Program-made: the position numbers and the translations under genes
The notes under the pieces: generated by a model
Told to the model about the DNA's origin: nothing
What the model saw: the letters and a program-made list of their open reading frames with translations, nothing else
Database searches by the model: none
Source of the DNA: Oligoflexia bacterium
GTDB lineage: Bacteria > Bdellovibrionota_C > UBA2361 > JBGSMV01
Assembly (NCBI GenBank): GCA_019694515.1
Contig: JAIBBU010000011.1
Span: 1 to 64,000 of the forward strand
Direction of reading: 5' to 3'
DNA length: 64,000 bases
Shown: one piece after another, positions 1-64,000 of the stretch
Layout of the letters: every line of letters begins with the position of its first letter
How positions within the stretch are numbered: position 1 is the first letter of the stretch

Positions 1-4
1 AGGC

Positions 5-901
5 TTAAAGCACGCCCGCGGCTCCGCGATGAGCTTCCTCATAGATTCTTTCCGGATGCACATTTAGATCCCAAACGATGCCGCACCATGAGAGCAGCTT
101 TAAGCAGTAATGGCTGATATCGATCTCCCACCAGTACATCGACTGCCGCTCAGCGCCGGGATACCGATGATGGTTGTTATGCCAGCCCTCTCCGAGGGTG
201 ATTAACGCAAAGACTAGACTATTACGGCTATCATCGGTGGTATTGAAGCGCCGCGTACCCCAAAGGTGGGTGAAGGAATTGATACAGAAGGTGCCGTGAT
301 AGAGCAGGGTCGTGCTGATGCAGAATCCCCATACGAAAAGCTGAAACGCATTGGTGCCAAGCTCCGGATGAGCGACCGCGAGCCAATGCCCCAGCGCCAG
401 CAACATCGCGGCCAGTGAAACGGGCGCAACTAGATGGTTGCGATCCAGCAATCTAAGCTCCGGAACGCGGGTCAGATCTTTTACCAGTTCAGGACGGGCG
501 TGAATATACTGAGTACTGAGCACCCATCCGACATGGGCCCACCAAATTCCGTTCCAGCGCGGGGAATGAATATCATCCTCCAGATCAGAGTGTTTATGAT
601 GATGACGATGGTGCGAAGCCCACCAGATCGGCCCCTTTTGCGCCGACATGCTCCCCAAATAAGCGAGCACAAACTGAAACCAGCGGCTGGTCTTGTACGA
701 TTTGTGTGCAAAGTAGCGGTGGTAACCTCCGGTGATAGCGAACATGCGGACGAAGTATAACACCCCGCAGGTAACTGCGGCGAACCAGCTGAATCCGGCC
801 CAGATGACGGCAATGCAGCCTAGGTGAATAAGCCAGAAGGTGCCCTGTTTCAAAATATTGATTAGCTCAATTTTGTCTTCGGGGGTTCGGTCGTGGTGCA
901 T
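5..901 (-). CDS. Membrane fatty acyl desaturase (delta-9, acyl-CoA type)
   Basis: Predicted to introduce a cis double bond into a fatty acyl chain in the cytoplasmic membrane, using a di-iron centre. All three histidine boxes of the membrane desaturase family are visible: HRYFAH at about residues 61-66, HHRHHH at about 97-102 and HNNHH at about 240-244. Hydrophobic stretches lie between them, including about 23-56 and about 155-210. The length of 298 aa fits the bacterial DesC/SCD-like subgroup, which lacks a fused cytochrome b5. The start ATG at 901 gives a natural N-terminus. The gene stands alone, divergent from the metal transporter, behind a leader containing a 9-bp hairpin. The substrate form (acyl-CoA, acyl-ACP or lipid) cannot be told from sequence. 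Confidence 0.93.
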   Translation of the reverse strand: MHHDRTPEDKIELINILKQGTFWLIHLGCIAVIWAGFSWFAAVTCGVLYFVRMFAITGGYHRYFAHKSYKTSRWFQFVLAYLGSMSAQKGPIWWASHHRHHHKHSDLEDDIHSPRWNGIWWAHVGWVLSTQYIHARPELVKDLTRVPELRLLDRNHLVAPVSLAAMLLALGHWLAVAHPELGTNAFQLFVWGFCISTTLLYHGTFCINSFTHLWGTRRFNTTDDSRNSLVFALITLGEGWHNNHHRYPGAERQSMYWWEIDISHYCLKLLSWCGIVWDLNVHPERIYEEAHRGAAGVL

Positions 902-1278
902 GCAACCTCAATAAAAAATAACTGCAACCTGGCTTGGGGCTACGCAAAGGCGGAATGGATTTCGCATCCTTTTGGGATGCGAACGCTCTACATTCCTGAA
1001 GGCGAGGCTGATCATAGCATGTCCCGTTGGAGCGCGCTTCCCGAAACCATGAAGTTTAGTACGATTTAATTTTGGTCGAGGTTCCGATAGTCGCAGGCGG
1101 TCTCCTCCGAAGCTCCTATCCCTATGGAGGCGTCCTAAGGGGGCCAAGCTAATGCATCCGGGCAGTTAGATTGGGGAGCACCCCAGCGCCGAATGAGAAT
1201 TTTACTGAAGCGTCTGCCGCTGTGTTAAATTTTCTGTAATTCCGGCATATTGAAGCATCGGCTACCTTTTTTGTTGGA
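902..1278. other. Intergenic region between desaturase and metal transporter
   Basis: This 377-base divergent intergenic stretch must hold the promoters of both the desaturase and the ABC transporter. Besides a 9-bp hairpin near the desaturase I see no clear gene. An 80-codon reading frame on the minus strand has no ribosome binding site or recognisable protein and is rejected. I found no convincing Zur or FadR box by eye. Confidence 0.5.
961..983 (-). other. Hairpin in the desaturase 5' leader
   Basis: A perfect 9-bp stem (TTCGCATCC with GGATGCGAA) closes a 5-base loop about 60 bases upstream of the desaturase start. There is no uridine tract, so it is not a standard terminator. It could be an operator dyad or an mRNA leader element controlling desaturase expression. 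Confidence 0.4.
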
Positions 1279-2094
1279 ATGCGTTTTCTTCTGTTGCTCC
1301 TACCTTGGTGCTGTACCTTGACCGCGCTGGCTGAACGCCAGCCGCTGCAGATCGGTGTAAGCATCAATCCTTTAGTTTCAGTTGTGGCGGCGATCGGGGG
1401 CCAAGCCGCGCAGACCAGCCTGCTCGTGCCGGCGATAACCGATCCCCACACATTTGAACTTTCCCCGCGGCAGCTTCGAACCATCGAACGGAGCGATCTG
1501 CTGGTATTTGTCGGGCTGGGACTCGAATTTTGGGCTCGTAATTTTTCGGCTAGCCAGCGTGCTAAGCTTTTTCTGTTAGGGAAAACCCTGCTCGAAGATA
1601 ATCCCCATGTTTGGCTGGATCCGACCTTGCTTCGATCGCGCCTGCCGGAGCTGGCCGATCGGATGTGCGGGTTACGTCCGGAACTCTGCGCAACATTTCA
1701 GCGCAACCTATCGACCTATCAGGCCTTGCTGCTCCAGCTCGATCAGGAGCTGGCCCTGGAAATCAAAGGCTGGAGCAAGAAGAATTTCGTGTCCTATCAT
1801 CCGGCTTGGCACTATTTTGCAAAACACTACGGCCTGACTGAGATCGGTGAACTAAAGCGGGGCCATATGAGCGATATCTCGATCCAGGAATTGCAAGAGC
1901 TGCTTAAACGCTCGCATAACTCCGGAGCCTCGGTATTCCTAATCGAACCGCGCGGCGCTACGCAGCAAGTTTCTGAATTCGCTACCCGTTTGGGTTTCGA
2001 GGTAGTGGAGGTGGATGATTTGGGATTAGCGGGCGAGGATTATATTAGTTTGATGCGACGCAATGTGGGCGCTCTAGCGCGGGTGATGAAGTGA
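1279..2094 (+). CDS. znuA: Zinc/manganese ABC transporter substrate-binding protein
   Basis: Periplasmic solute-binding protein of the cluster 9 (TroA/ZnuA) family, capturing Zn or Mn and delivering it to the adjacent permease. A Sec signal peptide is clear at the N-terminus (leucine-rich core ending at TALA, about residue 17). The metal-site context is present: DPHTFE around residue 58, NPHVWLDP around 111, SYHPAWH around 175 and EVDD near 253. The protein is 271 aa, slightly short, and lacks the His/Asp-rich loop of enterobacterial ZnuA, so Mn or Fe specificity is possible. Its stop overlaps the GTG start of the ATPase gene by four bases (GTGA), showing an operon. Confidence 0.88.
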   Translation: MRFLLLLLPWCCTLTALAERQPLQIGVSINPLVSVVAAIGGQAAQTSLLVPAITDPHTFELSPRQLRTIERSDLLVFVGLGLEFWARNFSASQRAKLFLLGKTLLEDNPHVWLDPTLLRSRLPELADRMCGLRPELCATFQRNLSTYQALLLQLDQELALEIKGWSKKNFVSYHPAWHYFAKHYGLTEIGELKRGHMSDISIQELQELLKRSHNSGASVFLIEPRGATQQVSEFATRLGFEVVEVDDLGLAGEDYISLMRRNVGALARVMK

Positions 2095-2855
2095 GTTCGT
2101 ACGCCATTCAGTTAAATGACCTGGATCTGAGAATTGAGAATCGGCTGGTTCTAGAGAATATCTCGATCAATATTGAACCGCAAAAACTAATCGTAGTTTT
2201 TGGACCTAACGGTGCGGGCAAAACCTCGCTGCTGCGGGTGCTGTTGGGGCAGTTAAAGCCCACTCGAGGAGAGGTCCTAATCTTTGGCGAGCCGGTCGAA
2301 CAAGGGCGATTGCAGATCGGGTACGTGCCGCAGCACGTGCTGGGCCGCCGTGATTTCCCGATTACGGTCGAAAAGGCGGTCATGTTGGGCCGCTTAAGTA
2401 AGATTGGGCTGTTTAGGCGTCCGCAGAGATCAGATTTTGAAGCCTGCGAAGAGGCCTTGCTGAATGTGGGCTTGGAGGCTCTCGCCCAGAAGCCGCTCTC
2501 TGATCTTTCCGGCGGACAGCGCCAGCGGGTCTTCCTGGCCCGTGCGCTCGCCGGAGAGCCGCGCATTCTGCTCTTGGATGAGGCAACCTCCGGGGTCGAT
2601 GCCGGCGCTAAGGAAAATCTCTACGATTTACTGGTGCGGCTGAAGGAGCAGCTGACGGTAGTTTTCGTAACCCATGATATGAGTGTGGTGTCCCGAGCGG
2701 TGGATGTGGTGATGTGTCTTAACCGCACCCTGGTCTCGCATGGTCGTCCGGAGCAGGCCCTGAGCGACGAAGCGCTTGCTTGCATGTACGGAGACCGGAC
2801 TTCATTGTTTACCCACTGCAATGTTTCGCATGTGCATGTGCACAAGCACGAGTAG
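2091..2855 (+). CDS. znuC: Metal ABC transporter ATP-binding protein
   Basis: ATPase subunit powering metal import with the neighbouring binding protein and permease. It carries Walker A GPNGAGKTS (residues 38-46), the ABC signature LSGGQRQR around 140, Walker B ILLLDEATSGVD around 160 and the switch histidine in VTHDM near 195. The C-terminal tail is histidine-rich (HCNVSHVHVHKHE), which is seen in some zinc/manganese ATPases and could sense or buffer metal. The GTG start at 2091 overlaps the end of the binding-protein gene. The permease begins five bases after its stop. Length of 254 aa is normal for ZnuC/MntB-like ATPases. Confidence 0.92.
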   Translation: MSSYAIQLNDLDLRIENRLVLENISINIEPQKLIVVFGPNGAGKTSLLRVLLGQLKPTRGEVLIFGEPVEQGRLQIGYVPQHVLGRRDFPITVEKAVMLGRLSKIGLFRRPQRSDFEACEEALLNVGLEALAQKPLSDLSGGQRQRVFLARALAGEPRILLLDEATSGVDAGAKENLYDLLVRLKEQLTVVFVTHDMSVVSRAVDVVMCLNRTLVSHGRPEQALSDEALACMYGDRTSLFTHCNVSHVHVHKHE

Positions 2856-2860
2856 CCACC

Positions 2861-3661
2861 ATGTTTGAACTTTTACAGTACGATTTTATGCAGCGCGCCC
2901 TCTCAGCGGGTGCAATCGTGGGGCTGGTCTGTTCGGTGCTGGGAGTGTTTGTGGTGCTGCGGGGGCTTAGCTTTATCGGAGCAGGAATTTCGCACGCCGC
3001 ATTTGCGGGTGTGGCGCTCGCGTTTTTGCTTGGTATTCCTCCGGTGTTAGGAGCTTTCGTCTTTTGTTCCTTGGTCGCTTTCTCGATTGGCTATGCGAGC
3101 CGGCTTGGCAAGATTCGCGAGGAAACCTCAATTGGAATCCTTTTTGCCGCTTCGATGGCGCTGGCGGTGCTGCTGTTTGGCTTGATGAAGAATCCGAATG
3201 TTGACGTGATGTCCTATCTATTCGGGGCAATCTTATTGATCTCCGGTTACGATCTGTATGTTTGCGTGGTATTAGGTGGTTGTGTATTGCTGGCGCTGTT
3301 CCTTTTTTACAAGGAGATCGTCAGCGTGGTATTCGATGAAGAGCTGGCGCGAGTTTCGGGTGTACCGGCTACTCTGATTGTGTATCTTCTGCTCGTCATG
3401 CTTTCCCTCAGTGTCGTGGTGTCGATGATGGTGGTCGGAACGATCTTGGTGTCCGCGCTGATCGTTACACCGGCGGCGACCGCGCTGCAGCTTTCCAAGA
3501 ATATTGATCGGGTCGTTGGAATTGCGGCGCTGTTGGGTGTCGCAGAGACGGAAGGTGGTTTAGTGCTGTCTTACTATTTAAATTCCGCGCCGGGGCCCAC
3601 CATCGTGCTGCTATCTACGGCTATTTTTGCCCTGACGGCGCTTACCCGAAAACTGGCTTAA
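2861..3661 (+). CDS. znuB: Metal ABC transporter permease (ABC-3 family)
   Basis: Integral membrane permease of the ABC-3 family, partner of the preceding ATPase. It is 266 aa with about eight hydrophobic segments from residue 13 to the end. Family features include the early VLRGLSFIGAGISHAAFAG segment and the VVSMMVVGTILVSALIVTPA segment in the second half. The start is set at 2861: the frame is open back to 2780, but that extension overlaps the ATPase gene and would add a cysteine-rich non-membrane tail, whereas 2861 gives a standard cytoplasmic N-terminus. It closes a three-gene importer operon. Confidence 0.9.
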   Translation: MFELLQYDFMQRALSAGAIVGLVCSVLGVFVVLRGLSFIGAGISHAAFAGVALAFLLGIPPVLGAFVFCSLVAFSIGYASRLGKIREETSIGILFAASMALAVLLFGLMKNPNVDVMSYLFGAILLISGYDLYVCVVLGGCVLLALFLFYKEIVSVVFDEELARVSGVPATLIVYLLLVMLSLSVVVSMMVVGTILVSALIVTPAATALQLSKNIDRVVGIAALLGVAETEGGLVLSYYLNSAPGPTIVLLSTAIFALTALTRKLA

Positions 3662-3800
3662 ATCACCCCATTTCCTCAGGTATACTAGCATTTTAGCGCA
3701 TGATAAACTTTTGATTGAGTGGTCCGCGTTCTTTAACAATTTGCCCGGGTAGAAGCTTCAAATCTCTGTCCCCTAGTCCGCCGCACGCTCGGCTGAGTAA

Positions 3801-3818
3801 CGGGACATGAGAGTGCCA
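3801..3818 (+). repeat. Left inverted repeat of the HAD element
   Basis: The sequence CGGGACATGAGAGTGCCA reads inward here. Its partner at 4845-4861 reads CGGGATTGAGAGTGCCA on the opposite strand. The two match at 16 positions with one mismatch and one gap, including an exact 11-base core TGAGAGTGCCA. Confidence 0.6.
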
Positions 3819-3842
3819 AAAGGTTTTTAGATCCCAGCCCCT

Positions 3843-3888
3843 GTACTGGCCAATGCAATCCGATCCGTTGGACTGCATTGGTCAGTAC
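3843..3888 (+). other. 19-bp hairpin upstream of the HAD gene
   Basis: The arms 3843-3861 and 3870-3888 pair over 19 positions with one G-U pair and one A-C mismatch in the plus-strand RNA, around an 8-base loop. No T-run follows, so it is not an ordinary terminator. It sits about 50 bases before the HAD start and could be an operator, an RNA control element or a structural end of the transferred segment. Confidence 0.6.
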
Positions 3889-3939
3889 CTGTTCACCGAA
3901 GTTCAAATCCACTTCAAGACAGACCGGGGGAGTTCAGGG

Positions 3940-4776
3940 ATGAAGGATGTAGAAGTTCTCAACAGCCAGCGGCTGGGGACCAGGGAACTGCGTCCGCTGT
4001 CGCTGCACAAGGTGTTTCCGCTGATCAATCCGGAGCGGATGGCGATCTTGACAGACGGGGACGGGACGTTGTTTGACAGCAAGCCGACCAACGTCAGAGG
4101 GTTTCTTGCGGCGGTAGATCGTTTCTACCTCGACCGGGCTCCGGCCGACGTAGTCGAACGGGCGAAGATTCACATCGTCGACTGCCACCGTCTGGGCCAG
4201 TACGCCTGGTTCAGACGCGACCTGTGGGCAATCCTCAGGCCATACTCTTCCGGTCTCTTCGGAGACGAGGTGGAGATGGACGAGGCGCTGTCGGCCGTGC
4301 GAAACCAGTACGTTCTCGACGCGGTCGGCAGGGGAGAGATCGTGCTGTTCCGGCAAGTGCTGCTCTTCTTCCAAGAGCTTGCATCGGTCGGAAGGCCGGC
4401 GGCTCTCTACAGCGCCAATGGAAAGGCGCTGATGGAGAAGATGTTGACCATGATGCTGGGGGGCGAGGAGGAGATGAACAGGCTTCTCCCTGTCCGGCAT
4501 TATGGGAGATCGCTGCCGGGAGATCTGAGGTCGAAGCCGTACCCGGACGGGTACGAGCTCGCGGCCAAAGACCTCCGCCGCAAACCCGAAGAGTGCGTGA
4601 TCCTGGAGGACGAGGTCGAGCCGATCGTCCATGCCGTCACGGCGGGATTCGGTGGGGCCGTGCACTTCGAGGTCGCACAGCACGATCGGCTGGTGCGGCG
4701 CGAGCTCCGGGAGCGGCTGAATGGACTGCGTTGCCGGGTCCATGTCGCTCACAGGTTCCGCCAGCTGCATCTGTAG
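3940..4776 (+). CDS. HAD-superfamily phosphatase (probably horizontally acquired)
   Basis: A haloacid-dehalogenase-type hydrolase of 278 aa, likely a cytoplasmic phosphatase acting on a small phosphorylated metabolite. Motif I is DGDGTLFDS at about residues 34-42 (nucleophile and acid aspartates). Motif II is probably LYSANGKA near 155, and motif IV is ILEDEVEPIVHA near 223. A large cap region lies between motifs I and II. The start is placed at ATG 3940 because it has a GGGA ribosome binding site; an extension back to 3853 would run through a strong hairpin. Codons are strongly G/C-ending, unlike neighbouring genes, and as a side effect the reverse strand is also open for 278 codons. The exact substrate is unknown. 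Confidence 0.8.
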   Translation: MKDVEVLNSQRLGTRELRPLSLHKVFPLINPERMAILTDGDGTLFDSKPTNVRGFLAAVDRFYLDRAPADVVERAKIHIVDCHRLGQYAWFRRDLWAILRPYSSGLFGDEVEMDEALSAVRNQYVLDAVGRGEIVLFRQVLLFFQELASVGRPAALYSANGKALMEKMLTMMLGGEEEMNRLLPVRHYGRSLPGDLRSKPYPDGYELAAKDLRRKPEECVILEDEVEPIVHAVTAGFGGAVHFEVAQHDRLVRRELRERLNGLRCRVHVAHRFRQLHL

Positions 4777-4790
4777 CAGCCGGTAAGGGA

Positions 4791-4834
4791 TGGGGAATTC
4801 GCAGGCCGACGAAAGTCAGCCCGCGGATTCCCCA
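4791..4834 (+). other. Extended hairpin with GAAA tetraloop after the HAD gene
   Basis: A long, nearly symmetrical stem begins with 12-base outer arms (4791-4802 with 4823-4834, one G-T wobble). It continues inward through GGC/GCC and GAC/GTC to a GAAA tetraloop, interrupted by two single mismatches. It begins about 14 bases after the HAD stop. A U-tract is absent, so it is more likely an mRNA 3' stabiliser, processing site or Rho-linked structure than an intrinsic terminator. Confidence 0.65.
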
Positions 4835-4844
4835 GAGGGTTAAC

Positions 4845-4861
4845 TGGCACTCTCAATCCCG
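4845..4861 (-). repeat. Right inverted repeat of the HAD element
   Basis: Inverted partner of 3801-3818, read on the minus strand as CGGGATTGAGAGTGCCA. It lies 11 bases from the stop codon of the GH3 gene, so an insertion here would have left both flanking genes intact. Confidence 0.6.
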
Positions 4862-4872
4862 AACCTTTTAAT

Positions 4873-6417
4873 CTATGCCAAAATCGCCCCGCTCTGGCGG
4901 GCGAAATCCCTCAGATTAGATAGAATCTCCCGATCGTTGATAATTCTTGGCACCTTATGCTGCCCTCCCAGCTTTCCGCGACTTTTCATCCAGGCGGCGA
5001 ATGTTCCGCTTGGAACGACCGCTAATTGCGGGGGATTAAGACCGAATCCCTTGGAGCGGTGTGCGGCGTAGTCCTCGTTGCGCTCGCATAACCGTCGATC
5101 AAGCTTGTTTTTAAAACTATCAAGCGCCGGAGCATTGGGCATGTTCTTGGCAAATTCGATCACATAAAGATGCCCACCTAGCTCACCGGCATGCTGCGGA
5201 AAGATCGGCCCGACCGAATAATCCGAGACCGCGCTTCCGATCTCCCGCGCCGCTTCCGATATGCTCTCTTCAATTTCCTCCGCGATCAGATGCTCTCCAA
5301 AAGCTGAGAGATAATAAGAGGTGCGTCCTGTGACTAATAGTCGCGGCACCTTGGTCTCTACAAATTTAACTGTATCACCTAACACATAGGACCAAAGACC
5401 AGCGCAGGTTGTTACGATCACGGCATAGTTAAGATCCGGCTGGATATCAGCAACCCAATGTCTTGTAGGATTAGGAGCGCCAAGCTCCTCCAGCGGTACA
5501 AATTCATAAAATAATCCGCCGTCCAGGTTGAGCCTCAAGCCTTCGCCGTAGCCACGATCAGCGATCGCGATGAAGCCCTCACTCGCTGGATATACCTCAC
5601 GCAGCTCGGCGTGACTGCCCTCAAGCAGATCCTGAAACTGTTTCAGATATGGAGCAAAGTTAACTCCGCCATGCACCAACAGTTCTAAGTTCGGATAGAG
5701 GCTATGGAGCTTTCCATCGGTGCCCGGCTTGAGCTCGGAAAGTTTTTTAACCAAGATCAGCATCCAGGCCGGCACGCCACTCAAGGTTCGGATGTCCTGC
5801 CGCAGCGATTCGCGTCCGAGAATCTCAATCTTTTTTTCCCAGTCGCTGATTAATGCCAGCTCAAGCGGTGGAAAATAGCGCGGCCTCGCCCACCATGGCA
5901 GGGTCTTTACGACAATCCCACTCAGATCTCCGCTCCAGACTCCTGGCGCCTGTTTCACTAGATCGGCACTGCCGCCCAGGAAGAAGCTTTTGCCTCCGAA
6001 AATCTTGCTGTGAGGTCGATTGGTCACGTGGTAGACGAGCAGATCCAATCCCGCACGGCTATTCGACCGCACCATCTGTCTTGAGCAGGGGATGTACTTG
6101 GTGGTGCCTGAGGTAGTGCCGGAACTCACCGGGATAAAGGGAATTAGTCCGGGCCAGCTACAGTCGTGGAAGTTGGGAAAACTCTCTTTCCAGTAACCAT
6201 CCCAGAAATCTTCGTACTTTCGAAGCGGTACCTGCTTCTGAAATTGGGCGACATTCTTTATCTGGGTGAAGCCGTGATCGCGCCCGAAGCGGGTAGCTGC
6301 CGCGGTTTTCAATAGCTGCTTTAGCTGCTGCTCCTGTGTCTGCACAGGATCGAGGGCGCACAGTCGCGCCATGCGGTACTTAGCGTAACCGCGAAGAAGC
6401 GGGGTCAGATCGATCAT
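4873..6417 (-). CDS. GH3-family adenylate-forming enzyme
   Basis: Member of the GH3 auxin-responsive promoter family, 514 aa, a typical length for the bacterial branch. Plant GH3 enzymes adenylate carboxylic acids and link them to amino acids; the bacterial substrates are mostly unknown. The P-loop-like ATP motif SSGTTSGTTKYIP lies at about residues 97-109. Further family segments are LVHGGVNFAPYL near 250, YPASEGFIA near 278 and LVTGRTSYYLSAFGEHL near 360, which corresponds to the hinge before the C-terminal domain. The ATG overlaps the stop of the 79-aa gene upstream (TAATG), indicating translational coupling. An acyl-amide-forming role is inference from the family. Confidence 0.9.
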   Translation of the reverse strand: MIDLTPLLRGYAKYRMARLCALDPVQTQEQQLKQLLKTAAATRFGRDHGFTQIKNVAQFQKQVPLRKYEDFWDGYWKESFPNFHDCSWPGLIPFIPVSSGTTSGTTKYIPCSRQMVRSNSRAGLDLLVYHVTNRPHSKIFGGKSFFLGGSADLVKQAPGVWSGDLSGIVVKTLPWWARPRYFPPLELALISDWEKKIEILGRESLRQDIRTLSGVPAWMLILVKKLSELKPGTDGKLHSLYPNLELLVHGGVNFAPYLKQFQDLLEGSHAELREVYPASEGFIAIADRGYGEGLRLNLDGGLFYEFVPLEELGAPNPTRHWVADIQPDLNYAVIVTTCAGLWSYVLGDTVKFVETKVPRLLVTGRTSYYLSAFGEHLIAEEIEESISEAAREIGSAVSDYSVGPIFPQHAGELGGHLYVIEFAKNMPNAPALDSFKNKLDRRLCERNEDYAAHRSKGFGLNPPQLAVVPSGTFAAWMKSRGKLGGQHKVPRIINDREILSNLRDFARQSGAILA

Positions 6418-6656
6418 TATAAGCTCATACCACGGGCGTCATGCTCGATCACGACCTCGGCCCCGCCGGTGTAAAGAATAATGGCATCTGGATGCCCAGA
6501 AAGACGATGGAAGAGTGAGGAACGGTCAGAAGCAAAGTTGCGTACCCGAGCCAGGCGGGGATAGGGTCGATCCCAATCCCATACGACATCCTCCAGCTCC
6601 ACCCACTGTTCGTCGAATAGGTTCTTGATTTGGCTCCAGGGAAGACGGACGGTCAT
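6417..6656 (-). CDS. Small conserved-looking protein coupled to the GH3 gene
   Basis: I do not recognise this 79-aa protein. It is soluble, rich in tryptophan and arginine in the first half (VVWDWDRPYPRL near residue 23), with a short beta-like tail (DAIILYTGGAEVVIEHD). The frame is open further upstream to 6764, but the preceding 36 codons look non-coding and overlap the hisS promoter region, so ATG 6656 (start MTVRLPW) is chosen. Its stop overlaps the GH3 start in TAATG, so the two are made together and may work together. It could be an accessory or regulatory subunit; no function is claimed. Confidence 0.65.
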   Translation of the reverse strand: MTVRLPWSQIKNLFDEQWVELEDVVWDWDRPYPRLARVRNFASDRSSLFHRLSGHPDAIILYTGGAEVVIEHDARGMSL

Positions 6657-6735
6657 TCTTCGGGCTCCTCGAAATGTGCTGGAAATAGGGCCGGAAAACA
6701 TTCTACCGCAGCTCAGCGATGCAGGCAACGAAAGC

Positions 6736-6763
6736 TTGCTGCCTCCCCTGGTTGCGCTATACA
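6736..6763 (+). promoter_or_regulatory. Candidate sigma-70 promoter for hisS
   Basis: A -35 hexamer TTGCTG (6736-6741) and a -10 hexamer TATACA (6758-6763) are separated by 16 bases and point towards hisS, about 120 bases upstream of its ATG. This is the best promoter match in the divergent region shared with the 79-aa/GH3 operon. Confidence 0.5.
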
Positions 6764-6885
6764 CTCTTGAGCCAGCAGGCGGGACCGACCTTGGTTGGCA
6801 GCTCTGTCGCCCTAGACACGTTGTTTGGGGAGTTAAGGAGAGGCGCGCTTTTCAAAATTCACTGGAGAGCGGCTGGACCAGGTTA

Positions 6886-8211
6886 ATGAGCAAAATTAAG
6901 AATATATCCGGATTTCCCGAGTGGCTGCCGCAGCAAAAGATCGTTGAAGAGCGCTTGATTCAGCGGATCAAGGCGATCTATTCGAGCTTTGGGTTTACTC
7001 CGATTGAAACGCCTGCGGTGGAGCTGGTCTCCACCCTGACCTCAGGCAGTGAGGTGGATAAGGAGATCTATGCTATTCGCCGCCTGCATGATGACGGCAC
7101 CAAAGAGGCCGAGCTGGCGCTGCACTTCGACTTGACGGTGCCCTTAGCGCGTTATGTAGCGCAGCACTTTAGTGAACTTGATTTTCCTTTCAAGCGTTAT
7201 CAGCTCCAAAAATCATGGCGTGGGGACCGTCCTCAAAAAGGCCGGTTTAGAGAGTTTTATCAGTTTGATATCGACATTATCGCGCGCGACACGTTGCCGC
7301 TTAGCGCCGATGCCGAAACAATCATGGTGTTGGACCAGGTCTTTGAAGCGCTGGATTGCGGGAAGTATCTAATTCGTCTCAATAACCGCAAAATTCTTTT
7401 AGGGATTTATGCTTCGTTGGGGCTTGATGACGAGCAGCGACGTGCTGCCATTGTCGCAGTTGATAAGATTCTAAAGATCGGGCGCGACGGGGTAACGAAG
7501 GAGCTAACCGAACAGGTCAAGCTCGATAGCTTGGTCGCAGAGAAGATCGTGGATTTGGCCGATGTCCGGATCGTACCCTCAGAGGCGGAATACATTCTTA
7601 GCAGCCTGGAGATCGACGATAAGACTTTCGTTAGCGGCAAGCAGGAATTGGTTGAGCTAATTAGCATTCTGCCCGAGGAAACGCTTAAGAATATCCAGAT
7701 CGATCTTAGTCTGGCACGCGGGCTAGATTATTATACCGGTGTCATTTTGGAGGTGCAGCTGGAGGATTATCCGCAGTTCGGGACAGTCGCTTCCGGGGGA
7801 CGCTATGACGATCTGGCGTCGCGCTTTATTAATAAGAAACTGCCGGGGGTAGGTGTGTCACTCGGGCTGACCCGTTTTCTAGATTTGGCTTTTAGCAACG
7901 ACCTCTTTCCGCTCGACCGCAAGTCTCCCACCCAAGTATTGGTGGCGGTGAACTCGGAACAGCAGCGCAAGGCATGCAACGAAGTGGCGCAGCGCATTCG
8001 AGATAATGGAATCGCCTGCGAGGTATCGCTAGGGTCGCAGCGCTTAGGAAAACAGATCGATTATGCGGATGCTAAAGGGGTGCGCTTCGTTATTTTTGTA
8101 GACCCCGACACTCAGCATCTCGAGGTTAAAGATCTTGTATCTAAAGAGCAGCACCCGATCGGCGATTTAAGCAGCTGGTGTCGTACTACTTTTGGCGCGA
8201 TCGAGGCGTAA
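6886..8211 (+). CDS. hisS: Histidyl-tRNA synthetase
   Basis: Charges tRNA-His with histidine in the cytoplasm. The class II catalytic core is clear: the N-terminal GFPEWLP segment at residues 9-15, motif 2 and its surroundings ([20 protein letters not shown] near 100-120), the HisA signature [10 protein letters not shown] near 275-285 and motif 3 [14 protein letters not shown] near 322. The anticodon-binding domain covers about 345-441. The open frame starts at 6625, but ATG 6886 matches the usual HisRS N-terminus; the upstream part is promoter and leader. The stop overlaps the ATG of the antiporter gene (TAATG). Confidence 0.96.
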
Positions 8212-9281
8212 TGCGTTTGTTAACGCCATCACTAGACTGGCTGCTGATCTGCGTGCCGATCACGCTGTACCTGGAGCATTTTGCTCCTCAGCAGGGGACC
8301 GCCGTATTCGTCTTTTCATGCTTAGCAATCATTCCGCTCGCCGGCTGGATGGGCCGTGCCACGGAGAGTCTTGCTAGCAAAATGGGAGAGGGGATTGGCG
8401 GACTTCTGAACGCGACCTTTGGCAATGCCGCCGAACTTATTATTGCGATTATTGCTTTAAGCCGCGGGATGACCGAGGTGGTGAAGGCTTCCATTACCGG
8501 TTCGATTATTGGAAATATCCTTTTGGTGATGGGGGCGAGCTACCTGTTGGGCGGTTTGCGCTACCCTGCGCAGCGGTTTAATGCCACGGCCGCACGTTCT
8601 CAGGCGACGACTCTAAGTCTCGCCACGATTGCTTTGATTATGCCCGCAGTGTTTTGGTTCACGGTGGCGCCGTCTGCCGCCAGTACTCTTGAGCGCAACC
8701 TCAGCCTCGATATTTCAATTGTACTCCTAATTACCTACGGACTGAGCCTGCTGTTTTCACTGCGCACCCATAAGGAACTTTTTCAGGGAGAGGAAGTCGA
8801 GCACGCCGTTGAGCATCACTTCAGCGTCAAGGCGGCGCTAGCCATTTTGATGCTGGCGACTGCGGGCGTCGCCTGGATGAGCGAGATCTTAGTCGGCGCT
8901 GTAGAGCATGCGGCGCATGCATTCGGCATGAGTAGCATCTTTGTGGGTGTGATTGTGGTGGCGATTATCGGCAATGCTGCCGAACATAGCACTGCGGTAC
9001 TGGTGGCGCGCAAGAATCGCATGGACCTTAGCATGGGGATTGCGATCGGCAGCAGTGTTCAGATTGCGCTATTTGTGGCGCCGCTTCTGGTAATCCTCAG
9101 CTATTTTATCGGCCCGCAGCCGATCGATCTCTTGTTTACCCCGTTAGAGATTGTTTCAATCGCCCTTGCGGTCTGGATTGCAGAACAGACTTCCGGCGAT
9201 GGTGAATCTAACTGGTTCGAAGGGGTGCAGCTGCTGAGTGTCTATCTGGTACTGGGAATTATCTTCTATTTCCTTCCCTAG
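8211..9281 (+). CDS. Calcium (cation)/proton antiporter
   Basis: Member of the CaCA superfamily, CAX/ChaA branch, exchanging Ca2+ or another divalent cation for protons across the inner membrane. Ten to eleven hydrophobic helices fill its 356 aa. Both alpha-repeats are visible: [16 protein letters not shown] followed by [16 protein letters not shown] near 68-105, and [20 protein letters not shown] followed by [10 protein letters not shown] in the second half. The start is ATG 8211, which overlaps the hisS stop, making the pair translationally coupled; an in-frame start at 8178 lies inside hisS. Its stop codon shares a CTAG palindrome with the convergent gene. Confidence 0.93.
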
Positions 9282-9886
9282 CTCCGATTGCCGAAGCGCA
9301 GCATTGCGTCAATTGTGCGCTGCGCTGAATCCGACTTCAGAAAATGTGCTGTTAGTTCCTGCTCTACATTAAACCCCAACTTATGATGCAGCGAGGTCAG
9401 CTTCTTTACGATCGAAGCCTCAGCAACGTTTCGCAGTGCGCTGACTAGACGTGCTGTGCGGCCGGTAGATTTCGCCGCGATGCTCATCGGAATAAAGGTA
9501 AGATCGACCCCCAACTCTAGGCAGGCTTTCAGACACTCGCCGCGGGCAGCGTCAATCATGCTTTGGTTGCCCGTCGCCTGCCCCTCTGTGAATTTCGCGC
9601 GCGCGTCAGCAAAAGTCTTGGTTGGTCCCAGAATGGGAGCGACTTCAGCAATCCGTCTAAGTACGCGCTTGGGAAGCGCGGGCTCCTCGCCGGGTTCAAG
9701 GGCGAGAGCGTCCAGCGCATGATCTGCAACTGTCCCGGTTTTATCGGCAGCAGTCTTCGAACCGCGCGCCACCGCTGCTGCTGCAGCGATAAGCCCGCGG
9801 CCCGGTTGTCGGATCGTTGCCAGGTCGAATTCAGGCTGAGGTTCAGGGGCGGTTTTTACCTGAGGCGGAACGGCAATATCCGGCAT
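9278..9886 (-). CDS. Unknown alanine-rich 202-aa protein
   Basis: I do not recognise this protein. The first 50 residues are proline/alanine rich and probably disordered ([20 protein letters not shown]). The rest is predicted helical and basic, without a signal peptide or clear membrane segment. A good ribosome binding site (TAGGAGC, 5 bases before ATG) supports the start; the site sits in a small palindrome AGGAGCTTCCT that could mask it. Its stop overlaps the convergent antiporter stop in a shared CTAG. A similarly odd protein lies at 11576-12340. A disordered N-terminus followed by helices is compatible with a secreted effector or a scaffold, but that is speculation. Confidence 0.65.
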
Positions 9887-9976
9887 AGGAAGCTCCTATT
9901 AATGAACTTAATATGAGCAGTGAAAGGCGGAGTGTACGGTTCGGGGCTTAGCGCGCAGGAATCGAGGTGCAGTTAG

Positions 9977-11488
9977 CTATTGAGCCGCAAATTTATAAAG
10001 CTTACCTTCCACATAGGAAGCAACATACAGCTCCTTTTCGGAGTCCACGCCAAAGGTTGAAATCGCGAGATTGCTGTCAAAAAGCTGTGTGACTGCAGCT
10101 GAGTGCGTGGTGCGGGTTAAGGCCCAAATACGCCCTGTTACAAAATCTCCGTAGATATATTTGCCAACCAATCCCGGCAGCTCTGTCCCCCGATAGACGT
10201 AGCCCCCGGTTATAGATCCCCCCACCTGATGTGAATATTCGTGTACCGGAAGAGTAAGGTTCCTCCGGCTGCAGCCGGAGGAGGGTTGATAACAAGCCGT
10301 TCCTTCCATCGTGTTCCAGCCATAGTTGTGGCCGTTGCTGATAAGATCGATCTCCTCTCTTTCGTTTTGTCCCACGTCGCCCGCCCAAAGCAGACCGCTT
10401 TGTGAGTCGAATGAGAAACGCCAAGGGTTTCTGAGGCCAAATGCGAAGATCTCCGGTTTAAACCCCTGAGCATTCGAGGCAAATGGATTGTCGCTGGGGA
10501 TGGCGTAGTGCTTGCCGTCGGCAGTGTGGTCGACATCGATACGCAGGATTTTACCAAGAAACTTGGTCCGATCCTGTCCGTTCCCTTGAGGGTCGCCGCC
10601 GCTTCCTCCGTCACCCAGACCGATATAAAGATACCCGTCAGGGCCGAAGGCCAATGCTCCGCCGTTATGATTCTCAAAAGGCTGTTGAACGGTCAGCAAG
10701 ATCAGCTGGCTTTCAGGATCTGCGGCGTCATTGTTGCCGTTTGCGACCCTAAAGCGCGCGATCACAGTGGCGCCATCTGCCTCCCGGGTATAATTCACGA
10801 AGAAATAGCCGTTGGTAGCAAAGTCAGGGTGAAATGCTAGTCCCAGCAGTCCCCGTTCCCCGCCGTCTACGATCAGCGACCTGATATCCAAGAACTCGGA
10901 TTTGAGGGGGTTAGTGCGTAGATTCTTGATTAACTGAATGCGGCCCGCCTGCTCCACGATGAGTAGCCGATCTGATTCGTCACCGGGATATTGAATATCT
11001 ACCGGACTAGAGAAGGTGATGCCTGGGAAAGCCTCGCGCAAAATCAAGCTCCCAGGAATTATGCGGCGACGCAGCGCCGCTAACCAGGTAGCCATGTTTC
11101 TAAGACCGCTGCTGGAGGGGCGGATGGTTAAACGCTGAATATTTGAGAGGGACTGCGAGCCTGAACAATTCGTCAGCACTCGCAGGAAAAATGGCACTCC
11201 GCCGCTTCGGTCGATTCCTTTCAGATCACGGGCGGTAAGCTTTGTCGGCACGGAGGCTCCGGCTGCTGTGATGATATTCGTAGTCGCAGTGGGATTCGAG
11301 CTCAGGGCATTCCGGCGTGCGGCGGCATACAACGTGTATGAGCAATCGGCTGCAGACTCGGCCGGGGTGATGGTGAGTGTCAACTTCGATCCCGCCAGTG
11401 AAAAGTTGCCGCGCAGCGATACCTCAGGAGCTGCGCTCAATGCTAGCGGGAAGAATAGAAGAATTAAGAGGGTCGTCGAAATGCGCAT
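9977..11488 (-). CDS. Secreted PQQ-dependent sugar dehydrogenase (glucose/sorbosone dehydrogenase family)
   Basis: Six-bladed beta-propeller of the soluble aldose sugar dehydrogenase family (GSDH/HHIP-like), which oxidises sugars in the periplasm with pyrroloquinoline quinone. Family motifs are plentiful: ERGLLGLAFHPDF near 215, GDGGSGGDPQGNGQD near 290, FGLRNPWRFSFD near 348, AGDVGQNEREEI near 367 and HNYGWNTMEG near 386. The first 22 residues form a signal peptide ending LALSA. A non-catalytic domain of about 110 residues precedes the propeller. ATG 11488 is chosen over 11512 because it has an AAGGA site at the right distance and starts the signal peptide directly. Confidence 0.88.
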   Translation of the reverse strand: MRISTTLLILLFFPLALSAAPEVSLRGNFSLAGSKLTLTITPAESAADCSYTLYAAARRNALSSNPTATTNIITAAGASVPTKLTARDLKGIDRSGGVPFFLRVLTNCSGSQSLSNIQRLTIRPSSSGLRNMATWLAALRRRIIPGSLILREAFPGITFSSPVDIQYPGDESDRLLIVEQAGRIQLIKNLRTNPLKSEFLDIRSLIVDGGERGLLGLAFHPDFATNGYFFVNYTREADGATVIARFRVANGNNDAADPESQLILLTVQQPFENHNGGALAFGPDGYLYIGLGDGGSGGDPQGNGQDRTKFLGKILRIDVDHTADGKHYAIPSDNPFASNAQGFKPEIFAFGLRNPWRFSFDSQSGLLWAGDVGQNEREEIDLISNGHNYGWNTMEGTACYQPSSGCSRRNLTLPVHEYSHQVGGSITGGYVYRGTELPGLVGKYIYGDFVTGRIWALTRTTHSAAVTQLFDSNLAISTFGVDSEKELYVASYVEGKLYKFAAQ

Positions 11489-11575
11489 GTGCTGTCCTTG
11501 CCGGTTGATCATGGCGGCTTTAGCCAGCTTTTAGCATGATCCCGCGCAATCCGAAAAGAAAGGTCTCTAAGAGCT

Positions 11576-12340
11576 TTAGGCAGCCACTAATTCGGGTTCA
11601 GCGTCCAGCGGCGAGTGAGATAGCGCCGCGCGTGGTCCCAGTTCGATCTCTAGGGCAGCCAGCAATTCTTCCTGTCGCGCATTGGAGGCGTGTTCCAAAG
11701 CTTCTCGGTCCTGGCGTTGCTGCGGAGAGACTTCAAGTCCCAAAGCCTGCGCCTCGGATCGTGCGAAGGCGTCGCGGATCTCAATATCGTTGGTCAAAGG
11801 CACGATACCGGCGGCAGAGAGGCGCAGCCCTTCGAAGCTGTCTTCTTCTATGGTGATCGCGGATGATGTATGCGGCTCGGCCGCATCCGGCTCGGCTGTA
11901 ATTAGTCCCTCCTGCGCAATCGCCTCTTCGACCGGGGGCAGTTGAGCCTGTTCGGGTTGCTCTTCGCCGGGCTCTAGGATGTTGCGTTCCGATCCTTCAA
12001 GCCCAGTCGCATGATGCTTCATTACCTCGGCCGTCGCGGTGGCAAGTTCGATTTTCGCACCGAAGGGAAGAGCTTCAGCACCCGGCATAGCATCTACAGC
12101 CTGTCGAGCGGCGCGATCATAGCTGCCGATTGCATCGCTGATTCCAACTGTGCGCACACCTTCGCGGTCGGGAAGATTAAAGGGGGTTTGCAGCGCCGCA
12201 GCGATCCCCGAACGGTCAACCCGCAGCGCGCGCTGATCAGCAGCTCGCCCAAAAGCCGATTGAGCATCGCTCAGCTCCGGGATCGCCTCCGAAGCTAATC
12301 CGGGGATAGGAAGCGTTCTGTTGTCTACTGCTAAGGCCAT
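11576..12340 (-). CDS. Unknown acidic, Ala/Glu-rich 254-aa protein
   Basis: I do not recognise this protein. It is soluble, acidic and low in complexity, with a Glu/Pro/Gln-rich centre (EPGEEQPEQAQLPPVEEA near residues 126-143) and mostly helical flanks. No signal peptide, membrane segment or cysteine-based motif is visible. It ends upstream of the sugar dehydrogenase gene, 87 bases away. A hairpin sits just before its start and a strong ribosome binding site is not obvious. Composition resembles the 202-aa protein at 9278-9886, and both read in the same direction, so they may belong together. Confidence 0.6.
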   Translation of the reverse strand: MALAVDNRTLPIPGLASEAIPELSDAQSAFGRAADQRALRVDRSGIAAALQTPFNLPDREGVRTVGISDAIGSYDRAARQAVDAMPGAEALPFGAKIELATATAEVMKHHATGLEGSERNILEPGEEQPEQAQLPPVEEAIAQEGLITAEPDAAEPHTSSAITIEEDSFEGLRLSAAGIVPLTNDIEIRDAFARSEAQALGLEVSPQQRQDREALEHASNARQEELLAALEIELGPRAALSHSPLDAEPELVAA

Positions 12341-12366
12341 GACGTGTTTAACCCTGCCAATCTATA

Positions 12367-12386
12367 TATAGGCCACACCGCCTATA
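12367..12386 (-). other. Hairpin upstream of the 254-aa gene
   Basis: A perfect 7-bp inverted repeat (TATAGGC, 6-base loop, GCCTATA) lies 27 bases before the start codon of the unknown acidic protein, in an AT-rich stretch. This is a reasonable position for an operator or a leader structure. Confidence 0.4.
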
Positions 12387-12505
12387 AAGATTATGGTTCA
12401 GTTTAACAGGGCGTGATTTATTAAGCCAAAAAAATGCCGGAAATTCGAATAGTTATTATATTCGGGGCTCCATGAGCAATTTCAGTAAGTTATGGGGATG
12501 AGCAG

Positions 12506-14086
12506 GTGAAAGGCGGCGGGTTGTTTTGGCTCATGATTGTTGCGCTTGCTCCGCTTGGGATCATCTCGAACCTGCACTCCGTTTATGGTTGGGTAGATCC
12601 GGCCGAAACCATTTACCACGTACGCGAGCTGGCAGTCGGTCGGGTGCCGTATCGGGATATTTTTTCTCACCATTTTTTAGGCTATCTCTTCCCTTTAGCC
12701 CTGATTGATCGGCTGCACGCGATCACCCCCGATTTTTTCTGGGCGCTGGTGGTCGCCAACAATCTGCTGTGTGCTCTGCTGACCTTCCTAGTGGTTAAAG
12801 AGTTGGCTGATGAGAGCAGTGCCAAGCTTGGGGCCTTGGCCATGATTACGGTCGGATGGCTTCCGGGGTGGTATGGCGATCTGTTTGTGAACCAAAATTA
12901 TTATTGGCCCGTCCAGCTAATCTACTTTTGGGCACTGCTTCGCGCAGCGCAGAGACGGGCCGTCTCTTGGTATGCCCTGAGCGGGCTAAGTCTGGGGGCC
13001 CTGGTGGTCCTCGATCAGAGGCTGCTGCTCTTTGCAGCCCTGCCTCTCCTGTTGTGGGGACCTGGGATGCTGAAACAGGTGCTGGCGCTGACCGGCAGCG
13101 CTGCTGTTTGTCCTCTATTATCGTTAGGGTATCTCTACCAAAATCGGGCGCTACAAGATTTTTGGTATCAGACCATCGTGTTCCCCAGCGCAGTAAGAAA
13201 TGTGGCGATCGCTAGCAGTTTAGCTGCCAGATTCCGAGAGCTTTTGATTGGTGCACTTAGCACCGAGCCGCTTGCGCTCTTGTTGGCGGCCGTCAGCGGA
13301 GCATTAGCTATACTCCTAGAGCGACGCCGCCATGTGCGTTTGGTTCTCGCAGGGTTTCTACTTTGCAGCTTGGTCTGCGTACTTCTGGGAGGTCGAGCCT
13401 TCATTAATTATCTGCTTTTTCTGGGACCAGGCATGCTGGTCCTGATCGGGTGTTTGCCGTTCTACTCGGCCAAATTCGGGTTAACCGCTAAGCGCGCTGC
13501 TTGTGCGATAGTGCTCACCTTGTGCCTGCTCAGTGCAGCTTCCCCGGCATTACGTTACCTAAAATTCGGCAAGGCGTTTGTAATCTCCCAGGAGGCCACA
13601 CTGCTGGAAACTGCGGATTATGTTAATCAGAGCTATGGGACTTCCGGAAACATGTTCGTATGGGGATATGCGCCGCAACTCTATCTGCTAACGGACCGGC
13701 TTTCGCCTTTTAGAGACCTGAGCTTGTTGTCGGTTGTGGGTGGAAGCTTTCGCAGTGACTTAGAAGGCGACGAAGATATCTCACTTCCACTTTTCGACGA
13801 GTTAAAGCGCATGTTTCAAGACACCCCGCCGCAGCTTTTGGTGGTGTACGGCGTGCGCGGTCAGGAGGTGTTGCGCGATCCGGCATTCTTGCTGACCCAG
13901 CGCATGCCGACTGCCCCCTATCCGCAATGTGATTTTGACAAAATCAGCCGGCTAAGTTTCCTAAAATCGGCGATCGAAAATAACTATCAGCTGGTCAAGA
14001 CCATCGATAATCACTACGACTACGCCAAGATTTATCTGGCCACCAGCGCAGCACCGCGGACGAAGAGCGCTATCCCATCAAGTTAG
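12506..14086 (+). CDS. Polytopic membrane glycosyltransferase-like protein (GT39/ArnT type)
   Basis: A membrane protein of 526 aa with about ten to twelve hydrophobic helices and a soluble C-terminal third. The first periplasmic loop carries WVDPAETIYHVRELAVG and RVPYRDIFSHHF (about residues 30-56). This arrangement, acidic residues after helix one and a YRD..SHH segment, is typical of GT39/PMT-like enzymes that use polyprenyl-phosphate sugars to modify lipids or proteins in the periplasm. The start is a GTG with a GGGGA site upstream, because the nearest ATG runs into a stop. The substrate is not predictable. It is monocistronic, convergent with the AAA ATPase gene. Confidence 0.75.
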   Translation: MKGGGLFWLMIVALAPLGIISNLHSVYGWVDPAETIYHVRELAVGRVPYRDIFSHHFLGYLFPLALIDRLHAITPDFFWALVVANNLLCALLTFLVVKELADESSAKLGALAMITVGWLPGWYGDLFVNQNYYWPVQLIYFWALLRAAQRRAVSWYALSGLSLGALVVLDQRLLLFAALPLLLWGPGMLKQVLALTGSAAVCPLLSLGYLYQNRALQDFWYQTIVFPSAVRNVAIASSLAARFRELLIGALSTEPLALLLAAVSGALAILLERRRHVRLVLAGFLLCSLVCVLLGGRAFINYLLFLGPGMLVLIGCLPFYSAKFGLTAKRAACAIVLTLCLLSAASPALRYLKFGKAFVISQEATLLETADYVNQSYGTSGNMFVWGYAPQLYLLTDRLSPFRDLSLLSVVGGSFRSDLEGDEDISLPLFDELKRMFQDTPPQLLVVYGVRGQEVLRDPAFLLTQRMPTAPYPQCDFDKISRLSFLKSAIENNYQLVKTIDNHYDYAKIYLATSAAPRTKSAIPSS

Positions 14087-14121
14087 CTTAGTACCAGGCG
14101 GATTGTTTCAACTGTGGCTCT

Positions 14122-15252
14122 CTAAGAGAGGACTTCGCTTAAGGCTCGATCGATATCCGCCAGCGTGACTAGATAATCCCGTTTTTTGCCCTGACTCTCG
14201 CGTTTAAAAGCGTTCAGACCGGCGCGATTACAAATTTCCTTTATATCCGCGCCCGAGCGACCTGCCGTAATCTGAGAAAGATGCTGTAAGTCTACGCCGT
14301 CAGCCAATTTTAGTTTAGAAAGGCTTAGAGCAAAGAGGCGGGCCCGGCTGTCGAAATCCGGCAGGGGAATCTCGATTACTTTGCTTAGCCTGCCGGCGCG
14401 CTTTAATGCCGGATCGACTAGTTCGCCGCGATTGGTTGCAGCGATTATGTAAAGCCCTTCCGATTTTACGACTCCATCTACGAGCTGCAGTAGATGGTTG
14501 AGCAAATTCTCGGCCCAGGCTTGGCCTCCGCCTAATCGCATTTTGCCGATTGAATCAACCTCATCGATGAAGATGACAGCAGGTGCGTGTCGGCTTGCGG
14601 CGCTAAACAATCGCGATAGATTCTTTTCCGATTCTCCTACCCACTTAGATACGACCTCATCCATCTTAAGAGCGAAGAAGGCCATGCCGGCGTTAGTAGC
14701 CATTACTTTGGCAATAGTAGTCTTGCCGGTACCTGGTGGCCCATTTAGGAGGATCCCTTTGGGCACCTCGATGCCATATCTTTTTGCAGTTAATGGATCC
14801 TTGAGCAGATTCACGACCGACACCAACTCTTCTTTGAGCGAATCCGCGATTACCAAGTCCCCCCAGCCGTATTGTTCGACCTTGGTATTTAAGGGGGCCG
14901 GGTTGTATCCGGTCTGGGACTTAAGATCCTCGCCCGTTTGTTGCTGATGGCTGCGAGCACGGGGCATGAGCCCACGCATCGCACTTGAAATGATTAGCAG
15001 CGTAAGGGCCAGTGGTGCGACGTGCAGGAACAGCAACATCATCTGCTCGCGGGAGTACTCACGACTCACGATCAGCTTGACCACCACCAATCCGGCTAAC
15101 ACAATTGAAAAACCGGCTAATAGGAAATCTAATCGTTGCAGGACGGCGGGTGCGTACCAATATCGGGCGTGATAGCCAAAATAGAGGAAGGGCATGAGAA
15201 AGAAGATCAGCAGCGTAGTGGGAGAAGGCTCGAAGAGCTGGACCAAATCCAT
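14122..15252 (-). CDS. Membrane-anchored AAA ATPase, FtsH-like but without protease domain
   Basis: An AAA+ ATPase of 376 aa with three or four hydrophobic helices in the first 100 residues, then one AAA domain. Visible motifs are Walker A GPPGTGKTT near residue 162, Walker B VIFIDEVDS near 220, sensor 1 IAATNRG near 265 and a terminal arginine-finger region ALKRAGRLSKVIEI. These resemble FtsH and other membrane AAA proteins, but the protein stops after the AAA lid, so the HEXXH zinc peptidase is missing. It may remodel or extract membrane proteins for another partner. ATG 15252 is preferred to the upstream TTG at 15282 because a GAGAA site precedes it. Confidence 0.85.
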   Translation of the reverse strand: MDLVQLFEPSPTTLLIFFLMPFLYFGYHARYWYAPAVLQRLDFLLAGFSIVLAGLVVVKLIVSREYSREQMMLLFLHVAPLALTLLIISSAMRGLMPRARSHQQQTGEDLKSQTGYNPAPLNTKVEQYGWGDLVIADSLKEELVSVVNLLKDPLTAKRYGIEVPKGILLNGPPGTGKTTIAKVMATNAGMAFFALKMDEVVSKWVGESEKNLSRLFSAASRHAPAVIFIDEVDSIGKMRLGGGQAWAENLLNHLLQLVDGVVKSEGLYIIAATNRGELVDPALKRAGRLSKVIEIPLPDFDSRARLFALSLSKLKLADGVDLQHLSQITAGRSGADIKEICNRAGLNAFKRESQGKKRDYLVTLADIDRALSEVLS

Positions 15253-15371
15253 TCTAAAATTCTCGCAGAAAGGCAACTCCAAAGCAATTTATCCAAGCGG
15301 CGCCTAAAAGTGATGGAATGCCGCAGTTAGATTGCAGGTGCTGCTTGCGGCTGGTATCCTGAGCGCACTGC

Positions 15372-16397
15372 ATGCAGACTCCCTCTAAGAATATTCTGAA
15401 GGTCGCGCGTACGCTATTTGCGGAGGCGGAGGAGATCTCTTGTTTTGTTGACAGCTTGGCCAAAGATCAGCGCGAGCATGTTGCTGTGCTTTGGACCAAA
15501 GATCGCCCACAAACTGCGCCGTTCCCCGTCATCCCCCAGTTTGATTTTCAGCCGCAGTTCGTCGACATGGTACCGTGGGAGGCGCGACCGGCGGCTTCAC
15601 CCTTGCATGAGGCGGGTTCTTTTTATGTTTTGGATCCTTCCTCTGTTTTCTGCGCTTCCGCGCTTTCTTCGATTGCGCCCAATACTGGGCCGATCCTGGA
15701 TCTCTGTGCTGCTCCGGGAGGGAAGTCGATCGCAGCTTGGGCGCAGCTTCATCCGCAGCTATTGGTAGCAAATGAGGTGATAGGAAAGCGGCTGCCTGCA
15801 TTGATATCCAATCTCCGCCGCTTACTGATTGCCCCCGTGATCGTGTCCTCCTCTGACAGCAGCTGGTTTGCAGCGGAGTTTCGCAAGTCGTTCGCCTTGG
15901 TAGTGTGCGATGTCCCTTGCTCCGGGCAGAGTCTGCTTGCCCGCGGGCAGGGAAATGCCGGCGCATTCCATCCAACCACAATTAATTCCAACAGCCGTCG
16001 GCAGCGGCGGATAGTAGCAAATGCTGCACAAGCGGTCGCGCCGGGGGGCTATCTGCTCTATTCAACCTGCACTTTTTCACCTGCAGAGAACGAAGAGATT
16101 GTCCAATGGTTGATGCGGAAATTTCCCCAATTTGAAGCGTGTGCAGTGGCGATGCTAGAGCCTTACCGCTCGCGATTGAGTGCTGCTCCCTGCTATCGTC
16201 TGTATCCGCACCAACGCAAAGGCGCGGGGGGATTCGTATGTCTAATGAGAAACTGCGAGAGTGGCGACGCGGCGCCCCTCGAAATCTCTCTAATTCGGCC
16301 GTACTTTCAGGCCGGGGTCGATCTGCCTCAGTCTGAAGCCCGGGCTAGGAAGATCGGTTCGCGCTCAAGCAGAGGCGGGAGCAGGGGAGACGATTGA
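15372..16397 (+). CDS. RsmB/NOP-family RNA (cytosine-5) methyltransferase
   Basis: SAM-dependent enzyme expected to make 5-methylcytosine in rRNA or tRNA. The SAM-binding motif LCAAPGGKS lies at about residues 111-119. The two cysteines of the family are both present: the motif IV cysteine in DVPCSGQ near 180 and the catalytic motif VI cysteine in STCTFSP near 231. The protein is 341 aa, shorter than RsmB because the NusB-like N-terminal domain is absent, so it resembles the RsmF/NSUN branch. The C-terminal end overlaps the convergent pilin-like gene by 70 bases, unusually long for this window. Confidence 0.9.
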   Translation: MQTPSKNILKVARTLFAEAEEISCFVDSLAKDQREHVAVLWTKDRPQTAPFPVIPQFDFQPQFVDMVPWEARPAASPLHEAGSFYVLDPSSVFCASALSSIAPNTGPILDLCAAPGGKSIAAWAQLHPQLLVANEVIGKRLPALISNLRRLLIAPVIVSSSDSSWFAAEFRKSFALVVCDVPCSGQSLLARGQGNAGAFHPTTINSNSRRQRRIVANAAQAVAPGGYLLYSTCTFSPAENEEIVQWLMRKFPQFEACAVAMLEPYRSRLSAAPCYRLYPHQRKGAGGFVCLMRNCESGDAAPLEISLIRPYFQAGVDLPQSEARARKIGSRSSRGGSRGDD

Positions 16398-17107
16398 GTG
16401 AGGAGCTGAGTCGGGAGCGCAGTTTGGCGTCTCGCAATCACCTTTAGGGCGCTATCGGCGACGGTGTCGATGCGCACTTGTCCGTAAAGTGAGATCAGGC
16501 TGATGCGGGGTACAGGCATCTCTGTTCCCTTGAGCTCGGAGATCTCGATATCTCCGTCAGCGATTAAAATTGTATCTGCGCTAACGACTAAGGATTTAAT
16601 TGCAGCTGCGCCGATTACTAATAGTCGCGGGCTAGCGATGGTTAGGCGTTCCGCCAACATATTGCCATTAATGATCTGTTCACCCGCTAAGGTTAAGTTT
16701 GCGAATTTGCATTGGCGCGTGCTCCTGGAAAGTAAGGGTGTAGGAGTGGTCGATTCGCCGCAGATCCAAGGGAAAATCCCCGGCATTGAAAGATCGAAAG
16801 CCGGAAATGCTCCACCCAGGTTGTGCTGGTTTAGGATGGGTGCATCCAGGTTAGCGGAACTCTTCGGATAAAGGCATAAAGCGTATTGAGATAGGTGCGT
16901 CAGCGGGCATGGCTCGACTGTTGTTAATGCTGCAGAGTTTTCGATGGCGCTTTGAATCGCATTATTGTTTGCGCTCAATTGAGTTAGCGCAGACTGCCAT
17001 CCACCGACGACCCAGTTAGAGCGTTGCCAACAAAGCAGCACTAAAACACTCCACACCAGGAGTATCGGCGCACAAACAAGCAGGATCGAACCGCGCATTT
17101 TTTTCAT
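16328..17107 (-). CDS. Pilin-like tip protein candidate (PilX/GspK-like position)
   Basis: Last gene of the pseudopilin operon, 259 aa. The N-terminus reads MKKMRGSILLV: a short basic leader, a glycine that would precede prepilin peptidase cleavage, and a hydrophobic helix of about 20 residues. Position +5 is not glutamate, as in GspK/PilX-type tip pseudopilins. The rest is a beta-rich soluble domain rich in serine and alanine with several cysteines. It begins two bases after the preceding stop. The identification rests on the N-terminus and gene order; the soluble domain is not recognised. The 3' end overlaps the methyltransferase gene. Confidence 0.65.
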   Translation of the reverse strand: MKKMRGSILLVCAPILLVWSVLVLLCWQRSNWVVGGWQSALTQLSANNNAIQSAIENSAALTTVEPCPLTHLSQYALCLYPKSSANLDAPILNQHNLGGAFPAFDLSMPGIFPWICGESTTPTPLLSRSTRQCKFANLTLAGEQIINGNMLAERLTIASPRLLVIGAAAIKSLVVSADTILIADGDIEISELKGTEMPVPRISLISLYGQVRIDTVADSALKVIARRQTALPTQLLTQSSPLLPPLLEREPIFLARASD

Positions 17108-17109
17108 CT

Positions 17110-17976
17110 TTAAGGTCGATTTAGCAAAAAATTGATGGGGGCCGCTTTAGCCCAATGTGAGCAAAGCTTAGCTACTACCGAAAATCCCCTGGGATCGGCC
17201 AGCTCCATGGTCAAGCGCTGGATGCCGTTTATATTCTGGTCTGCGAATGCGAGCGTTGCGCTGCGAGGGAGCGTCAGTAGTGGTTGGTTCTCAAGGTTTC
17301 TTGTGCCGCTGTGCCCTAGGTATCTGAGTGTCCCGGCGCGATCGAGGTAGATAGTATAAATGCGCGCAAGGGGCAGTAGTATTAAGGGCGGGTCGATTGT
17401 TACGGCAGGCAGTGAAGCTAGCATGCCCTGGACTGGACGTAGGACCAGGCTAAAGCAGCGTCCGCGCCGTATTATCTCCTTGCTTCCGGGAAGCGCATAT
17501 TCGCTATTTGTGGTTAATCCAACTCCAAGATAGTTACGGGGAAGTCGGAGCGGAGCGCCGGTAGCGGAATAACGACGGCAAACCCTGAATTTTGTCTTAT
17601 TGTTGAAAGACTCGGATTTCACAATATCCAGACCGGCGGCGGTCATCGCGCTAAATGAGGTTAGAGCACTGGACTTTGAATTTGGGGTCCGTCGACCCTT
17701 CATAATTGCATTTGGCGAGCCATCTGCCAGCCGAATCATGCCAGCGGGGTGTATCCGCCAACGCGTCTGTAAGGGATGCTCATCAAACTCTCTAATGGCA
17801 TCACTCGCCACCGAAGTCAGAATTATTGCGCCGTGCGCCAGCTGCTGCTGATTTCTCAGTTGGCTCCCCATGTCTGCGGTTGTGACAAATATCCCAATTA
17901 GCAGCGTCATCATGCCGACTACACCGGCACATACTAGTAACGCCTCCAGCAGCGCAAAACCTTTAGGGGATCTCAT
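17110..17976 (-). CDS. Minor pseudopilin (PilW/GspJ-like)
   Basis: A type IV pilin-like protein of 288 aa. The class III signal is textbook: MRSPKG then FALLEALLV, with glutamate at +5 and a hydrophobic helix continuing to about residue 35 before a helical spine ending in QLRNQQQ. The following soluble domain of about 230 residues is the large PilW/GspJ size. ATG 17976 is chosen because upstream starts put extra residues before the leader and deepen the overlap with the previous gene, which ends at 17963. Minor pseudopilins prime assembly of pili, secretion pseudopili or DNA uptake fibres. Confidence 0.78.
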   Translation of the reverse strand: MRSPKGFALLEALLVCAGVVGMMTLLIGIFVTTADMGSQLRNQQQLAHGAIILTSVASDAIREFDEHPLQTRWRIHPAGMIRLADGSPNAIMKGRRTPNSKSSALTSFSAMTAAGLDIVKSESFNNKTKFRVCRRYSATGAPLRLPRNYLGVGLTTNSEYALPGSKEIIRRGRCFSLVLRPVQGMLASLPAVTIDPPLILLPLARIYTIYLDRAGTLRYLGHSGTRNLENQPLLTLPRSATLAFADQNINGIQRLTMELADPRGFSVVAKLCSHWAKAAPINFLLNRP

Positions 17977-18265
17977 TTGTGGCAAGCTCCAGGTAGGCAC
18001 CATGAATTTGAGGGCCTCGTGGGGGGCTGGTTTGGCACCTCAAGAATTGTCTTGTCCGGCTAAAGTGCTCGCTTCTGCAAATCGTGAACTGGCCCGCTTC
18101 TCTCTGAAAAGCCTCGGTTAGGAGCGGCTTTGCGAATTGCTGTGAGAAACGCAGCGCCGTGGCAGCGCGATATTGTATCGTTGCGAGAGCTGCCGCTATT
18201 AATGCGCTGAGGCCGATCGCCATCAGTAGATCAACGAACATCGCGCCGCGCTCTGAGCTTAACAT
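17963..18265 (-). CDS. Small minor pseudopilin (PilV/GspI-like)
   Basis: A 100-aa pilin-like protein. The leader MLSSERG is followed by AMFVDLLMAIGLSALIAAALA, a hydrophobic helix with aspartate in place of the usual glutamate at +5. The small soluble part contains cysteines (TICRS and LRCQT) that could form a disulfide. It overlaps the genes on both sides, by 7 bases upstream and 14 downstream. Small size and second place in the operon match PilV/GspI, but the sequence is too diverged to be certain. Confidence 0.68.
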   Translation of the reverse strand: MLSSERGAMFVDLLMAIGLSALIAAALATIQYRAATALRFSQQFAKPLLTEAFQREAGQFTICRSEHFSRTRQFLRCQTSPPRGPQIHGAYLELATNEIP

Positions 18266-18690
18266 TGCAGTTTAACTCGACCTCGAAGTGAAATGGTTAA
18301 TGTGCAGCTGGAGGTTCCAGTGCTCAGCATAAGAGTGGCGGGCGATGCCGACTGTCCCTGATAAAAGACAATTTCACCAGCTCTTCGGTTGGTGAACGAA
18401 AGTCTTAGTCCCTTGGCCAACGGAACGGCCCTAAGAATCTTGCCGTTTCTGGAGAAGCTGATGCTGTCTGATTGCGCAGAGATCTCGATGCGGCTGTTCT
18501 CTAGTCTGGAGAGCAGATAAGCTCGTTCTATCTCAAGCTGTAATTTTTCTGCAGCGAGGCGGAGAAATGTTCGTTCCCTAAGCTGCGATAGCCGTGGCAC
18601 GGTGAGCAGCACGAGAGCTGCGCTAATCAGCAGTGCGCCGATGAGCTCTAGTAATGAGGAACCGCGCAGACGGCCAGCGTTTTCTTTCAC
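18259..18690 (-). CDS. GspH/FimT-like minor pseudopilin
   Basis: First gene of the pseudopilin operon, 143 aa. The N-terminus MKENAGRLRG is followed by SSLLELIGALLISAALVLL, giving glycine at -1 and glutamate at +5, then the spine helix RLSQLRERTFLRLAAEKLQLEIERAY. The FimT/GspH signature region (AEKLQLEIERAYLLSRLENSRIEI and a C-terminal GRVKLQC strand) is present. In Gram-negatives this protein initiates the minor pilin complex. The operon contains no ATPase, platform or peptidase gene, so assembly factors must lie elsewhere in the genome. Confidence 0.82.
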   Translation of the reverse strand: MKENAGRLRGSSLLELIGALLISAALVLLTVPRLSQLRERTFLRLAAEKLQLEIERAYLLSRLENSRIEISAQSDSISFSRNGKILRAVPLAKGLRLSFTNRRAGEIVFYQGQSASPATLMLSTGTSSCTLTISLRGRVKLQC

Positions 18691-18810
18691 GCTTACCTAT
18701 TTCGTCGAGTTGGATGAAATGTTTCCGGATGGCTGGAAGCTCTATGATTTCAAATTGATAGCTTCGGACAGGCGGTCTCGCTGGATAGCTACGTGATCCA
18801 ACCCTTTGGT

Positions 18811-18841
18811 TTGACTAGCTGCACCAAAATGCTACCATAAT
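18811..18841 (+). promoter_or_regulatory. Weak candidate promoter for the 18.9-20.5 kb genes
   Basis: A good -35 box TTGACT (18811-18816) is followed by either TACCAT at 16 bases or CATAAT at 19 bases. The predicted transcript would begin close to 18848, just before the 40-codon frame. Confidence 0.35.
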
Positions 18842-18862
18842 ATGCAGTTGTTAGAGGTCCAC

Positions 18863-18985
18863 ATGAACAGATCCGCGGCTCCTATAAACAAGCAGCACCA
18901 TTCCTACTTCGATTCTGAGACGAAGTCCGCCGCACTGACGATCAAGTTCGAGAGCAAAATTCTTCTTTTCCTTATCCCCTGCTAG
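18863..18985 (+). CDS. 40-aa open reading frame, leader peptide or displaced 5' end
   Basis: An ATG with a strong AGAGG ribosome binding site five bases upstream opens a 40-residue frame beginning MNRSAAPINKQ and ending FLIPC. Its stop lies inside a small hairpin (CCCCT-GCT-AGGGG). The -1 frame at this point is open and protein-like (GGKTVHFDIAALKPNPTK) and runs straight into the 477-aa protein. So this may be a leader peptide, a frameshifted N-terminus of that protein, or a chance frame. Confidence 0.35.
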   Translation: MNRSAAPINKQHHSYFDSETKSAALTIKFESKILLFLIPC

Positions 18986-19068
18986 GGGGAAAAACGGTTC
19001 ACTTCGACATAGCTGCTCTCAAACCCAACCCGACCAAGACGGTCGATGTGTGTGTCCCCAAGGGAAAA

Positions 19069-20502
19069 ATGGATCCATCAAGCAATAGTCCTAACGCGCC
19101 TGGCGAGAACCCCAAAGAAACCTCTGTTGCCGCCATTGCTCTAACTATTGGGACTCAGCCAGAAGAGGTGCGGACCGATAGCGCTCCGAAAGTGGACCCA
19201 GAAGCGGTAGAAATGCGTCGTCTAGGCAAGGCCTGGACTAAGAATATCGTCCATCCTATTTCGTTTCAGAGCATTCCTGAATTTTTTTGGCGCGCACCGC
19301 AAAAAGCAGTTGGCTCGATGCTGTGCCTGGAAGCATGTTCGGCTTCGGGGCCCAGCTTGGGGCTGCCTGTAGATTTGCTAGGAGTCGTGGCTCGGCAGGT
19401 CATATTCAATCGATTCTTTCAGATTCCCACCTTAGTATTAGATGTGGATTCATCGGCGTCTCGCTGTCGCCGCGTGCTCACGCGCGAAGAATCGCGGCTG
19501 CTGGAGAAAAGCAATGCGACTTTGATCGATTTTGTTCAGCACGTTTCAGCATATCTAAAATCGGCCGAAAGCCGTATTACGGTTGTTGCTTCTGATACTG
19601 AAAGTTTGGATCAGGAAGCGCACAGTCAAGCCCAAGCGGAAGTCGAGCGAAACCTAAGAGAGAATCCGCAGTTGGTGCTTGCTGATCAGGTAATTAGAGA
19701 ACGCATCGTAAGAATGGAAGCGCTGCGCATACAGTATGGCGCACGGGCTCGCGTCGGCTGGAGCAGTATTAATTCGCGCAAACGACCGGCGGAACTGGAG
19801 CGCACACAGTCGCAATACGCCCAGGCTCACAACGCCGAGCTTTGCGACGGCTACATTGACGCATATTTACAGCAATCATTTCCCGAGCGCTTTGCTTGCG
19901 TTTACGCGCCGCCCGCCGAATGCCTGGAGGTTTCGATGCATGTTTCTCCAATTACTGTGAATCCGATCTATGAACGCGATTCGAGTCGGCCATTCAAGCC
20001 AATGCGGGATGGTGACGGGCGCTTGCTGCATGGGCGCATCCTGTTAGATGACGTTTCATCTTTTGATGCCTTAGTTTATGGCGCTGAGGAAATTGGCAAT
20101 GAGATGGCCGACCCAATCAAGCGCGATCAGAATCGAGCGCGTTACGCACGCTGTATTAACTACCTTTTCGATACCGCCCATCTGGTGCGCGTCGCGATGC
20201 CCGGCCTAAGGACGCCGGTTGACGCAGCCTTAGCCTCGCAATTTAGCTCTGCGGAGCAGCAGTATAGCGATCTTTTTCAGCGCGCCAGAGTCGGCGTTCA
20301 ATCTAGCACGCATTCGCTCGAAGAACTTCGAGTTGAGGTCCAAAGATCCTATCTTAGATTGACCGAGCTGAAGCGGCTTTTGGTGCTACCCCAGCTTGAG
20401 CATTTTGCGCGGATTTTTGCTCCGGATCATGCGCAAAGCTGGGAGGAGCATACTCAGCGTAGATTCCAGTACGAAGAGAGCTCGATCGGGTTGGCAGCCT
20501 AA
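19069..20502 (+). CDS. Unknown 477-aa soluble protein
   Basis: I do not recognise this protein. The first 45 residues are rich in Ser, Pro, Asn and Glu and probably disordered. The centre is a mix of strands and charged helices with an arginine/glutamine-rich helical stretch (about residues 185-270). The C-terminal 120 residues look coiled-coil-like (LEELRVEVQRSYLRLTELKR). No signal peptide or membrane helix is visible. ATG 19069 has an AAGGGA site close by, and is preferred to the GTG at 19048, which has none. A longer N-terminus starting at 18863 through a frameshift is possible. It faces away from the pseudopilin operon. Confidence 0.7.
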   Translation: MDPSSNSPNAPGENPKETSVAAIALTIGTQPEEVRTDSAPKVDPEAVEMRRLGKAWTKNIVHPISFQSIPEFFWRAPQKAVGSMLCLEACSASGPSLGLPVDLLGVVARQVIFNRFFQIPTLVLDVDSSASRCRRVLTREESRLLEKSNATLIDFVQHVSAYLKSAESRITVVASDTESLDQEAHSQAQAEVERNLRENPQLVLADQVIRERIVRMEALRIQYGARARVGWSSINSRKRPAELERTQSQYAQAHNAELCDGYIDAYLQQSFPERFACVYAPPAECLEVSMHVSPITVNPIYERDSSRPFKPMRDGDGRLLHGRILLDDVSSFDALVYGAEEIGNEMADPIKRDQNRARYARCINYLFDTAHLVRVAMPGLRTPVDAALASQFSSAEQQYSDLFQRARVGVQSSTHSLEELRVEVQRSYLRLTELKRLLVLPQLEHFARIFAPDHAQSWEEHTQRRFQYEESSIGLAA

Positions 20503-20516
20503 TCCGGCCGGGCTGA

Positions 20517-21305
20517 TTACTCTTCTAGCAATGAACTGACACGCTGGGGATCAAGATTGCTAGTAACGATCTCCGCCGTTAAGTCTCCTGACCCGAATTT
20601 GGCTTGGAGTTCGTTGACGATATTCTGAGTCAGCTTTTCTGCATCGGCGATATCTTCAGGCCCGCCATCGGCTTGCCGCTGTGCGCTGGCCTCCCGTAAT
20701 GAATCGCTTAACGTGGTTTCGGCCTTGGAGAGCGCGGCCTGAATTCCCGTACTGCCGGTTCGTGAAGCAGAGACGATTGCCTCTAGGGTACTAACCGCGG
20801 TTGTTGCCGCACTTTGGGTGGTCACGGTCACACCCGGATTATTGGTAAGGTATGAGAGCGACGCCGCTTGAATTGAGGTGTCGATTCCCAGCTCTTCGGA
20901 GTCGATATTGAAGCCTGCACCGGTTAGGGTGTTTTGCCCATTATAGGTAGCCCCATTATATATGCGGTTGATCTCGGATTCGATCGAATTGATTTCCGTG
21001 GCATAACTAGCCTGTGCTTTGCGATTCGCTGTATCTTCTGCTTCTTCCGCATACGCAAGTTGAGTCTCTCGCAGAGCCGTAATTTGGGCCGCCGCCTGCG
21101 CTGCAACGTCATAAAAGCTTTTGGCGTTTGATGCTAACAATAAGGGGCTACTTTGCTGTGGCTTGTCCGTAGCGACACTCGTCGTATCGGTCACTGGCTG
21201 GTTAATCGAAGCTGCCAGCTTGGTTCGCTCCGTATCCGGCGCATTTATGCGCAGGGAGCGACTGTCCGTGGTGAGTCCAATGCTTTTATCTACTCGAAAA
21301 TTCAT
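20517..21305 (-). CDS. Flagellin-like protein lacking the N-terminal assembly helix
   Basis: A 262-aa relative of flagellin. The D1-type segment is recognisable: TEINSIESEINRIYNGATYN then GQNTLTG in the middle, and a second helix region TAVSTLEAIVSASRTG. The C-terminus (NLDPQRVSSLLEE) resembles the flagellin end but finishes with two extra acidic residues. The N-terminal D0 helix is missing: only a short LRIN element near residue 18 recalls the flagellin N-terminus. ATG 21305 is chosen because the GTG at 21323 lies inside a hairpin. It follows flagellin by 61 bases in the same direction. It may be a filament accessory, a secreted decoy or a decaying paralogue. Confidence 0.72.
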   Translation of the reverse strand: MNFRVDKSIGLTTDSRSLRINAPDTERTKLAASINQPVTDTTSVATDKPQQSSPLLLASNAKSFYDVAAQAAAQITALRETQLAYAEEAEDTANRKAQASYATEINSIESEINRIYNGATYNGQNTLTGAGFNIDSEELGIDTSIQAASLSYLTNNPGVTVTTQSAATTAVSTLEAIVSASRTGSTGIQAALSKAETTLSDSLREASAQRQADGGPEDIADAEKLTQNIVNELQAKFGSGDLTAEIVTSNLDPQRVSSLLEE

Positions 21306-21322
21306 AAAGGTGGTGCTAAGCA

Positions 21323-21356
21323 CTGCCTACGCCGAGCTGATACTCGGCGCAGGCAG
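21323..21356 (-). other. 14-bp hairpin between flagellin and flagellin-like genes
   Basis: The arms 21323-21336 and 21343-21356 pair over 14 positions around a 6-base loop. The single imperfect pair is A-C on the plus strand but G-U in the minus-strand RNA, so the structure fits the flagellin transcript. It starts 11 bases after the flagellin stop and ends just before the next start. There is no U-tract, so it probably lowers or tunes expression of the second gene, or protects the flagellin mRNA end. Confidence 0.6.
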
Positions 21357-21366
21357 CTTAAACAAG

Positions 21367-22176
21367 CTATCGCAGCAGTTTAAGTACGTTCGCGGCGCTC
21401 AATTTGCCCTGAGCCTGCACTCCAATTGAAGCGTTTGCTTTGATCGTCGCGGCCGTCTTAGAGGCAACCTCTTCGGCTACATCAACATCGCGAATACGAG
21501 ATTCGGCTGAGCGCAGATTCTCCGTTGCAACATCGATGTTGCTGGTAGCAGTCTCCAATCGCGAACTGACTGAACCAATCTGTCCTCGCTTTTGACTGAT
21601 GCTCTTAACAAACTCCGTACTGGCATCCAGCGCCTGTCGCGCCCCAGCCTGAGTGGAGATGTCCTTGCCAGCAATCGACGACACTAACGTGCCAAGGTCA
21701 GAGCCCTGCAGTGTAATCTGAGAATCAGATCCCGAGTCCAGCCCAATTTGGAAAGAGGTGCTTTCACCGGAAAATACCTTTTGTCCGTTGAATTCCGTTG
21801 AATCCACAATGCGCTGGGCTTCCTGACTCAACGCCTGGTATTCTTCATTGAGCGCCGATCGCTGAGAATCGGAGAGCGTGCCATTAGCGGCTTGAGTAGA
21901 GAGCTCCGCTAGGCGGGTACCAATCTGATTGACCGATTCCAGAGCACCATCTTGAATTGATAGCAGTGATTGGGCATAGCCGGCGTTATTGGAAGCCTGC
22001 TTGAAAACCGCCGCATCAGCCTGCAGCGCATCGGCAATTGCCAAACCGGCCGCATCATCAGACGCACGGTTGATGCGTTTGCCGCTGGCAAGCTTCTCAT
22101 CTGATTTGTTGATGGAATTTAAAGCTGAACTAAGGAACCGCAAAGATACGCGGGACGAAGTGCTATCGCCACTCAT
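21367..22176 (-). CDS. fliC: Flagellin (short form)
   Basis: Flagellar filament protein of 269 aa, close to the minimum that keeps only D0 and D1. The N-terminal domain is canonical from about residue 10 (LASGKRINRASDDAAGLAIA, then SIQDGALESVNQIGTRLAEL and STEFNGQKVFSG). The C-terminal domain is also canonical (SSRLETATSNIDVATENLRS, SRIRDVDVAEEVA, VLKLLR). The first ten residues (MSGDSTSSRV) replace the usual INTN start. A GAGG site eight bases before ATG and a sigma-28-type promoter upstream fit a late flagellar gene. No other flagellar genes are in the window. Confidence 0.95.
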   Translation of the reverse strand: MSGDSTSSRVSLRFLSSALNSINKSDEKLASGKRINRASDDAAGLAIADALQADAAVFKQASNNAGYAQSLLSIQDGALESVNQIGTRLAELSTQAANGTLSDSQRSALNEEYQALSQEAQRIVDSTEFNGQKVFSGESTSFQIGLDSGSDSQITLQGSDLGTLVSSIAGKDISTQAGARQALDASTEFVKSISQKRGQIGSVSSRLETATSNIDVATENLRSAESRIRDVDVAEEVASKTAATIKANASIGVQAQGKLSAANVLKLLR

Positions 22177-22825
22177 TTTACAACCTCACTGTCATATAGG
22201 AATGCCGTCCGAGATTTTGCAGAAAGCGGACAGACGTTCCTGTTCGACTCTTCGTATGCCGCTGTGACGCGGCGGAGCAGAAGAGCCTCCTAAACGCTCC
22301 ATGTTCTAAGTGAAGAAATCGGCTTTCTACAAAAACCCTTGATGAACTGGCGCTAAAACCCCCACAAACAGCTAACCGCGCGAAATCTCAGAGACAAAGA
22401 GGGGAATGACAGGATAAGAAGTGATTTAGACCTGTGTCTAAGAGTGTTTGGCGCTTGGTTTTAAATATGTTCTAAGCAAACTGTTGAATGATTTAAGCTG
22501 GTCAGCGACCCTTGCAATGCGGCGATTGCACCTGACTGCGCGCCGCTGCTTCTCATCAAAAAATGATTTCATCGTATTGGGCCACGTTGCGGCAGCAGCT
22601 GACTGCAACCTTAAAATCCTCTCTTTCTTGCAAGTTTTTTGATCGCACGATCAAGTGACAGCGGGCCGCGAAGTTTGATTCTGGATCACCGAAGTGTGCG
22701 ACCTTATAGGGAATTTATACATTTCCGGTCGCATGCCCGCCGCGCTTTTTGCCGCAGATAATCGCACTTAGTCTCTGAGACCTCGTCACCACTATAGAAT
22801 ATTCGTGCGGGGGCCCGCTGCTCTG
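22177..22825. other. Long intergenic region upstream of flagellin
   Basis: This 649-base gap holds the flagellin promoter and a structured leader, including GCCGC/GCGGC nested in CTCTTC/GAAGAG around 22249-22286. Further out is a perfect dyad TTGATCG-CA-CGATCAA at 22639-22654, next to a T-run on the wrong side for a terminator. A 64-codon frame at 22448-22642 has no ribosome binding site and is not called. The rest shows nothing I can assign. Confidence 0.55.
22316..22342 (-). promoter_or_regulatory. Sigma-28 (FliA) type promoter of flagellin
   Basis: On the minus strand TCAAGGGT (22335-22342) and GCCGATTT (22316-22323) are separated by exactly 11 bases. The sigma-28 consensus is TAAAGTTT-N11-GCCGATAA, so the -10 element matches in its first six bases and the spacing is right; the -35 is weaker. 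Transcription would start around 22309, giving a leader of about 130 bases before the flagellin ATG. Confidence 0.7.
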
Positions 22826-23305
22826 TTAACTCTTCTCGGCGAGGCCTAGCATCTGGGCGAATTTGTCGCGGAGATAGATCTCGAAGCCGTCCTGGACATT
22901 GTCGGCGGCTATAGTTTCGTCGACGATCTCGAGAATCATATTGCGTTGCTTGAGATCCAAGTTGTCGCGAAGCAGTTCGACGAACTTCGAAGGGCCGCGT
23001 AGGTTGGTCATCTCCAGTTTGGCTTGGTTAATCAGTGCCGTAACCTCTGTGCGGGGAGTTCCAAACATGCGGTACATTCCGCCTACGATGCATTCAAACT
23101 CCCGCTGATCAAAATGTTCATCGCAAGAGGCTAGGTCCACTAACATTACCGCCAATGCCAGCTCCAGATCGCTCTTCTTCACTCCGGCGCGCTTTAGCTT
23201 GCCCTTGAAGCACGGATCGATACCCAAAGCCTTGCTGTTTTTGGAGAACATGTTGCGGATCGTGTCGTTTAGGATCGTATTGGACTGAAATGTATTGTCA
23301 CTCAC
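22826..23305 (-). CDS. TerB-like protein
   Basis: A 159-aa helical protein of the TerB-like family (COG4103/TerB fold). The family's metal-binding helix region is seen in AVMLVDLASCDEHFDQREFE (about residues 52-71), followed by LINQAKLEM and a second helical half with LRDNLDLKQRNMILEIVDET. TerB-type proteins are linked to tellurite and stress responses and are often associated with membrane or signalling complexes; the precise role of standalone copies is unknown. A GAGAACGAG-type purine-rich site precedes the ATG. It is divergent from the 128-aa receiver-like gene. Confidence 0.75.
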   Translation of the reverse strand: MSDNTFQSNTILNDTIRNMFSKNSKALGIDPCFKGKLKRAGVKKSDLELALAVMLVDLASCDEHFDQREFECIVGGMYRMFGTPRTEVTALINQAKLEMTNLRGPSKFVELLRDNLDLKQRNMILEIVDETIAADNVQDGFEIYLRDKFAQMLGLAEKS

Positions 23306-23475
23306 GGGCTCGTTCTCCTTTTGAAATGTTATGAGACCCGAGGCGTGCAGGGTGCTCTTATAAAAAAAGGTAGAAATCCAAGGAGTTATCTCAGAGCTAA
23401 GGTGCGCCGTGAGGGGGGCGCTCCGGGGTCCTAGTTACGCTTTTGCCCCTAAATGCCGACAGTTAAGGGTAGACT

Positions 23476-23862
23476 ATGCTTGTAATTATCGGCAGCGGCG
23501 ACCACTTTCTAGGTAACCACATATCGGGGGTACTGGATCGGCTTGAGCTTAGAAAGATCCGTACGATCAAGCTCGATCGCATCATTCGCGAGCTAAAGCA
23601 GCCCGACCGGCTGGTGATTATCGATCTGAGCTGGAAAGAGGTTCAGAAACCAGGGGTGCTGCGGCAGATGGTCAATATTGGGCGCATTAGCGGCAATCAG
23701 GTGATCTGTGTGACTCCCAATGACGATGACAAGCTAAAGAAGATTGCACAGAATGCCCGGCCCGAAGAGGTTTTTTTACGCTACGATCTAGAGACCGGGG
23801 TAAAGGAATTCCTGGAAAAAGCAGCGCAGGACTACCTCGATCGCAAGACCGCGGAGCAGTAG
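23476..23862 (+). CDS. Unknown 128-aa protein, possibly a degenerate receiver-like fold
   Basis: I cannot name this protein. It alternates short hydrophobic strands with charged helices: MLVIIGSG, then RLVIIDLSW near residue 55, then QVICVTPNDDD near 77, and ends in a long helix. The strand with IDLS occupies the place of the phosphoacceptor strand of response regulators, but the acidic pocket and conserved lysine are not convincing. It could be a pseudo-receiver or a small Rossmann-like domain. It is convergent with kdsD, the stops being only seven bases apart. Confidence 0.6.
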   Translation: MLVIIGSGDHFLGNHISGVLDRLELRKIRTIKLDRIIRELKQPDRLVIIDLSWKEVQKPGVLRQMVNIGRISGNQVICVTPNDDDKLKKIAQNARPEEVFLRYDLETGVKEFLEKAAQDYLDRKTAEQ

Positions 23863-23869
23863 GGCCGAG

Positions 23870-24862
23870 TTAGCGCACTCCGATGGCCACCAAATCCTGA
23901 ATATCAACCATCCCAATGGGGCGGTCTTCGCCGTCGACCACAATTAACTGGTCAATCTTGTGCTCGCTCATGACGCGCAGCGCTTCCGGCGCAAGCTTGT
24001 CGCTGGAGATACGTTTAGGATTCCTTCCCATGACGTCGCGAATTTCCAGATCCAGAAAAGAACTATTTTGGTCGAGGCAGCGTCGCAGATCGCCGTCGGT
24101 GAAGATGCCTACCAAAGCGCCTTGCGGTGAAACCACGGAAGCCGCCCCGGGGCGCCGCGGAGTCGTCGAGATACTATGGAGCACGTCGCGGGTGCGAGTG
24201 CTCTCTTTGACAATGCAGTGCTCCTCGCCGCTGCGCATGATGGAGCTGACCGGAGTAAGGGCTGCACCCAGCGCGCCTCCGGGATGGAAAAATGCATATT
24301 GTTCTTTGGAAAATTCGGTCTGATTTAGCGCTGTCATGGCGAGCGCATCACCGAGGGCCAGCATTACCGCCGTTGAAGTCGTGGGCGCCAGCCCAAGCGG
24401 GCCGGCTTCCTCAACTTTGCCGACGCAGATTGTAACGTCGCTATGTCGCGCCAGCGTAGAGCCGGGATCGGCGGTAAATGCGATCAAACGACAGCCAATC
24501 CGTTTGATCTGGGGAATGACTCTCAAGATCTCGGGCGTCTCACCAGAGTTTGACAGAAATAGCGCAATGTCCTCTTTGCTGTAACGCCCCAAGTCTCCGT
24601 GTGCAGCCTCTGCTGGATGCAAAAAGAAGGAGGGGATGCCGATGCTGGCAAAGGTGGCGGAGATCTTCATGCCGATAAAGCCGGTCTTCCCGATACCGCT
24701 AACTACGAGGCGGCTGCCAGCCGGGCGCTCTGCCAGCATGCAAACGGCGCGCTCAAAATTTTGATCCAGCGCATGCTCAAGCTCCGAGATCGCCTGCGCC
24801 TCGAGCCGCAGAATCTCCCGGCCATAGCTTAGAATCTTGCCCTTTTGGCCCCCGGATTTCAT
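23870..24862 (-). CDS. kdsD: Arabinose-5-phosphate isomerase
   Basis: Converts ribulose 5-phosphate to arabinose 5-phosphate, the first step of Kdo synthesis for lipopolysaccharide. The SIS domain covers about residues 35-170, with GIGKTGFIGMKISATFASIG, HPAEAAHGDLG and the LSNSGET phosphosugar motif. Two CBS domains fill about 205-330 (GIFTDGDLRRCLDQ and MSEHKIDQLIVVD). At 330 aa it is the full KdsD/KpsF/GutQ architecture. It lies 77 bases downstream of the 88-aa membrane protein gene in the same direction and may be a member of that operon. Confidence 0.95.
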   Translation of the reverse strand: MKSGGQKGKILSYGREILRLEAQAISELEHALDQNFERAVCMLAERPAGSRLVVSGIGKTGFIGMKISATFASIGIPSFFLHPAEAAHGDLGRYSKEDIALFLSNSGETPEILRVIPQIKRIGCRLIAFTADPGSTLARHSDVTICVGKVEEAGPLGLAPTTSTAVMLALGDALAMTALNQTEFSKEQYAFFHPGGALGAALTPVSSIMRSGEEHCIVKESTRTRDVLHSISTTPRRPGAASVVSPQGALVGIFTDGDLRRCLDQNSSFLDLEIRDVMGRNPKRISSDKLAPEALRVMSEHKIDQLIVVDGEDRPIGMVDIQDLVAIGVR

Positions 24863-24939
24863 TCAGGAACGGTAACATATCTGCCCTTTTTAGTCATCTT
24901 CAGAGCCTCTGAGGGCGGGGCTTGGTGTGACAATATCAG

Positions 24940-25206
24940 TTAGGAAGTTGAGATGTCGAACTCTGCTGAAAATAGCATTCTGCTGAGAATCGAGGCCATG
25001 GTGACCACTCCGATTAATAGAAAATAGAAGAACAGCACGCTCTGTCTTCGTCGATAGCCAGCGACGATCCCAAGCGCACCGAAAAACACACAGATCGCGA
25101 GCGCCGCAAGGCGCGATTGATTTCCAACTAACGGAAAAGCACTCATTAGTCCCAGCATGCCGCCCAGTAGCGTAGTGCTGATTTCCCGGAAGCGATCGGC
25201 ACTCAT
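24940..25206 (-). CDS. Small membrane protein, last gene of the copA-traB unit
   Basis: An 88-aa protein with three hydrophobic helices (around residues 10-26, 30-48 and 56-76) separated by a basic GYRRRQS loop. I do not recognise a family. Its ATG overlaps the traB stop by four bases (ATGA), so it is translationally coupled and probably acts with the TraB membrane protein. Confidence 0.7.
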   Translation of the reverse strand: MSADRFREISTTLLGGMLGLMSAFPLVGNQSRLAALAICVFFGALGIVAGYRRRQSVLFFYFLLIGVVTMASILSRMLFSAEFDISTS

Positions 25207-26378
25207 AACATTCCGGCGATCACCCCAAGCCCCAGAACAGCTCCGATACTCCCGAAGACGTTGGTCAGGATCATGACCAGCAAAATGCGGCTGATGCGGT
25301 TGCGATAGGCTCCGCGTACGGAGGTGATGTCGTCAGCGATCGTTTCGAAATCAGAGACGCGTGGTTTGCGAATCATGGCTTCCACCAGAGCCGCAACCCA
25401 ACCGGATGCCAAAAGCGGGTGTAGGGTGGTGAAAGGAGAGGCGATAAAGGCACTCAATACGGTCAACGGGTGAGCCAATGCCAGGGCCGACCCGAACGCC
25501 GCAGCAAAGCCTGTGACCCAAAACCACATCTGCATCATGTCGATGCCCTTTTCTGCTCCGGCTTGTACGAATCCATAAATAATGAACCCGACGAAGACGG
25601 CCAGAAATAGCCATCCGCCGATACGGCTGCGTAGACTCTTCGGAGGGACTGTGCTCAGCGCCTCGACATCTATAGCTTCGTTGAGATGGCGCTTAATACC
25701 AGGAACATGACCTGCGCCCACCACCGCTACGATCTTCTTCTGTCCGGCTTCACGGATCTTCGCCGCAAGAAACTGATCCCGCTCATCAATTAAGGTCACC
25801 CTTACGGACGGCAGGTGTTCTGAGAATTCCTGCAGCGCTCCTTCTAATGCGTCGGTGTTTTTTAGCCGCTCGATTTCAGCTTCGTCGATCTTATGATCAC
25901 CCAGCACGCTCCCCAGCATCGTGGCGATCAACTTGGCAGCCGACCAGATACTAAGCACGCTCCACGTGCGCTTCAATGTGGTGCGGATTTCACGGTCAGC
26001 CATGACCGTGGCAGCACCGACTTCGTCGGCGACCGCGACCGCCCGCATCATTTCAGCGCCGGGCTTAATCTTGAGCTGATTACCAAGTTTTTTTTGGAAT
26101 GCGGTCAAAAGCAGCTGCGCTAGAAGCACGTATCCGCGCCCTTCGCGTATGACCGAAAGTAAGTCCGTATTCTTCCAGCGATCCGGATCTTTCAGGGAGC
26201 GATAGCGAGATTCGCAAAGTTCCACCGCCACCGTGTCGGGCCTGATTTCACGCACGACATGGTCGACCAGCTCGGTGCTGGCCTGGCTCAGATGCGCGGT
26301 GCCCACCAGATAAATTTCTTTCTCACCGTATCTAAGCAGGTCCACATTCGGACCGAAATTTTGTGATTCTGTACTCAT
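25203..26378 (-). CDS. TraB/PrgY-family membrane protein
   Basis: A 391-aa TraB-domain protein. Both GxxH motifs of the TIKI/TraB superfamily are present: GTAH at about residue 27 and GAGH at about 224, with the conserved glutamate in VAVELCESRY near 54. The C-terminal third holds about four membrane helices. Enterococcal PrgY degrades or sequesters a peptide pheromone, and animal TIKI is a metalloprotease, so a membrane peptidase is plausible; for bacterial and archaeal homologues the substrate is unknown. It overlaps copA upstream (TGATG) and the 88-aa gene downstream (ATGA). Confidence 0.9.
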   Translation of the reverse strand: MSTESQNFGPNVDLLRYGEKEIYLVGTAHLSQASTELVDHVVREIRPDTVAVELCESRYRSLKDPDRWKNTDLLSVIREGRGYVLLAQLLLTAFQKKLGNQLKIKPGAEMMRAVAVADEVGAATVMADREIRTTLKRTWSVLSIWSAAKLIATMLGSVLGDHKIDEAEIERLKNTDALEGALQEFSEHLPSVRVTLIDERDQFLAAKIREAGQKKIVAVVGAGHVPGIKRHLNEAIDVEALSTVPPKSLRSRIGGWLFLAVFVGFIIYGFVQAGAEKGIDMMQMWFWVTGFAAAFGSALALAHPLTVLSAFIASPFTTLHPLLASGWVAALVEAMIRKPRVSDFETIADDITSVRGAYRNRISRILLVMILTNVFGSIGAVLGLGVIAGML

Positions 26379-28486
26379 CAGAGCTTCATGCGCCGGAGCC
26401 GCAGCGAATTGCCAATTACCACCACATCCGAAAATGCCATGGCTAGGGCTGCGATCATCGGGCTCAAGAGACCGCAGGCCGCCAACGGTATTGCCAGTGC
26501 ATTATAGAAGAACGCCCAGAATAAATTCTGTTTGATCGTTCTAAATGTCATCCGCGCCACCTTTAGAGCTTTTACCAGATAGTCTATCCGGCCATTAAGG
26601 AGCACTACTCGGGCAGACTCAATTGCAGCATGAGTGGCGTCACTTAGCGAGACACCAACTGAGGCCCGCTCCAGGGCCGGAGCGTCATTAATGCCGTCGC
26701 CGACAAAGGCCGTGAGGCCCCGGCTCTCAAATTCGGCCACCATGTCGAGTTTTTGCTGGGGCGAACGCTCGAAAAAATAGCTCTCGATCCCGCATGCTCT
26801 GGCGATCGCTTCGACTTTAGCGCGGCTGTCTCCGCTCAATATGGTGGCCTCGACTCCGGCCGCTCTCAGCTCCGCAATCGCTTCGGGTGCGCCCTCTTTG
26901 ATCTGCTCTTCCAGCACCAAAGCCGCGACCAGTTTTTGGTTCTTGGTCAGGTATAGGTCATACGGCAGCTCAGCTGGTACTCCAGTAATAAACTTCGAGC
27001 CAACTTCGAAGCGATTGCCGGCCGCGTCTACTCCGGCAACACCGAGACCTTTGGTTTCTTCCACCTCCTTCAGCTCCAGAGGAAGCTGGTCTTTCAGCTC
27101 ACGCACAATCGAGCGTGCAATAGGATGAGATGAGTATCTCTCCAATCCTGCCAATGCTGCCCCGATCTCCGAGGGGCGTAATCCAAACCCTTTGATCTCG
27201 CGAATCTTAAACGCTCCGGTGGTGATTGTCCCAGTCTTATCGAAGATCATCGACCGCACCTGAGCGAACTGTTCCAGCGTCTCAGCTCCCTTAATCAAGA
27301 TTCCAGCCCGAGCTGCCTTGCCAATACCGACCATAACCGCGGTTGGTGTCGCAAGGCCCATCGCGCAGGGACAGGCGATCACAAGTACTGCGATGCTGCG
27401 CAGCAGCGCCGCTTGGAAGGGAACTCCGAATAGGAACATAGAGGCGAGCAGGGTCAGGGCTGCAATTGCTAAAACCACCGGTACGAATACGGCACTGACC
27501 TTATCCGCCAAGCGCTGGATCGAGGCCTTATTTGAGCGGGCTTCCTTTACCAGCCGGATCATGCCGGCTAAAACAGAGGCGCTGCCCACCGCGGTAGCGC
27601 GCACACGAAGGTTGCCCTGGGTCAGCAGAGTCCCGCCAACTACGTTCGCGCCAATAGCTTTCAACACCGGCAAACTCTCCCCACTAACGATCGCTTCATC
27701 GATCGCACCTTCACCCCATACGATTTCGCCGTCCGCGGGGAGTTTATCCCCCGTGTTGATCAATAGTAGATCTCCAACCTGTATGGCGGCTGCATCGATC
27801 TCTTCAATTGTTTCTAAAGCCCCGGGATTTCTGATGCGCTTGGCGCGCTCAGGCTGAAGTTTGCTCAGATCCTCGATTGCTGAGGTGGTTTTCTTAACCG
27901 CGCGATGTTCGAGCAAATTGCCGAAGAGCACGATCGTGACGATCGTTGCGGAGGTCTCATAAAATAGGTAATCCGGCCCTAAATGCAGGAGCATGCCGGA
28001 CAGGCTGTAAAAGTAAGCTGCGGTAATACCAATAAAGATCAGCACGTCCATGTTGGGAAAGCGGCGGAGTAAAGATCGCACTGCACTGACGCCGAAATGC
28101 CAGGCGCCTAGCAGGTACACCGGGGTGCACAGAGCAAACTGCACCCAGGGGGCATGCAGCCAGTGAAAGGGCAGGAGCATATGCAGTAGCAGGGGCAGGG
28201 AAAGTACCAAAGAAAAGAGAAATTTAAACTCTAAGGTGTTGAATCTCAGTTTAGTTCTCGGGGCGTCTCCGCTACGCACGTGATAACCTAACTTCTCGAT
28301 CTGCTTACGAACCTCCGGCAGCTGAATATTTTCCGGCAGCTCCAAGATCGCGGTGTGTGATGCAAAATCGACATCGACTTTGGGGAGTCCAAAGCGCTTC
28401 AGCTGGCTTTCTATGCCGCTAGCACAGCTTGGGCAGTGCATCCCCTCAATGTTTAGTTCGATTTTTTCAGGCACGTGCTGGTCCAA
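26378..28486 (-). CDS. copA: Copper-exporting P1B-type ATPase
   Basis: Pumps Cu(I) out of the cytoplasm at the cost of ATP. One N-terminal heavy-metal domain carries GMHCPSC (residues 15-21). The membrane CPC motif is in VIACPCAMGLATPT near 373, the phosphorylation site in FDKTGTITTG near 415, the HP nucleotide-binding motif in SSHPIA near 450 and the hinge in GDGINDAP near 595. Helix 7 YN and helix 8 MxxS residues typical of the Cu(I) subgroup are present (FFYNALAIP and AMAFSD). The helix 8 SS found in many copies is SD here. It heads an operon with traB; no CueR-like regulator is nearby. Confidence 0.95.
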   Translation of the reverse strand: MDQHVPEKIELNIEGMHCPSCASGIESQLKRFGLPKVDVDFASHTAILELPENIQLPEVRKQIEKLGYHVRSGDAPRTKLRFNTLEFKFLFSLVLSLPLLLHMLLPFHWLHAPWVQFALCTPVYLLGAWHFGVSAVRSLLRRFPNMDVLIFIGITAAYFYSLSGMLLHLGPDYLFYETSATIVTIVLFGNLLEHRAVKKTTSAIEDLSKLQPERAKRIRNPGALETIEEIDAAAIQVGDLLLINTGDKLPADGEIVWGEGAIDEAIVSGESLPVLKAIGANVVGGTLLTQGNLRVRATAVGSASVLAGMIRLVKEARSNKASIQRLADKVSAVFVPVVLAIAALTLLASMFLFGVPFQAALLRSIAVLVIACPCAMGLATPTAVMVGIGKAARAGILIKGAETLEQFAQVRSMIFDKTGTITTGAFKIREIKGFGLRPSEIGAALAGLERYSSHPIARSIVRELKDQLPLELKEVEETKGLGVAGVDAAGNRFEVGSKFITGVPAELPYDLYLTKNQKLVAALVLEEQIKEGAPEAIAELRAAGVEATILSGDSRAKVEAIARACGIESYFFERSPQQKLDMVAEFESRGLTAFVGDGINDAPALERASVGVSLSDATHAAIESARVVLLNGRIDYLVKALKVARMTFRTIKQNLFWAFFYNALAIPLAACGLLSPMIAALAMAFSDVVVIGNSLRLRRMKL

Positions 28487-28577
28487 TAAAGTTGATTAAA
28501 ACCCCTAGATTGTAACGGAATTGCCGCAAAAGGAGCATGAATCCAAGTTGAAAAAGGGTCTATCTAAATATGTTGCG

Positions 28578-28602
28578 GGTAGCGGTGTTTTTACCGACTA
28601 CC
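28578..28602. other. Hairpin in the copA/epimerase divergent region
   Basis: GGTAGCGGT pairs with ACCG-A-CTACC around a 6-base T-rich loop, giving nine base pairs with one bulged base. It lies between the divergent copA and epimerase starts, 76 bases from the latter. It could be an operator or a leader element. Confidence 0.4.
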
Positions 28603-28678
28603 ACTGCAAGCTTCTGATTTTATTTGTTTTTCGAGCACTTAACAACTCAGAGGCGCTCTCTTTAGCGGAGTCAGAGCC

Positions 28679-29599
28679 ATGAAAATTCTAGTCACAGGCG
28701 GCGCAGGCTATATCGGGTCGATGATGGTGCCTCTGCTGCTGCAGCGGCAATACAAGGTGTCGGTTCTCGATAATTTTACCTGGGGGGTAAAGCCGATTCT
28801 TCATTTTGCCACCCATCCCAACGTTGAAGTCACCAGCGGTGACGTGCGCGACGAAGCTTTAGTGAAGAAGCTCGTTCAGGCAAGCGATCTGGTGGTGCAT
28901 TTGGCCGCGATCGTGGGCTACCCCGCCTGCGCCTCGGACCGCGCTAGAGCCGTCTCAACCAATGTAGATGGAACTCGTAATGTCGTTAAAGCGCTGGATG
29001 GAAGAAAGATAATTTTTGCATCCACCGGGTCCACCTACGGAAAAGTGGAGGGGGTCTGCACCGAAGATACTCCCATCGATCCACTGACGCTTTATGGTTC
29101 AACCAAGTGGGAAGCCGAGAAGATGATCGTAGATGCGGGTGGTATCGGCCTGCGCTTTGCGACGGTCTTTGGAGTTTCCCCGCGGCTGCGTTTGGACCTG
29201 CTGGTAAACGACTTCGTGTATCAGGCGCTACATGCCAAGCAGATCGTCATGTATGAAGGACATTTCCGCCGCACGTTCCTGCATGTGAGAGATGCCGTTC
29301 GCAGCTACCTCACGGCCATTGATTACTATGACAAAATGAAGGGACAGGTATTTAACGTCGGCGACAACGCGCTCAATTACACCAAGCGCGAAGTAGCGTT
29401 GAAAGTGCAAGAACAGATTGATTTCTATATGCACGAAGCTGACGTGGGCGAGGATTTGGACAAGCGCGATTATGAAGTTAGTTATGATCGCATCAACAAG
29501 TACGGTTTTAAAGCCGAGGTCAGCATGGAAGAAGGAGTTTCCGAGCTGATCAAAGTTCTAAGGCTGATTAAGGTTACTAACGAATGGAGGAACGCCTAA
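28679..29599 (+). CDS. NAD-dependent sugar-nucleotide epimerase/dehydratase
   Basis: An extended short-chain dehydrogenase of 306 aa, acting on a nucleotide sugar. The NAD-binding GGAGYIG is at residues 7-13 and the catalytic YxxxK is in YGSTKWEAEK near 142, with STGSTYG ahead supplying the serine/threonine. The C-terminal substrate domain includes FRRTFLHVRDAV. It resembles UDP-glucose 4-epimerase-like enzymes but the precise reaction is open. Its stop overlaps the ATG of the next gene (TAATG), so it is the first gene of a sugar-nucleotide operon supplying surface polysaccharide or glycan. Confidence 0.85.
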   Translation: MKILVTGGAGYIGSMMVPLLLQRQYKVSVLDNFTWGVKPILHFATHPNVEVTSGDVRDEALVKKLVQASDLVVHLAAIVGYPACASDRARAVSTNVDGTRNVVKALDGRKIIFASTGSTYGKVEGVCTEDTPIDPLTLYGSTKWEAEKMIVDAGGIGLRFATVFGVSPRLRLDLLVNDFVYQALHAKQIVMYEGHFRRTFLHVRDAVRSYLTAIDYYDKMKGQVFNVGDNALNYTKREVALKVQEQIDFYMHEADVGEDLDKRDYEVSYDRINKYGFKAEVSMEEGVSELIKVLRLIKVTNEWRNA

Positions 29600-30537
29600 T
29601 GCGTATTTTAGTCACCGGCGGTTCCGGATTTCTTGGCCGTCATATTATTGAAGCTGCTCAAGAAGCCGGTCACCAGGTTTTTTATCCGCGCAGTGCCGAG
29701 TTCAATTTAATGACGATGGAGGGCGTCGATAAGTATATGGCGGGAATTCGCCAACGTTACGGCGGAATCGACGTCATTATTCATGGCGCAGCTTACTATG
29801 GCGGAATCGGGATTATACAGACGGAACCCGCTACCGTTTTCAATCGCAACTGCCAGATGGGGCTGAATGTTTTCGAAATTGCGCGTAAGCACCATGTCAA
29901 AAAAGTAATGCCGATAGGATCGGCATGTTCTTATCCCGGCCATCTTGAAGGCGATCTGAAAGAGGAGCAGTTCTGGGAAGGAAAGCTGCACGACTCCGTT
30001 GAAGCTTATGGTTTCAGTAAGAAATTACTCTTCGTGGCGCAGCGCGCTTACTACAAACAGTTCGGCATTGAATCTAATCATCTGGTACTCACCAATCTGT
30101 ACGGTCCACATGATGTTTTCACTGAATATCGGTCGCATGTGCTTTCAGCACTGATCAAGAAATTTACCGATGCTAAGGAAAAAGTCACGCTCTGGGGCGA
30201 TGGTTCACCGATTAGAGAATTTCTATATGTGAAGGATGCAGCCCAGGCCATTGTGCGGGCTGTGCCTCTGCCGCATGATCCTGAACCGGTAAATATTGGT
30301 ACCGGCGTCGGAACCTCAATCTACGAGCTGGCGGAAACGATCGCCGATTTCACGGAATTTAAAGGTATCATCGAGTGGGATCGTTCGAAGCCGAACGGCA
30401 TGAAGCGCAAAGTCTTGAGCGTCACAAAAATGAAGGACAAGCTCGGCTGGAATCCGAGCTATTCTCTGCGCGACGGGCTGAAAGAGACGATTAATTGGTA
30501 TTTGCCCAATAAAGATCAAGCCGATAAGCGCGAATAA
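29599..30537 (+). CDS. GDP-L-fucose synthase-like epimerase/reductase
   Basis: A 312-aa SDR protein close to the GDP-L-fucose synthase (Fcl/WcaG) family, which epimerises and reduces GDP-4-keto-6-deoxymannose. Evidence is GGSGFLG at residues 7-13, the GSACSYPG segment near 106, a YGFSKK catalytic motif near 140, NLYGPHDVF near 170 and REFLYVKDAA near 212. Length and motifs match Fcl. The frame opens at 29584, but ATG 29599 overlaps the preceding stop and fits the family start. GDP-L-fucose itself is not proven as the product. Confidence 0.83.
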   Translation: MRILVTGGSGFLGRHIIEAAQEAGHQVFYPRSAEFNLMTMEGVDKYMAGIRQRYGGIDVIIHGAAYYGGIGIIQTEPATVFNRNCQMGLNVFEIARKHHVKKVMPIGSACSYPGHLEGDLKEEQFWEGKLHDSVEAYGFSKKLLFVAQRAYYKQFGIESNHLVLTNLYGPHDVFTEYRSHVLSALIKKFTDAKEKVTLWGDGSPIREFLYVKDAAQAIVRAVPLPHDPEPVNIGTGVGTSIYELAETIADFTEFKGIIEWDRSKPNGMKRKVLSVTKMKDKLGWNPSYSLRDGLKETINWYLPNKDQADKRE

Positions 30538-30621
30538 TTCTAAGTCCAGATTTGGCTTTGCTCTGCCCGACATAGTTCTGATAGCGTTAGTGTATTCGGC
30601 GCAGAAATCGGGCGAAAAGCA

Positions 30622-31554
30622 TTGAAAATTCTTGTAACAGGGGCATTCGGATTTGCAGGGCGGCATCTTTTGGCGCATCTGCAGTCCATGGGCGACCAGA
30701 TCGTGTGCACCTATTTGGGTGCGGAAGCCACTGCTCCCGGCTCTTACCAGACGGTCGAGCTTAACATTGCCGATCTCAATCGCTGTGTAACGGCACTTTC
30801 CGAGGTCAGGCCCGAAGCCATTATTAACCTGGCGGGCATTGCGTTTGCTCCAGATACCGATCGCGACTTCAATCTGGCGCTTAACGTAAATGTAGGGGGC
30901 GTTTACAATCTATGTAAGGCCATCGAAGAGCTGAAGCTCAAAACTAAACTGGTTACAGTCAGCTCTTCGGAGGTTTATGGACGAATCGGGGCGCAGGATC
31001 TGCCGGTAACTGAAGATTGTCCGGTCAAGCCATATAACAACTACGGGCTTTCAAAGTACCTAAGCGAAATGACGGTGCGGCGCTTCGAGCGGGTCGAAGC
31101 CGTAATTGTGCGTGCCTTTAATCATATTGGTCCGGGACAGCGTAGCGATTTTGTTGTCTCGAATTTTGCCCGGCAGCTGGCCGCGATTGCCGCCGGAAAA
31201 GCTGCGCCTGTGATGAAGGTCGGGAACCTGGATGTCGGGCGAGATTTTACGGATGTGCGCGACATCGTACGGGGGTATCGCCTGGCCGCCGTACGGGGTG
31301 CGGGAATCTATAATTTTTGTTCGGGTAAATCGGTCGCGGTGAAGGATATCCTGGCTCAATTGATTGCCATTAGCGGACTCAAAATAGATGTGCAGATCGA
31401 TCCGGCACGGGTGCGCCCTGCGGAAATTCCGGTGCTGTATGGAAGTTTTGCCAAAGCACAGCGCGAGCTAGATTGGACTCCCGAGTATACGGATCTGCGT
31501 ACGACTTTGAACGATGTGTACCAGTATTGGCGCGCGATTGAGAGCAGCGCCTAG
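30622..31554 (+). CDS. GDP-6-deoxy-mannose reductase/dehydratase-like SDR
   Basis: A 310-aa extended SDR, resembling GDP-6-deoxy-D-mannose reductase (Rmd) or the GDP-mannose 4,6-dehydratase family. GAFGFAGRH is at residues 7-15, SSSEVYG near 114, YGLSKYLSE near 142 and RAFNHIGPGQRSDFVVS near 165, followed by GRDFTDVRDIVRGY. The start is a TTG with only a weak purine-rich site, and no in-frame ATG lies nearby. It is 84 bases after the fucose synthase-like gene. Together with it and the preceding epimerase it would make activated deoxyhexoses. The stop shares CTAG with the convergent nuclease gene. Confidence 0.82.
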   Translation: MKILVTGAFGFAGRHLLAHLQSMGDQIVCTYLGAEATAPGSYQTVELNIADLNRCVTALSEVRPEAIINLAGIAFAPDTDRDFNLALNVNVGGVYNLCKAIEELKLKTKLVTVSSSEVYGRIGAQDLPVTEDCPVKPYNNYGLSKYLSEMTVRRFERVEAVIVRAFNHIGPGQRSDFVVSNFARQLAAIAAGKAAPVMKVGNLDVGRDFTDVRDIVRGYRLAAVRGAGIYNFCSGKSVAVKDILAQLIAISGLKIDVQIDPARVRPAEIPVLYGSFAKAQRELDWTPEYTDLRTTLNDVYQYWRAIESSA

Positions 31555-32138
31555 TCGTTGCGCCACAGTCCACGCTTAGCTCGCCGCGCGTCGCTATATT
31601 CTTTTGCTAATAGATCACGATAGCGGTGATTAAAATCATCGGTAAAAAGCCGCGCGTATCCCTCTCTAACCAGAAGCTGATTCAACATAGTCCCGTCGGG
31701 CAGATAGACATATGCTAGCAGCCTTCCATATTTGTCGCGTGGCGAGGTATCAAATTCCAGCGCCACCTCGGTGCCTGGTGGCAGCTTGCTCTGGGTAAAC
31801 TCGAAGCTGCGCCGTCCCAGAGCCAGAATCGTGTTTAAATCACGCGCCGTTCGGCGCGCCTCTTTCTCGGCTTTGTCGTTATCTTTGCTCTCGGGCGTAT
31901 CGATACCGATTAGCCGCAAGCGCTCGCGCTTATGCGCGATCTCCACAACCATCGTGTCTCCGTCGACTAGCCGCACGACAGTAGCGCGCTCTCCCGCGGA
32001 GGCTCCGGGCTTGGCATCGGCAGAAATTTGATGCGCTCCCAAGAAGCCGCCTAGAGCCATCAAACCGAGCACTATCAGTTGCGCGATCTTCCTTCTCACC
32101 GTCGTGCTTGTCATCCGCATCAGTTGGCTCTTGCTCAT
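31551..32138 (-). CDS. Secreted thermonuclease-like nuclease (SNase fold)
   Basis: A 195-aa staphylococcal nuclease homologue. An N-terminal hydrophobic segment (about residues 18-38) acts as a signal peptide or anchor, placing the enzyme in the periplasm or outside. The SNase core is present: VDGDTMVV near 58, RLRLIGIDTPE near 72 with the catalytic arginine and aspartate, DKYGRLLAYVYLPDG near 133 and the second arginine region REGYARL near 157. The catalytic residues look complete. It is convergent with the reductase gene, sharing four bases. Confidence 0.88.
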   Translation of the reverse strand: MSKSQLMRMTSTTVRRKIAQLIVLGLMALGGFLGAHQISADAKPGASAGERATVVRLVDGDTMVVEIAHKRERLRLIGIDTPESKDNDKAEKEARRTARDLNTILALGRRSFEFTQSKLPPGTEVALEFDTSPRDKYGRLLAYVYLPDGTMLNQLLVREGYARLFTDDFNHRYRDLLAKEYSDARRAKRGLWRND

Positions 32139-32167
32139 TACTGCATCCTACACCTAACCTCTGCTGT

Positions 32168-33034
32168 ATGGGAATTATTGCCTGCTTGATTGGCGCATTG
32201 ATTCAGTCCGCTAAAGATCTGACTAGCAAGCGGCTGGCTTTTGTGGCCGACGGCTTAACCTCAACCTTTGGTTCGTTTGCGTTTGCGCTGCCTTACTATG
32301 TTGCAGCGCTCGGCGCTGCCTGGTATTTCGGATTCGAAAGTTTTGCTGTTGGGAGCTCCTTTCTTTTTTTAGTGGTGCTAAGAGCGATCTCCGATAGCGG
32401 CGCCGAATACCTAAAGATGGAGGCGATGAGGCGCGGGGATATCTCATTGCTGACCTCGTTTATGCAGCTCTCACCGGTGTTTATCTTGCTGCTGAGCCCC
32501 TTAATTTCCGGCGATCACCTTTCTTGGATTGGAATTGTGGGCGTTCTGATTGTGGTCTCGGGCGGTTTGGTGATCATCCCCCGCGCTGATGCTGGCGGCG
32601 AAAGAAAAGCCAGCCTGCAGGGCGTGATTTTATCAGTGGCCTCGGCCCTGTGTTTCGCTGTTAATAGCTGTCTTGATCGTTTGGCGGTGCAGCAGGCTTC
32701 GCCTCTGGTGGCCGGGTTCAGCATGACCTTGATGGCCGGTATCTTTTTTAGTCCGGTGCTGCTGAGCCGCGGACGTACGGCGGTGCTGCGGTCGCAGTTT
32801 CATTTTTTTTCACTGCGCGGTCTGTTCGAAATTGGTCAGATGTTTACCAAACTATACGCGCTGCAGCACCTTCAGACCGCTTACGTAGCCTCGATCTTCC
32901 GTGTCTCGATCCTGCTCTCAGTCGTGGGCGGATACGTTTTGTTCCGCGAGCGCGATTTTGGAAAGCGGCTATTGGCAGGGGCGTTGACCATGCTAGGCGT
33001 AATCTTGATCAGTGTTGGCATTTATCAGGACTGA
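32168..33034 (+). CDS. EamA/DMT-family membrane transporter
   Basis: A membrane protein of 288 aa with about ten helices in two repeated halves, the layout of drug/metabolite transporters. The first helix begins MGIIACLIGALIQSAKDL. Halfway a soluble-looking loop (GGERKASLQG) is followed by the second EamA repeat starting VILSVASALCFAVNS. The start at ATG 32168 is preferred to 32108, since the upstream segment overlaps the divergent nuclease start and is not hydrophobic. Substrates of such exporters include amino acids, sugars and lipids; nothing here specifies it. Confidence 0.82.
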   Translation: MGIIACLIGALIQSAKDLTSKRLAFVADGLTSTFGSFAFALPYYVAALGAAWYFGFESFAVGSSFLFLVVLRAISDSGAEYLKMEAMRRGDISLLTSFMQLSPVFILLLSPLISGDHLSWIGIVGVLIVVSGGLVIIPRADAGGERKASLQGVILSVASALCFAVNSCLDRLAVQQASPLVAGFSMTLMAGIFFSPVLLSRGRTAVLRSQFHFFSLRGLFEIGQMFTKLYALQHLQTAYVASIFRVSILLSVVGGYVLFRERDFGKRLLAGALTMLGVILISVGIYQD

Positions 33035-33083
33035 TTGGCGCGGTGCTTCTGAGCTCAGTCTATTGCCGAGAGCAGGCCGGGGG

Positions 33084-35183
33084 TTAGCGGTTGGTTAGGA
33101 CTCGTTCCAAAGTCTCTACCTGTGAGTTCTTGAGAGCATAGATCTCGTATACAAGGACATCTATTTTATTTTGAATCTCCGCGGACTCTGCGTCAGGGCC
33201 GCTGTTTGCGGCGGCCACTTCGAGCATACTGCGACTCAGCTGGGCAAGGGCCGGAACATAGGAAGAAAAAGCTTTAGCCAGCGGAAAATCCTTGAGATCG
33301 CCGTTCACGATTTTCGGGAAGAGCCGACGTTGGGATTTTCGGCCAGCATACTTGATCACGAACGAAGCCAACTTGGAATTGAAAATTGCACAGAGCGACA
33401 GCATTTCATCTGCGTCTGCCTGGCCTGCAGCCAGCACATGCAGAACTGATTTATTGTAGAGCAGAGGCTTATCCGCATAGGCTGCGATCATTACATAGGG
33501 GCAGGGGTGTAGAATCTCTCGAATCAGGACCCGCGGCCCGCTAAATCTCTCCAAGGACTGCGGTTCTGCAAGCCAAGGCCCATAGCGCAGGAAACCGCCT
33601 GACCAATGGACTGAGTAACGCTGAATATCGGCCCCTTCTAGATATGGAATGCAGCTGTGATCCTCGCGGATGTTGGTGTGAAAGATCCGTTCCTTAGAGG
33701 CTCGCGGCGACTGGGGTGGCGAGCCTTTGCCGGCTGCATAAGCTTGCAGCGCGATCATCGGCACAAATCCGGCTGGATGGATCGCTAGTGGAATGCTGCG
33801 CTCGTTGAGATATTCCATGAGTGCAGAGGTGTCGTTGGTCCACGCCAGCGGAATGGCGGCGCCCGCATGCTTGAGACACTCCTCCACCGGAATCTTGTTG
33901 ATTAGTTCGGTCTTGCCATGTTCAAGGGAAATGGATCGATATACCTCGATGTGGTCAGCGCGTACGCCTTTCTCCACGCGGAAGGTTACAGCTTCGACCG
34001 ACGGTTCGTCGAAAACCGGCGAATCGAATAGCGTTACGCATTGCAGCGTACGCTCTGAGAGAAAGAGCTTTCGAACCGCACTTCCCCCGTCGATTCCTAA
34101 CCAAGAATTGGGCACTACAAATGACAGCACTCCGCGGCTATTCAGTAAACGATAGCCCTTGACCATGAAGGCCAAATACTTATTGAGCTTGCCGCTGCGT
34201 TCTCCCACGAAAATCTGTTTGAGCCGTACATTCTCTGCGCTGCCGATCTGGTTGTCGCGTGAAAGGCCGTAGGGCGGATTTCCGATAATTACGTCGAAGC
34301 CTCCTGCGGCAAAAACCTGAGGAAAATGCACCGCCCACTCAAATGGTTCAAACTCGAAAGCCTCTTCTTGTTCGCCCATCAGGTCTAGCTGTGATTCGCT
34401 AATCAAGCTGTTGCCCTGTTTGATATTGGAGGAAAGATCCGGGAGTTCGGAGTCGATTTCGCCGAAAAAGGCGAGCTGCTCTTCCTTAAAAATATAAAGC
34501 AGCAAGGCCAGTTTGGTCATCTCGACAGAATCGCGATCGCGGTCAACGCCAAAAATACTGGAAGTTAAAATTTGCACCCGTTGTGCGCGGGAGGTTTGCA
34601 AAGTACCGCCAGCGTCAATAATCGCTTGCTTATAAGCCTCGAGCAAAAATACTCCGGCGCCGCAGGCCGGGTCCAGGATGCGCAGTGCGGCCTCTGGTGC
34701 GCGGTGAATGCGCGCGGCTTTAATCGCATCCCGGGCGATGGCGGCCGCAAGCCGTATCGGCGTGTAGAATACACCGTTCTTGTTATGCAGGCCGGCATGC
34801 ACGAATTTTTCGAATAGAAAGGAGAGCCCTTCGATCGACAACTTTGAACCTAGAGCTATGCAGTCATGCGTCAGGGGAGCGACCGCGACGGCTGGCAAGC
34901 GCAGTGCCTCAAAGTTCGAGCAATAGAAGAGCGCTAGGCCGAAGCGTCGATCGCAACTCTTAAGCCATTCCAGTATCAAAGTGAACGGATCCTGAGACTG
35001 ATCTATGGCCGCCGCCGGAATCGAATCGGGACACCCAATACGGGAAGCGAAGGCGGCTGCCACTAGCGAGAAGACTAACCGCCGCTCTGGTTCGCCGTGA
35101 CCCGCATGGAAACGGGTTTCCAAAATCTCCTTAATTGCTCTGAGATTTCTACGCTGCACCGTGTGGAAACGCGACTTCAACAT
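33084..35183 (-). CDS. Solitary N6-adenine DNA methyltransferase (Eco57I/TaqI type)
   Basis: A 699-aa DNA methyltransferase. The SAM motif I DPACGAGVFLLEAY is near residue 170 and the catalytic motif NPPYG near 300, giving the gamma-class N6-adenine order. The C-terminal 300 residues resemble TaqI-like target recognition regions (FVVPNSWLGIDGGSAVRKLF, then SQRRLFPKI). The N-terminal 130 residues are helical with no clear nuclease motif, so this is probably an orphan or regulatory methylase rather than a type IIG restriction enzyme. No restriction endonuclease, BREX or DISARM partner is nearby. Target sequence unknown. Confidence 0.85.
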   Translation of the reverse strand: MLKSRFHTVQRRNLRAIKEILETRFHAGHGEPERRLVFSLVAAAFASRIGCPDSIPAAAIDQSQDPFTLILEWLKSCDRRFGLALFYCSNFEALRLPAVAVAPLTHDCIALGSKLSIEGLSFLFEKFVHAGLHNKNGVFYTPIRLAAAIARDAIKAARIHRAPEAALRILDPACGAGVFLLEAYKQAIIDAGGTLQTSRAQRVQILTSSIFGVDRDRDSVEMTKLALLLYIFKEEQLAFFGEIDSELPDLSSNIKQGNSLISESQLDLMGEQEEAFEFEPFEWAVHFPQVFAAGGFDVIIGNPPYGLSRDNQIGSAENVRLKQIFVGERSGKLNKYLAFMVKGYRLLNSRGVLSFVVPNSWLGIDGGSAVRKLFLSERTLQCVTLFDSPVFDEPSVEAVTFRVEKGVRADHIEVYRSISLEHGKTELINKIPVEECLKHAGAAIPLAWTNDTSALMEYLNERSIPLAIHPAGFVPMIALQAYAAGKGSPPQSPRASKERIFHTNIREDHSCIPYLEGADIQRYSVHWSGGFLRYGPWLAEPQSLERFSGPRVLIREILHPCPYVMIAAYADKPLLYNKSVLHVLAAGQADADEMLSLCAIFNSKLASFVIKYAGRKSQRRLFPKIVNGDLKDFPLAKAFSSYVPALAQLSRSMLEVAAANSGPDAESAEIQNKIDVLVYEIYALKNSQVETLERVLTNR

Positions 35184-35338
35184 CGATCTTGATATTATCT
35201 ACATACCTTCTCGATGAAAATGCATTGATTCGGAGGATAAAATACGGTGTCTCGCTGGATTGGCGGGCTGCGAAGCAAGTGTTTCCGCATGCAGCCCCTA
35301 GGCCCCCTTTCGAATGCGCTCCGAACTACGGCGGCGGT

Positions 35339-35373
35339 GGGGGCGTTCGGGGCAAGTACCGAAGGCCGCCCCC
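35339..35373 (+). other. GC-rich hairpin in the glucan synthase leader
   Basis: GGGGGCG pairs with CGCCCCC, a 3-base bulge follows, then TTCGG pairs with CCGAA around an 8-base loop. The twelve base pairs form a stable structure that could act in transcription termination/antitermination or translation of the long mRNA. No known riboswitch consensus was recognised. Confidence 0.5.
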
Positions 35374-35541
35374 ATTGGACGACTGCCTAGGCGTCGCTGC
35401 GTGGCCCAACGACCCACTAAAACCAATGGCGCGCTGCAGATGGAAGTAGTAAACCTTTTACGAGGATCGTTAAATTTTTCAGGGCGTTAGCTCCGGGTTC
35501 GGATACCCCAGGAACGGCGCTCGGTCCCTGCACGCAATCAT

Positions 35542-35546
35542 AGGAG
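35542..35546 (+). promoter_or_regulatory. Ribosome binding site selecting a TTG start
   Basis: AGGAG stands nine bases before TTG 35556, with no ATG or GTG at a better place. This supports initiation of the giant glucan synthase gene at a TTG codon, which may keep its synthesis low. Confidence 0.6.
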
Positions 35547-35555
35547 CATCAGAAT

Positions 35556-38500
35556 TTGGAAGGTATTTTTGGGTTGGCGCTTTCCCCGAGCCGGCTTTTA
35601 AAGCGCACGGCGCCGGCGCTCTCTCTGAATGGAAATTTGCAGCCGGACAATCCGCTACGCTCTGAGATCTTCACCCGCGAGGATCTGGCTACCCACGCTC
35701 GAACCTTAGCGCAACAGCACAAGGTCAGTTCGCTCAAGATCAGCGGCAAGGATCTTTTTTCGCGCTTTGCGGAGAACTGCGTAGTAATCGAAAAGGCGTA
35801 TTTTGCCTTTGGCCGCGTTTCCGCCAAGGAGCATTTGACTCCCGGAGCTGAATGGCTGCTCGATAACTACCATGTCGTAGAAGAGCATGTGCGCGAGATT
35901 AAAGCGCATCTTCCGAAATCTTATTATCAAACCTTGCCGAAGATCGTCAGCGAGGAGTTTCTCGGATACCCCCGAGTATACCATTTAGCCTATGAGGTGA
36001 TTGCACATACCGACGCGGTTTTTGATGGAGATCTGCTGGCCCAGTTTATTCAAGCCTATCAAAGCGTAAGCGTGCTAACGATTGGGGAGCTTTGGGCGTT
36101 CCCAATCATGTTGCGCTTAGCTCTGATCGAGAATTTACGGCGCCTCGCGACAGCCAATCTGGCGGTGAAGGAATCGAGAAGTGCCGCCGAGGAATTAGTC
36201 GATGATGTGCTGGGTAAGGAGGATCTAGCTGGTACTGATATTCTATTGAATCTAGCGGCGCACATTAAGCAGCATCCAGAGTTATTGCAGAGCGGAGCTG
36301 CGCATATGTTGCGGCGGCTGCGGGGCAAGGGCTTAAAAGCGGCGCTAACGCAGCAGTGGATTGAGCAACGGCTGCGCGAAGGTGGCATTGATCCTGAAGA
36401 GCTAATGCGGCGTGAGCATCACGATCATGCTGCTAATCAGATCTCCACCGGCAACACCGTAACTTCGCTAAAAGCGGTCAGCTCCTACAACTGGCGGGGC
36501 TGGTTTGAAAGCACCAGTCGTGTGCATACCATTCTGTCTCAGGATCCAGCCGGTATTTACGAACGCAGCGATTTTCAGACGCGGGACCGCTGTCGTCAGA
36601 CCATCGAAAAACTGTCGCGGCGCTGCAGTCAAAGTGAAATCGAAATTAGCGAAACAGTCAAACGGCTGGCTGCCAATCATATTGATGGACCGGATCTGCG
36701 GCTGGCGCATGTCGGATATTATCTGGTCGATCGTGGTCTGGTGGATTTGGAGAAGACCCTTGGTGCGCGGGTGCCTTGGTATCTCAAAGGACTGCGCTTT
36801 CTGGCACGCCATGCAGCCCATTTCTATTTAGGCGCGATCTTGGCGCTGACATTGTGCCTGATATTTTACTGCGCCGTAACTGTCACAACGCTAGGCACTT
36901 CCGGCCCCATTTATATACTTTTCGTCCTGTTGGTGCTGGTTCCGAGCAGCCAGCTGGCCAGCGATCTTGCGCAGTGGGTGATCACCCATCTGACTAAACC
37001 CTTTGTGCTGCCTAAGCTTGATTTCGAAGGCGGTATCCCCGATCAGCATCGCACTCTAGTGGCTGTGCACGCGCTTTTCACGGACAAGGAAAGTATTCAA
37101 CGCGCGATTGACTTGCTCGAAGTGCGCTATTTGGCGAATGAAGATCCTAATCTATTCTTCTCGATTTTGGGCGACTTGGCTGATGCACCGCAGGCCAATA
37201 TGCCCGGAGATCGTGATCTAATTCAATTTACCGAATCGCAGATCGCTGCGCTCAATAAGCGCTACGTCAAATCCGGCGATGCGATGCGCTTCTTCATTCT
37301 CTTCCGGAAAAGGGTATGGAACGAGGCGCAGAATTGCTTCATGGCGTGGGAGCGTAAGCGCGGAAAGGTGACCGAACTCAACCGTTTAATTTCCGGAGCC
37401 GAAGATACGACCTTTAGCAACGTAGTAGCTGAGCTGCCCACCTTACGCTCGATCAAATATGTAATTACCCTGGACGGAGATTCGCAGCTTCCGCGCGGCA
37501 CGGCGCGCCGGATGATTGAGGCCTTGGCGCATCCCTTAAACCGGCCAGTTTACGATCCGGCAGCGCGTCGGATCGTTCAGGGCTACGGTATTATTCAGCC
37601 GCGTGTAGGCGTCTCATTGACCAGCGCGAACGTTTCGCGCTTTTCCCGTATTTTTGCGGGTAACGCCGGACTGGATCCTTATACCAGCACCGTATCTGAT
37701 GTTTATCAGGACGTCTTCGGGGAAGGATCCTTTGTTGGTAAGGCCATCTATGACGTGCAGGCGTTCGAGCAAGCGATGCACGACAAGGTGCCCGACAACG
37801 CACTGCTTAGTCACGACCTGTTCGAAGGTATCTTTGTGCGGGTGGCTTTGGCGACTGATATCGAGCTGTTAGATGAGTTTCCTTCTAAGCCGCATGTCCA
37901 TGCCCGCCGTCAACATCGCTGGACTCGTGGCGACTGGCAGCTTTTGCCTTGGCTCTTTTCGCGCGTACCTGATCAATCAGGTAAAAAATACTCAACCGCG
38001 GTTACGAATCTGGGTTGGTGGAAATTATTCGACAACCTGCGGCGCAGCTTGGTTGCCCCTTCGCTCTTCCTCTTTCTGCTATTGGCCTGGTTAGCATTAC
38101 CGCAGTGGAAAGCATTCTGGGATCTATTGGTCATCCTGGTAATCGCTTTCCCCGTATACGCTAATCTTGCCAATGCGCTAATGATGCCGCCGCTTGGTTT
38201 AATTCTCAGTGTCTACGTGCGGGGCTTAGGACGTGATCTCTTCAAGCACTCGATTCAGGCTCTGCTTTCGATCAGCTTTCTGCCGTATCAGGCGTTCTCA
38301 AATACGCATGCCATTCTGGTGACGCTTTACAGAATGTATCTGTCAAAGCGCAACCTGCTGGAGTGGGAAACTGCCTCGCATTCGGAACGACGGCTTGGAT
38401 CTGATTTTGGCAGCATCGGCTCTCAGATGCTGTCTGGTGTAACGCTGGCCGCCATAGCGCACGCGCTGGTCTTTTATCTGGCACCGCACAGCATGAGCTA

Positions 38501-41500
38501 CGCCGCGCCGTTTCTCTTCCTATGGTATCTCTCACCGATCTTCGCCTGGTGGGTGAGCCAGCCGATCTCGCATGCCGGCAGGGATGTCTCTGCACTGCAG
38601 CGCAGTTACTTGAAAGTTGCAGCTTGGGATACATGGCGCTTTTTTGAAACCCTGATGAATGAGCGCAATAATTACCTCATTCCCGATAATATCCAGCTAA
38701 TTCCAAACCGCATAATTGCCGAGCGGACCTCTCCAACCAACATCGGCTTGGCCTTACTGGGTACGATCGCGGCCCATGATCTGGGTTTCTTGCCTCTGTC
38801 GAGCGTGATCAACCGGCTTAGTCTGACCTTTGCCACACTTGCCAAATTGGAACGGTACAAAGGCCATTTCCTGAACTGGTACCAGACCGCGACGCTGCAA
38901 TCGTTGTATCCGCGCTACGTATCGCATGTGGACTCGGGAAATTTTGTCGCTAATGTAGTGGCGGCGCGGGTGAGCTTCAATGAGTTCGTGCATGTTCCGC
39001 TGCGGACCGAGCGGCACTGGCAGCATGTAGCGTATCTGCTGGGGCTGGTTGAAGAGGCCTTTGAAAAATCGGGACGCGCTATTCCGAACGAGTTCAAGAC
39101 ACTCGAACGAAAATTGGCCTCACCAGGCAGCGGCTTCGACCATCTTAATGCCTGTCTGCACTCCGTGGGAGGAGTGGTGCAGCTGCTAAAGGAGCATGGC
39201 GGTTGGCGCGCTGCCATCGATTGCGAGACCAAGGCTGATAGTATTGTTTACGAGCTGCAGGAGCTATCACAGCTGCGCCAGCTATTTGCATGGTATGAGC
39301 CGTTGTCGCAATTCGTGGCCGTGATTAAGGCTCAAGCGGTCCGTGAAACAGCGGCAGCGCGCTCGCAGTTTGAGAGAAGAGTAAAGAGCGTATTAACCAT
39401 CCTCGATGGGCGCCCCCTAACACTGAGCCTGCTTACCAAAGTGCACCGCCGCTTAGGAGCGGTATTACGGGGATTCTCAGAGGAGCACGTCGGACAGCGG
39501 CCACCTCCGGAGGTCGAAACTATCGTAGCTGATCTCGAGCGCGGCCTAACCTCGAGCATCAAGGCGGTCGAAGAGCTGATTGAAAAGAACAACCGGCTAA
39601 TCGAGAGCAGTACCGAGATCATCGAATCGCCCGACTTCGGCTTTCTGTACGATGGTCGGAAGAATCTCTTTGTCATTGGTTACAACGTCGACGATGCACG
39701 CAGAGATGGCAGCTTTTACGATTTATTGGCATCAGAAGCGCGCGTTTCAAGCCTGTTTGCGATTGCGCAGGGGCAAGTTCCACAGAAGCATTGGTTTGCG
39801 CTGGGCAGAAATCTAACAGATTCACCGGGCGGAAAATGTCTGCTCTCATGGAGCGGCACGATGTTCGAGTATCTAATGCCGATCCTAATTACACGCAATT
39901 ATCCGAACACCATTCTTTCCGAAACCTATAATGCCGTAGTGCGTGCCCAGGAACTTTATGGCCGGAAACGTAGCGTGCCCTGGGGGGTATCAGAATCCGG
40001 ATACAGCGGCGTTGATTTCGAAAAAACCTATCAATACCGGGCTTTCGGCGTACCGGGGTTAGGACTGAAGCGTGGGCTTTCGGAGGATCTGGTGGTCTCT
40101 CCATATTCAAGTTTTCTGGCTTTACCGCTTGCTCCGCATTCGGTGCTCAAGAATGTGGAGGTATTGGAGCGCTCAGGCGGACGTGGCGAGTTTGGTTTTT
40201 ATGAAGCGCTCGACTACACCACTGAACGGCTGAGCTCCGAGGAAGAATGCCATGTCGTGAGGTCTTTCCTGGCCCATCATCAAGGCATGACTCTGATTTC
40301 AATCAGCAACTTCTTGCTCGATGGCATTTTCCAAGAGCGCTTCCATTCCGATCCGATCATTAAAGCCACTGAGTTGTTACTGCAGGAACGTTTCCCTGAT
40401 CGCGTGCCGGCAATTGTCCCGCATCAAGCCGAGCTCTCCCTGCTTGAAGACGAAGAGAGCGATCACCGTGTTTCTCGCGGCGAGCAGCTCTTTACTCCCC
40501 ACACCCGCTATCCGCGCACCCGCATTCTCTCCAACGGGCGCTATTCGGTCATGGTGGATAATGTGGGAAGCGGCTGGAGTTTCTTGGATCGTGATGTGTC
40601 GCTCACCCGCTGGCGTGAAGACCTGGTACGCAACGATTACGGTTACTATATATTCGTGAGAGATCGCGATACCGGCAAAGTCTGGTCGGTCGCATATCAA
40701 CCGACCAAGGTAGAGCCCGAAACCTACGAAGTCATTTTCAATCCCGATAAAGTCGAATTTAAGCGGCGTGATTTCGGAATCGCGCTGCAGACCGAGATCA
40801 CAATATCCCCGGAGGAGAACGTTGAAGTCCGAAGGGTCACGGTTAAGAACCTCTCCGGTAAGCCGCGCAGCATCGAGTTGACCAGCTTTGCAGAAGTCGT
40901 GCTGGGCAAGACCCGCGCAGATTCGGCGCATCCGGCTTTTGCGAAAATGTTCATCGAGAGCGAGTACGTGCAGGATTTTGACGCGTTGTTGTTCGCGCGC
41001 CGGCCGCGTGGATTACACGATGAAAAAATGTTTTTGCTGCATATGTGCAGCATGAGCGTGGTGTGGGACAAGGTGCAGTATGAGACCTCACGCAGTGAAT
41101 TTATCGGTCGCGGGTGTACGATCGCCGATCCGCTGGCGCTGAATGCCGGACGTAAGCTGCAGGGCTCCGTAGGAGCGGTGCTTGATCCGATATTTGCCAT
41201 GCGGGTGCGCATCGAGCTCGAACCTTGGGCCTCGGAAAGCGCTGCGTTCATAACAGCCGTGGCCAACAACAAGGATCAGCTGCTGCAAGTTGCGCGACGC
41301 TATCATGAAGTGCCGGCTGTGACGCGCGCTTTCGAAATGGCTTGGAGTCAAAGCAGCGTCGAACTGCGTCATGAGCAAATTACGATCGCCCAGACCCATG
41401 TTTTCCAGCGGCTTGCAAACTGCATCTTGTTCAACATTCCCGAAGTGCGCGGGGACGCCGAGCAGCTGACGCGCAATCGGCTTCAGCAATCGGGCTTCTG

Positions 41501-44405
41501 GCGCTTTGGTGTGTCGGGCGATTTTCCAATCGTGCTGTGCCGCGTTTCAGATCCATCGCAGATGAAGACTGTGCAGGAGCTGCTGCTGGCACACTGGTAC
41601 CTTAGATTGCGCGGCCTGACCTTCGATCTGGTAATTCTCAACGAATATCCGGGCGGTTATTTGCAAACTTTCCATGAGGAATTGGAGGCGCTAATTCGTC
41701 ATGGTTACTCGGCCGGTTTTGCCGAGAAGAATGGCGGAGTATTCCTGCGCAAACTGGGACAGCTGGGCGAAGACGAGGTCAATTTGGTATGCGCCTTTGC
41801 GCGGGTGGTGGTTAACGGAACTAAAGGGCCGCTTGGACCTCAGCTTGAAACCAACGGGGAAGAGCTGGCGCATCAACGTCCCCGCAAGAACCTTTTCAGC
41901 TATATCAAGCAATCCAAGTTTGGCCACTATAAACCGGAGCTGGAGGGAGTGGAGTTCTTCAATCAGCTGGGCGGATTTACCGACGAGGGCCGATCGTATT
42001 CTTTGATTATTCGGGACAAAGTACTGCCGCCACTACCTTGGAGTAATATCGTCGCTAACCCACGTTTCGGTTTCATGGTCACCGAGACAGGTGGAGGATA
42101 CACCTGGTCCGAGAATAGCAGAGAGAATCGTATTACTCCCTGGAGCAACGATCCGATCGTCGATCCTTGCGGCGAAGCGATCTTTATCCGTGATACGGAG
42201 AGTGGCTCGTACTGGTCTGCGACTCCCGCCCCAGCGTCCGCGGGCGAAAGCTATAGAGTGAAACATGGCTTCGGGTTTTCCGAGTTCGAGACTAGCGTCG
42301 AGGGCATTGCCAGTAAGCTGACGATATCGGGCGCCATCGAGGATCAGGTTAAGTGGTGGACCCTGCACATCAAGAATCAGGGGCAGGAGGAGCGTGATAT
42401 TGAACTGCTGCTTTACGCCGATTGGACTTTAGGGATCCAGAGGGAAGATAGCGTACGGCACATTATTAGTGAGTTCGATCCGCTGTCGCGTACTCTGTCG
42501 GCCGTCAATCATTACAACAATGAATTCGCTGGACGTTTCGTGGTCGTGGGCTCTGATCATGAAGTCTCCACCTTCACTACCAGCCGTGAGGAATTCGTAG
42601 GCAGGAACCGTGATTTGGCTGCGCCTTTCGCGCTCGAGTCCGCAATGACCTCGCGCCTCGCTAATCTAATGCGAGTCGATAAGGACCCGATTAAATTATC
42701 GGGAAAGACCGGAGCTGGCTTTGATTCATGCGCGGTTATTGCGGTGCAGTTAACTTTGAAACCTGGAACCTCCGAGAATGTGTTATTCTTCATTGCGGAG
42801 AGTGCTTCGGCGGAAACCCGCAAGGCCGATGCGCTCAAGTATCGCTCCCTTGAGCGCGCCCGTGGAGAACTGGAAAGGGTGCGCCAAGAGTGGAACAGCC
42901 TAGCGTCGGCGATTCAGGTCAAAACCCCCGAGCGCAGTTTTGATATCATCATGAACGGCTGGCTGCTTTATCAGTGCCTTTCGTGCCGGGTGTACGGGCG
43001 CAGCGCCTTTTACCAGAGCGGCGGAGCTTTTGGATTTCGGGATCAACTTCAGGATACTCTGGCGATGCTGGTCGCCAGACCAGCCCTCGTACGGCAGCAG
43101 ATTATTTTGCATGCCGGGCGCCAATTTGTAGAGGGAGATGTCCAGCACTGGTGGCATCCGCCCACCGGCCGAGGGGTGCGAACCAGAATTTCCGATGATT
43201 ACCTGTGGCTGCCGTATCTTGTACACAAGTACATCGAGTCGACCTCCGATCAGACTATTCTCGAGGAAGAAGCGAACTTCATTGAGGGGCCGCACCTCGA
43301 AGAGAATCAGCATGAATCCTATATTGTGCCGCATATTTCGACCCACCGCGGCTCAATCTATGAGCACTGCATTATTGCGCTCGATCGGGCGATGCGTTTC
43401 GGCTCGCACGGCCTGCCGCTAATCGGTTGTGGTGATTGGAACGACGGCATGAACGAGGTGGGGAGTGAGGGTAAGGGCGAAAGCGTTTGGCTGGGCTGGT
43501 TCTTATATGATGTCTTGATGAAGTTTGCGGGAATCGTGGAGGAGCGCAACGATTCATACCGCAGTAATGAGTATCGCAGTAAAGCGCAGCAGATCAGAGA
43601 AGCGATTGAGTCTCAGGCCTGGGATGGGGCCTGGTATACGCGCGCCTTTTTCGATAACGGCACGCCTCTGGGCAGTTCGAAGAATGACGAGTGCAAGATT
43701 GATTCGATCAGCCAGTCATGGGGGATTATCAGCCAGGCCGCTAATCCCGAGCGCGCCAAGCAGGCGATGCAAAACGTCTATCGGGAGCTGGTCGATGCTG
43801 AAAATGGCTTAATTCGGCTGCTCTTCCCGCCGTTTAATACGAGCGAACCTCGGCCCGGATATATCGCTGGTTATTTGCCCGGGATCCGTGAGAATGGCGC
43901 GCAATACACACACGCCGCAACCTGGGTGGTGATGGCTACCGCGATGCTGGGGGAAGGAGATCGGGCCTTCGATCTCTTCAATATGATTAACCCGGTGAAT
44001 CACGGACGTACGGCCAAAGAGGTGGGACGTTATCAGGGAGAACCATACGTGACCTGCGGCGATGTTTATTCCACCCCGCCATATGCCGGCCGCGCGGGCT
44101 GGAGCTGGTATACCGGATCTGCGGCCTGGCTATATCTGGTCGGGCTTGAGCACATTCTCGGAATAAAGATCAGGGGAGATCATTTCATTGTTGATCCGTG
44201 CGTACCTAAGAGCTGGCGAAGTTTTGAAATTGATTTGTCGCTGCGCGGGAACAAGTACCACATCGTGGTGGTTAATGCGGGGGGCTGCCAAAAAGGGGTA
44301 AGCAGCGTGGAGGTTCAGGGACAGCCTGTCCCCGACCGTAAGATCAGGTTGGGCGGAGCTGCTCAGATCTCCGGGCCCATTGAAGTTCGAGTTACCATGG
44401 GGTGA
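35556..44405 (+). CDS. ndvB: Cyclic beta-1,2-glucan synthase (GT84-GH94, NdvB type)
   Basis: A giant inner-membrane enzyme of 2949 aa that starts, elongates and cyclises periplasmic beta-1,2-glucan from UDP-glucose. Order of parts: N-terminal region to 400; membrane helices near 415-470; glucosyltransferase domain with DGDSQLP near 638, EGSFVGKAIYD near 725 and RQHRWTRGDWQ near 785; membrane helices at 836-885 and 958-1002; glycoamylase-like domain near 1360-1600 (SGYSGVDFEK, HHQGMT); then two GH94-type regions. The last contains the phosphorylase acid GDWNDGMNEVG near 2626, which controls chain length. Slightly longer than rhizobial NdvB (about 2830 aa). One base separates it from the acyltransferase gene. 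Confidence 0.96.
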   Translation: MEGIFGLALSPSRLLKRTAPALSLNGNLQPDNPLRSEIFTREDLATHARTLAQQHKVSSLKISGKDLFSRFAENCVVIEKAYFAFGRVSAKEHLTPGAEWLLDNYHVVEEHVREIKAHLPKSYYQTLPKIVSEEFLGYPRVYHLAYEVIAHTDAVFDGDLLAQFIQAYQSVSVLTIGELWAFPIMLRLALIENLRRLATANLAVKESRSAAEELVDDVLGKEDLAGTDILLNLAAHIKQHPELLQSGAAHMLRRLRGKGLKAALTQQWIEQRLREGGIDPEELMRREHHDHAANQISTGNTVTSLKAVSSYNWRGWFESTSRVHTILSQDPAGIYERSDFQTRDRCRQTIEKLSRRCSQSEIEISETVKRLAANHIDGPDLRLAHVGYYLVDRGLVDLEKTLGARVPWYLKGLRFLARHAAHFYLGAILALTLCLIFYCAVTVTTLGTSGPIYILFVLLVLVPSSQLASDLAQWVITHLTKPFVLPKLDFEGGIPDQHRTLVAVHALFTDKESIQRAIDLLEVRYLANEDPNLFFSILGDLADAPQANMPGDRDLIQFTESQIAALNKRYVKSGDAMRFFILFRKRVWNEAQNCFMAWERKRGKVTELNRLISGAEDTTFSNVVAELPTLRSIKYVITLDGDSQLPRGTARRMIEALAHPLNRPVYDPAARRIVQGYGIIQPRVGVSLTSANVSRFSRIFAGNAGLDPYTSTVSDVYQDVFGEGSFVGKAIYDVQAFEQAMHDKVPDNALLSHDLFEGIFVRVALATDIELLDEFPSKPHVHARRQHRWTRGDWQLLPWLFSRVPDQSGKKYSTAVTNLGWWKLFDNLRRSLVAPSLFLFLLLAWLALPQWKAFWDLLVILVIAFPVYANLANALMMPPLGLILSVYVRGLGRDLFKHSIQALLSISFLPYQAFSNTHAILVTLYRMYLSKRNLLEWETASHSERRLGSDFGSIGSQMLSGVTLAAIAHALVFYLAPHSMSYAAPFLFLWYLSPIFAWWVSQPISHAGRDVSALQRSYLKVAAWDTWRFFETLMNERNNYLIPDNIQLIPNRIIAERTSPTNIGLALLGTIAAHDLGFLPLSSVINRLSLTFATLAKLERYKGHFLNWYQTATLQSLYPRYVSHVDSGNFVANVVAARVSFNEFVHVPLRTERHWQHVAYLLGLVEEAFEKSGRAIPNEFKTLERKLASPGSGFDHLNACLHSVGGVVQLLKEHGGWRAAIDCETKADSIVYELQELSQLRQLFAWYEPLSQFVAVIKAQAVRETAAARSQFERRVKSVLTILDGRPLTLSLLTKVHRRLGAVLRGFSEEHVGQRPPPEVETIVADLERGLTSSIKAVEELIEKNNRLIESSTEIIESPDFGFLYDGRKNLFVIGYNVDDARRDGSFYDLLASEARVSSLFAIAQGQVPQKHWFALGRNLTDSPGGKCLLSWSGTMFEYLMPILITRNYPNTILSETYNAVVRAQELYGRKRSVPWGVSESGYSGVDFEKTYQYRAFGVPGLGLKRGLSEDLVVSPYSSFLALPLAPHSVLKNVEVLERSGGRGEFGFYEALDYTTERLSSEEECHVVRSFLAHHQGMTLISISNFLLDGIFQERFHSDPIIKATELLLQERFPDRVPAIVPHQAELSLLEDEESDHRVSRGEQLFTPHTRYPRTRILSNGRYSVMVDNVGSGWSFLDRDVSLTRWREDLVRNDYGYYIFVRDRDTGKVWSVAYQPTKVEPETYEVIFNPDKVEFKRRDFGIALQTEITISPEENVEVRRVTVKNLSGKPRSIELTSFAEVVLGKTRADSAHPAFAKMFIESEYVQDFDALLFARRPRGLHDEKMFLLHMCSMSVVWDKVQYETSRSEFIGRGCTIADPLALNAGRKLQGSVGAVLDPIFAMRVRIELEPWASESAAFITAVANNKDQLLQVARRYHEVPAVTRAFEMAWSQSSVELRHEQITIAQTHVFQRLANCILFNIPEVRGDAEQLTRNRLQQSGFWRFGVSGDFPIVLCRVSDPSQMKTVQELLLAHWYLRLRGLTFDLVILNEYPGGYLQTFHEELEALIRHGYSAGFAEKNGGVFLRKLGQLGEDEVNLVCAFARVVVNGTKGPLGPQLETNGEELAHQRPRKNLFSYIKQSKFGHYKPELEGVEFFNQLGGFTDEGRSYSLIIRDKVLPPLPWSNIVANPRFGFMVTETGGGYTWSENSRENRITPWSNDPIVDPCGEAIFIRDTESGSYWSATPAPASAGESYRVKHGFGFSEFETSVEGIASKLTISGAIEDQVKWWTLHIKNQGQEERDIELLLYADWTLGIQREDSVRHIISEFDPLSRTLSAVNHYNNEFAGRFVVVGSDHEVSTFTTSREEFVGRNRDLAAPFALESAMTSRLANLMRVDKDPIKLSGKTGAGFDSCAVIAVQLTLKPGTSENVLFFIAESASAETRKADALKYRSLERARGELERVRQEWNSLASAIQVKTPERSFDIIMNGWLLYQCLSCRVYGRSAFYQSGGAFGFRDQLQDTLAMLVARPALVRQQIILHAGRQFVEGDVQHWWHPPTGRGVRTRISDDYLWLPYLVHKYIESTSDQTILEEEANFIEGPHLEENQHESYIVPHISTHRGSIYEHCIIALDRAMRFGSHGLPLIGCGDWNDGMNEVGSEGKGESVWLGWFLYDVLMKFAGIVEERNDSYRSNEYRSKAQQIREAIESQAWDGAWYTRAFFDNGTPLGSSKNDECKIDSISQSWGIISQAANPERAKQAMQNVYRELVDAENGLIRLLFPPFNTSEPRPGYIAGYLPGIRENGAQYTHAATWVVMATAMLGEGDRAFDLFNMINPVNHGRTAKEVGRYQGEPYVTCGDVYSTPPYAGRAGWSWYTGSAAWLYLVGLEHILGIKIRGDHFIVDPCVPKSWRSFEIDLSLRGNKYHIVVVNAGGCQKGVSSVEVQGQPVPDRKIRLGGAAQISGPIEVRVTMG

Positions 44406-44406
44406 G

Positions 44407-45321
44407 ATGGACTGGATCGCTCTGGTCGCTCTGCGCGCGCTAATAAACACACTTAATACTTTTCCGCTCGATCGTCGTTTGCGCATAGTGGCTTCGATTA
44501 TACGGGGAGTGGCTCGGGTTGTGCCGCGCTTTAGGAAAGTGGCCTTAAGAAATTTGGAGATCGCCTTACCGGAAATATCCCCGGCCGAACGTCTGGTGAT
44601 TCTTGAGCAGTCGATTGAATCGCTGGCGCGCGTCTTTGTAGATTTTGCCCGGCTTGCTTTGATCGACCAGGCTTGGATCGATCAACATGTAATTTGTCCG
44701 TTTCTTCCGCGCTTCGAGGAGCTTAAGCGCGAGCATCCCGAGAAGGGAGTTCTGATTGCCACCGGGCACCTGGGTAGTTTTGAATTGGTTGCGCACTGCG
44801 CCGCCATTTGGGGATATCCGCTGAGTTTTATCGTGCGTGATTTCAAATTGAAGCGGCTAGATAAGTGGTGGCGCTCAATTCGGGAGGCCCACGGCAATCG
44901 TGTGATCAGCCGCAAGGGCGCCATGCGCGACGTGATCCGAGATCTCAACCTAGGGCGAGACGTCGCAATCCTGTTCGATCAGAATTTAACTCGCAAGCAT
45001 GCTGAGTTCGTGGACTGGTTTGGCGTACCGGCGGCCACGACGCGAGCAGTTGGATTGGCGGCTGTGCGTACCAAGGCCATTGTCATTGTGGCATCGATCG
45101 CGGCGCAGCCTGGAGAGAAATATCTGGTAAATATGGTCGAGTGTAACTTTGATTCGCTGTATCAGGATGCGGCATTATCACCAGAGGCAAAAATTCGACG
45201 CATCACTCAACTCTGCAGTCTTGAATATGAGAAAATGATTCGCAAAGATCCAGGACAGTGGTTTTGGATGCATCGGCGCTGGCGCACGAGACCGGATCCC
45301 AAGGCGCCGAGCATTTACTAA
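44407..45321 (+). CDS. Lipid A biosynthesis acyltransferase (LpxL/HtrB-like)
   Basis: Late acyltransferase adding a secondary acyl chain to Kdo2-lipid IVA at the inner membrane. The catalytic H(X4)E motif is in TGHLGSFELVAH near residue 120, an expected HX4D/E of the LPLAT family. The LFDQN segment near 195 and VDWFGVPAATTRAVGLA near 208 are LpxL/LpxM-like. It is 304 aa, a normal length, with a hydrophobic N-terminal anchor. ATG 44407 starts one base after the glucan synthase stop, so the two genes are co-transcribed and probably translationally coupled. Chain specificity is not predictable. Confidence 0.9.
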   Translation: MDWIALVALRALINTLNTFPLDRRLRIVASIIRGVARVVPRFRKVALRNLEIALPEISPAERLVILEQSIESLARVFVDFARLALIDQAWIDQHVICPFLPRFEELKREHPEKGVLIATGHLGSFELVAHCAAIWGYPLSFIVRDFKLKRLDKWWRSIREAHGNRVISRKGAMRDVIRDLNLGRDVAILFDQNLTRKHAEFVDWFGVPAATTRAVGLAAVRTKAIVIVASIAAQPGEKYLVNMVECNFDSLYQDAALSPEAKIRRITQLCSLEYEKMIRKDPGQWFWMHRRWRTRPDPKAPSIY

Positions 45322-45530
45322 TGCGGCAATCGTGAGTGGCCCGCGGAATTGCAGCGGCAGCTGTTATTTAGGCCGGCGCTTCTCCCCCCACGTTTATCGA
45401 GCTAACTAGCTATTAAATCAGTTGAATTTCGAGGGCGCTTTAGATGCAGAGAATTGGCACCAAAGCTGCAGGGTCTTGGTAGATTACTGACAGACTCTTG
45501 AATTGGGGCCCTTGAGGCCGCTGGTGCAGC

Positions 45531-48500
45531 ATGGAATCGTGCTGCCGGCGGACCTCGATTGGATTGGGGTTAGTGGGTATAAGCAGGTCTCTGCATAGAA
45601 ATATTTTGCTGCTGGCTGCACTCGTGTCGCCGACGTTGGCGCTTGCCAAGACCCCGGCATGGGGACCGGATGAACATCCCCGGCTGCTAGCCACCGCAGC
45701 TGAAAAACCAGCTCTTAGCGCGAAGCTCAATGCTCCTAATACCCTTGCGCATGCAATTTGGAGCGATTTCCTAGGCAGCTATCGGCGTAGCGGCAGCAGC
45801 TTTGATTATTCGGATGGCGCTGTAGTCTATTGGATCACCGGCGATACGGCGGCAGCCGATCACGCTATTTTTAATGCACAGTCTTTCATCAGCGCCTATC
45901 CGAACGGCATGACGCACACGAGCTATGCTTATCCGGATTATCCGGTGGACTGGTGGCGCTATCATAATTTGGTAGTGACCTTCGATTTTGCCTACGCTCG
46001 TTTGAGCGCCAGTCAACGTACCCAATTTCGTGATTTCATTGCGCATCAGGGGGTGGTTTGCTCATCGCTGGGACCTTCGTGGGGACCGGGCAATATAGAT
46101 ATGGCCTTTGCGCTTTGTGCCCTCAGTTCGGCGATCGCGCTGGAAGGTTACGACGCCTCTAGAGATATTTCTAATGAAGTCATTGTGCGGGGAGGCAGCA
46201 CTAGCCCTGCCGCCAATACCGGGGATTTGACCTACTACCCAATTGGCATTTCGAATCTGGTGGTGTCGAGCCAGCCCAACGGAGGCGGGATTCTGTATCG
46301 CGATGGCATCGACTATATTTATCGTCCGAGCAGCACTTGCTATAACCGAAGATGCATTGATTGGAGTTTAACTGGCGCTGGAGCGGTGGAACCGTCTCCC
46401 GGCGATACCTATTATGTCTCCTATCATTGGAATGCGGATCTGGCGCAGTGGAAGAATGAGGGGCGCCGCGCTCTTGAGAATCATCTTAGCTACGCCTGGC
46501 GTGATGGTAGCTATAATGGCGGATTAAGCCCTTACGGAAATCTAGCTGCTAGTTACATTCCATATCTTTTTGAAATGATGAAGCGGGACTCGGGGCTCGA
46601 TTATTCGCGCAACTCCGATATTAAAAAAGCGATCGATCCGTATTTATATGAAAGGCTGCCCGGCGCAGTGCGGCGCTTTAACTCGATCAATGACTCCAAT
46701 AGCATCTATTCTTCCTATAATGATGCACTGCCGTATCCGATGCATGGCGGGTACAGATCATGGCTGCGGCCATTGATTGCCTGGTCAACCAGCGCCTACG
46801 CCAATGATTCAGAGGGGTATGGGCAGCGCGCCTTTTGGTTGTGGGCACAGAGCTTTCGAAATTCAAATGGTACGATCACCCGCACTCCCGATTCCGACTG
46901 GCGCGAGGCTTTTTGGATTAATAACACACTCGCGGGAAGCTATCCGAACACGTCGCTGCCCGTGGCTAATTGGCCTAAGCACCGCTATTTCCGCGGCAAA
47001 GAGCTGGTCTATAGCAGAAGCGCCGATTGGGGCAGCTCCGATCCGATGGCTCTGGTAGCTTCCTTCGTGGCGGGACCGCATAACTATCAAAATGAGCATG
47101 ACCAGGGCGATAGCGGGTCATTCACTTTTTTTGACACCGGCGAAGAGTGGGCGATTGATCCCGGTTATAATGTGGTTGGGGTCGGTGGCGATTCGATCGT
47201 CGACCATAATGGTTTGGGCATCGACGGGCATGGATTTGAAGCCGCGGGAGTGTACGGGGAATCCGGGGCAAACCCGGTATACGGCGGATTCTCGCACTTT
47301 GATGCGGTCGTATTGACCGACGGCGCTTCGATGCTCAAAGCAGAGCTCAGTGCAGCCTGGAGCCTGACTAGCACGCCCTACGTCGATCATCATCAACGTT
47401 ACTTCAGTTTAATTCGAGGAAATAAGCCGGCATATCTGATTGTGGCCGACGATATCAAGAAGGATGCTAACACTCACAGCTTTGAATGGTACCTGCACAC
47501 CGGACGCAACAACACGGTTACTACAGCTACCGGACGCGCCACAATTAATGGCTCAAAAACCGGGGCAAAATTGCTTGTGCAGACCCTAAGTCCGGCTGCC
47601 GTGAGCTTGGACGTGGCCGATTCAAACGCGGGGCAGGCTGGTACGCATAAGCGCCTGCGGGTTGTTTCGAGCGGGGTGCAAAATCCTAATTTTTTGAATG
47701 TGCTCATTCCCTCGGAGGCCGGCCAGCAGGCTCCGACGGTCAGCAGCATACCCTTGGCCAACGGCGTACAGGGGACGATCGTATGGCCTGATGGAACCAG
47801 CGATATGATTTTGTGGCGGACCGGATCGGGGCAGATCTCAGGCGGCGGAGTCAGTTCGGATGCTAAACTAACAGTGGTGCGGATTGCTGCCGGGGTGCCG
47901 ATTGGGCTGGCCGTTAGCGATGGACGCTCCGTAAGCTTTAACGGGAGTGCGCTGCTAACAGTTTTGGATGGCGCCAAGCCTGTCTCGCTCGCCGCTTTCG
48001 GCCCAACGATCGGGGTAGCAGGGGAGGATGCCACAGCGCTCGCGGTACGCATCCCCGGCATCAGCGCTTTGACCTTGGAGGACGGGAGTGTCGGTGCTCC
48101 AATCTCTGTGAATGCCGATGTTGCAACGATCAACCTGCCATTCTCCTTGAGTGAGGTGCGCCGCGGCGGGGGGACTCGATTTGCTGAAAATTTCGACGAC
48201 AATTATCCCGATAGTTTCTTTCGCTATAACAGTGAAGGCGGCAGTCCTGAAAAATTCTTGGTGAAGGGTGGGGCCCTAGAATTATCCCCAAGCTTAGGAA
48301 CGGAATGGATGACCATAACGCGGCGTGATTCTACGCCGTGGCGCCGAGCCGATATCTTCCCGAGCGTTATTCCCGCGCTCGAGCATAGTGACGCGATGCT
48401 TTCATTTAGATTTAAATTCGCCCAGAACAGCGCGGCGACTAGAAAATTGCGCTTCTATTTTCGCACCAAGTATCGGGACGCCAACGATTGGAGCACAAAT

Positions 48501-48905
48501 CAAGACTACGTGCGGGTAGAGTTGAATGCTCGGGAGAACGGGGTGGTGAAGAATCTGGTAGCCCTGGGTCAGCGCGTTAATGGAAACTTAAGTGGTCCTG
48601 AAGGCAACGATACACTCACGAACCAGGTTGCTTCTGGTCCGGTCTCAATTGATGACACCAACTGGCATAATCTCTCAATCGTTGCTCAAGGCGCTCAGGT
48701 CAAAGTATCGGTCGATGGCAATCAGCTAATCGATGCCCCACTGCCGGTAGGGGCTCCGCTGGCGCCCGTCTCCGGGTTTTTGCAGTTTCGGACGATCGGC
48801 AGCGACGCGGTGCTCTTAGATGACCTTTTGGTTCAGGCGATCAGTACTAAGGCACCTGACCACCAGCCCCCGGCCGCTCCGGGATTTCTAAGAATCGGTT
48901 CGTAA
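45531..48905 (+). CDS. Large secreted heparinase II/III or alginate-lyase-like protein
   Basis: An exported polysaccharide lyase-like protein of 1124 aa. A signal peptide lies at about residues 20-40 (ILLLAALVSPTLALA). Next comes an alpha-helical toroid domain with many aromatic residues (about 60-450). The central beta-sandwich carries NEHDQGDSGSFTFFDTGEEW near 520, the H..D..SF.. pattern of heparinase II/III, and DHNGLGIDGHGFEAAG near 560. The last 240 residues form a jelly-roll, LamG-like domain (FAENFDDNYPDSFF onward) that probably binds carbohydrate. It may cut an acidic polysaccharide outside the cell. The N-terminus is uncertain by up to 15 residues because a GTG in frame is also possible. 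Confidence 0.72.
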   Translation: MESCCRRTSIGLGLVGISRSLHRNILLLAALVSPTLALAKTPAWGPDEHPRLLATAAEKPALSAKLNAPNTLAHAIWSDFLGSYRRSGSSFDYSDGAVVYWITGDTAAADHAIFNAQSFISAYPNGMTHTSYAYPDYPVDWWRYHNLVVTFDFAYARLSASQRTQFRDFIAHQGVVCSSLGPSWGPGNIDMAFALCALSSAIALEGYDASRDISNEVIVRGGSTSPAANTGDLTYYPIGISNLVVSSQPNGGGILYRDGIDYIYRPSSTCYNRRCIDWSLTGAGAVEPSPGDTYYVSYHWNADLAQWKNEGRRALENHLSYAWRDGSYNGGLSPYGNLAASYIPYLFEMMKRDSGLDYSRNSDIKKAIDPYLYERLPGAVRRFNSINDSNSIYSSYNDALPYPMHGGYRSWLRPLIAWSTSAYANDSEGYGQRAFWLWAQSFRNSNGTITRTPDSDWREAFWINNTLAGSYPNTSLPVANWPKHRYFRGKELVYSRSADWGSSDPMALVASFVAGPHNYQNEHDQGDSGSFTFFDTGEEWAIDPGYNVVGVGGDSIVDHNGLGIDGHGFEAAGVYGESGANPVYGGFSHFDAVVLTDGASMLKAELSAAWSLTSTPYVDHHQRYFSLIRGNKPAYLIVADDIKKDANTHSFEWYLHTGRNNTVTTATGRATINGSKTGAKLLVQTLSPAAVSLDVADSNAGQAGTHKRLRVVSSGVQNPNFLNVLIPSEAGQQAPTVSSIPLANGVQGTIVWPDGTSDMILWRTGSGQISGGGVSSDAKLTVVRIAAGVPIGLAVSDGRSVSFNGSALLTVLDGAKPVSLAAFGPTIGVAGEDATALAVRIPGISALTLEDGSVGAPISVNADVATINLPFSLSEVRRGGGTRFAENFDDNYPDSFFRYNSEGGSPEKFLVKGGALELSPSLGTEWMTITRRDSTPWRRADIFPSVIPALEHSDAMLSFRFKFAQNSAATRKLRFYFRTKYRDANDWSTNQDYVRVELNARENGVVKNLVALGQRVNGNLSGPEGNDTLTNQVASGPVSIDDTNWHNLSIVAQGAQVKVSVDGNQLIDAPLPVGAPLAPVSGFLQFRTIGSDAVLLDDLLVQAISTKAPDHQPPAAPGFLRIGS

Positions 48906-48998
48906 CGAAGCTAATCCCGATCTTTCGACGAATCGCGGCTGCTTCAGCTGCCGCTCGGCACTTTGTTTTAATTCTCAGCACAGTGTAGCCTGTGGCCC

Positions 48999-50804
48999 AT
49001 GGAAAAGAGTGCTATTAACGAAAAACTGAGAAATATCGCGATTATCGCGCATGTCGACCACGGTAAGACTACGCTCGTAGATTTTATGTTCCAGCAGAGC
49101 GGAACCTTTCGCGCTAACCAGGAAGTTGCCGAACGGGTGATGGACAGCATGGACCTCGAACGGGAACGCGGCATTACGATCTCGGCCAAGAACTGCTCGA
49201 TTAATTGGAAAGGGGTCAAAGTTAACATACTGGACACTCCGGGCCATGCTGACTTTGGCGGTGAGGTTGAGCGTGCGCTGATGATGGTGCAGGGGGCAAT
49301 TTTATTGGTAGATGCTTCAGAGGGACCGCTGCCGCAAACTCGCTTTGTATTGAGTAAAGCCCTTAAGGCCGGGCTGAAGCTCGTGGTGGTGATTAACAAA
49401 ATCGATCGCAAAGATGCGCGTCCCAAGGAGGTGCTCAATCAGGTTTATGACCTTTTTATCGATCTGGATGCGACCGAGGATCAGCTTGATTTTCCGGTCT
49501 TATATGCGATTGGTCGGGAGGGCATCGCCAAGCGCTCCCTAGAGGGCGAGAATTCAGATCTCAGCATACTGTTCGATACCGTTTTGGAAACCGTTCCGGG
49601 CCCTAGCTATCATCCGGGCAGCCCATTTCAGATGCAGGTATTGAATCTCTCTTATTCCGATTATCTCGGGCGGCTCGCAATCGGGAGAGTCGTAGAAGGT
49701 TCCGCCAAGAAGAGCGACCGTCTAATTTGCATCGATCGGCATAGCGCCGAGGTGCCGCTAAAAGTTACTAAGCTGCAGGTGTACCGCGGCATCACCTTTG
49801 AGGAGGTGGAGGTCGCCGAGCCCGGTGAGATCGTAATTCTCTCCGGCGCTGATGAGGTCGAAATCGGTGATACGATCTGCACCAAAGAGGCTCCCGTCCC
49901 GCTCAAGCGCGTGACGGTAGATGAGCCGACCATTGCTATGCGCTTCACTACAAATACTTCGCCGCTTTCCGGCACCGAGGGAAAGTTTGTGCAATCGCAG
50001 CGTATCCGGGAGCGTTTGCTAAAGGAAACGCTGCACAATGTGGCGCTCAAGTTTGAAGAAACATCCGACGCTGACACCTTTGTGCTGAAGGGGCGCGGCG
50101 AATTTCAGATGGCAATTTTGATTGAGACTATGAGGCGCGAGGGTTTTGAACTCAGCGTCGGCCGGCCTGAGGTAATTCTAAAGGAGCAGGACGGCAAACT
50201 AATGGAGCCGATCGAGCATCTTTTAATTGATTTGGACGAAAGATTCATCGGCATCGTGACCGAAAAATTATCAGCGCGAAAAGGGCGCATGGTGAATATG
50301 GTCAATCACGGCTCGGGCAGGGCGCGCTTGGAATTCTCGATTCCATCTAGGGGCTTGATCGGATATCGCAACGAATTCCTGACCGATACCCGGGGCACCG
50401 GCATAATGAATTCCTATTTGAGCGGGTTTGAAGATCATCGCGGCGAGATCGAGTCGCGGGTGACGGGTTCGTTGGTCGCGGACCGGCCCGGCAGTGCTAT
50501 TCCTTATGCGATTTTCCACCTGGAACCACGCGGTAAAATGTTGGTGCAGCCGGGAGATCCGGTTTATGAAGGCATGATCGTCGGGGAGCATAATCGTGAT
50601 AACGATCTGGATGTTAATATTTGCCGGGAAAAGAAACTGACTAATATTCGTGCGGCAGGGCGCGACGAGAACGTAATTCTCACACCAGTGACCCCGCTGG
50701 CGCTGGAAAAGGCAATTGAGTTTATTAAAGATGACGAGCTGGTTGAGGTGACACCTAAATCAATTCGGCTGAGAAAAAAGATTTTGCAGGCCAATAAACG
50801 CTAG
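48999..50804 (+). CDS. typA: Ribosome-associated GTPase TypA/BipA
   Basis: Translational GTPase of the elongation-factor family, needed for ribosome assembly and stress growth. G1 AHVDHGKTT is at residues 17-25, G2 RERGITI near 53, G3 DTPGHADF near 77 and G4 NKID near 133. The C-terminal TypA-specific domain is at the end (GRDENVILTPVTPLALEKA). The length of 601 aa is full. It lies alone between two longer spacers. A ribosome binding site is not obvious before ATG 48999, but the start matches the family. Confidence 0.97.
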   Translation: MEKSAINEKLRNIAIIAHVDHGKTTLVDFMFQQSGTFRANQEVAERVMDSMDLERERGITISAKNCSINWKGVKVNILDTPGHADFGGEVERALMMVQGAILLVDASEGPLPQTRFVLSKALKAGLKLVVVINKIDRKDARPKEVLNQVYDLFIDLDATEDQLDFPVLYAIGREGIAKRSLEGENSDLSILFDTVLETVPGPSYHPGSPFQMQVLNLSYSDYLGRLAIGRVVEGSAKKSDRLICIDRHSAEVPLKVTKLQVYRGITFEEVEVAEPGEIVILSGADEVEIGDTICTKEAPVPLKRVTVDEPTIAMRFTTNTSPLSGTEGKFVQSQRIRERLLKETLHNVALKFEETSDADTFVLKGRGEFQMAILIETMRREGFELSVGRPEVILKEQDGKLMEPIEHLLIDLDERFIGIVTEKLSARKGRMVNMVNHGSGRARLEFSIPSRGLIGYRNEFLTDTRGTGIMNSYLSGFEDHRGEIESRVTGSLVADRPGSAIPYAIFHLEPRGKMLVQPGDPVYEGMIVGEHNRDNDLDVNICREKKLTNIRAAGRDENVILTPVTPLALEKAIEFIKDDELVEVTPKSIRLRKKILQANKR

Positions 50805-51152
50805 CAGAGCAGCAGCTCATTGATAATGACCTAACGACGATCTGAAGCAACTTGCAGCGATTCGTTATTACCACGTTGGATCCAAGTTGCAGCGGTTTAT
50901 ATCGCGGCACGCAAAACATCAGGTTTGGTTTCCGGGCGCCTGCGCTGCCTTGCGGCATGTGGGATTGGAGCTGCCTATCTCCTCCAGCTGTGGCACCAAA
51001 AAGCACCTACCGCAGCCGCGCTATATCTCCGCTCGCCACTAACTAAGTAAGATGCGCCTCTAATCCATTCAAAATCCTGAGTAGACTGTGTGTGGCTTTT
51101 AATTCACGCTAACTTAGCTATAATCGTCCGGTCTGATTCCTTACAGTTTGAT
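50805..51152. other. Intergenic stretch between typA and the SGNH gene
   Basis: A 348-base gap without a gene. It contains an imperfect direct repeat, AACTTGCAGCGATT at 50849-50862 and AAGTTGCAGCGGTT at 50884-50897, 35 bases apart (12 of 14 identical), and a -10 box TATAAT before the SGNH gene. A minus-strand frame there is not protein-like. Confidence 0.5.
51119..51124 (+). promoter_or_regulatory. Perfect -10 box before the SGNH gene
   Basis: TATAAT lies 28 bases upstream of ATG 51153. The -35 is weak (TTTTA-like at 16-17 bases). Since this box lies inside the longer open frame starting at 51090, it supports the shorter start. Confidence 0.45.
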
Positions 51153-52259
51153 ATGAATAGACAGCCGGTCCGGAACGCCCCCACCACCGATCCCGCAGCG
51201 ACGCAGGCCGCAGCACCATCAAGCTTAACGGTGCTTAAGAAGAGTGGTTCTCGGCAGCGCTACCGTTTCTTCGCCCCGCTGTGCGGTTTACTGATAGCTC
51301 TGATCGTTACAGAGATCGTAGTGCGCAGCATCGAGCATTTTAGTGCCGCTCATCCGAAGCGTCATGATCGACCGGAGCGCTTTCATTATCCGGAGAATAA
51401 TCGCAAATGGCGTGATTTTTCATATACCGAGGAGAAACCTGCCAATACCTTTCGCATGATTGTATTGGGGGATTCGTTCACCGCCGGAACCGGGGTGCAG
51501 TTTGACGACACCTTCAGCAAGCGCCTAGAGCGGCTGTTGAATATGGGCAGCGGCCCCTTGAAGGCCGAGGTGCTGAATTTCGGAGTTCCGGGCTACAACA
51601 CGGTTCAGGAGGAGATGTTGTTTAAAAAGGCCGTAGTACGGCAGCCGGATTTAGCGCTGCTGGAGATCACCCTCAATGACGCCGAGATGCAGCCCTTTCG
51701 GGTGGCTTTCCCCAATTTCGACCCTTCCGGGGAAAAACTGCTGCGCAAGCCGATTTTTCAGTGGTGGCGGACGGCCGCCTTTGTGGCCCAACGGCTGATC
51801 AATACTGAATCGCACCGGTTCTACATCAAATACCACCAATCTTTATTTGAGGAGCCGGAGAGCTGGAAGCGCTTTAGCTCGGCCATTGTCGCGATGCGTG
51901 ATGTAGCACGGGCCAATAAGATTAAATTCGCGGCAGTGGTTTTTCCCATGTTCTCCTACCCGATTGATGAGCATTATCCCTTCTGGAGTGTGCACACTAA
52001 GATTAATGGGCTGCTTGATGATTTAGGAGTGGATCATCTCGACCTGGCGAAATCCTTTGAGGGCATCCCGCCAGCGCGGCTGCAGATACTGCCCGGCGCG
52101 GATAGCCACCCAAATGAGATCGGCCATCGCATCGCAGCGGATAGAATCTATGCCTGGCTGCATCGACGGGAGATCGTACCTGCCACCTTAAAGCCAGCAA
52201 TCGAACTGCATGGTCAGAAAAATGGCGGAAAGCCCTCGCATCAGGAACATGTTAAATAG
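51153..52259 (+). CDS. SGNH/GDSL-hydrolase-like membrane-anchored protein
   Basis: A 368-aa protein with one membrane helix (FAPLCGLLIALIVTEIVV, about residues 45-62) that anchors an SGNH-hydrolase domain in the periplasm. Block I GDSFTAGTG is near 105 and block V DSHPNEIGH near 315. Family members remove or transfer acyl or acetyl groups on polysaccharides and lipids. ATG 51153 is chosen over GTG 51090 because a TATAAT box lies between them. The next gene starts six bases after its stop, so it is co-transcribed with a GT39-like enzyme, suggesting joint work on a surface glycan. Confidence 0.83.
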   Translation: MNRQPVRNAPTTDPAATQAAAPSSLTVLKKSGSRQRYRFFAPLCGLLIALIVTEIVVRSIEHFSAAHPKRHDRPERFHYPENNRKWRDFSYTEEKPANTFRMIVLGDSFTAGTGVQFDDTFSKRLERLLNMGSGPLKAEVLNFGVPGYNTVQEEMLFKKAVVRQPDLALLEITLNDAEMQPFRVAFPNFDPSGEKLLRKPIFQWWRTAAFVAQRLINTESHRFYIKYHQSLFEEPESWKRFSSAIVAMRDVARANKIKFAAVVFPMFSYPIDEHYPFWSVHTKINGLLDDLGVDHLDLAKSFEGIPPARLQILPGADSHPNEIGHRIAADRIYAWLHRREIVPATLKPAIELHGQKNGGKPSHQEHVK

Positions 52260-52265
52260 ATCGGC

Positions 52266-53723
52266 ATGTTGAGGCGCAGTGCTGAAGCCGCCTTTTGGGC
52301 GAGCTGTGCGATTTGGCTTTTATGTTTGCCGTGGCGCGCCAGTCTATGGCTGGACGAGCTGGTATCGTACTGGGTGATCAAGGACGGTTTGCGCGAGACT
52401 TGGGCCCGCGCCGTAACCTTTCAAGGGCAATCGCCACTTTACTATTCGATTCTCTGGGTATGGACTCGGCTCTTTGGCATATCCGAGTTGGCGCTGAGAT
52501 TGCCCTCGGTCTTGTGCGCCCTTGGGAGCGGGTTTTTGCTCTATAAAATTGGACGCCAATTCTTCGATCGCAGCACGGCATTGACGGCGGTGGTGTTGTT
52601 TTTCTCGGTCAATTCGTTAGTGATAGCATCGATCAGCGCACGTCCCTACAGCTTGGCGCTGCTGTTTTTTCTGGCTGCTACTCTGGTCTTATTGACCGGC
52701 ACTGGCCGCTCCAGCGCGATTGCTTACGGCACGCTAATGTTGGGTTCTTACTATGCGCACTATCTGTTTATTTTCGGTGCCGGAGCGCAGCTATTGTTGA
52801 TCATATTTTGCCGGCCGCGTCAGCTCGCTAACTTTATGCTGGCGCTGCTGCTGGTGGCAATTTTCGCGATCCCGGGGGCGCTTCAAATTATGACGCTGAG
52901 TACTCAAGCAGAGTTGAGCTTTGCTCCATATCCTAGCTTCGGAGGTTTCTTCACGGCAGCCTTTCCGGTCGCCACCCTGGTGGTATGGTTTGCGGCCATC
53001 GTTGCCGGATACTTCTTTGGCTCGGGAAGACTTTCCACCGAGCGGATAAACCCCATGCTGCTGCTGCTCTTTTTGTTGTGGTGTATCTGCGGTCCGCTGA
53101 TTTTTTTGGCCGTGTCTAATCTGCACCATGGCAGCCTTTTTTTGGAGCGCTATTTTCTATGGAGCGCGGCGGGCTTAGCGTTAGGTCTTGCAGCGACGGT
53201 AACGATAATGGCGCAAGAGCGTGATCGCTGGATTGTGCTGTTAATCTGCGCAGTTCTGGCGGGTTACTTTGCGAGTGCGCGGCACTTTATTTTTGAAGAT
53301 TGGCGTTCCGCTGCAGCCGTAGTGCGGGAACGGTTGGACTCCAATAGCAGCTCCTCAGTTCTAATCTCGAGCGGATTAATTGAGGCACGTAGCGCGGAGT
53401 TCTATACCAGCTCTGAGCGTCAAGATTATCTCCGCAGTCCCTTATCCTACTATGCCGCCGGCGCAGCGGGTACCGCGCTGCCGCCCAATCTGGAGGAGGG
53501 CAAATTTAGTGCCTATCTGCAGGAACATATTGCTCCGATGTTAGGCGCTCAGCAGGAATTTTATGTGTTAGCGCGAGAACCGAGAGCAGATGGCCCCAGT
53601 CTAGAGGAGCGCTATGCACAGTTCTTTGCCCAAGCTGGTTTTGAAAGTCAGCGCCTGGGAGATTTCGGAGAGGTGATCGCGCTACGATTTACCCGGCCTG
53701 GGAAAGCGCAGGAGCAGAACTAG
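52266..53723 (+). CDS. GT39-like polyprenyl-phosphate glycosyltransferase
   Basis: A polytopic membrane protein of 485 aa with about eleven helices. The first loop has WLDELVSYWVI (residues 28-38), the acidic DE pair after helix one typical of ArnT/PMT/GT39 enzymes, and a LYYSILWVW stretch follows. The ARPYSLALLF motif near 120 is also family-like. Such enzymes transfer a sugar from a polyprenyl-phosphate donor to a lipid or protein on the periplasmic side. It forms an operon with the SGNH hydrolase. Its 3' end overlaps the convergent nhaA by 42 bases. Confidence 0.83.
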   Translation: MLRRSAEAAFWASCAIWLLCLPWRASLWLDELVSYWVIKDGLRETWARAVTFQGQSPLYYSILWVWTRLFGISELALRLPSVLCALGSGFLLYKIGRQFFDRSTALTAVVLFFSVNSLVIASISARPYSLALLFFLAATLVLLTGTGRSSAIAYGTLMLGSYYAHYLFIFGAGAQLLLIIFCRPRQLANFMLALLLVAIFAIPGALQIMTLSTQAELSFAPYPSFGGFFTAAFPVATLVVWFAAIVAGYFFGSGRLSTERINPMLLLLFLLWCICGPLIFLAVSNLHHGSLFLERYFLWSAAGLALGLAATVTIMAQERDRWIVLLICAVLAGYFASARHFIFEDWRSAAAVVRERLDSNSSSSVLISSGLIEARSAEFYTSSERQDYLRSPLSYYAAGAAGTALPPNLEEGKFSAYLQEHIAPMLGAQQEFYVLAREPRADGPSLEERYAQFFAQAGFESQRLGDFGEVIALRFTRPGKAQEQN

Positions 53724-54824
53724 TAATCCCAAAAAGGCCGAGATCAGCGAACCGGCCAAGATGCCTAATTTGGCGACATCCAACAGATGATTGCCCTCGT
53801 AGGACAAGGTGGCGATAAAGATTGACATGGTAAACCCAATGCCACCGAGGCAGGCCGCTCCGTAGAGTCCTTTGAAATCAACTCCTGCTGGAAGCTCCGC
53901 AACGTTTAATTTGGCAGCGAGCCAGGAAAAAATCGTTATTCCCAGCTGTTTGCCAAAGAACAACCCGAGCAGCACTCCGATTCCTACGGGGTGGCTAATC
54001 GCTTCTGCCAGGCCCCCGGAGATCTGCACTCCAGCGTTAGCGAGAGCAAAGATCGGCATGATCAGATATGCCACCCAGGGGTGGATGGTTTTTTCGATCT
54101 GTTCCCCAATTTCGCGCGGAATGCAGAAGGCCAGCACTACTCCTGCCACGGTGGCATGAATTCCAGAATGGTGGACGAGGTACCACAAAGGCAGCCCAGC
54201 CAATAGATAAATCGAGATCTTTCGGAAACCCCGACGGTTGGCGGCGATCAATGCTGTTGTCAGGAGCACCGCCCAGCCCAGGCTTACAAGATCGAGCTTG
54301 GAGGTATAGAACAGCGCAATCACCGCCACTGCTCCAAGATCGTCAACGATCGCCAGCGCGGTTAGGAAAACTTTCAGCGCCAGCGGAACGCGATTGCCCA
54401 GCAATGAGATAATTCCTAAGGAGAAGGCGATATCTGTCGCGGTTGGAATTGCCCAGCCGTGCACTGCCGGACTGCCCCAATTAATGCCGGTAAAAATCAG
54501 GGCGGGGAAGATCATGCCGCCGAGTGCGGCCGCTGCCGGTAAGGCCGCCTTGCGCGCCGAGGAGAGTTCTCCCTGGATCAACTCGCGCTTAATCTCTAAA
54601 CCCACCAGCAAAAAGAAGATGGCCATTAACGCATCGTTAATCCAATGCAGTACGGGCAAATCAAGACCCGCGGGGAGGACGATGCGGTAGGCCAAAAAAT
54701 TGAAATAAGCCGGAGCAGCGGAGGAGTTGGCCAGCAAGAGCGCCAGCGCGGCTGTAAACACCAGAAGGACGCCGGAAGCGGCTTCGGTTTGAAGGAATTT
54801 CTGAAAAAAGGTTACAACCTTCAA
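53682..54824 (-). CDS. nhaA: Na+/H+ antiporter NhaA
   Basis: Exports sodium in exchange for protons across the inner membrane. About twelve helices fill 380 aa. The conserved HWINDALMAIFFLLVGLEIKRELIQGEL region (given in parts: HWINDALMAIFF then VGLEIKRELIQG) and ALPAAAALGGM are diagnostic, as is the cation-site segment PTATDIAFSLGIISLLG near residue 128 and ALAIVDDLGAV near 158 with its aspartate pair. A TTG start at 54824 gives the typical N-terminus. The 3' end overlaps the convergent glycosyltransferase gene. Confidence 0.93.
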   Translation of the reverse strand: MKVVTFFQKFLQTEAASGVLLVFTAALALLLANSSAAPAYFNFLAYRIVLPAGLDLPVLHWINDALMAIFFLLVGLEIKRELIQGELSSARKAALPAAAALGGMIFPALIFTGINWGSPAVHGWAIPTATDIAFSLGIISLLGNRVPLALKVFLTALAIVDDLGAVAVIALFYTSKLDLVSLGWAVLLTTALIAANRRGFRKISIYLLAGLPLWYLVHHSGIHATVAGVVLAFCIPREIGEQIEKTIHPWVAYLIMPIFALANAGVQISGGLAEAISHPVGIGVLLGLFFGKQLGITIFSWLAAKLNVAELPAGVDFKGLYGAACLGGIGFTMSIFIATLSYEGNHLLDVAKLGILAGSLISAFLGLLVLLLRFPRPGKS

Positions 54825-54864
54825 GCCGTGCAGCCTGCAAAAACTATCGCTATCGCGTCAATCG

Positions 54865-54940
54865 TGGTGACCCCAACGGGACTCGAACCCGTGTTTCCGG
54901 CGTGAGAGGCCAGCGTCCTAGGCCACTAGACGATAGGGCC
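54865..54940 (-). tRNA. tRNA-Glu (anticodon CTC)
   Basis: On the minus strand the cloverleaf is complete: acceptor GGCCCTA with TGGGGTC, D-arm, anticodon loop CTCTCAC within the CTGGC/GCCGG stem, TTCGAGT loop within ACGGG/CCCGT, and an encoded CCA end. Anticodon CTC decodes GAG. Confidence 0.95.
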
Positions 54941-55049
54941 ACAATTGAATCGAGCGCACAACTTTACAGGGTGTTGTTAATGAATTCAAGGAAGGCGCGG
55001 GAGTTTGCTGTTTGTCTTTGCCGGTAAGGGGTCTTATTCATTCAGGAAG

Positions 55050-55078
55050 TTGTTTTCGGAACGCAGCTAATGTAGGAT
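55050..55078 (+). promoter_or_regulatory. Promoter of tRNA-Gln
   Basis: TTGTTT (55050-55055) and TAGGAT (55073-55078) are spaced by 17 bases, ending 10 bases before the mature tRNA. This is a typical stable-RNA promoter layout. Confidence 0.55.
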
Positions 55079-55088
55079 TTTCTCACAT

Positions 55089-55159
55089 TCGCCCGTGGTG
55101 TAATGGTAGCACGTCAGATTCTGACTCTGAAAATCGAGGTTCGAGTCCTTGCGGGCGAA
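55089..55159 (+). tRNA. tRNA-Gln (anticodon CTG)
   Basis: Acceptor TCGCCCG pairs with CGGGCGA, the anticodon stem TCAGA/TCTGA encloses TTCTGAC, and the TTCGAGT loop closes with a CGAGG/CCTTG stem. Anticodon CTG decodes CAG. The CCA end is not encoded, unlike the neighbouring tRNA-Glu, so it must be added enzymatically. Confidence 0.93.
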
Positions 55160-55264
55160 CTCTAATTTGAGCAGTGCTTAGCATCTGCTCGAAGGCCCTG
55201 TCCTCTAAAGCAGCGTTCTGTCGAGCTGTAGCGAAGCAGAACCACAATTTATTAAGTCTTAGGC

Positions 55265-57061
55265 ATGCATCGGATATTTCGTGCCCTAGGCACAACGATG
55301 GCGGCAGCGCTTTGTTTGTGCTCCTGCATCGGACCTACCACCTCGGCCCCTCCTTCGCAGCTTGATATTCAGGTTCGCAGCGCACAAAAGGTCTCCGCGG
55401 ATGCCGAGGTTGAACGCTCATCCGAGGCGATGCATAGCTATCTAGTGGGACAGCTGGCCTACGCTGGTGAGGATTTCAAAACCGCGCTCGAGAATTTTAG
55501 CGCCGCGAGCAGGCTTATTAAGGAGCCAGAGCCCGAACTGCATTCCAGACTGGCGGAGCTGTATGTCAAATCCGGAGAATTGGATAAGGCCTTGGCCGAA
55601 AGCGAGAAGGCGCTGCAGACGGCGCCGAACGATCCGCAGCGCATGCTGCTGCATGCCGGGATTTTGGAATCTTTAAAGCGCTTCGACCATGCCGAACCGG
55701 TTTATCGCTCACTAATCGAATCCAACCCAACCATGAGCGAGCCTTACATCTTGTTAGCGGCGCTATATGCAAAGACGGAGCGGCTGCCAAAGGCCGTCGA
55801 GGCGCTGCGTGCGCTGATTGTGAAAGTTCCAGACGAGCCCAGCGGCTTCTATTATTTGGCGCATGCTTTTGAGGAGCAGGGAGATCTTGCGCAGGCCGAG
55901 AAGCAGCTTTTACGGGCGCATGAACTCAGCCGCGGTAATCACGATCTAACCCTGGATCTGGTGCGAGTTTACCTGAAGGAACGCAAGGTCGACGAGGCTA
56001 AGAATGCGCTAAGCGAAGTTTTGGAAGCAGATCCTAAACATGTTCTGGCACGTCGTGTTATGGGCCAAATTATGCTCGGGGAAAATAAGCTTGAGGACGC
56101 GCTCGAACATCTGACCGTTTTAGAAACTTTAGAGAAGGATTCTGCAGAGACCCGCTTCAAAGTCGCCCTGATTCAGATGCAGCGGCAGAACTACAAAGAA
56201 GCGGTGAATGAACTTAACCTGGTGCTAGCTCAGAACCCGAAGCACGAGCATGCGCGCTATTATTTGGGCTCGGTGTATGCCGCATCGGGCAAGCGTAAAG
56301 AAGCGCTAAAAGAGTTGGCGAAGATTAAGCAGGACCAGGAGCTATTTGTTAAGGGCCGCTTGTTTTCTGCTTTTATACAGCGAGAGGACGGGGATTTAGA
56401 TGGTTCCGAACGCTCCATTCGCGAAGCCTACCAGCGTGAACCGGACAATAAGCGTACTTTTTCTTATCTGATTTTGCTTTTGCGCGAGCGCCATAAGTTC
56501 GACGAGGCCGAAAAATTGCTGCGCGGAGCGCTTGCCGTCGAGCCGCGCAACGATAAGCTGCTCTTCCAGCACGCTGTAGTGCTGCATGATTTAGGCCGCG
56601 ATGCAGAATCGATGGCCGGCATGGAGCAGGTCATCAAGCTTAATCCAAGGCATTCGGATGCGCTAAATTATGTCGCTTACGGCCTGGCTGAAAGTGGCAA
56701 GGATATGGCGCGGGCCGAAGAATTAGTGAAAGCGGCCTTGGAGGTTAAACCCAATGATGGCTATTACCTGGATACCCTTGGCTGGATCTATTTTAAACAG
56801 GGCCGTTTGGCCGACGCAGAGGAGATCTTAGCGCAGGCTGCGAATGGGTCAGAAGAGGATATTGTGGTGGTGGAGCACTACGGTGATTGCCTAATTGCCC
56901 TTCAAAAATTCGAGAAGGCCGCCGAAGTACTGCAAGCCGCAATTGATCGCAGTTCTGCCAGCACCAGCGCGGAACAGCGCCGTGTGGTTGAGCGCATCAA
57001 AGTTAAATTGGAACGGATTAAGTCCCCCCTCAGTGTCAATCCCGTAAAGGCTGCGCACTAA
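55265..57061 (+). CDS. Lipoprotein with tetratricopeptide repeats
   Basis: A 598-aa TPR protein. The N-terminus ends in a lipobox, LCSC, with the modified cysteine near residue 21, so it is attached to a membrane facing the periplasm, most likely the outer membrane. At least twelve TPR-like units follow (for example AEPVYRSLIESNPTMSEPYI, KAVEALRALIV, DTLGWIYFKQGRLADAEEIL). Such proteins scaffold envelope complexes. The next gene begins immediately at its stop with no spacer and encodes a LolB-like lipoprotein, suggesting a joint role in envelope assembly. It is not one of the well-known TPR lipoproteins by recognisable name. Confidence 0.85.
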   Translation: MHRIFRALGTTMAAALCLCSCIGPTTSAPPSQLDIQVRSAQKVSADAEVERSSEAMHSYLVGQLAYAGEDFKTALENFSAASRLIKEPEPELHSRLAELYVKSGELDKALAESEKALQTAPNDPQRMLLHAGILESLKRFDHAEPVYRSLIESNPTMSEPYILLAALYAKTERLPKAVEALRALIVKVPDEPSGFYYLAHAFEEQGDLAQAEKQLLRAHELSRGNHDLTLDLVRVYLKERKVDEAKNALSEVLEADPKHVLARRVMGQIMLGENKLEDALEHLTVLETLEKDSAETRFKVALIQMQRQNYKEAVNELNLVLAQNPKHEHARYYLGSVYAASGKRKEALKELAKIKQDQELFVKGRLFSAFIQREDGDLDGSERSIREAYQREPDNKRTFSYLILLLRERHKFDEAEKLLRGALAVEPRNDKLLFQHAVVLHDLGRDAESMAGMEQVIKLNPRHSDALNYVAYGLAESGKDMARAEELVKAALEVKPNDGYYLDTLGWIYFKQGRLADAEEILAQAANGSEEDIVVVEHYGDCLIALQKFEKAAEVLQAAIDRSSASTSAEQRRVVERIKVKLERIKSPLSVNPVKAAH

Positions 57062-57871
57062 ATGCGAGCGATTTTAGCGGGAGTCTTGCTCATTTTGTGT
57101 TCCTGTCAGCATCCCCTCAGTCTTACCTCGTTAGTTCAAGGGACGGCGCTCTCGGCATCGGAAAGAGCAGATTTCTTGCGGCAGATCCGGGAGCGTAGCA
57201 ACGAGATCCGCAGCTATCGCATGCTGTGCAGCGGCCATCTCCGGTATGGAGAGCAGCGCAGCGGGCTGCGGTATGCCTTCGTATTTTCTGCGCCGGGATC
57301 TCTGAGGATTGAAGCGCTGCCGCCAAATGCCGCTTATACACTCAGTGTCCTTGCAGTTAATGAGGGCCGAGTGCTCTTTTTGGATCAACAAAACAAGAGT
57401 GCGCTCAAAGCCGCAAGCGGCAGCGGGGCGCTATATCGAGCGCTGCGCATTCCTGCCAATGAACAGGATTTGCCCTGGATAATCGCGGGCAGAGTACCCC
57501 CCACAGCACTTACGAACGACGCCCAATATGCTGTATATCGGAATCCTAGCGGGGAGCGGCTGTACTTGCTGGATCCGCTGGGACGCGTGCTCTACATTGT
57601 CTCCGCTGCCAGCCTTATGCTCGAGAGTGTCCAGATGCAAGATCAGTTTAATGGTAGGGAGGCGCTAAAGATCGAGCTGCAATTTGATCATGAAGGAGCT
57701 AGCCCCCAACTCCCTCACGATATTGAGCTAACATTTCCGCGGGATGATTTCGTGCTGTCGCTGAGCCGTACCTCACAGGTGCTTAATCTGCCGATCCCGG
57801 AGCGCCTGTTCGAATTGCAGATTCCTGGTGATTTTGAGCTGCACGAGCTTTCCAGCGCTCGGCATGAATAG
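57062..57871 (+). CDS. LolB-like/DUF4292-type lipoprotein
   Basis: A 269-aa lipoprotein with a short signal peptide and lipobox LCSC (about residues 12-15). After it come beta-strands with amphipathic spacing (RMLCSGHLRYGEQRSGLRYA, SLRIEALPPN, ALKIELQFDH) that fit the half-barrel fold of LolA/LolB and DUF4292 proteins, which bind lipids or lipoproteins. LolB inserts lipoproteins into the outer membrane; whether this is a true LolB is uncertain because the loop with the protruding leucine is not recognisable. It starts directly at the TPR gene's stop codon, with no gap. Confidence 0.7.
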   Translation: MRAILAGVLLILCSCQHPLSLTSLVQGTALSASERADFLRQIRERSNEIRSYRMLCSGHLRYGEQRSGLRYAFVFSAPGSLRIEALPPNAAYTLSVLAVNEGRVLFLDQQNKSALKAASGSGALYRALRIPANEQDLPWIIAGRVPPTALTNDAQYAVYRNPSGERLYLLDPLGRVLYIVSAASLMLESVQMQDQFNGREALKIELQFDHEGASPQLPHDIELTFPRDDFVLSLSRTSQVLNLPIPERLFELQIPGDFELHELSSARHE

Positions 57872-57935
57872 CAGATACCGCAGCGGCGAAGTCAGTGCAG
57901 CTCCCCGGCCTTTCAAGCCAGCGGTCTTCAGATCG

Positions 57936-59636
57936 TCACTTCATGCGCTGGCGCAGAGCATTTTCTCCGGCCCTAAGAGCCCAGCGTGCTGCATAATGGT
58001 TCAGCCAGACAAGTAGTAGGGCCGCCATGGTGACGCTGATATACCACTGCGAGGTGCTCAGGGTATAGCCGAAGTTTCTAATCGTTCGCAAAAAGATCAA
58101 AATTCCCACCGGTATCAAGCTCAGACAGATTACGATCGAACTTGTTACCATGAAGATTAGGCTGCCGAAGCTCGCCGCTAGCTGCGAGGCGTTTTCCCAT
58201 TCGAAGTTGGAGAATACGGCGCCCAGCCCCACCGCCATGCCCACGATTCCGTAACATATCACCCAGCTGGCAACGGCGTTCACTATGACGATCTTGAGCG
58301 GTGCATCAATTGCCAGTGCTCCAGAGGCGAAGATAATGCTCGACATTCCTGCTACAGGTACGTACCAGCACCAAAATTTAGCCCGCAAAATATCATAAAT
58401 TTTTACCGGGGAAGTTTGGAGCAGCCAAAAGGTCTGCCCCTCAAGCGATATGGATGGAAACACGAAGCGTGATGAGACTGCTGTGATTACAAAGGCGCCC
58501 ATGCCCACGTTGGTGAAGACCAGAAACGCTTGCCAATAAATCTTGGTGGTATTGGGCAGATCCTTGACCGCATGTAATAGTCGGAAATTGTATAGATAGA
58601 TCATGCAGAGACCCAGCAGCAGCATCAGCTGGATTGTTTGAGTGATGTCGCGTGAAAAATTCTTAAGCTCCTTCCCGATCAGGGCGCGGTATTGTGAATC
58701 CAGGAATGGGGTAAGGGCCCGGAACCTGCGGTGCGCAGCCTTGCTCTGCAGTCGCAGCGTGCTGCGCGTGTCGCGGCTACGCGCGTAAGCCTCGGTGTGT
58801 AACGCCCGTATGGTGAGAAAAGCCACTGCGGTTAGGCCCAGGGCTGTGCTGTATAGCAAGACAAGATACAGAAAAGCTGGCCGCCCCGAAGGATCGAGAT
58901 GTTCACCTAGCACCGAGGCTAACCAAAATGAAGGAATCCAGTCAGCTTGAGGGATCGATAATACATTTATGAGCCTAAGCAATTCGTTAATATCACTAAG
59001 CTTCGATGAATCGGGCTGAGCTGCACGGAAGGCCATATAAGCGGTCATTACAAGCAGTAAGACCATTATTAGCAGCATCTCTCGCGTACGGTGTGCTGGA
59101 AAAAATCTGCACAAAATCGTGATTAGGATCACACTCAATGCGCAGGGTATTACGAAATAAGGCAGCATCGTCCCGATCGCTAGAACATAATAGGTCCATC
59201 CCACGTCGTAAGATTGACCAAACGCGACAATCGCAGGCATCGCGAAAACGATCGCCATCCAGGTGGACCCAAATAATACATCAGTAAATTTACCGGCGAA
59301 GAGCGTCAGCTTCGAAATCGGGCTGGCGATCAGCAGATCAAGATCACGGCCATGATAGAGCGCTGCCAGCACGCCGACGGCATTGGAAAGCATCAGCATT
59401 ACGAGCAGCAGCAGGAACAGGAGTGCCAGTGGAATTGTAGGAGGGAGATAGGCGGCATGCGTATTGTTTTTAATGACCTGAACCGCTTCGAAGGTGCCGC
59501 GATGGATGCCCCATAAAATTCCCAAGGAGAAAATTGCGATCACGATGTCGCGACCGAACTGCGTGCGCAGGCTGTAGTTGCCCTTGAGGCGGTTCTTAAC
59601 CGTCAGCAGCCGCGGTTTAATAAGTACTGGAATCAT
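57936..59636 (-). CDS. ABC-2-type exporter permease
   Basis: A 566-aa membrane permease with about twelve to fourteen helices, of the large bacterial ABC exporter type, working with the ATPase encoded upstream. Hydrophobic helices are evident from residues 30-50, 65-90, 130-160, 165-205 and in the second half 335-560. The cytoplasmic loop DLDLLIASPISKLTLFAGK near residue 100 is an ABC-2 coupling-helix-like sequence. The start overlaps the ATPase stop (ATGA). The cargo is unknown. Confidence 0.8.
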   Translation of the reverse strand: MIPVLIKPRLLTVKNRLKGNYSLRTQFGRDIVIAIFSLGILWGIHRGTFEAVQVIKNNTHAAYLPPTIPLALLFLLLLVMLMLSNAVGVLAALYHGRDLDLLIASPISKLTLFAGKFTDVLFGSTWMAIVFAMPAIVAFGQSYDVGWTYYVLAIGTMLPYFVIPCALSVILITILCRFFPAHRTREMLLIMVLLLVMTAYMAFRAAQPDSSKLSDINELLRLINVLSIPQADWIPSFWLASVLGEHLDPSGRPAFLYLVLLYSTALGLTAVAFLTIRALHTEAYARSRDTRSTLRLQSKAAHRRFRALTPFLDSQYRALIGKELKNFSRDITQTIQLMLLLGLCMIYLYNFRLLHAVKDLPNTTKIYWQAFLVFTNVGMGAFVITAVSSRFVFPSISLEGQTFWLLQTSPVKIYDILRAKFWCWYVPVAGMSSIIFASGALAIDAPLKIVIVNAVASWVICYGIVGMAVGLGAVFSNFEWENASQLAASFGSLIFMVTSSIVICLSLIPVGILIFLRTIRNFGYTLSTSQWYISVTMAALLLVWLNHYAARWALRAGENALRQRMK

Positions 59637-60370
59637 GTAAAGGAGCCTGTGGTGGCAGTTAGTTCAATGAAGATCTCCTCGAGACCATTCTGCGAAAGAC
59701 CATGATTGCTTCTGATCTGGGCCAGGGTGCCCGCAGTTAGAATTTGTCCCTTATGGATAATTGCCAGCCGGTCGGCGATCTCCTCTGCGACATTGAGCGA
59801 ATGGGTCGACAAGAAAATACACATGCCCTCCGCGGCGTAGCGTCGTAGCGAATCTTTGAGCAGGCGCGAGCCGTGCGGATCAAGGCCGACCATCGGCTCG
59901 TCTAAGATCAGCACCCGAGGTTTGTGTACCAGCGCCCCGCAGGTAGTCAGCCGCTGCTTCATGCCGTGCGAGTAGCTTTCGACTAGTTCATCTTGCCAAT
60001 CCATTAACCCGTATTCTTCAAGCAATTTGTCGATCTGTTTTTCAGCCTCTTCGGAACGCATGCGGTAGAGTTCGGCAATAAAATAGAGGAATTCCCGTCC
60101 TGTGAGTTTGTTATAGATATATGGCCGGTCCGGCACATAGCCGCACACGGCTTTGGCGCGTTCTGGTTCGGATACTGTATCGAACCCACAGATGCGGATG
60201 GTGCCTGAGTTGGGATGGATAATGCCGGTCATCATGCGGATAGTGGTCGTCTTCCCTGCGCCGTTCATGCCTAAACAGCCGAAGATCTCTCCGGCGCGAA
60301 CCTCGAGTGAAATTTCCTTGACGGCCTGAAATTCTCCAAAGCGCTTACTGACGTTGCTCAGCTCAATCAT
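59633..60370 (-). CDS. ABC exporter ATP-binding protein
   Basis: ATPase of an ABC-2 type exporter, 245 aa. Walker A GMNGAGKTT is at residues 34-42, Walker B RVLILDEPMVGLDPHG near 155, and the signature SYSHGMKQRL replaces the LSGGQ consensus, as is common in this branch. The frame extends to 60463, but ATG 60370 (start MIELSNV) is the standard N-terminus; the extension overlaps the upstream gene. The ATG lies inside the end of the 247-aa gene (8-base overlap), and its stop overlaps the permease start. Confidence 0.9.
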   Translation of the reverse strand: MIELSNVSKRFGEFQAVKEISLEVRAGEIFGCLGMNGAGKTTTIRMMTGIIHPNSGTIRICGFDTVSEPERAKAVCGYVPDRPYIYNKLTGREFLYFIAELYRMRSEEAEKQIDKLLEEYGLMDWQDELVESYSHGMKQRLTTCGALVHKPRVLILDEPMVGLDPHGSRLLKDSLRRYAAEGMCIFLSTHSLNVAEEIADRLAIIHKGQILTAGTLAQIRSNHGLSQNGLEEIFIELTATTGSFT

Positions 60371-61106
60371 GAGGTACTCCTTCAGGCAGCACCGCATTGA
60401 GCATGCCGCCTTTCGAAAATTGCTGCACCAATGCCGCGGCACCACTGAGGTCGAGCGGCGCAATTTCGCAGATTTCCGTGGCTGCCCGACGCTGCTCGAT
60501 ATGCATGCCGATCGGCGCTACCAGGTTTTGCATTAAATTTTGGTTGCGCAGCGGTTTGAAGCGATTAGCCGGTTCATATTCGATCAAATAACGATCTCTT
60601 GTCTCTTGTGACTCCGAGATAATCACCGGCCCCGGGAGATCTAATTTGCCGCTGTACGACTGTCCGGCTGCGCTGGAGCTGATTGCGAGCGTTAAAGGAT
60701 TAACTCCGTCGGTCTTAAGCGCAAGACTAACGGCGTTGGGGGCATTAATGGAAAGTTCAGAGCTGTACATTTGCCCCAATGGATTGAAGAGTGCGCTAAA
60801 ACTAATGCTGGCTGAGATTAGCCGGGCGTCGACCCGCGTCTGGATCGATCCTTTGGCGTTAATAGTAATGTTCTTGTGAGTTGAAAGCTCGGCCTTAAAT
60901 TCTCCAGCGCAGCCTCCGCTGTGTCGGACTAGAAAAATAGTTTGTCCCTTATCGATTGCGGTCAAGGCGGTGGCCGCGGGCTGTTCCAACCGATGAACCG
61001 CTGCGTACGTTGCGGTCGTTATGCCTAGCGAAATCAACGCTAAAAGGAGCGCTAGCCATAGGTCTAGCTTCTTTTGCCCGCGGCTATCTGCAGTATCCAT
61101 CGCCAA
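60363..61106 (-). CDS. Unknown membrane-anchored protein of the ABC exporter operon
   Basis: I do not recognise this 247-aa protein. A single hydrophobic helix (about residues 15-35, LWLALLLALISLGITTATYA) anchors a periplasmic domain that is rich in serine, alanine and beta-strands, with two cysteines (GGCAGEF and EICEIA) that could form a disulfide. It overlaps the ATPase gene by eight bases, so it is produced with the exporter. By position it could be an adaptor, a substrate receptor or the exported cargo's partner. Confidence 0.7.
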   Translation of the reverse strand: MAMDTADSRGQKKLDLWLALLLALISLGITTATYAAVHRLEQPAATALTAIDKGQTIFLVRHSGGCAGEFKAELSTHKNITINAKGSIQTRVDARLISASISFSALFNPLGQMYSSELSINAPNAVSLALKTDGVNPLTLAISSSAAGQSYSGKLDLPGPVIISESQETRDRYLIEYEPANRFKPLRNQNLMQNLVAPIGMHIEQRRAATEICEIAPLDLSGAAALVQQFSKGGMLNAVLPEGVPHD

Positions 61107-61245
61107 TCTTCCCTCTTATTGTAGGATGAGGAAGCGGGCCATAGCGTTCAGTAAAAGCAGCTTTAAGAGGACGCTTGAAACGGCTACAACGAAGTTATGC
61201 TGTTGATCCGGCGTGTAGTCCGCGGCCGCTTTAATGAACCGGGGT

Positions 61246-61446
61246 CTAGAGCGAGAGCAGTCGTTCGACCTGTCCCTTACTCTTGTCGCTCTTTGAGAGC
61301 GCAGAGGAGAGCGCCAGGGAAGCCAGCCGGTAGCCCTCTTCCTGGGTCTTGGAGGCCTTCAGCGCGATCTGGGTAATGGCCTCAATGAGGTCGCCTAAAG
61401 TCGTCTCGATAGTCTCTGATTTGGAATTCACCTTACTCTCCTGCAT
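61246..61446 (-). CDS. Small helical protein of unknown function
   Basis: A 66-aa, charged, predicted all-helical protein without membrane segment (TLGDLIEAITQIALKASKTQ then EEGYRLASLALSSALSKSDK). An AGGAGAGTAAGG-like purine-rich site comes before related starts. It could be a real small gene, since it has coding-like composition, but it matches no family I know. It lies 139 bases upstream of the exporter operon in the same direction. Confidence 0.5.
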   Translation of the reverse strand: MQESKVNSKSETIETTLGDLIEAITQIALKASKTQEEGYRLASLALSSALSKSDKSKGQVERLLSL

Positions 61447-61540
61447 ACAAAACCTGCTAAAGAACCCGAAATATCGGTTGCTTATAGTTACGATGTAGCA
61501 GGGCTTCTGACGATTGCGGAAAAAAACAACGTTCTATTAA

Positions 61541-62230
61541 TTATATATTAGAAAGGCTGGAAGCTGCAATTTTTTTTACAACCAGGCAGCTAACGCTGGT
61601 GCCTTTTGATCTAAAGAGCCGTTCGAATTCGGTCAAAATCTTATGGTCTTCTACTACGGACGCTGAGTCGGTCGTGCTGGCTTTTACTATTTCGAAGCTT
61701 CCCAGCTCCTGAACTAACTGCGCGGTCTGCTCGAAATACTCACTATGGTCAGTTTTATATGAAAGAAAACCATCAGGCTTTAGTTTGCCGTGGAGCAGCT
61801 TCAGGAAGCTGGAGTTAAGCAAGCGATGCTTCTCCCAGCGGCGTTTCGCCCAGGGATCGGGGAAATTAACGTAGGCGCCGTTGACGCTGCCATCGGGTAA
61901 TGCGTCCAGCGTGCGCCGCGCTTCGTTTCGTACAATGTACAGATTGTTTAATCCCGCGCGTGCACCTTTTTCAGCCGCCCGATAGGCCCGTTTGAAGCGT
62001 AGCTCTATGCCTAGATGCAGCGCCGCTGGAGTCCGGGAGGCTAGTTCGACCACGTGACCGCCAGAACCACAGCCGATATCCAGAATGAGGTGATCAAAGG
62101 CGCTTAACCGTGTCGTCAGCGAAGCCAGCTCCTGCTCAGAAAATTGATCGGCCTCACAGGCTAGAATTAGCTCAGGTGGCAGTGACTGCACTAGGTCGAT
62201 ATACTGATTTTTCCACTTTTTAAAGCGCAT
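61541..62230 (-). CDS. trmB: tRNA (guanine-N7-)-methyltransferase
   Basis: Methylates G46 in the tRNA variable loop using SAM. The SAM motif LDIGCGSGGHVVEL is near residue 55, EIRLR-type GIELRFKRAYRAAEKGA near 78 and the catalytic NFPDPWAKRRWEKHRLL near 126, with KTDHSEYFE near 160. All TrmB key positions look conserved. The open frame extends to 62293, but ATG 62230 fits the family length (229 aa). It is divergent from anmK, with 45 bases between the starts. Confidence 0.93.
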   Translation of the reverse strand: MRFKKWKNQYIDLVQSLPPELILACEADQFSEQELASLTTRLSAFDHLILDIGCGSGGHVVELASRTPAALHLGIELRFKRAYRAAEKGARAGLNNLYIVRNEARRTLDALPDGSVNGAYVNFPDPWAKRRWEKHRLLNSSFLKLLHGKLKPDGFLSYKTDHSEYFEQTAQLVQELGSFEIVKASTTDSASVVEDHKILTEFERLFRSKGTSVSCLVVKKIAASSLSNI

Positions 62231-62275
62231 AATGGCTGTAAGAGTATAGCAAGACTGTAAGCGCGCATCAAAAAC

Positions 62276-63484
62276 GTGAACAACCGAAAACACACAACTC
62301 CACTGGATCGACTAGCTGCGCTCTCACGCAAACGGGAGAGATTGGTGGCTGGACTAATGTCAGGCACCAGTGTCAACGCGGTCGATTGCGCGATCTGTAG
62401 CATCTCAGGTCATGGGATTCCGGCCCCCGGAAATCCCGGAGCCAAGGTCGAATTGTTGGGTTTCACCTCCGTGCCGTTTCCTGCTGCGCTGCGCGCCCGG
62501 GTTACAGACCAGGCGCAACTGAATGCCAGGGCGATTGCCGAACTTAACCAGGAGGTGGGCGAGCTTTTCGGATTAGCCTGTCTGAAAGCGCTAAAATCCG
62601 CCGGACTTAAAACAAGCGCCCTCGATCTAATCGGGAGTCACGGTCAAACGATTTACCATCATAGCGGAATTAAAGGGCATCGAGTCGCGACATTGCAGAT
62701 TGGGGACGGCGATATAATCGCGGAGCGGCTCGGCGTACCGGTTGTCTCTGATTTTAGGCCGCGCGATATCGCCTGTGGCGGAGAGGGGGCGCCTCTGACT
62801 CCCTATGCCGATGCGGTGCTATTTGCTCGACACTACGCCAAGGTCGGCATAATCAATATCGGAGGTATCTCTAATCTAACCTTGCTTAACAAGGATAAGC
62901 GGTTGATCGTCGGGTTCGATCTGGGCCCCGGCAATGCTCCGCTCGATCGGCTCACCAGGATTGTCTCTAAGGGGCGCGCCGCATTCGACTCCGACGGTAA
63001 ACTAGCTCGCGGAGCAAAGATCGATTTGAACCTCCTAAAATCGCTGATTCGCGCAGACAAGTTCATTAAACGCAAACCCCCCAAGAGCACCGGCACCGAA
63101 ATGTACGGCGATCTCTTCGTGCAGCGCGCCATCAAGGAATACGGCAGGGCCAACAAAGATCTGCTGGCAACCATGACTGCTTTTGTGGGCTATGCGATTG
63201 CGTACGGCATCTCGCATCACATTAAACGCAGTCAGCTCCCCGATATTGTCTATGTCGCCGGCGGCGGCTGCCGCAATCAGTTTCTGATGGAGCTGTTAGA
63301 GGGACTGCTTGACCCGTTAGTAGTCGCAGTTAGCGATGATTTTGGCATCCCCGCAGAAGCGCGTGAGGCTCTTAGCTTTGCGATTCTCGCTAACGATCTA
63401 GTGTGCGGTGAACAAACGTCGATCAAGACAGTCACTGGAGCGCGCCATGATGCGCGGCTTGGAAAGATTTCTTTGGGAGCTTAG
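62276..63484 (+). CDS. anmK: Anhydro-N-acetylmuramic acid kinase
   Basis: Cleaves and phosphorylates 1,6-anhydro-MurNAc to MurNAc-6-phosphate in peptidoglycan recycling. The N-terminal GLMSGTS signature is near residues 25-31, LGQTIYHH-type GSHGQTIYHH near 122, FRPRDIACGGEGAPL near 160, and the FDLGPGN motif near 215 that holds the catalytic aspartate. The ASKHAE-type tail contains the late GGGCRNQ signature near 332. After GTS the usual xDGxD reads VNAVD here, so one conserved acidic residue is Asn and a Gly is Ala. Start is a GTG at 62276. Length of 402 aa is slightly long because of a 23-residue N-terminal extension. Confidence 0.9.
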   Translation: MNNRKHTTPLDRLAALSRKRERLVAGLMSGTSVNAVDCAICSISGHGIPAPGNPGAKVELLGFTSVPFPAALRARVTDQAQLNARAIAELNQEVGELFGLACLKALKSAGLKTSALDLIGSHGQTIYHHSGIKGHRVATLQIGDGDIIAERLGVPVVSDFRPRDIACGGEGAPLTPYADAVLFARHYAKVGIINIGGISNLTLLNKDKRLIVGFDLGPGNAPLDRLTRIVSKGRAAFDSDGKLARGAKIDLNLLKSLIRADKFIKRKPPKSTGTEMYGDLFVQRAIKEYGRANKDLLATMTAFVGYAIAYGISHHIKRSQLPDIVYVAGGGCRNQFLMELLEGLLDPLVVAVSDDFGIPAEAREALSFAILANDLVCGEQTSIKTVTGARHDARLGKISLGA

Positions 63485-63521
63485 CCTCCGTCATAGCGCG
63501 CTGGGTTAGCGCTGTCTGTTC

Positions 63522-64000
63522 CTAGTGTACGAATAGATTGTTGCGGCTAGGGCTGGCAGGCGCAGGTTTGTACTCACCCGGAACCAGCTCCACGGCCTGG
63601 TCTTTATTGGACCATTCCTTCTGGACCGCATAGCCATTGATTCGTCCCCAGACCTCATCGAGCTGCATACCCATATTCATCGGAATATCGGAAACCTCGC
63701 CGAGACGTTCATCATACCAGGCCAATGTGCCGTTATTCACATCCGGATCTGTTACTGCCTCGGTCCACTCGTGAGACGCCACAATCGACAGATTATCTCG
63801 GGGGTCAGCGGAGAAGGGGATGCCGTTGTTACCCTGTCCATATGCTATCGCGGCGTAATAGACCCGGGTGCCATCAGCCCGATCGTAACTGCCGTGATAT
63901 CCACCCAGACCATCCAGCGAAGTGGTGCCGTCCGAGGCAACTAAGATCGAACCGGGCGGCAAGTACACCGTATAGACAGTCTGACTATTGGGCTTCGCGA
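63522..64000 (-). CDS. Partial secreted protein with HExxE motif
   Basis: The gene is cut by the right edge of the window: the frame is open to base 64000 without a start codon needed inside. The C-terminal part, about 159 residues, contains SHEWTEAVTDPD, a HExxE-type motif with a following aspartate, then AWYDERLGEVSDIP. I have seen this HE..EA.TDP.. WYD..GE.. pattern in secreted bacterial proteins, but the family name is uncertain. A zinc-dependent hydrolase is a possible reading. GTG 63968 inside it is not the real start. Confidence 0.55.
   Translation of the reverse strand, partial: AKPNSQTVYTVYLPPGSILVASDGTTSLDGLGGYHGSYDRADGTRVYYAAIAYGQGNNGIPFSADPRDNLSIVASHEWTEAVTDPDVNNGTLAWYDERLGEVSDIPMNMGMQLDEVWGRINGYAVQKEWSNKDQAVELVPGEYKPAPASPSRNNLFVH

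Follow-up and report, generated by a model that had tools for sequence, protein, structure and literature searches.

The window, by which we mean the whole 64,000-nucleotide stretch of DNA that was analysed, carries a run of reverse-strand genes in which a TerB-domain protein is followed by a divergent flagellin (the locus flagellin), by a flagellin-derived protein that we call the partner, and by a group of genes resembling those of minor pilins (Table 1). The pilin calls derive from relatives, which show GFxxxE motifs and FimT/GspH-type matches; the counterparts in the window are weak and silent in Pfam. The frame, strand and extent originally proposed for the partner were confirmed and the gene is real; an alternative GTG start lies at position 21323. 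No second copy of the partner was found in the window genome. The inserted forward-strand gene that separates partner from pilin genes is present only in the window genome among those examined.

Table 1. Features of the partner locus in the window, with the mini-flagellins of related genomes
Feature	Position	Strand	Remark
Partner, 262-aa flagellin-derived protein without N-terminal D0 arm	20517..21305	(-)	
Locus flagellin, 269 aa	21367..22176	(-)	divergent clade
16-bp stem-loop between flagellin and partner	21322..21357	(-)	-36.6 kcal/mol, z -4.7
14-nt leader ACAGTGAGGTTGTA	22179..22192	(-)	immediately before locus flagellin start codon
TerB-domain protein	22826..23305	(-)	conserved upstream neighbour
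484-aa protein of no known family	19048..20502	(+)	between partner and pilin genes
FimT/GspH-like minor pilin	18259..18690	(-)	conserved downstream neighbour; weak family scores, clearer in relatives
PilV-like minor pilin candidate	17963..18265	(-)	position and N-terminal hydrophobic segment only; no Pfam match
PilW-like minor pilin	17110..18003	(-)	conserved in locus; no Pfam match
PilX-like protein	16328..17107	(-)	conserved in loci of some relatives
Mini-flagellins	L163 1517-1966; L164 1517-1915; L173 1517-1915; L166 1045-1497 (-); L171 569-1015 (-)		

The partner falls below both flagellin cut-offs in Pfam: its Flagellin_N (PF00669) match, residues 65-129 against profile positions 71-136 of 139, scored 26.0 bits, just under the threshold of 26.6 bits, and Flagellin_C (PF00700) was absent at E<=1. 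An NCBIfam scan, which took in the models of FlgL (HAP3), a flagellin-like D1 relative at the base of the filament, returned 0 families. In profile-profile comparison (hhalign), however, positions 50-248 of the partner family aligned over 196 columns with residues 64-269 of the locus flagellin, as far as the last LL (probability 98.7, E 2.4e-16), and a search of PDB sequences with the partner family profile matched flagellins only, many of the solved ones among them, in two stretches corresponding to ND1 and to CD1 through the C-terminus (best E 1.2e-12). On these alignments the partner and flagellin share descent across D1 and the C-terminus, in agreement with the original prediction that both had been retained, and the sequence comparison supports a D1-like fold without D0. 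AlphaFold models of the partner (pLDDT 41.5 from a two-row and 37.4 from a four-row alignment) were too poor to use and were left out of all inferences.

The likeness begins only midway along the first D1 helix, at flagellin residue 64; the first 60 or so flagellin residues, comprising the D0 arm and the start of ND1a, are unmatched. All eight homologues described below are likewise armless, so the predicted loss of the D0 arm is borne out and the homologues are not intact flagellins. The SGxRIN motif is missing too, a loose SGxR pattern surviving in two of the eight and LAQ in one. The NGxxSDxQR turn of D1 and SRIxDxDxA, both filament-packing motifs, are absent from every partner, and of the C-terminal signatures SRIxDxDxA and LAQAN what remains is weak. 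The arm had been described as replaced, a part of the claim that probably does not stand. The 55-residue N-terminus is colinear with flagellin N-termini, with a resemblance score (15.5) reached by 1 of 200 column shuffles, or by 4 of 599 when the first three columns were held fixed; because this resemblance slightly exceeds that of the shuffles, the segment is, by what is a weak test, probably a shortened and decayed arm rather than a foreign replacement. Across the partners these first 55 or so residues are polar (S/T/N/Q 24-43%) and carry no Sec-like hydrophobic stretch, the most hydrophobic 12-residue mean ranging from 0.06 to 1.37. The C-terminal tail is altered and still ends in LL. The two acidic residues that follow it, once taken as a feature, are particular to this genome: ends among the relatives include LL, LLQ, LLSG, LLD, LLG, FLAD and IFAQGE, and ordinary flagellins also end in LLRD or LLGG.

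Homologues were sought in 58 genomes, the order being represented by 29. Every one of the six f4 genomes has an orthologue of the partner, with ORFs of 247-259 codons, and another of 284 aa comes from the single genome of family f13 (G015), where it was found by profile search before being added to the profile. Together with the window genome, the only member of f1, this makes eight genomes in three families; profile search found no partner in the remaining 21 of the 29. The eight score 255-293 bits with a profile into which all of them were built, and so match by construction, the next match being a full-length flagellin at 54 bits. They form one clade (SH-aLRT 99) with 19-50% identity among orthologues, and across the eight genomes the partner mostly lies directly behind a flagellin. 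With the window partner as query, GTDB contigs gave no match, and the protein of a relative recovered only its own record (JAUIBK010000009.1). We found no literature report of a natural family of truncated, D0-less flagellin paralogues.

G044, a genome from a different order of the class, encodes a second, distant armless relative of flagellin (L117 1384-2367, reverse strand). This protein of 327 aa has a flagellin-like D1 and C-terminus and a polar N-terminus unlike that of flagellin; its score is 44.6 bits for the partner profile and 11.6 for the flagellin profile, and no flagellin lies beside it on its 6.3-kb contig.

The rapid divergence of the partners and their loss of motifs would suit a decaying, functionless duplicate, or an artefact of assembly or frameshift, but we consider this highly improbable. 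A full-length open frame of 247-284 codons is maintained in all eight genomes and three families, and in almost all comparisons the third codon position is the most variable (0.42, 0.35 and 0.66 for the three positions between G012 and G021). A six-frame translation of 20501-21366 yielded no D0-like peptide, which argues against a frameshift concealing a normal N-terminus, and no broken copies were seen in close relatives. The artefact reading in particular was ruled out by the empty six-frame search, the sharing of the defect by eight genomes, and the codon-position pattern.

The flagellin upstream is itself unusual. It is at most 48% identical to the other flagellins of the window genome, at least eight in number, and with its counterparts in related loci it forms a clade of its own (SH-aLRT 95) that excludes every canonical flagellin of the order. 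Branches in this clade are much longer than canonical ones, pointing to fast evolution and leaving the deeper joins of the flagellin tree unsure. The original prediction placed the partner behind a real flagellin: a flagellin gene is indeed there, whereas its reading as a normal filament flagellin is unsupported for a member of so divergent and fast-evolving a clade. Five of the eight partners clearly prefer locus over canonical flagellin models, two score near-equally and one slightly prefers the canonical, and in a search of the class with the partner profile the top-scoring full-length flagellins were locus flagellins. Since most partners score better against these proteins, which also lead the full-length matches, we infer that a tandem duplication of the locus flagellin gave rise to the partner.

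In G017 (L104 3086-3913, reverse strand) the flagellin position is occupied by a protein with a coiled-coil-like N-terminus and only the C-terminal tail of flagellin; its PF00700 match (E 0.0024) is below the cut-off, and the flagellin N-terminus is lost. Flagellin-like matches are very numerous in some genomes (59 in G003, 42 in G019, 33 in G015 and 31 in G021), many of them in ORFs of 600-660 aa with a large middle insert, some of which give two matches per gene.

The gene order TerB - flagellin - partner - FimT - PilW - PilX recurs in f1, f4 and f13, and in f5 and f11 the TerB - flagellin - FimT - PilW locus is found without the partner. This synteny across five families, and the adjoining of TerB and FimT without a flagellin in G009 and G013, could indicate that the flagellin and partner serve as accessories to the type IV pilus or to TerB, as coiled-coil partners of a minor-pilin complex with no role in flagellar export. 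We think this unlikely: in G003 the partner has no linkage to the pilin genes, it and the TerB-flagellin locus being on different contigs, and in G014 it lies about 5 kb from them; it has no Sec-like export signal; and long-term neighbourhood need not imply joint function.

In six relatives the partner is separated from the preceding gene by 6-16 nt or overlaps it by 4 nt, and in most of them the gaps are short enough for coupled translation. The corresponding gap in the window genome is 61 nt and contains a stem-loop, which occurs only in this genome's pair, lacks a T-run and is not repeated elsewhere in the window.

The locus flagellin is also marked by the 14-nt leader that precedes its start codon. 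In the form ACARTGAGGTTGTR this is near-invariant, with small deviations in some, in nine genomes of five families, before locus flagellins only about 34-57% identical to that of the window (further occurrences are at L011, L013, L014, L015, L041, L042, L067 and L122). It is single-copy in the whole window genome and was not seen among the canonical flagellins examined, which have other, varied ribosome sites. The leader contains a Shine-Dalgarno-like GAGGT, and on a modest reading of the sequence it may be an unusually conserved ribosome site. Conserved RNA structure was unsupported (a weak 5-bp hairpin from alifold, single-sequence z mostly near -1), Rfam gave nothing of note in the leader region, and no convincing sigma-28 or sigma-54 signal was found upstream of the locus flagellins; sigma-54-like boxes were in some excess upstream of canonical flagellins only.

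In several f11 genomes the leader precedes mini-flagellins of 132-150 aa, which are shorter C-terminal derivatives with a FabH-like synthase gene and an NAD-glutamate dehydrogenase gene as neighbours. In hhalign their last 53 or so residues align with the C-terminus of flagellin (E 1.5e-5, probability 79.7).

Filament growth requires both D0 arms, as established for Salmonella FliC, and since the N-terminal one is missing we infer that the partner cannot polymerise as flagellin does. Our leading reading, to which we give a probability of roughly 0.38, is that the partner acts in the cytoplasm as a pseudo-flagellin, engaging either FliS or the locus flagellin. Each functional step in it is conjectured from what was observed of homology, arm loss, conservation, gene layout, and the presence of FliS and FlhA. 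After tandem duplication of the locus flagellin, the copy would have shed its N-terminal assembly arm, made up of the D0 helix and SGxRIN spoke. The helical hairpin of D1, its long C-terminal helix and the altered LL-ending tail would have been retained. The product would stay soluble, cytoplasmic and non-polymerising; its D1 bundle and tail would bind either FliS or, on the locus flagellin, the D1 face; and it might thereby hold, compete for or meter flagellin export, in the way that HP1076 of Helicobacter pylori acts with FliS in vitro.

Engagement of FliS is suggested because the partner retains the regions to which FliS binds in flagellin, namely D1 and the C-terminal tail (PMC7248283; PMC5466977), because HP1076 offers a precedent, and because both FliS and FlhA are encoded in every partner genome (FliS in 25 of the 29 genomes of the order, FlhA in all 29). 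Binding is not assured, since SRIxDxDxA and LAQAN, which belong to the FliS-bound segment of ordinary flagellins, are gone or weak. HP1076, a FliS-binding co-chaperone (PDB 3K1H, 6LEA), is D1-like without D0, as the partner would be, and competes with flagellin for FliS (PMC7248283). Its own role is an unclear precedent, however, because deletion of hp1076 in H. pylori gave no motility phenotype (PMC7248283). The two proteins also differ: HP1076 has 171 residues against 262 in the partner, is membrane-associated, and is found only in H. pylori and species related to it; it was not among the PDB sequence matches of the partner family at E<=0.1, nor was there such a match in Pfam. Our best guess is that the partner may work like HP1076 while being unrelated to it in sequence. 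A chaperone-like or modulator relative of flagellin, as first proposed, would fit all of our findings.

The known flagellin export signal comprises residues 26-47 of Salmonella FliC, and the partner lacks the conserved SGxRIN region that overlaps it. The polar, disordered N-terminus of the partner would nevertheless be compatible with a type III export signal as well, which counts against a cytoplasmic location. The protein might then leave the cell through the flagellar or another type III gate and act outside, for example in a biofilm matrix, as do flagellin homologues secreted in an FlhA-dependent manner without joining the filament (PMC6692518; PMC5466977). Several FHIPEP-family export gates per genome, and the position of the gene beside minor pilins, another surface system, are in keeping with such a role. 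The paralogues in question are nonetheless unlike the partner: Campylobacter FlaC has a D0-D1 core (PMC5466977), whereas the D0 arm is missing in all eight partners, and Vibrio FlaE and FlaF are flagellin-sized, with no D0 loss described in the available portion of their report (PMC6692518). We regard a secreted, FlaC-like role as the chief alternative to our leading reading, if a somewhat unlikely one. Most of the 29 genomes have three gates of the FHIPEP family, one FlhA-like (~850 bits), one of ~700 aa (~500-600 bits) and one of ~630 aa whose match is split in two, which suggests several type III systems.

A role on the filament itself is harder to accommodate. The D1 helices are kept and the pairing with a flagellin in one locus is stable, so the partner might cap, end or decorate a filament of locus flagellin through D1 alone, as a minor or tip component. 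D0 arms line the filament core, however, into which a subunit without them should not fit, and the NGxxSDxQR and SRIxDxDxA motifs are lost throughout. The partner is moreover kept in G017, where its neighbour has lost its N-terminus, and in G003, where it is unlinked, which implies that it has no need of a filament with an intact neighbouring flagellin. We judge such a component quite unlikely, and these two genomes agree better with a pseudo-flagellin that engages FliS.

The order holds a series of flagellin derivatives: the full-length divergent flagellin, the armless partner, the coiled coil with a flagellin tail in G017, and the mini-flagellins of some f11 genomes, the first and last sharing the near-invariant leader ACARTGAGGTTGT. 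One could speculate, on long odds, that these have lost assembly parts in turn to form a pseudo-flagellin control circuit that senses export through FliS and FlhA and is linked to the minor-pilin locus of the type IV pilus.

Flagellin homologues that act outside the filament are already known, and the sequence-related ones compared here keep D0-D1 as far as the available portions of their reports describe them; the D0-less HP1076 had been recognised through structure. A conserved lineage that descended from flagellin by loss of an arm, and that has kept its pairing with a flagellin, would illustrate how filament subunits can turn into regulators or chaperones, and would provide a clean natural test of which parts of flagellin are needed by FliS, by FlhA and by neighbouring subunits.
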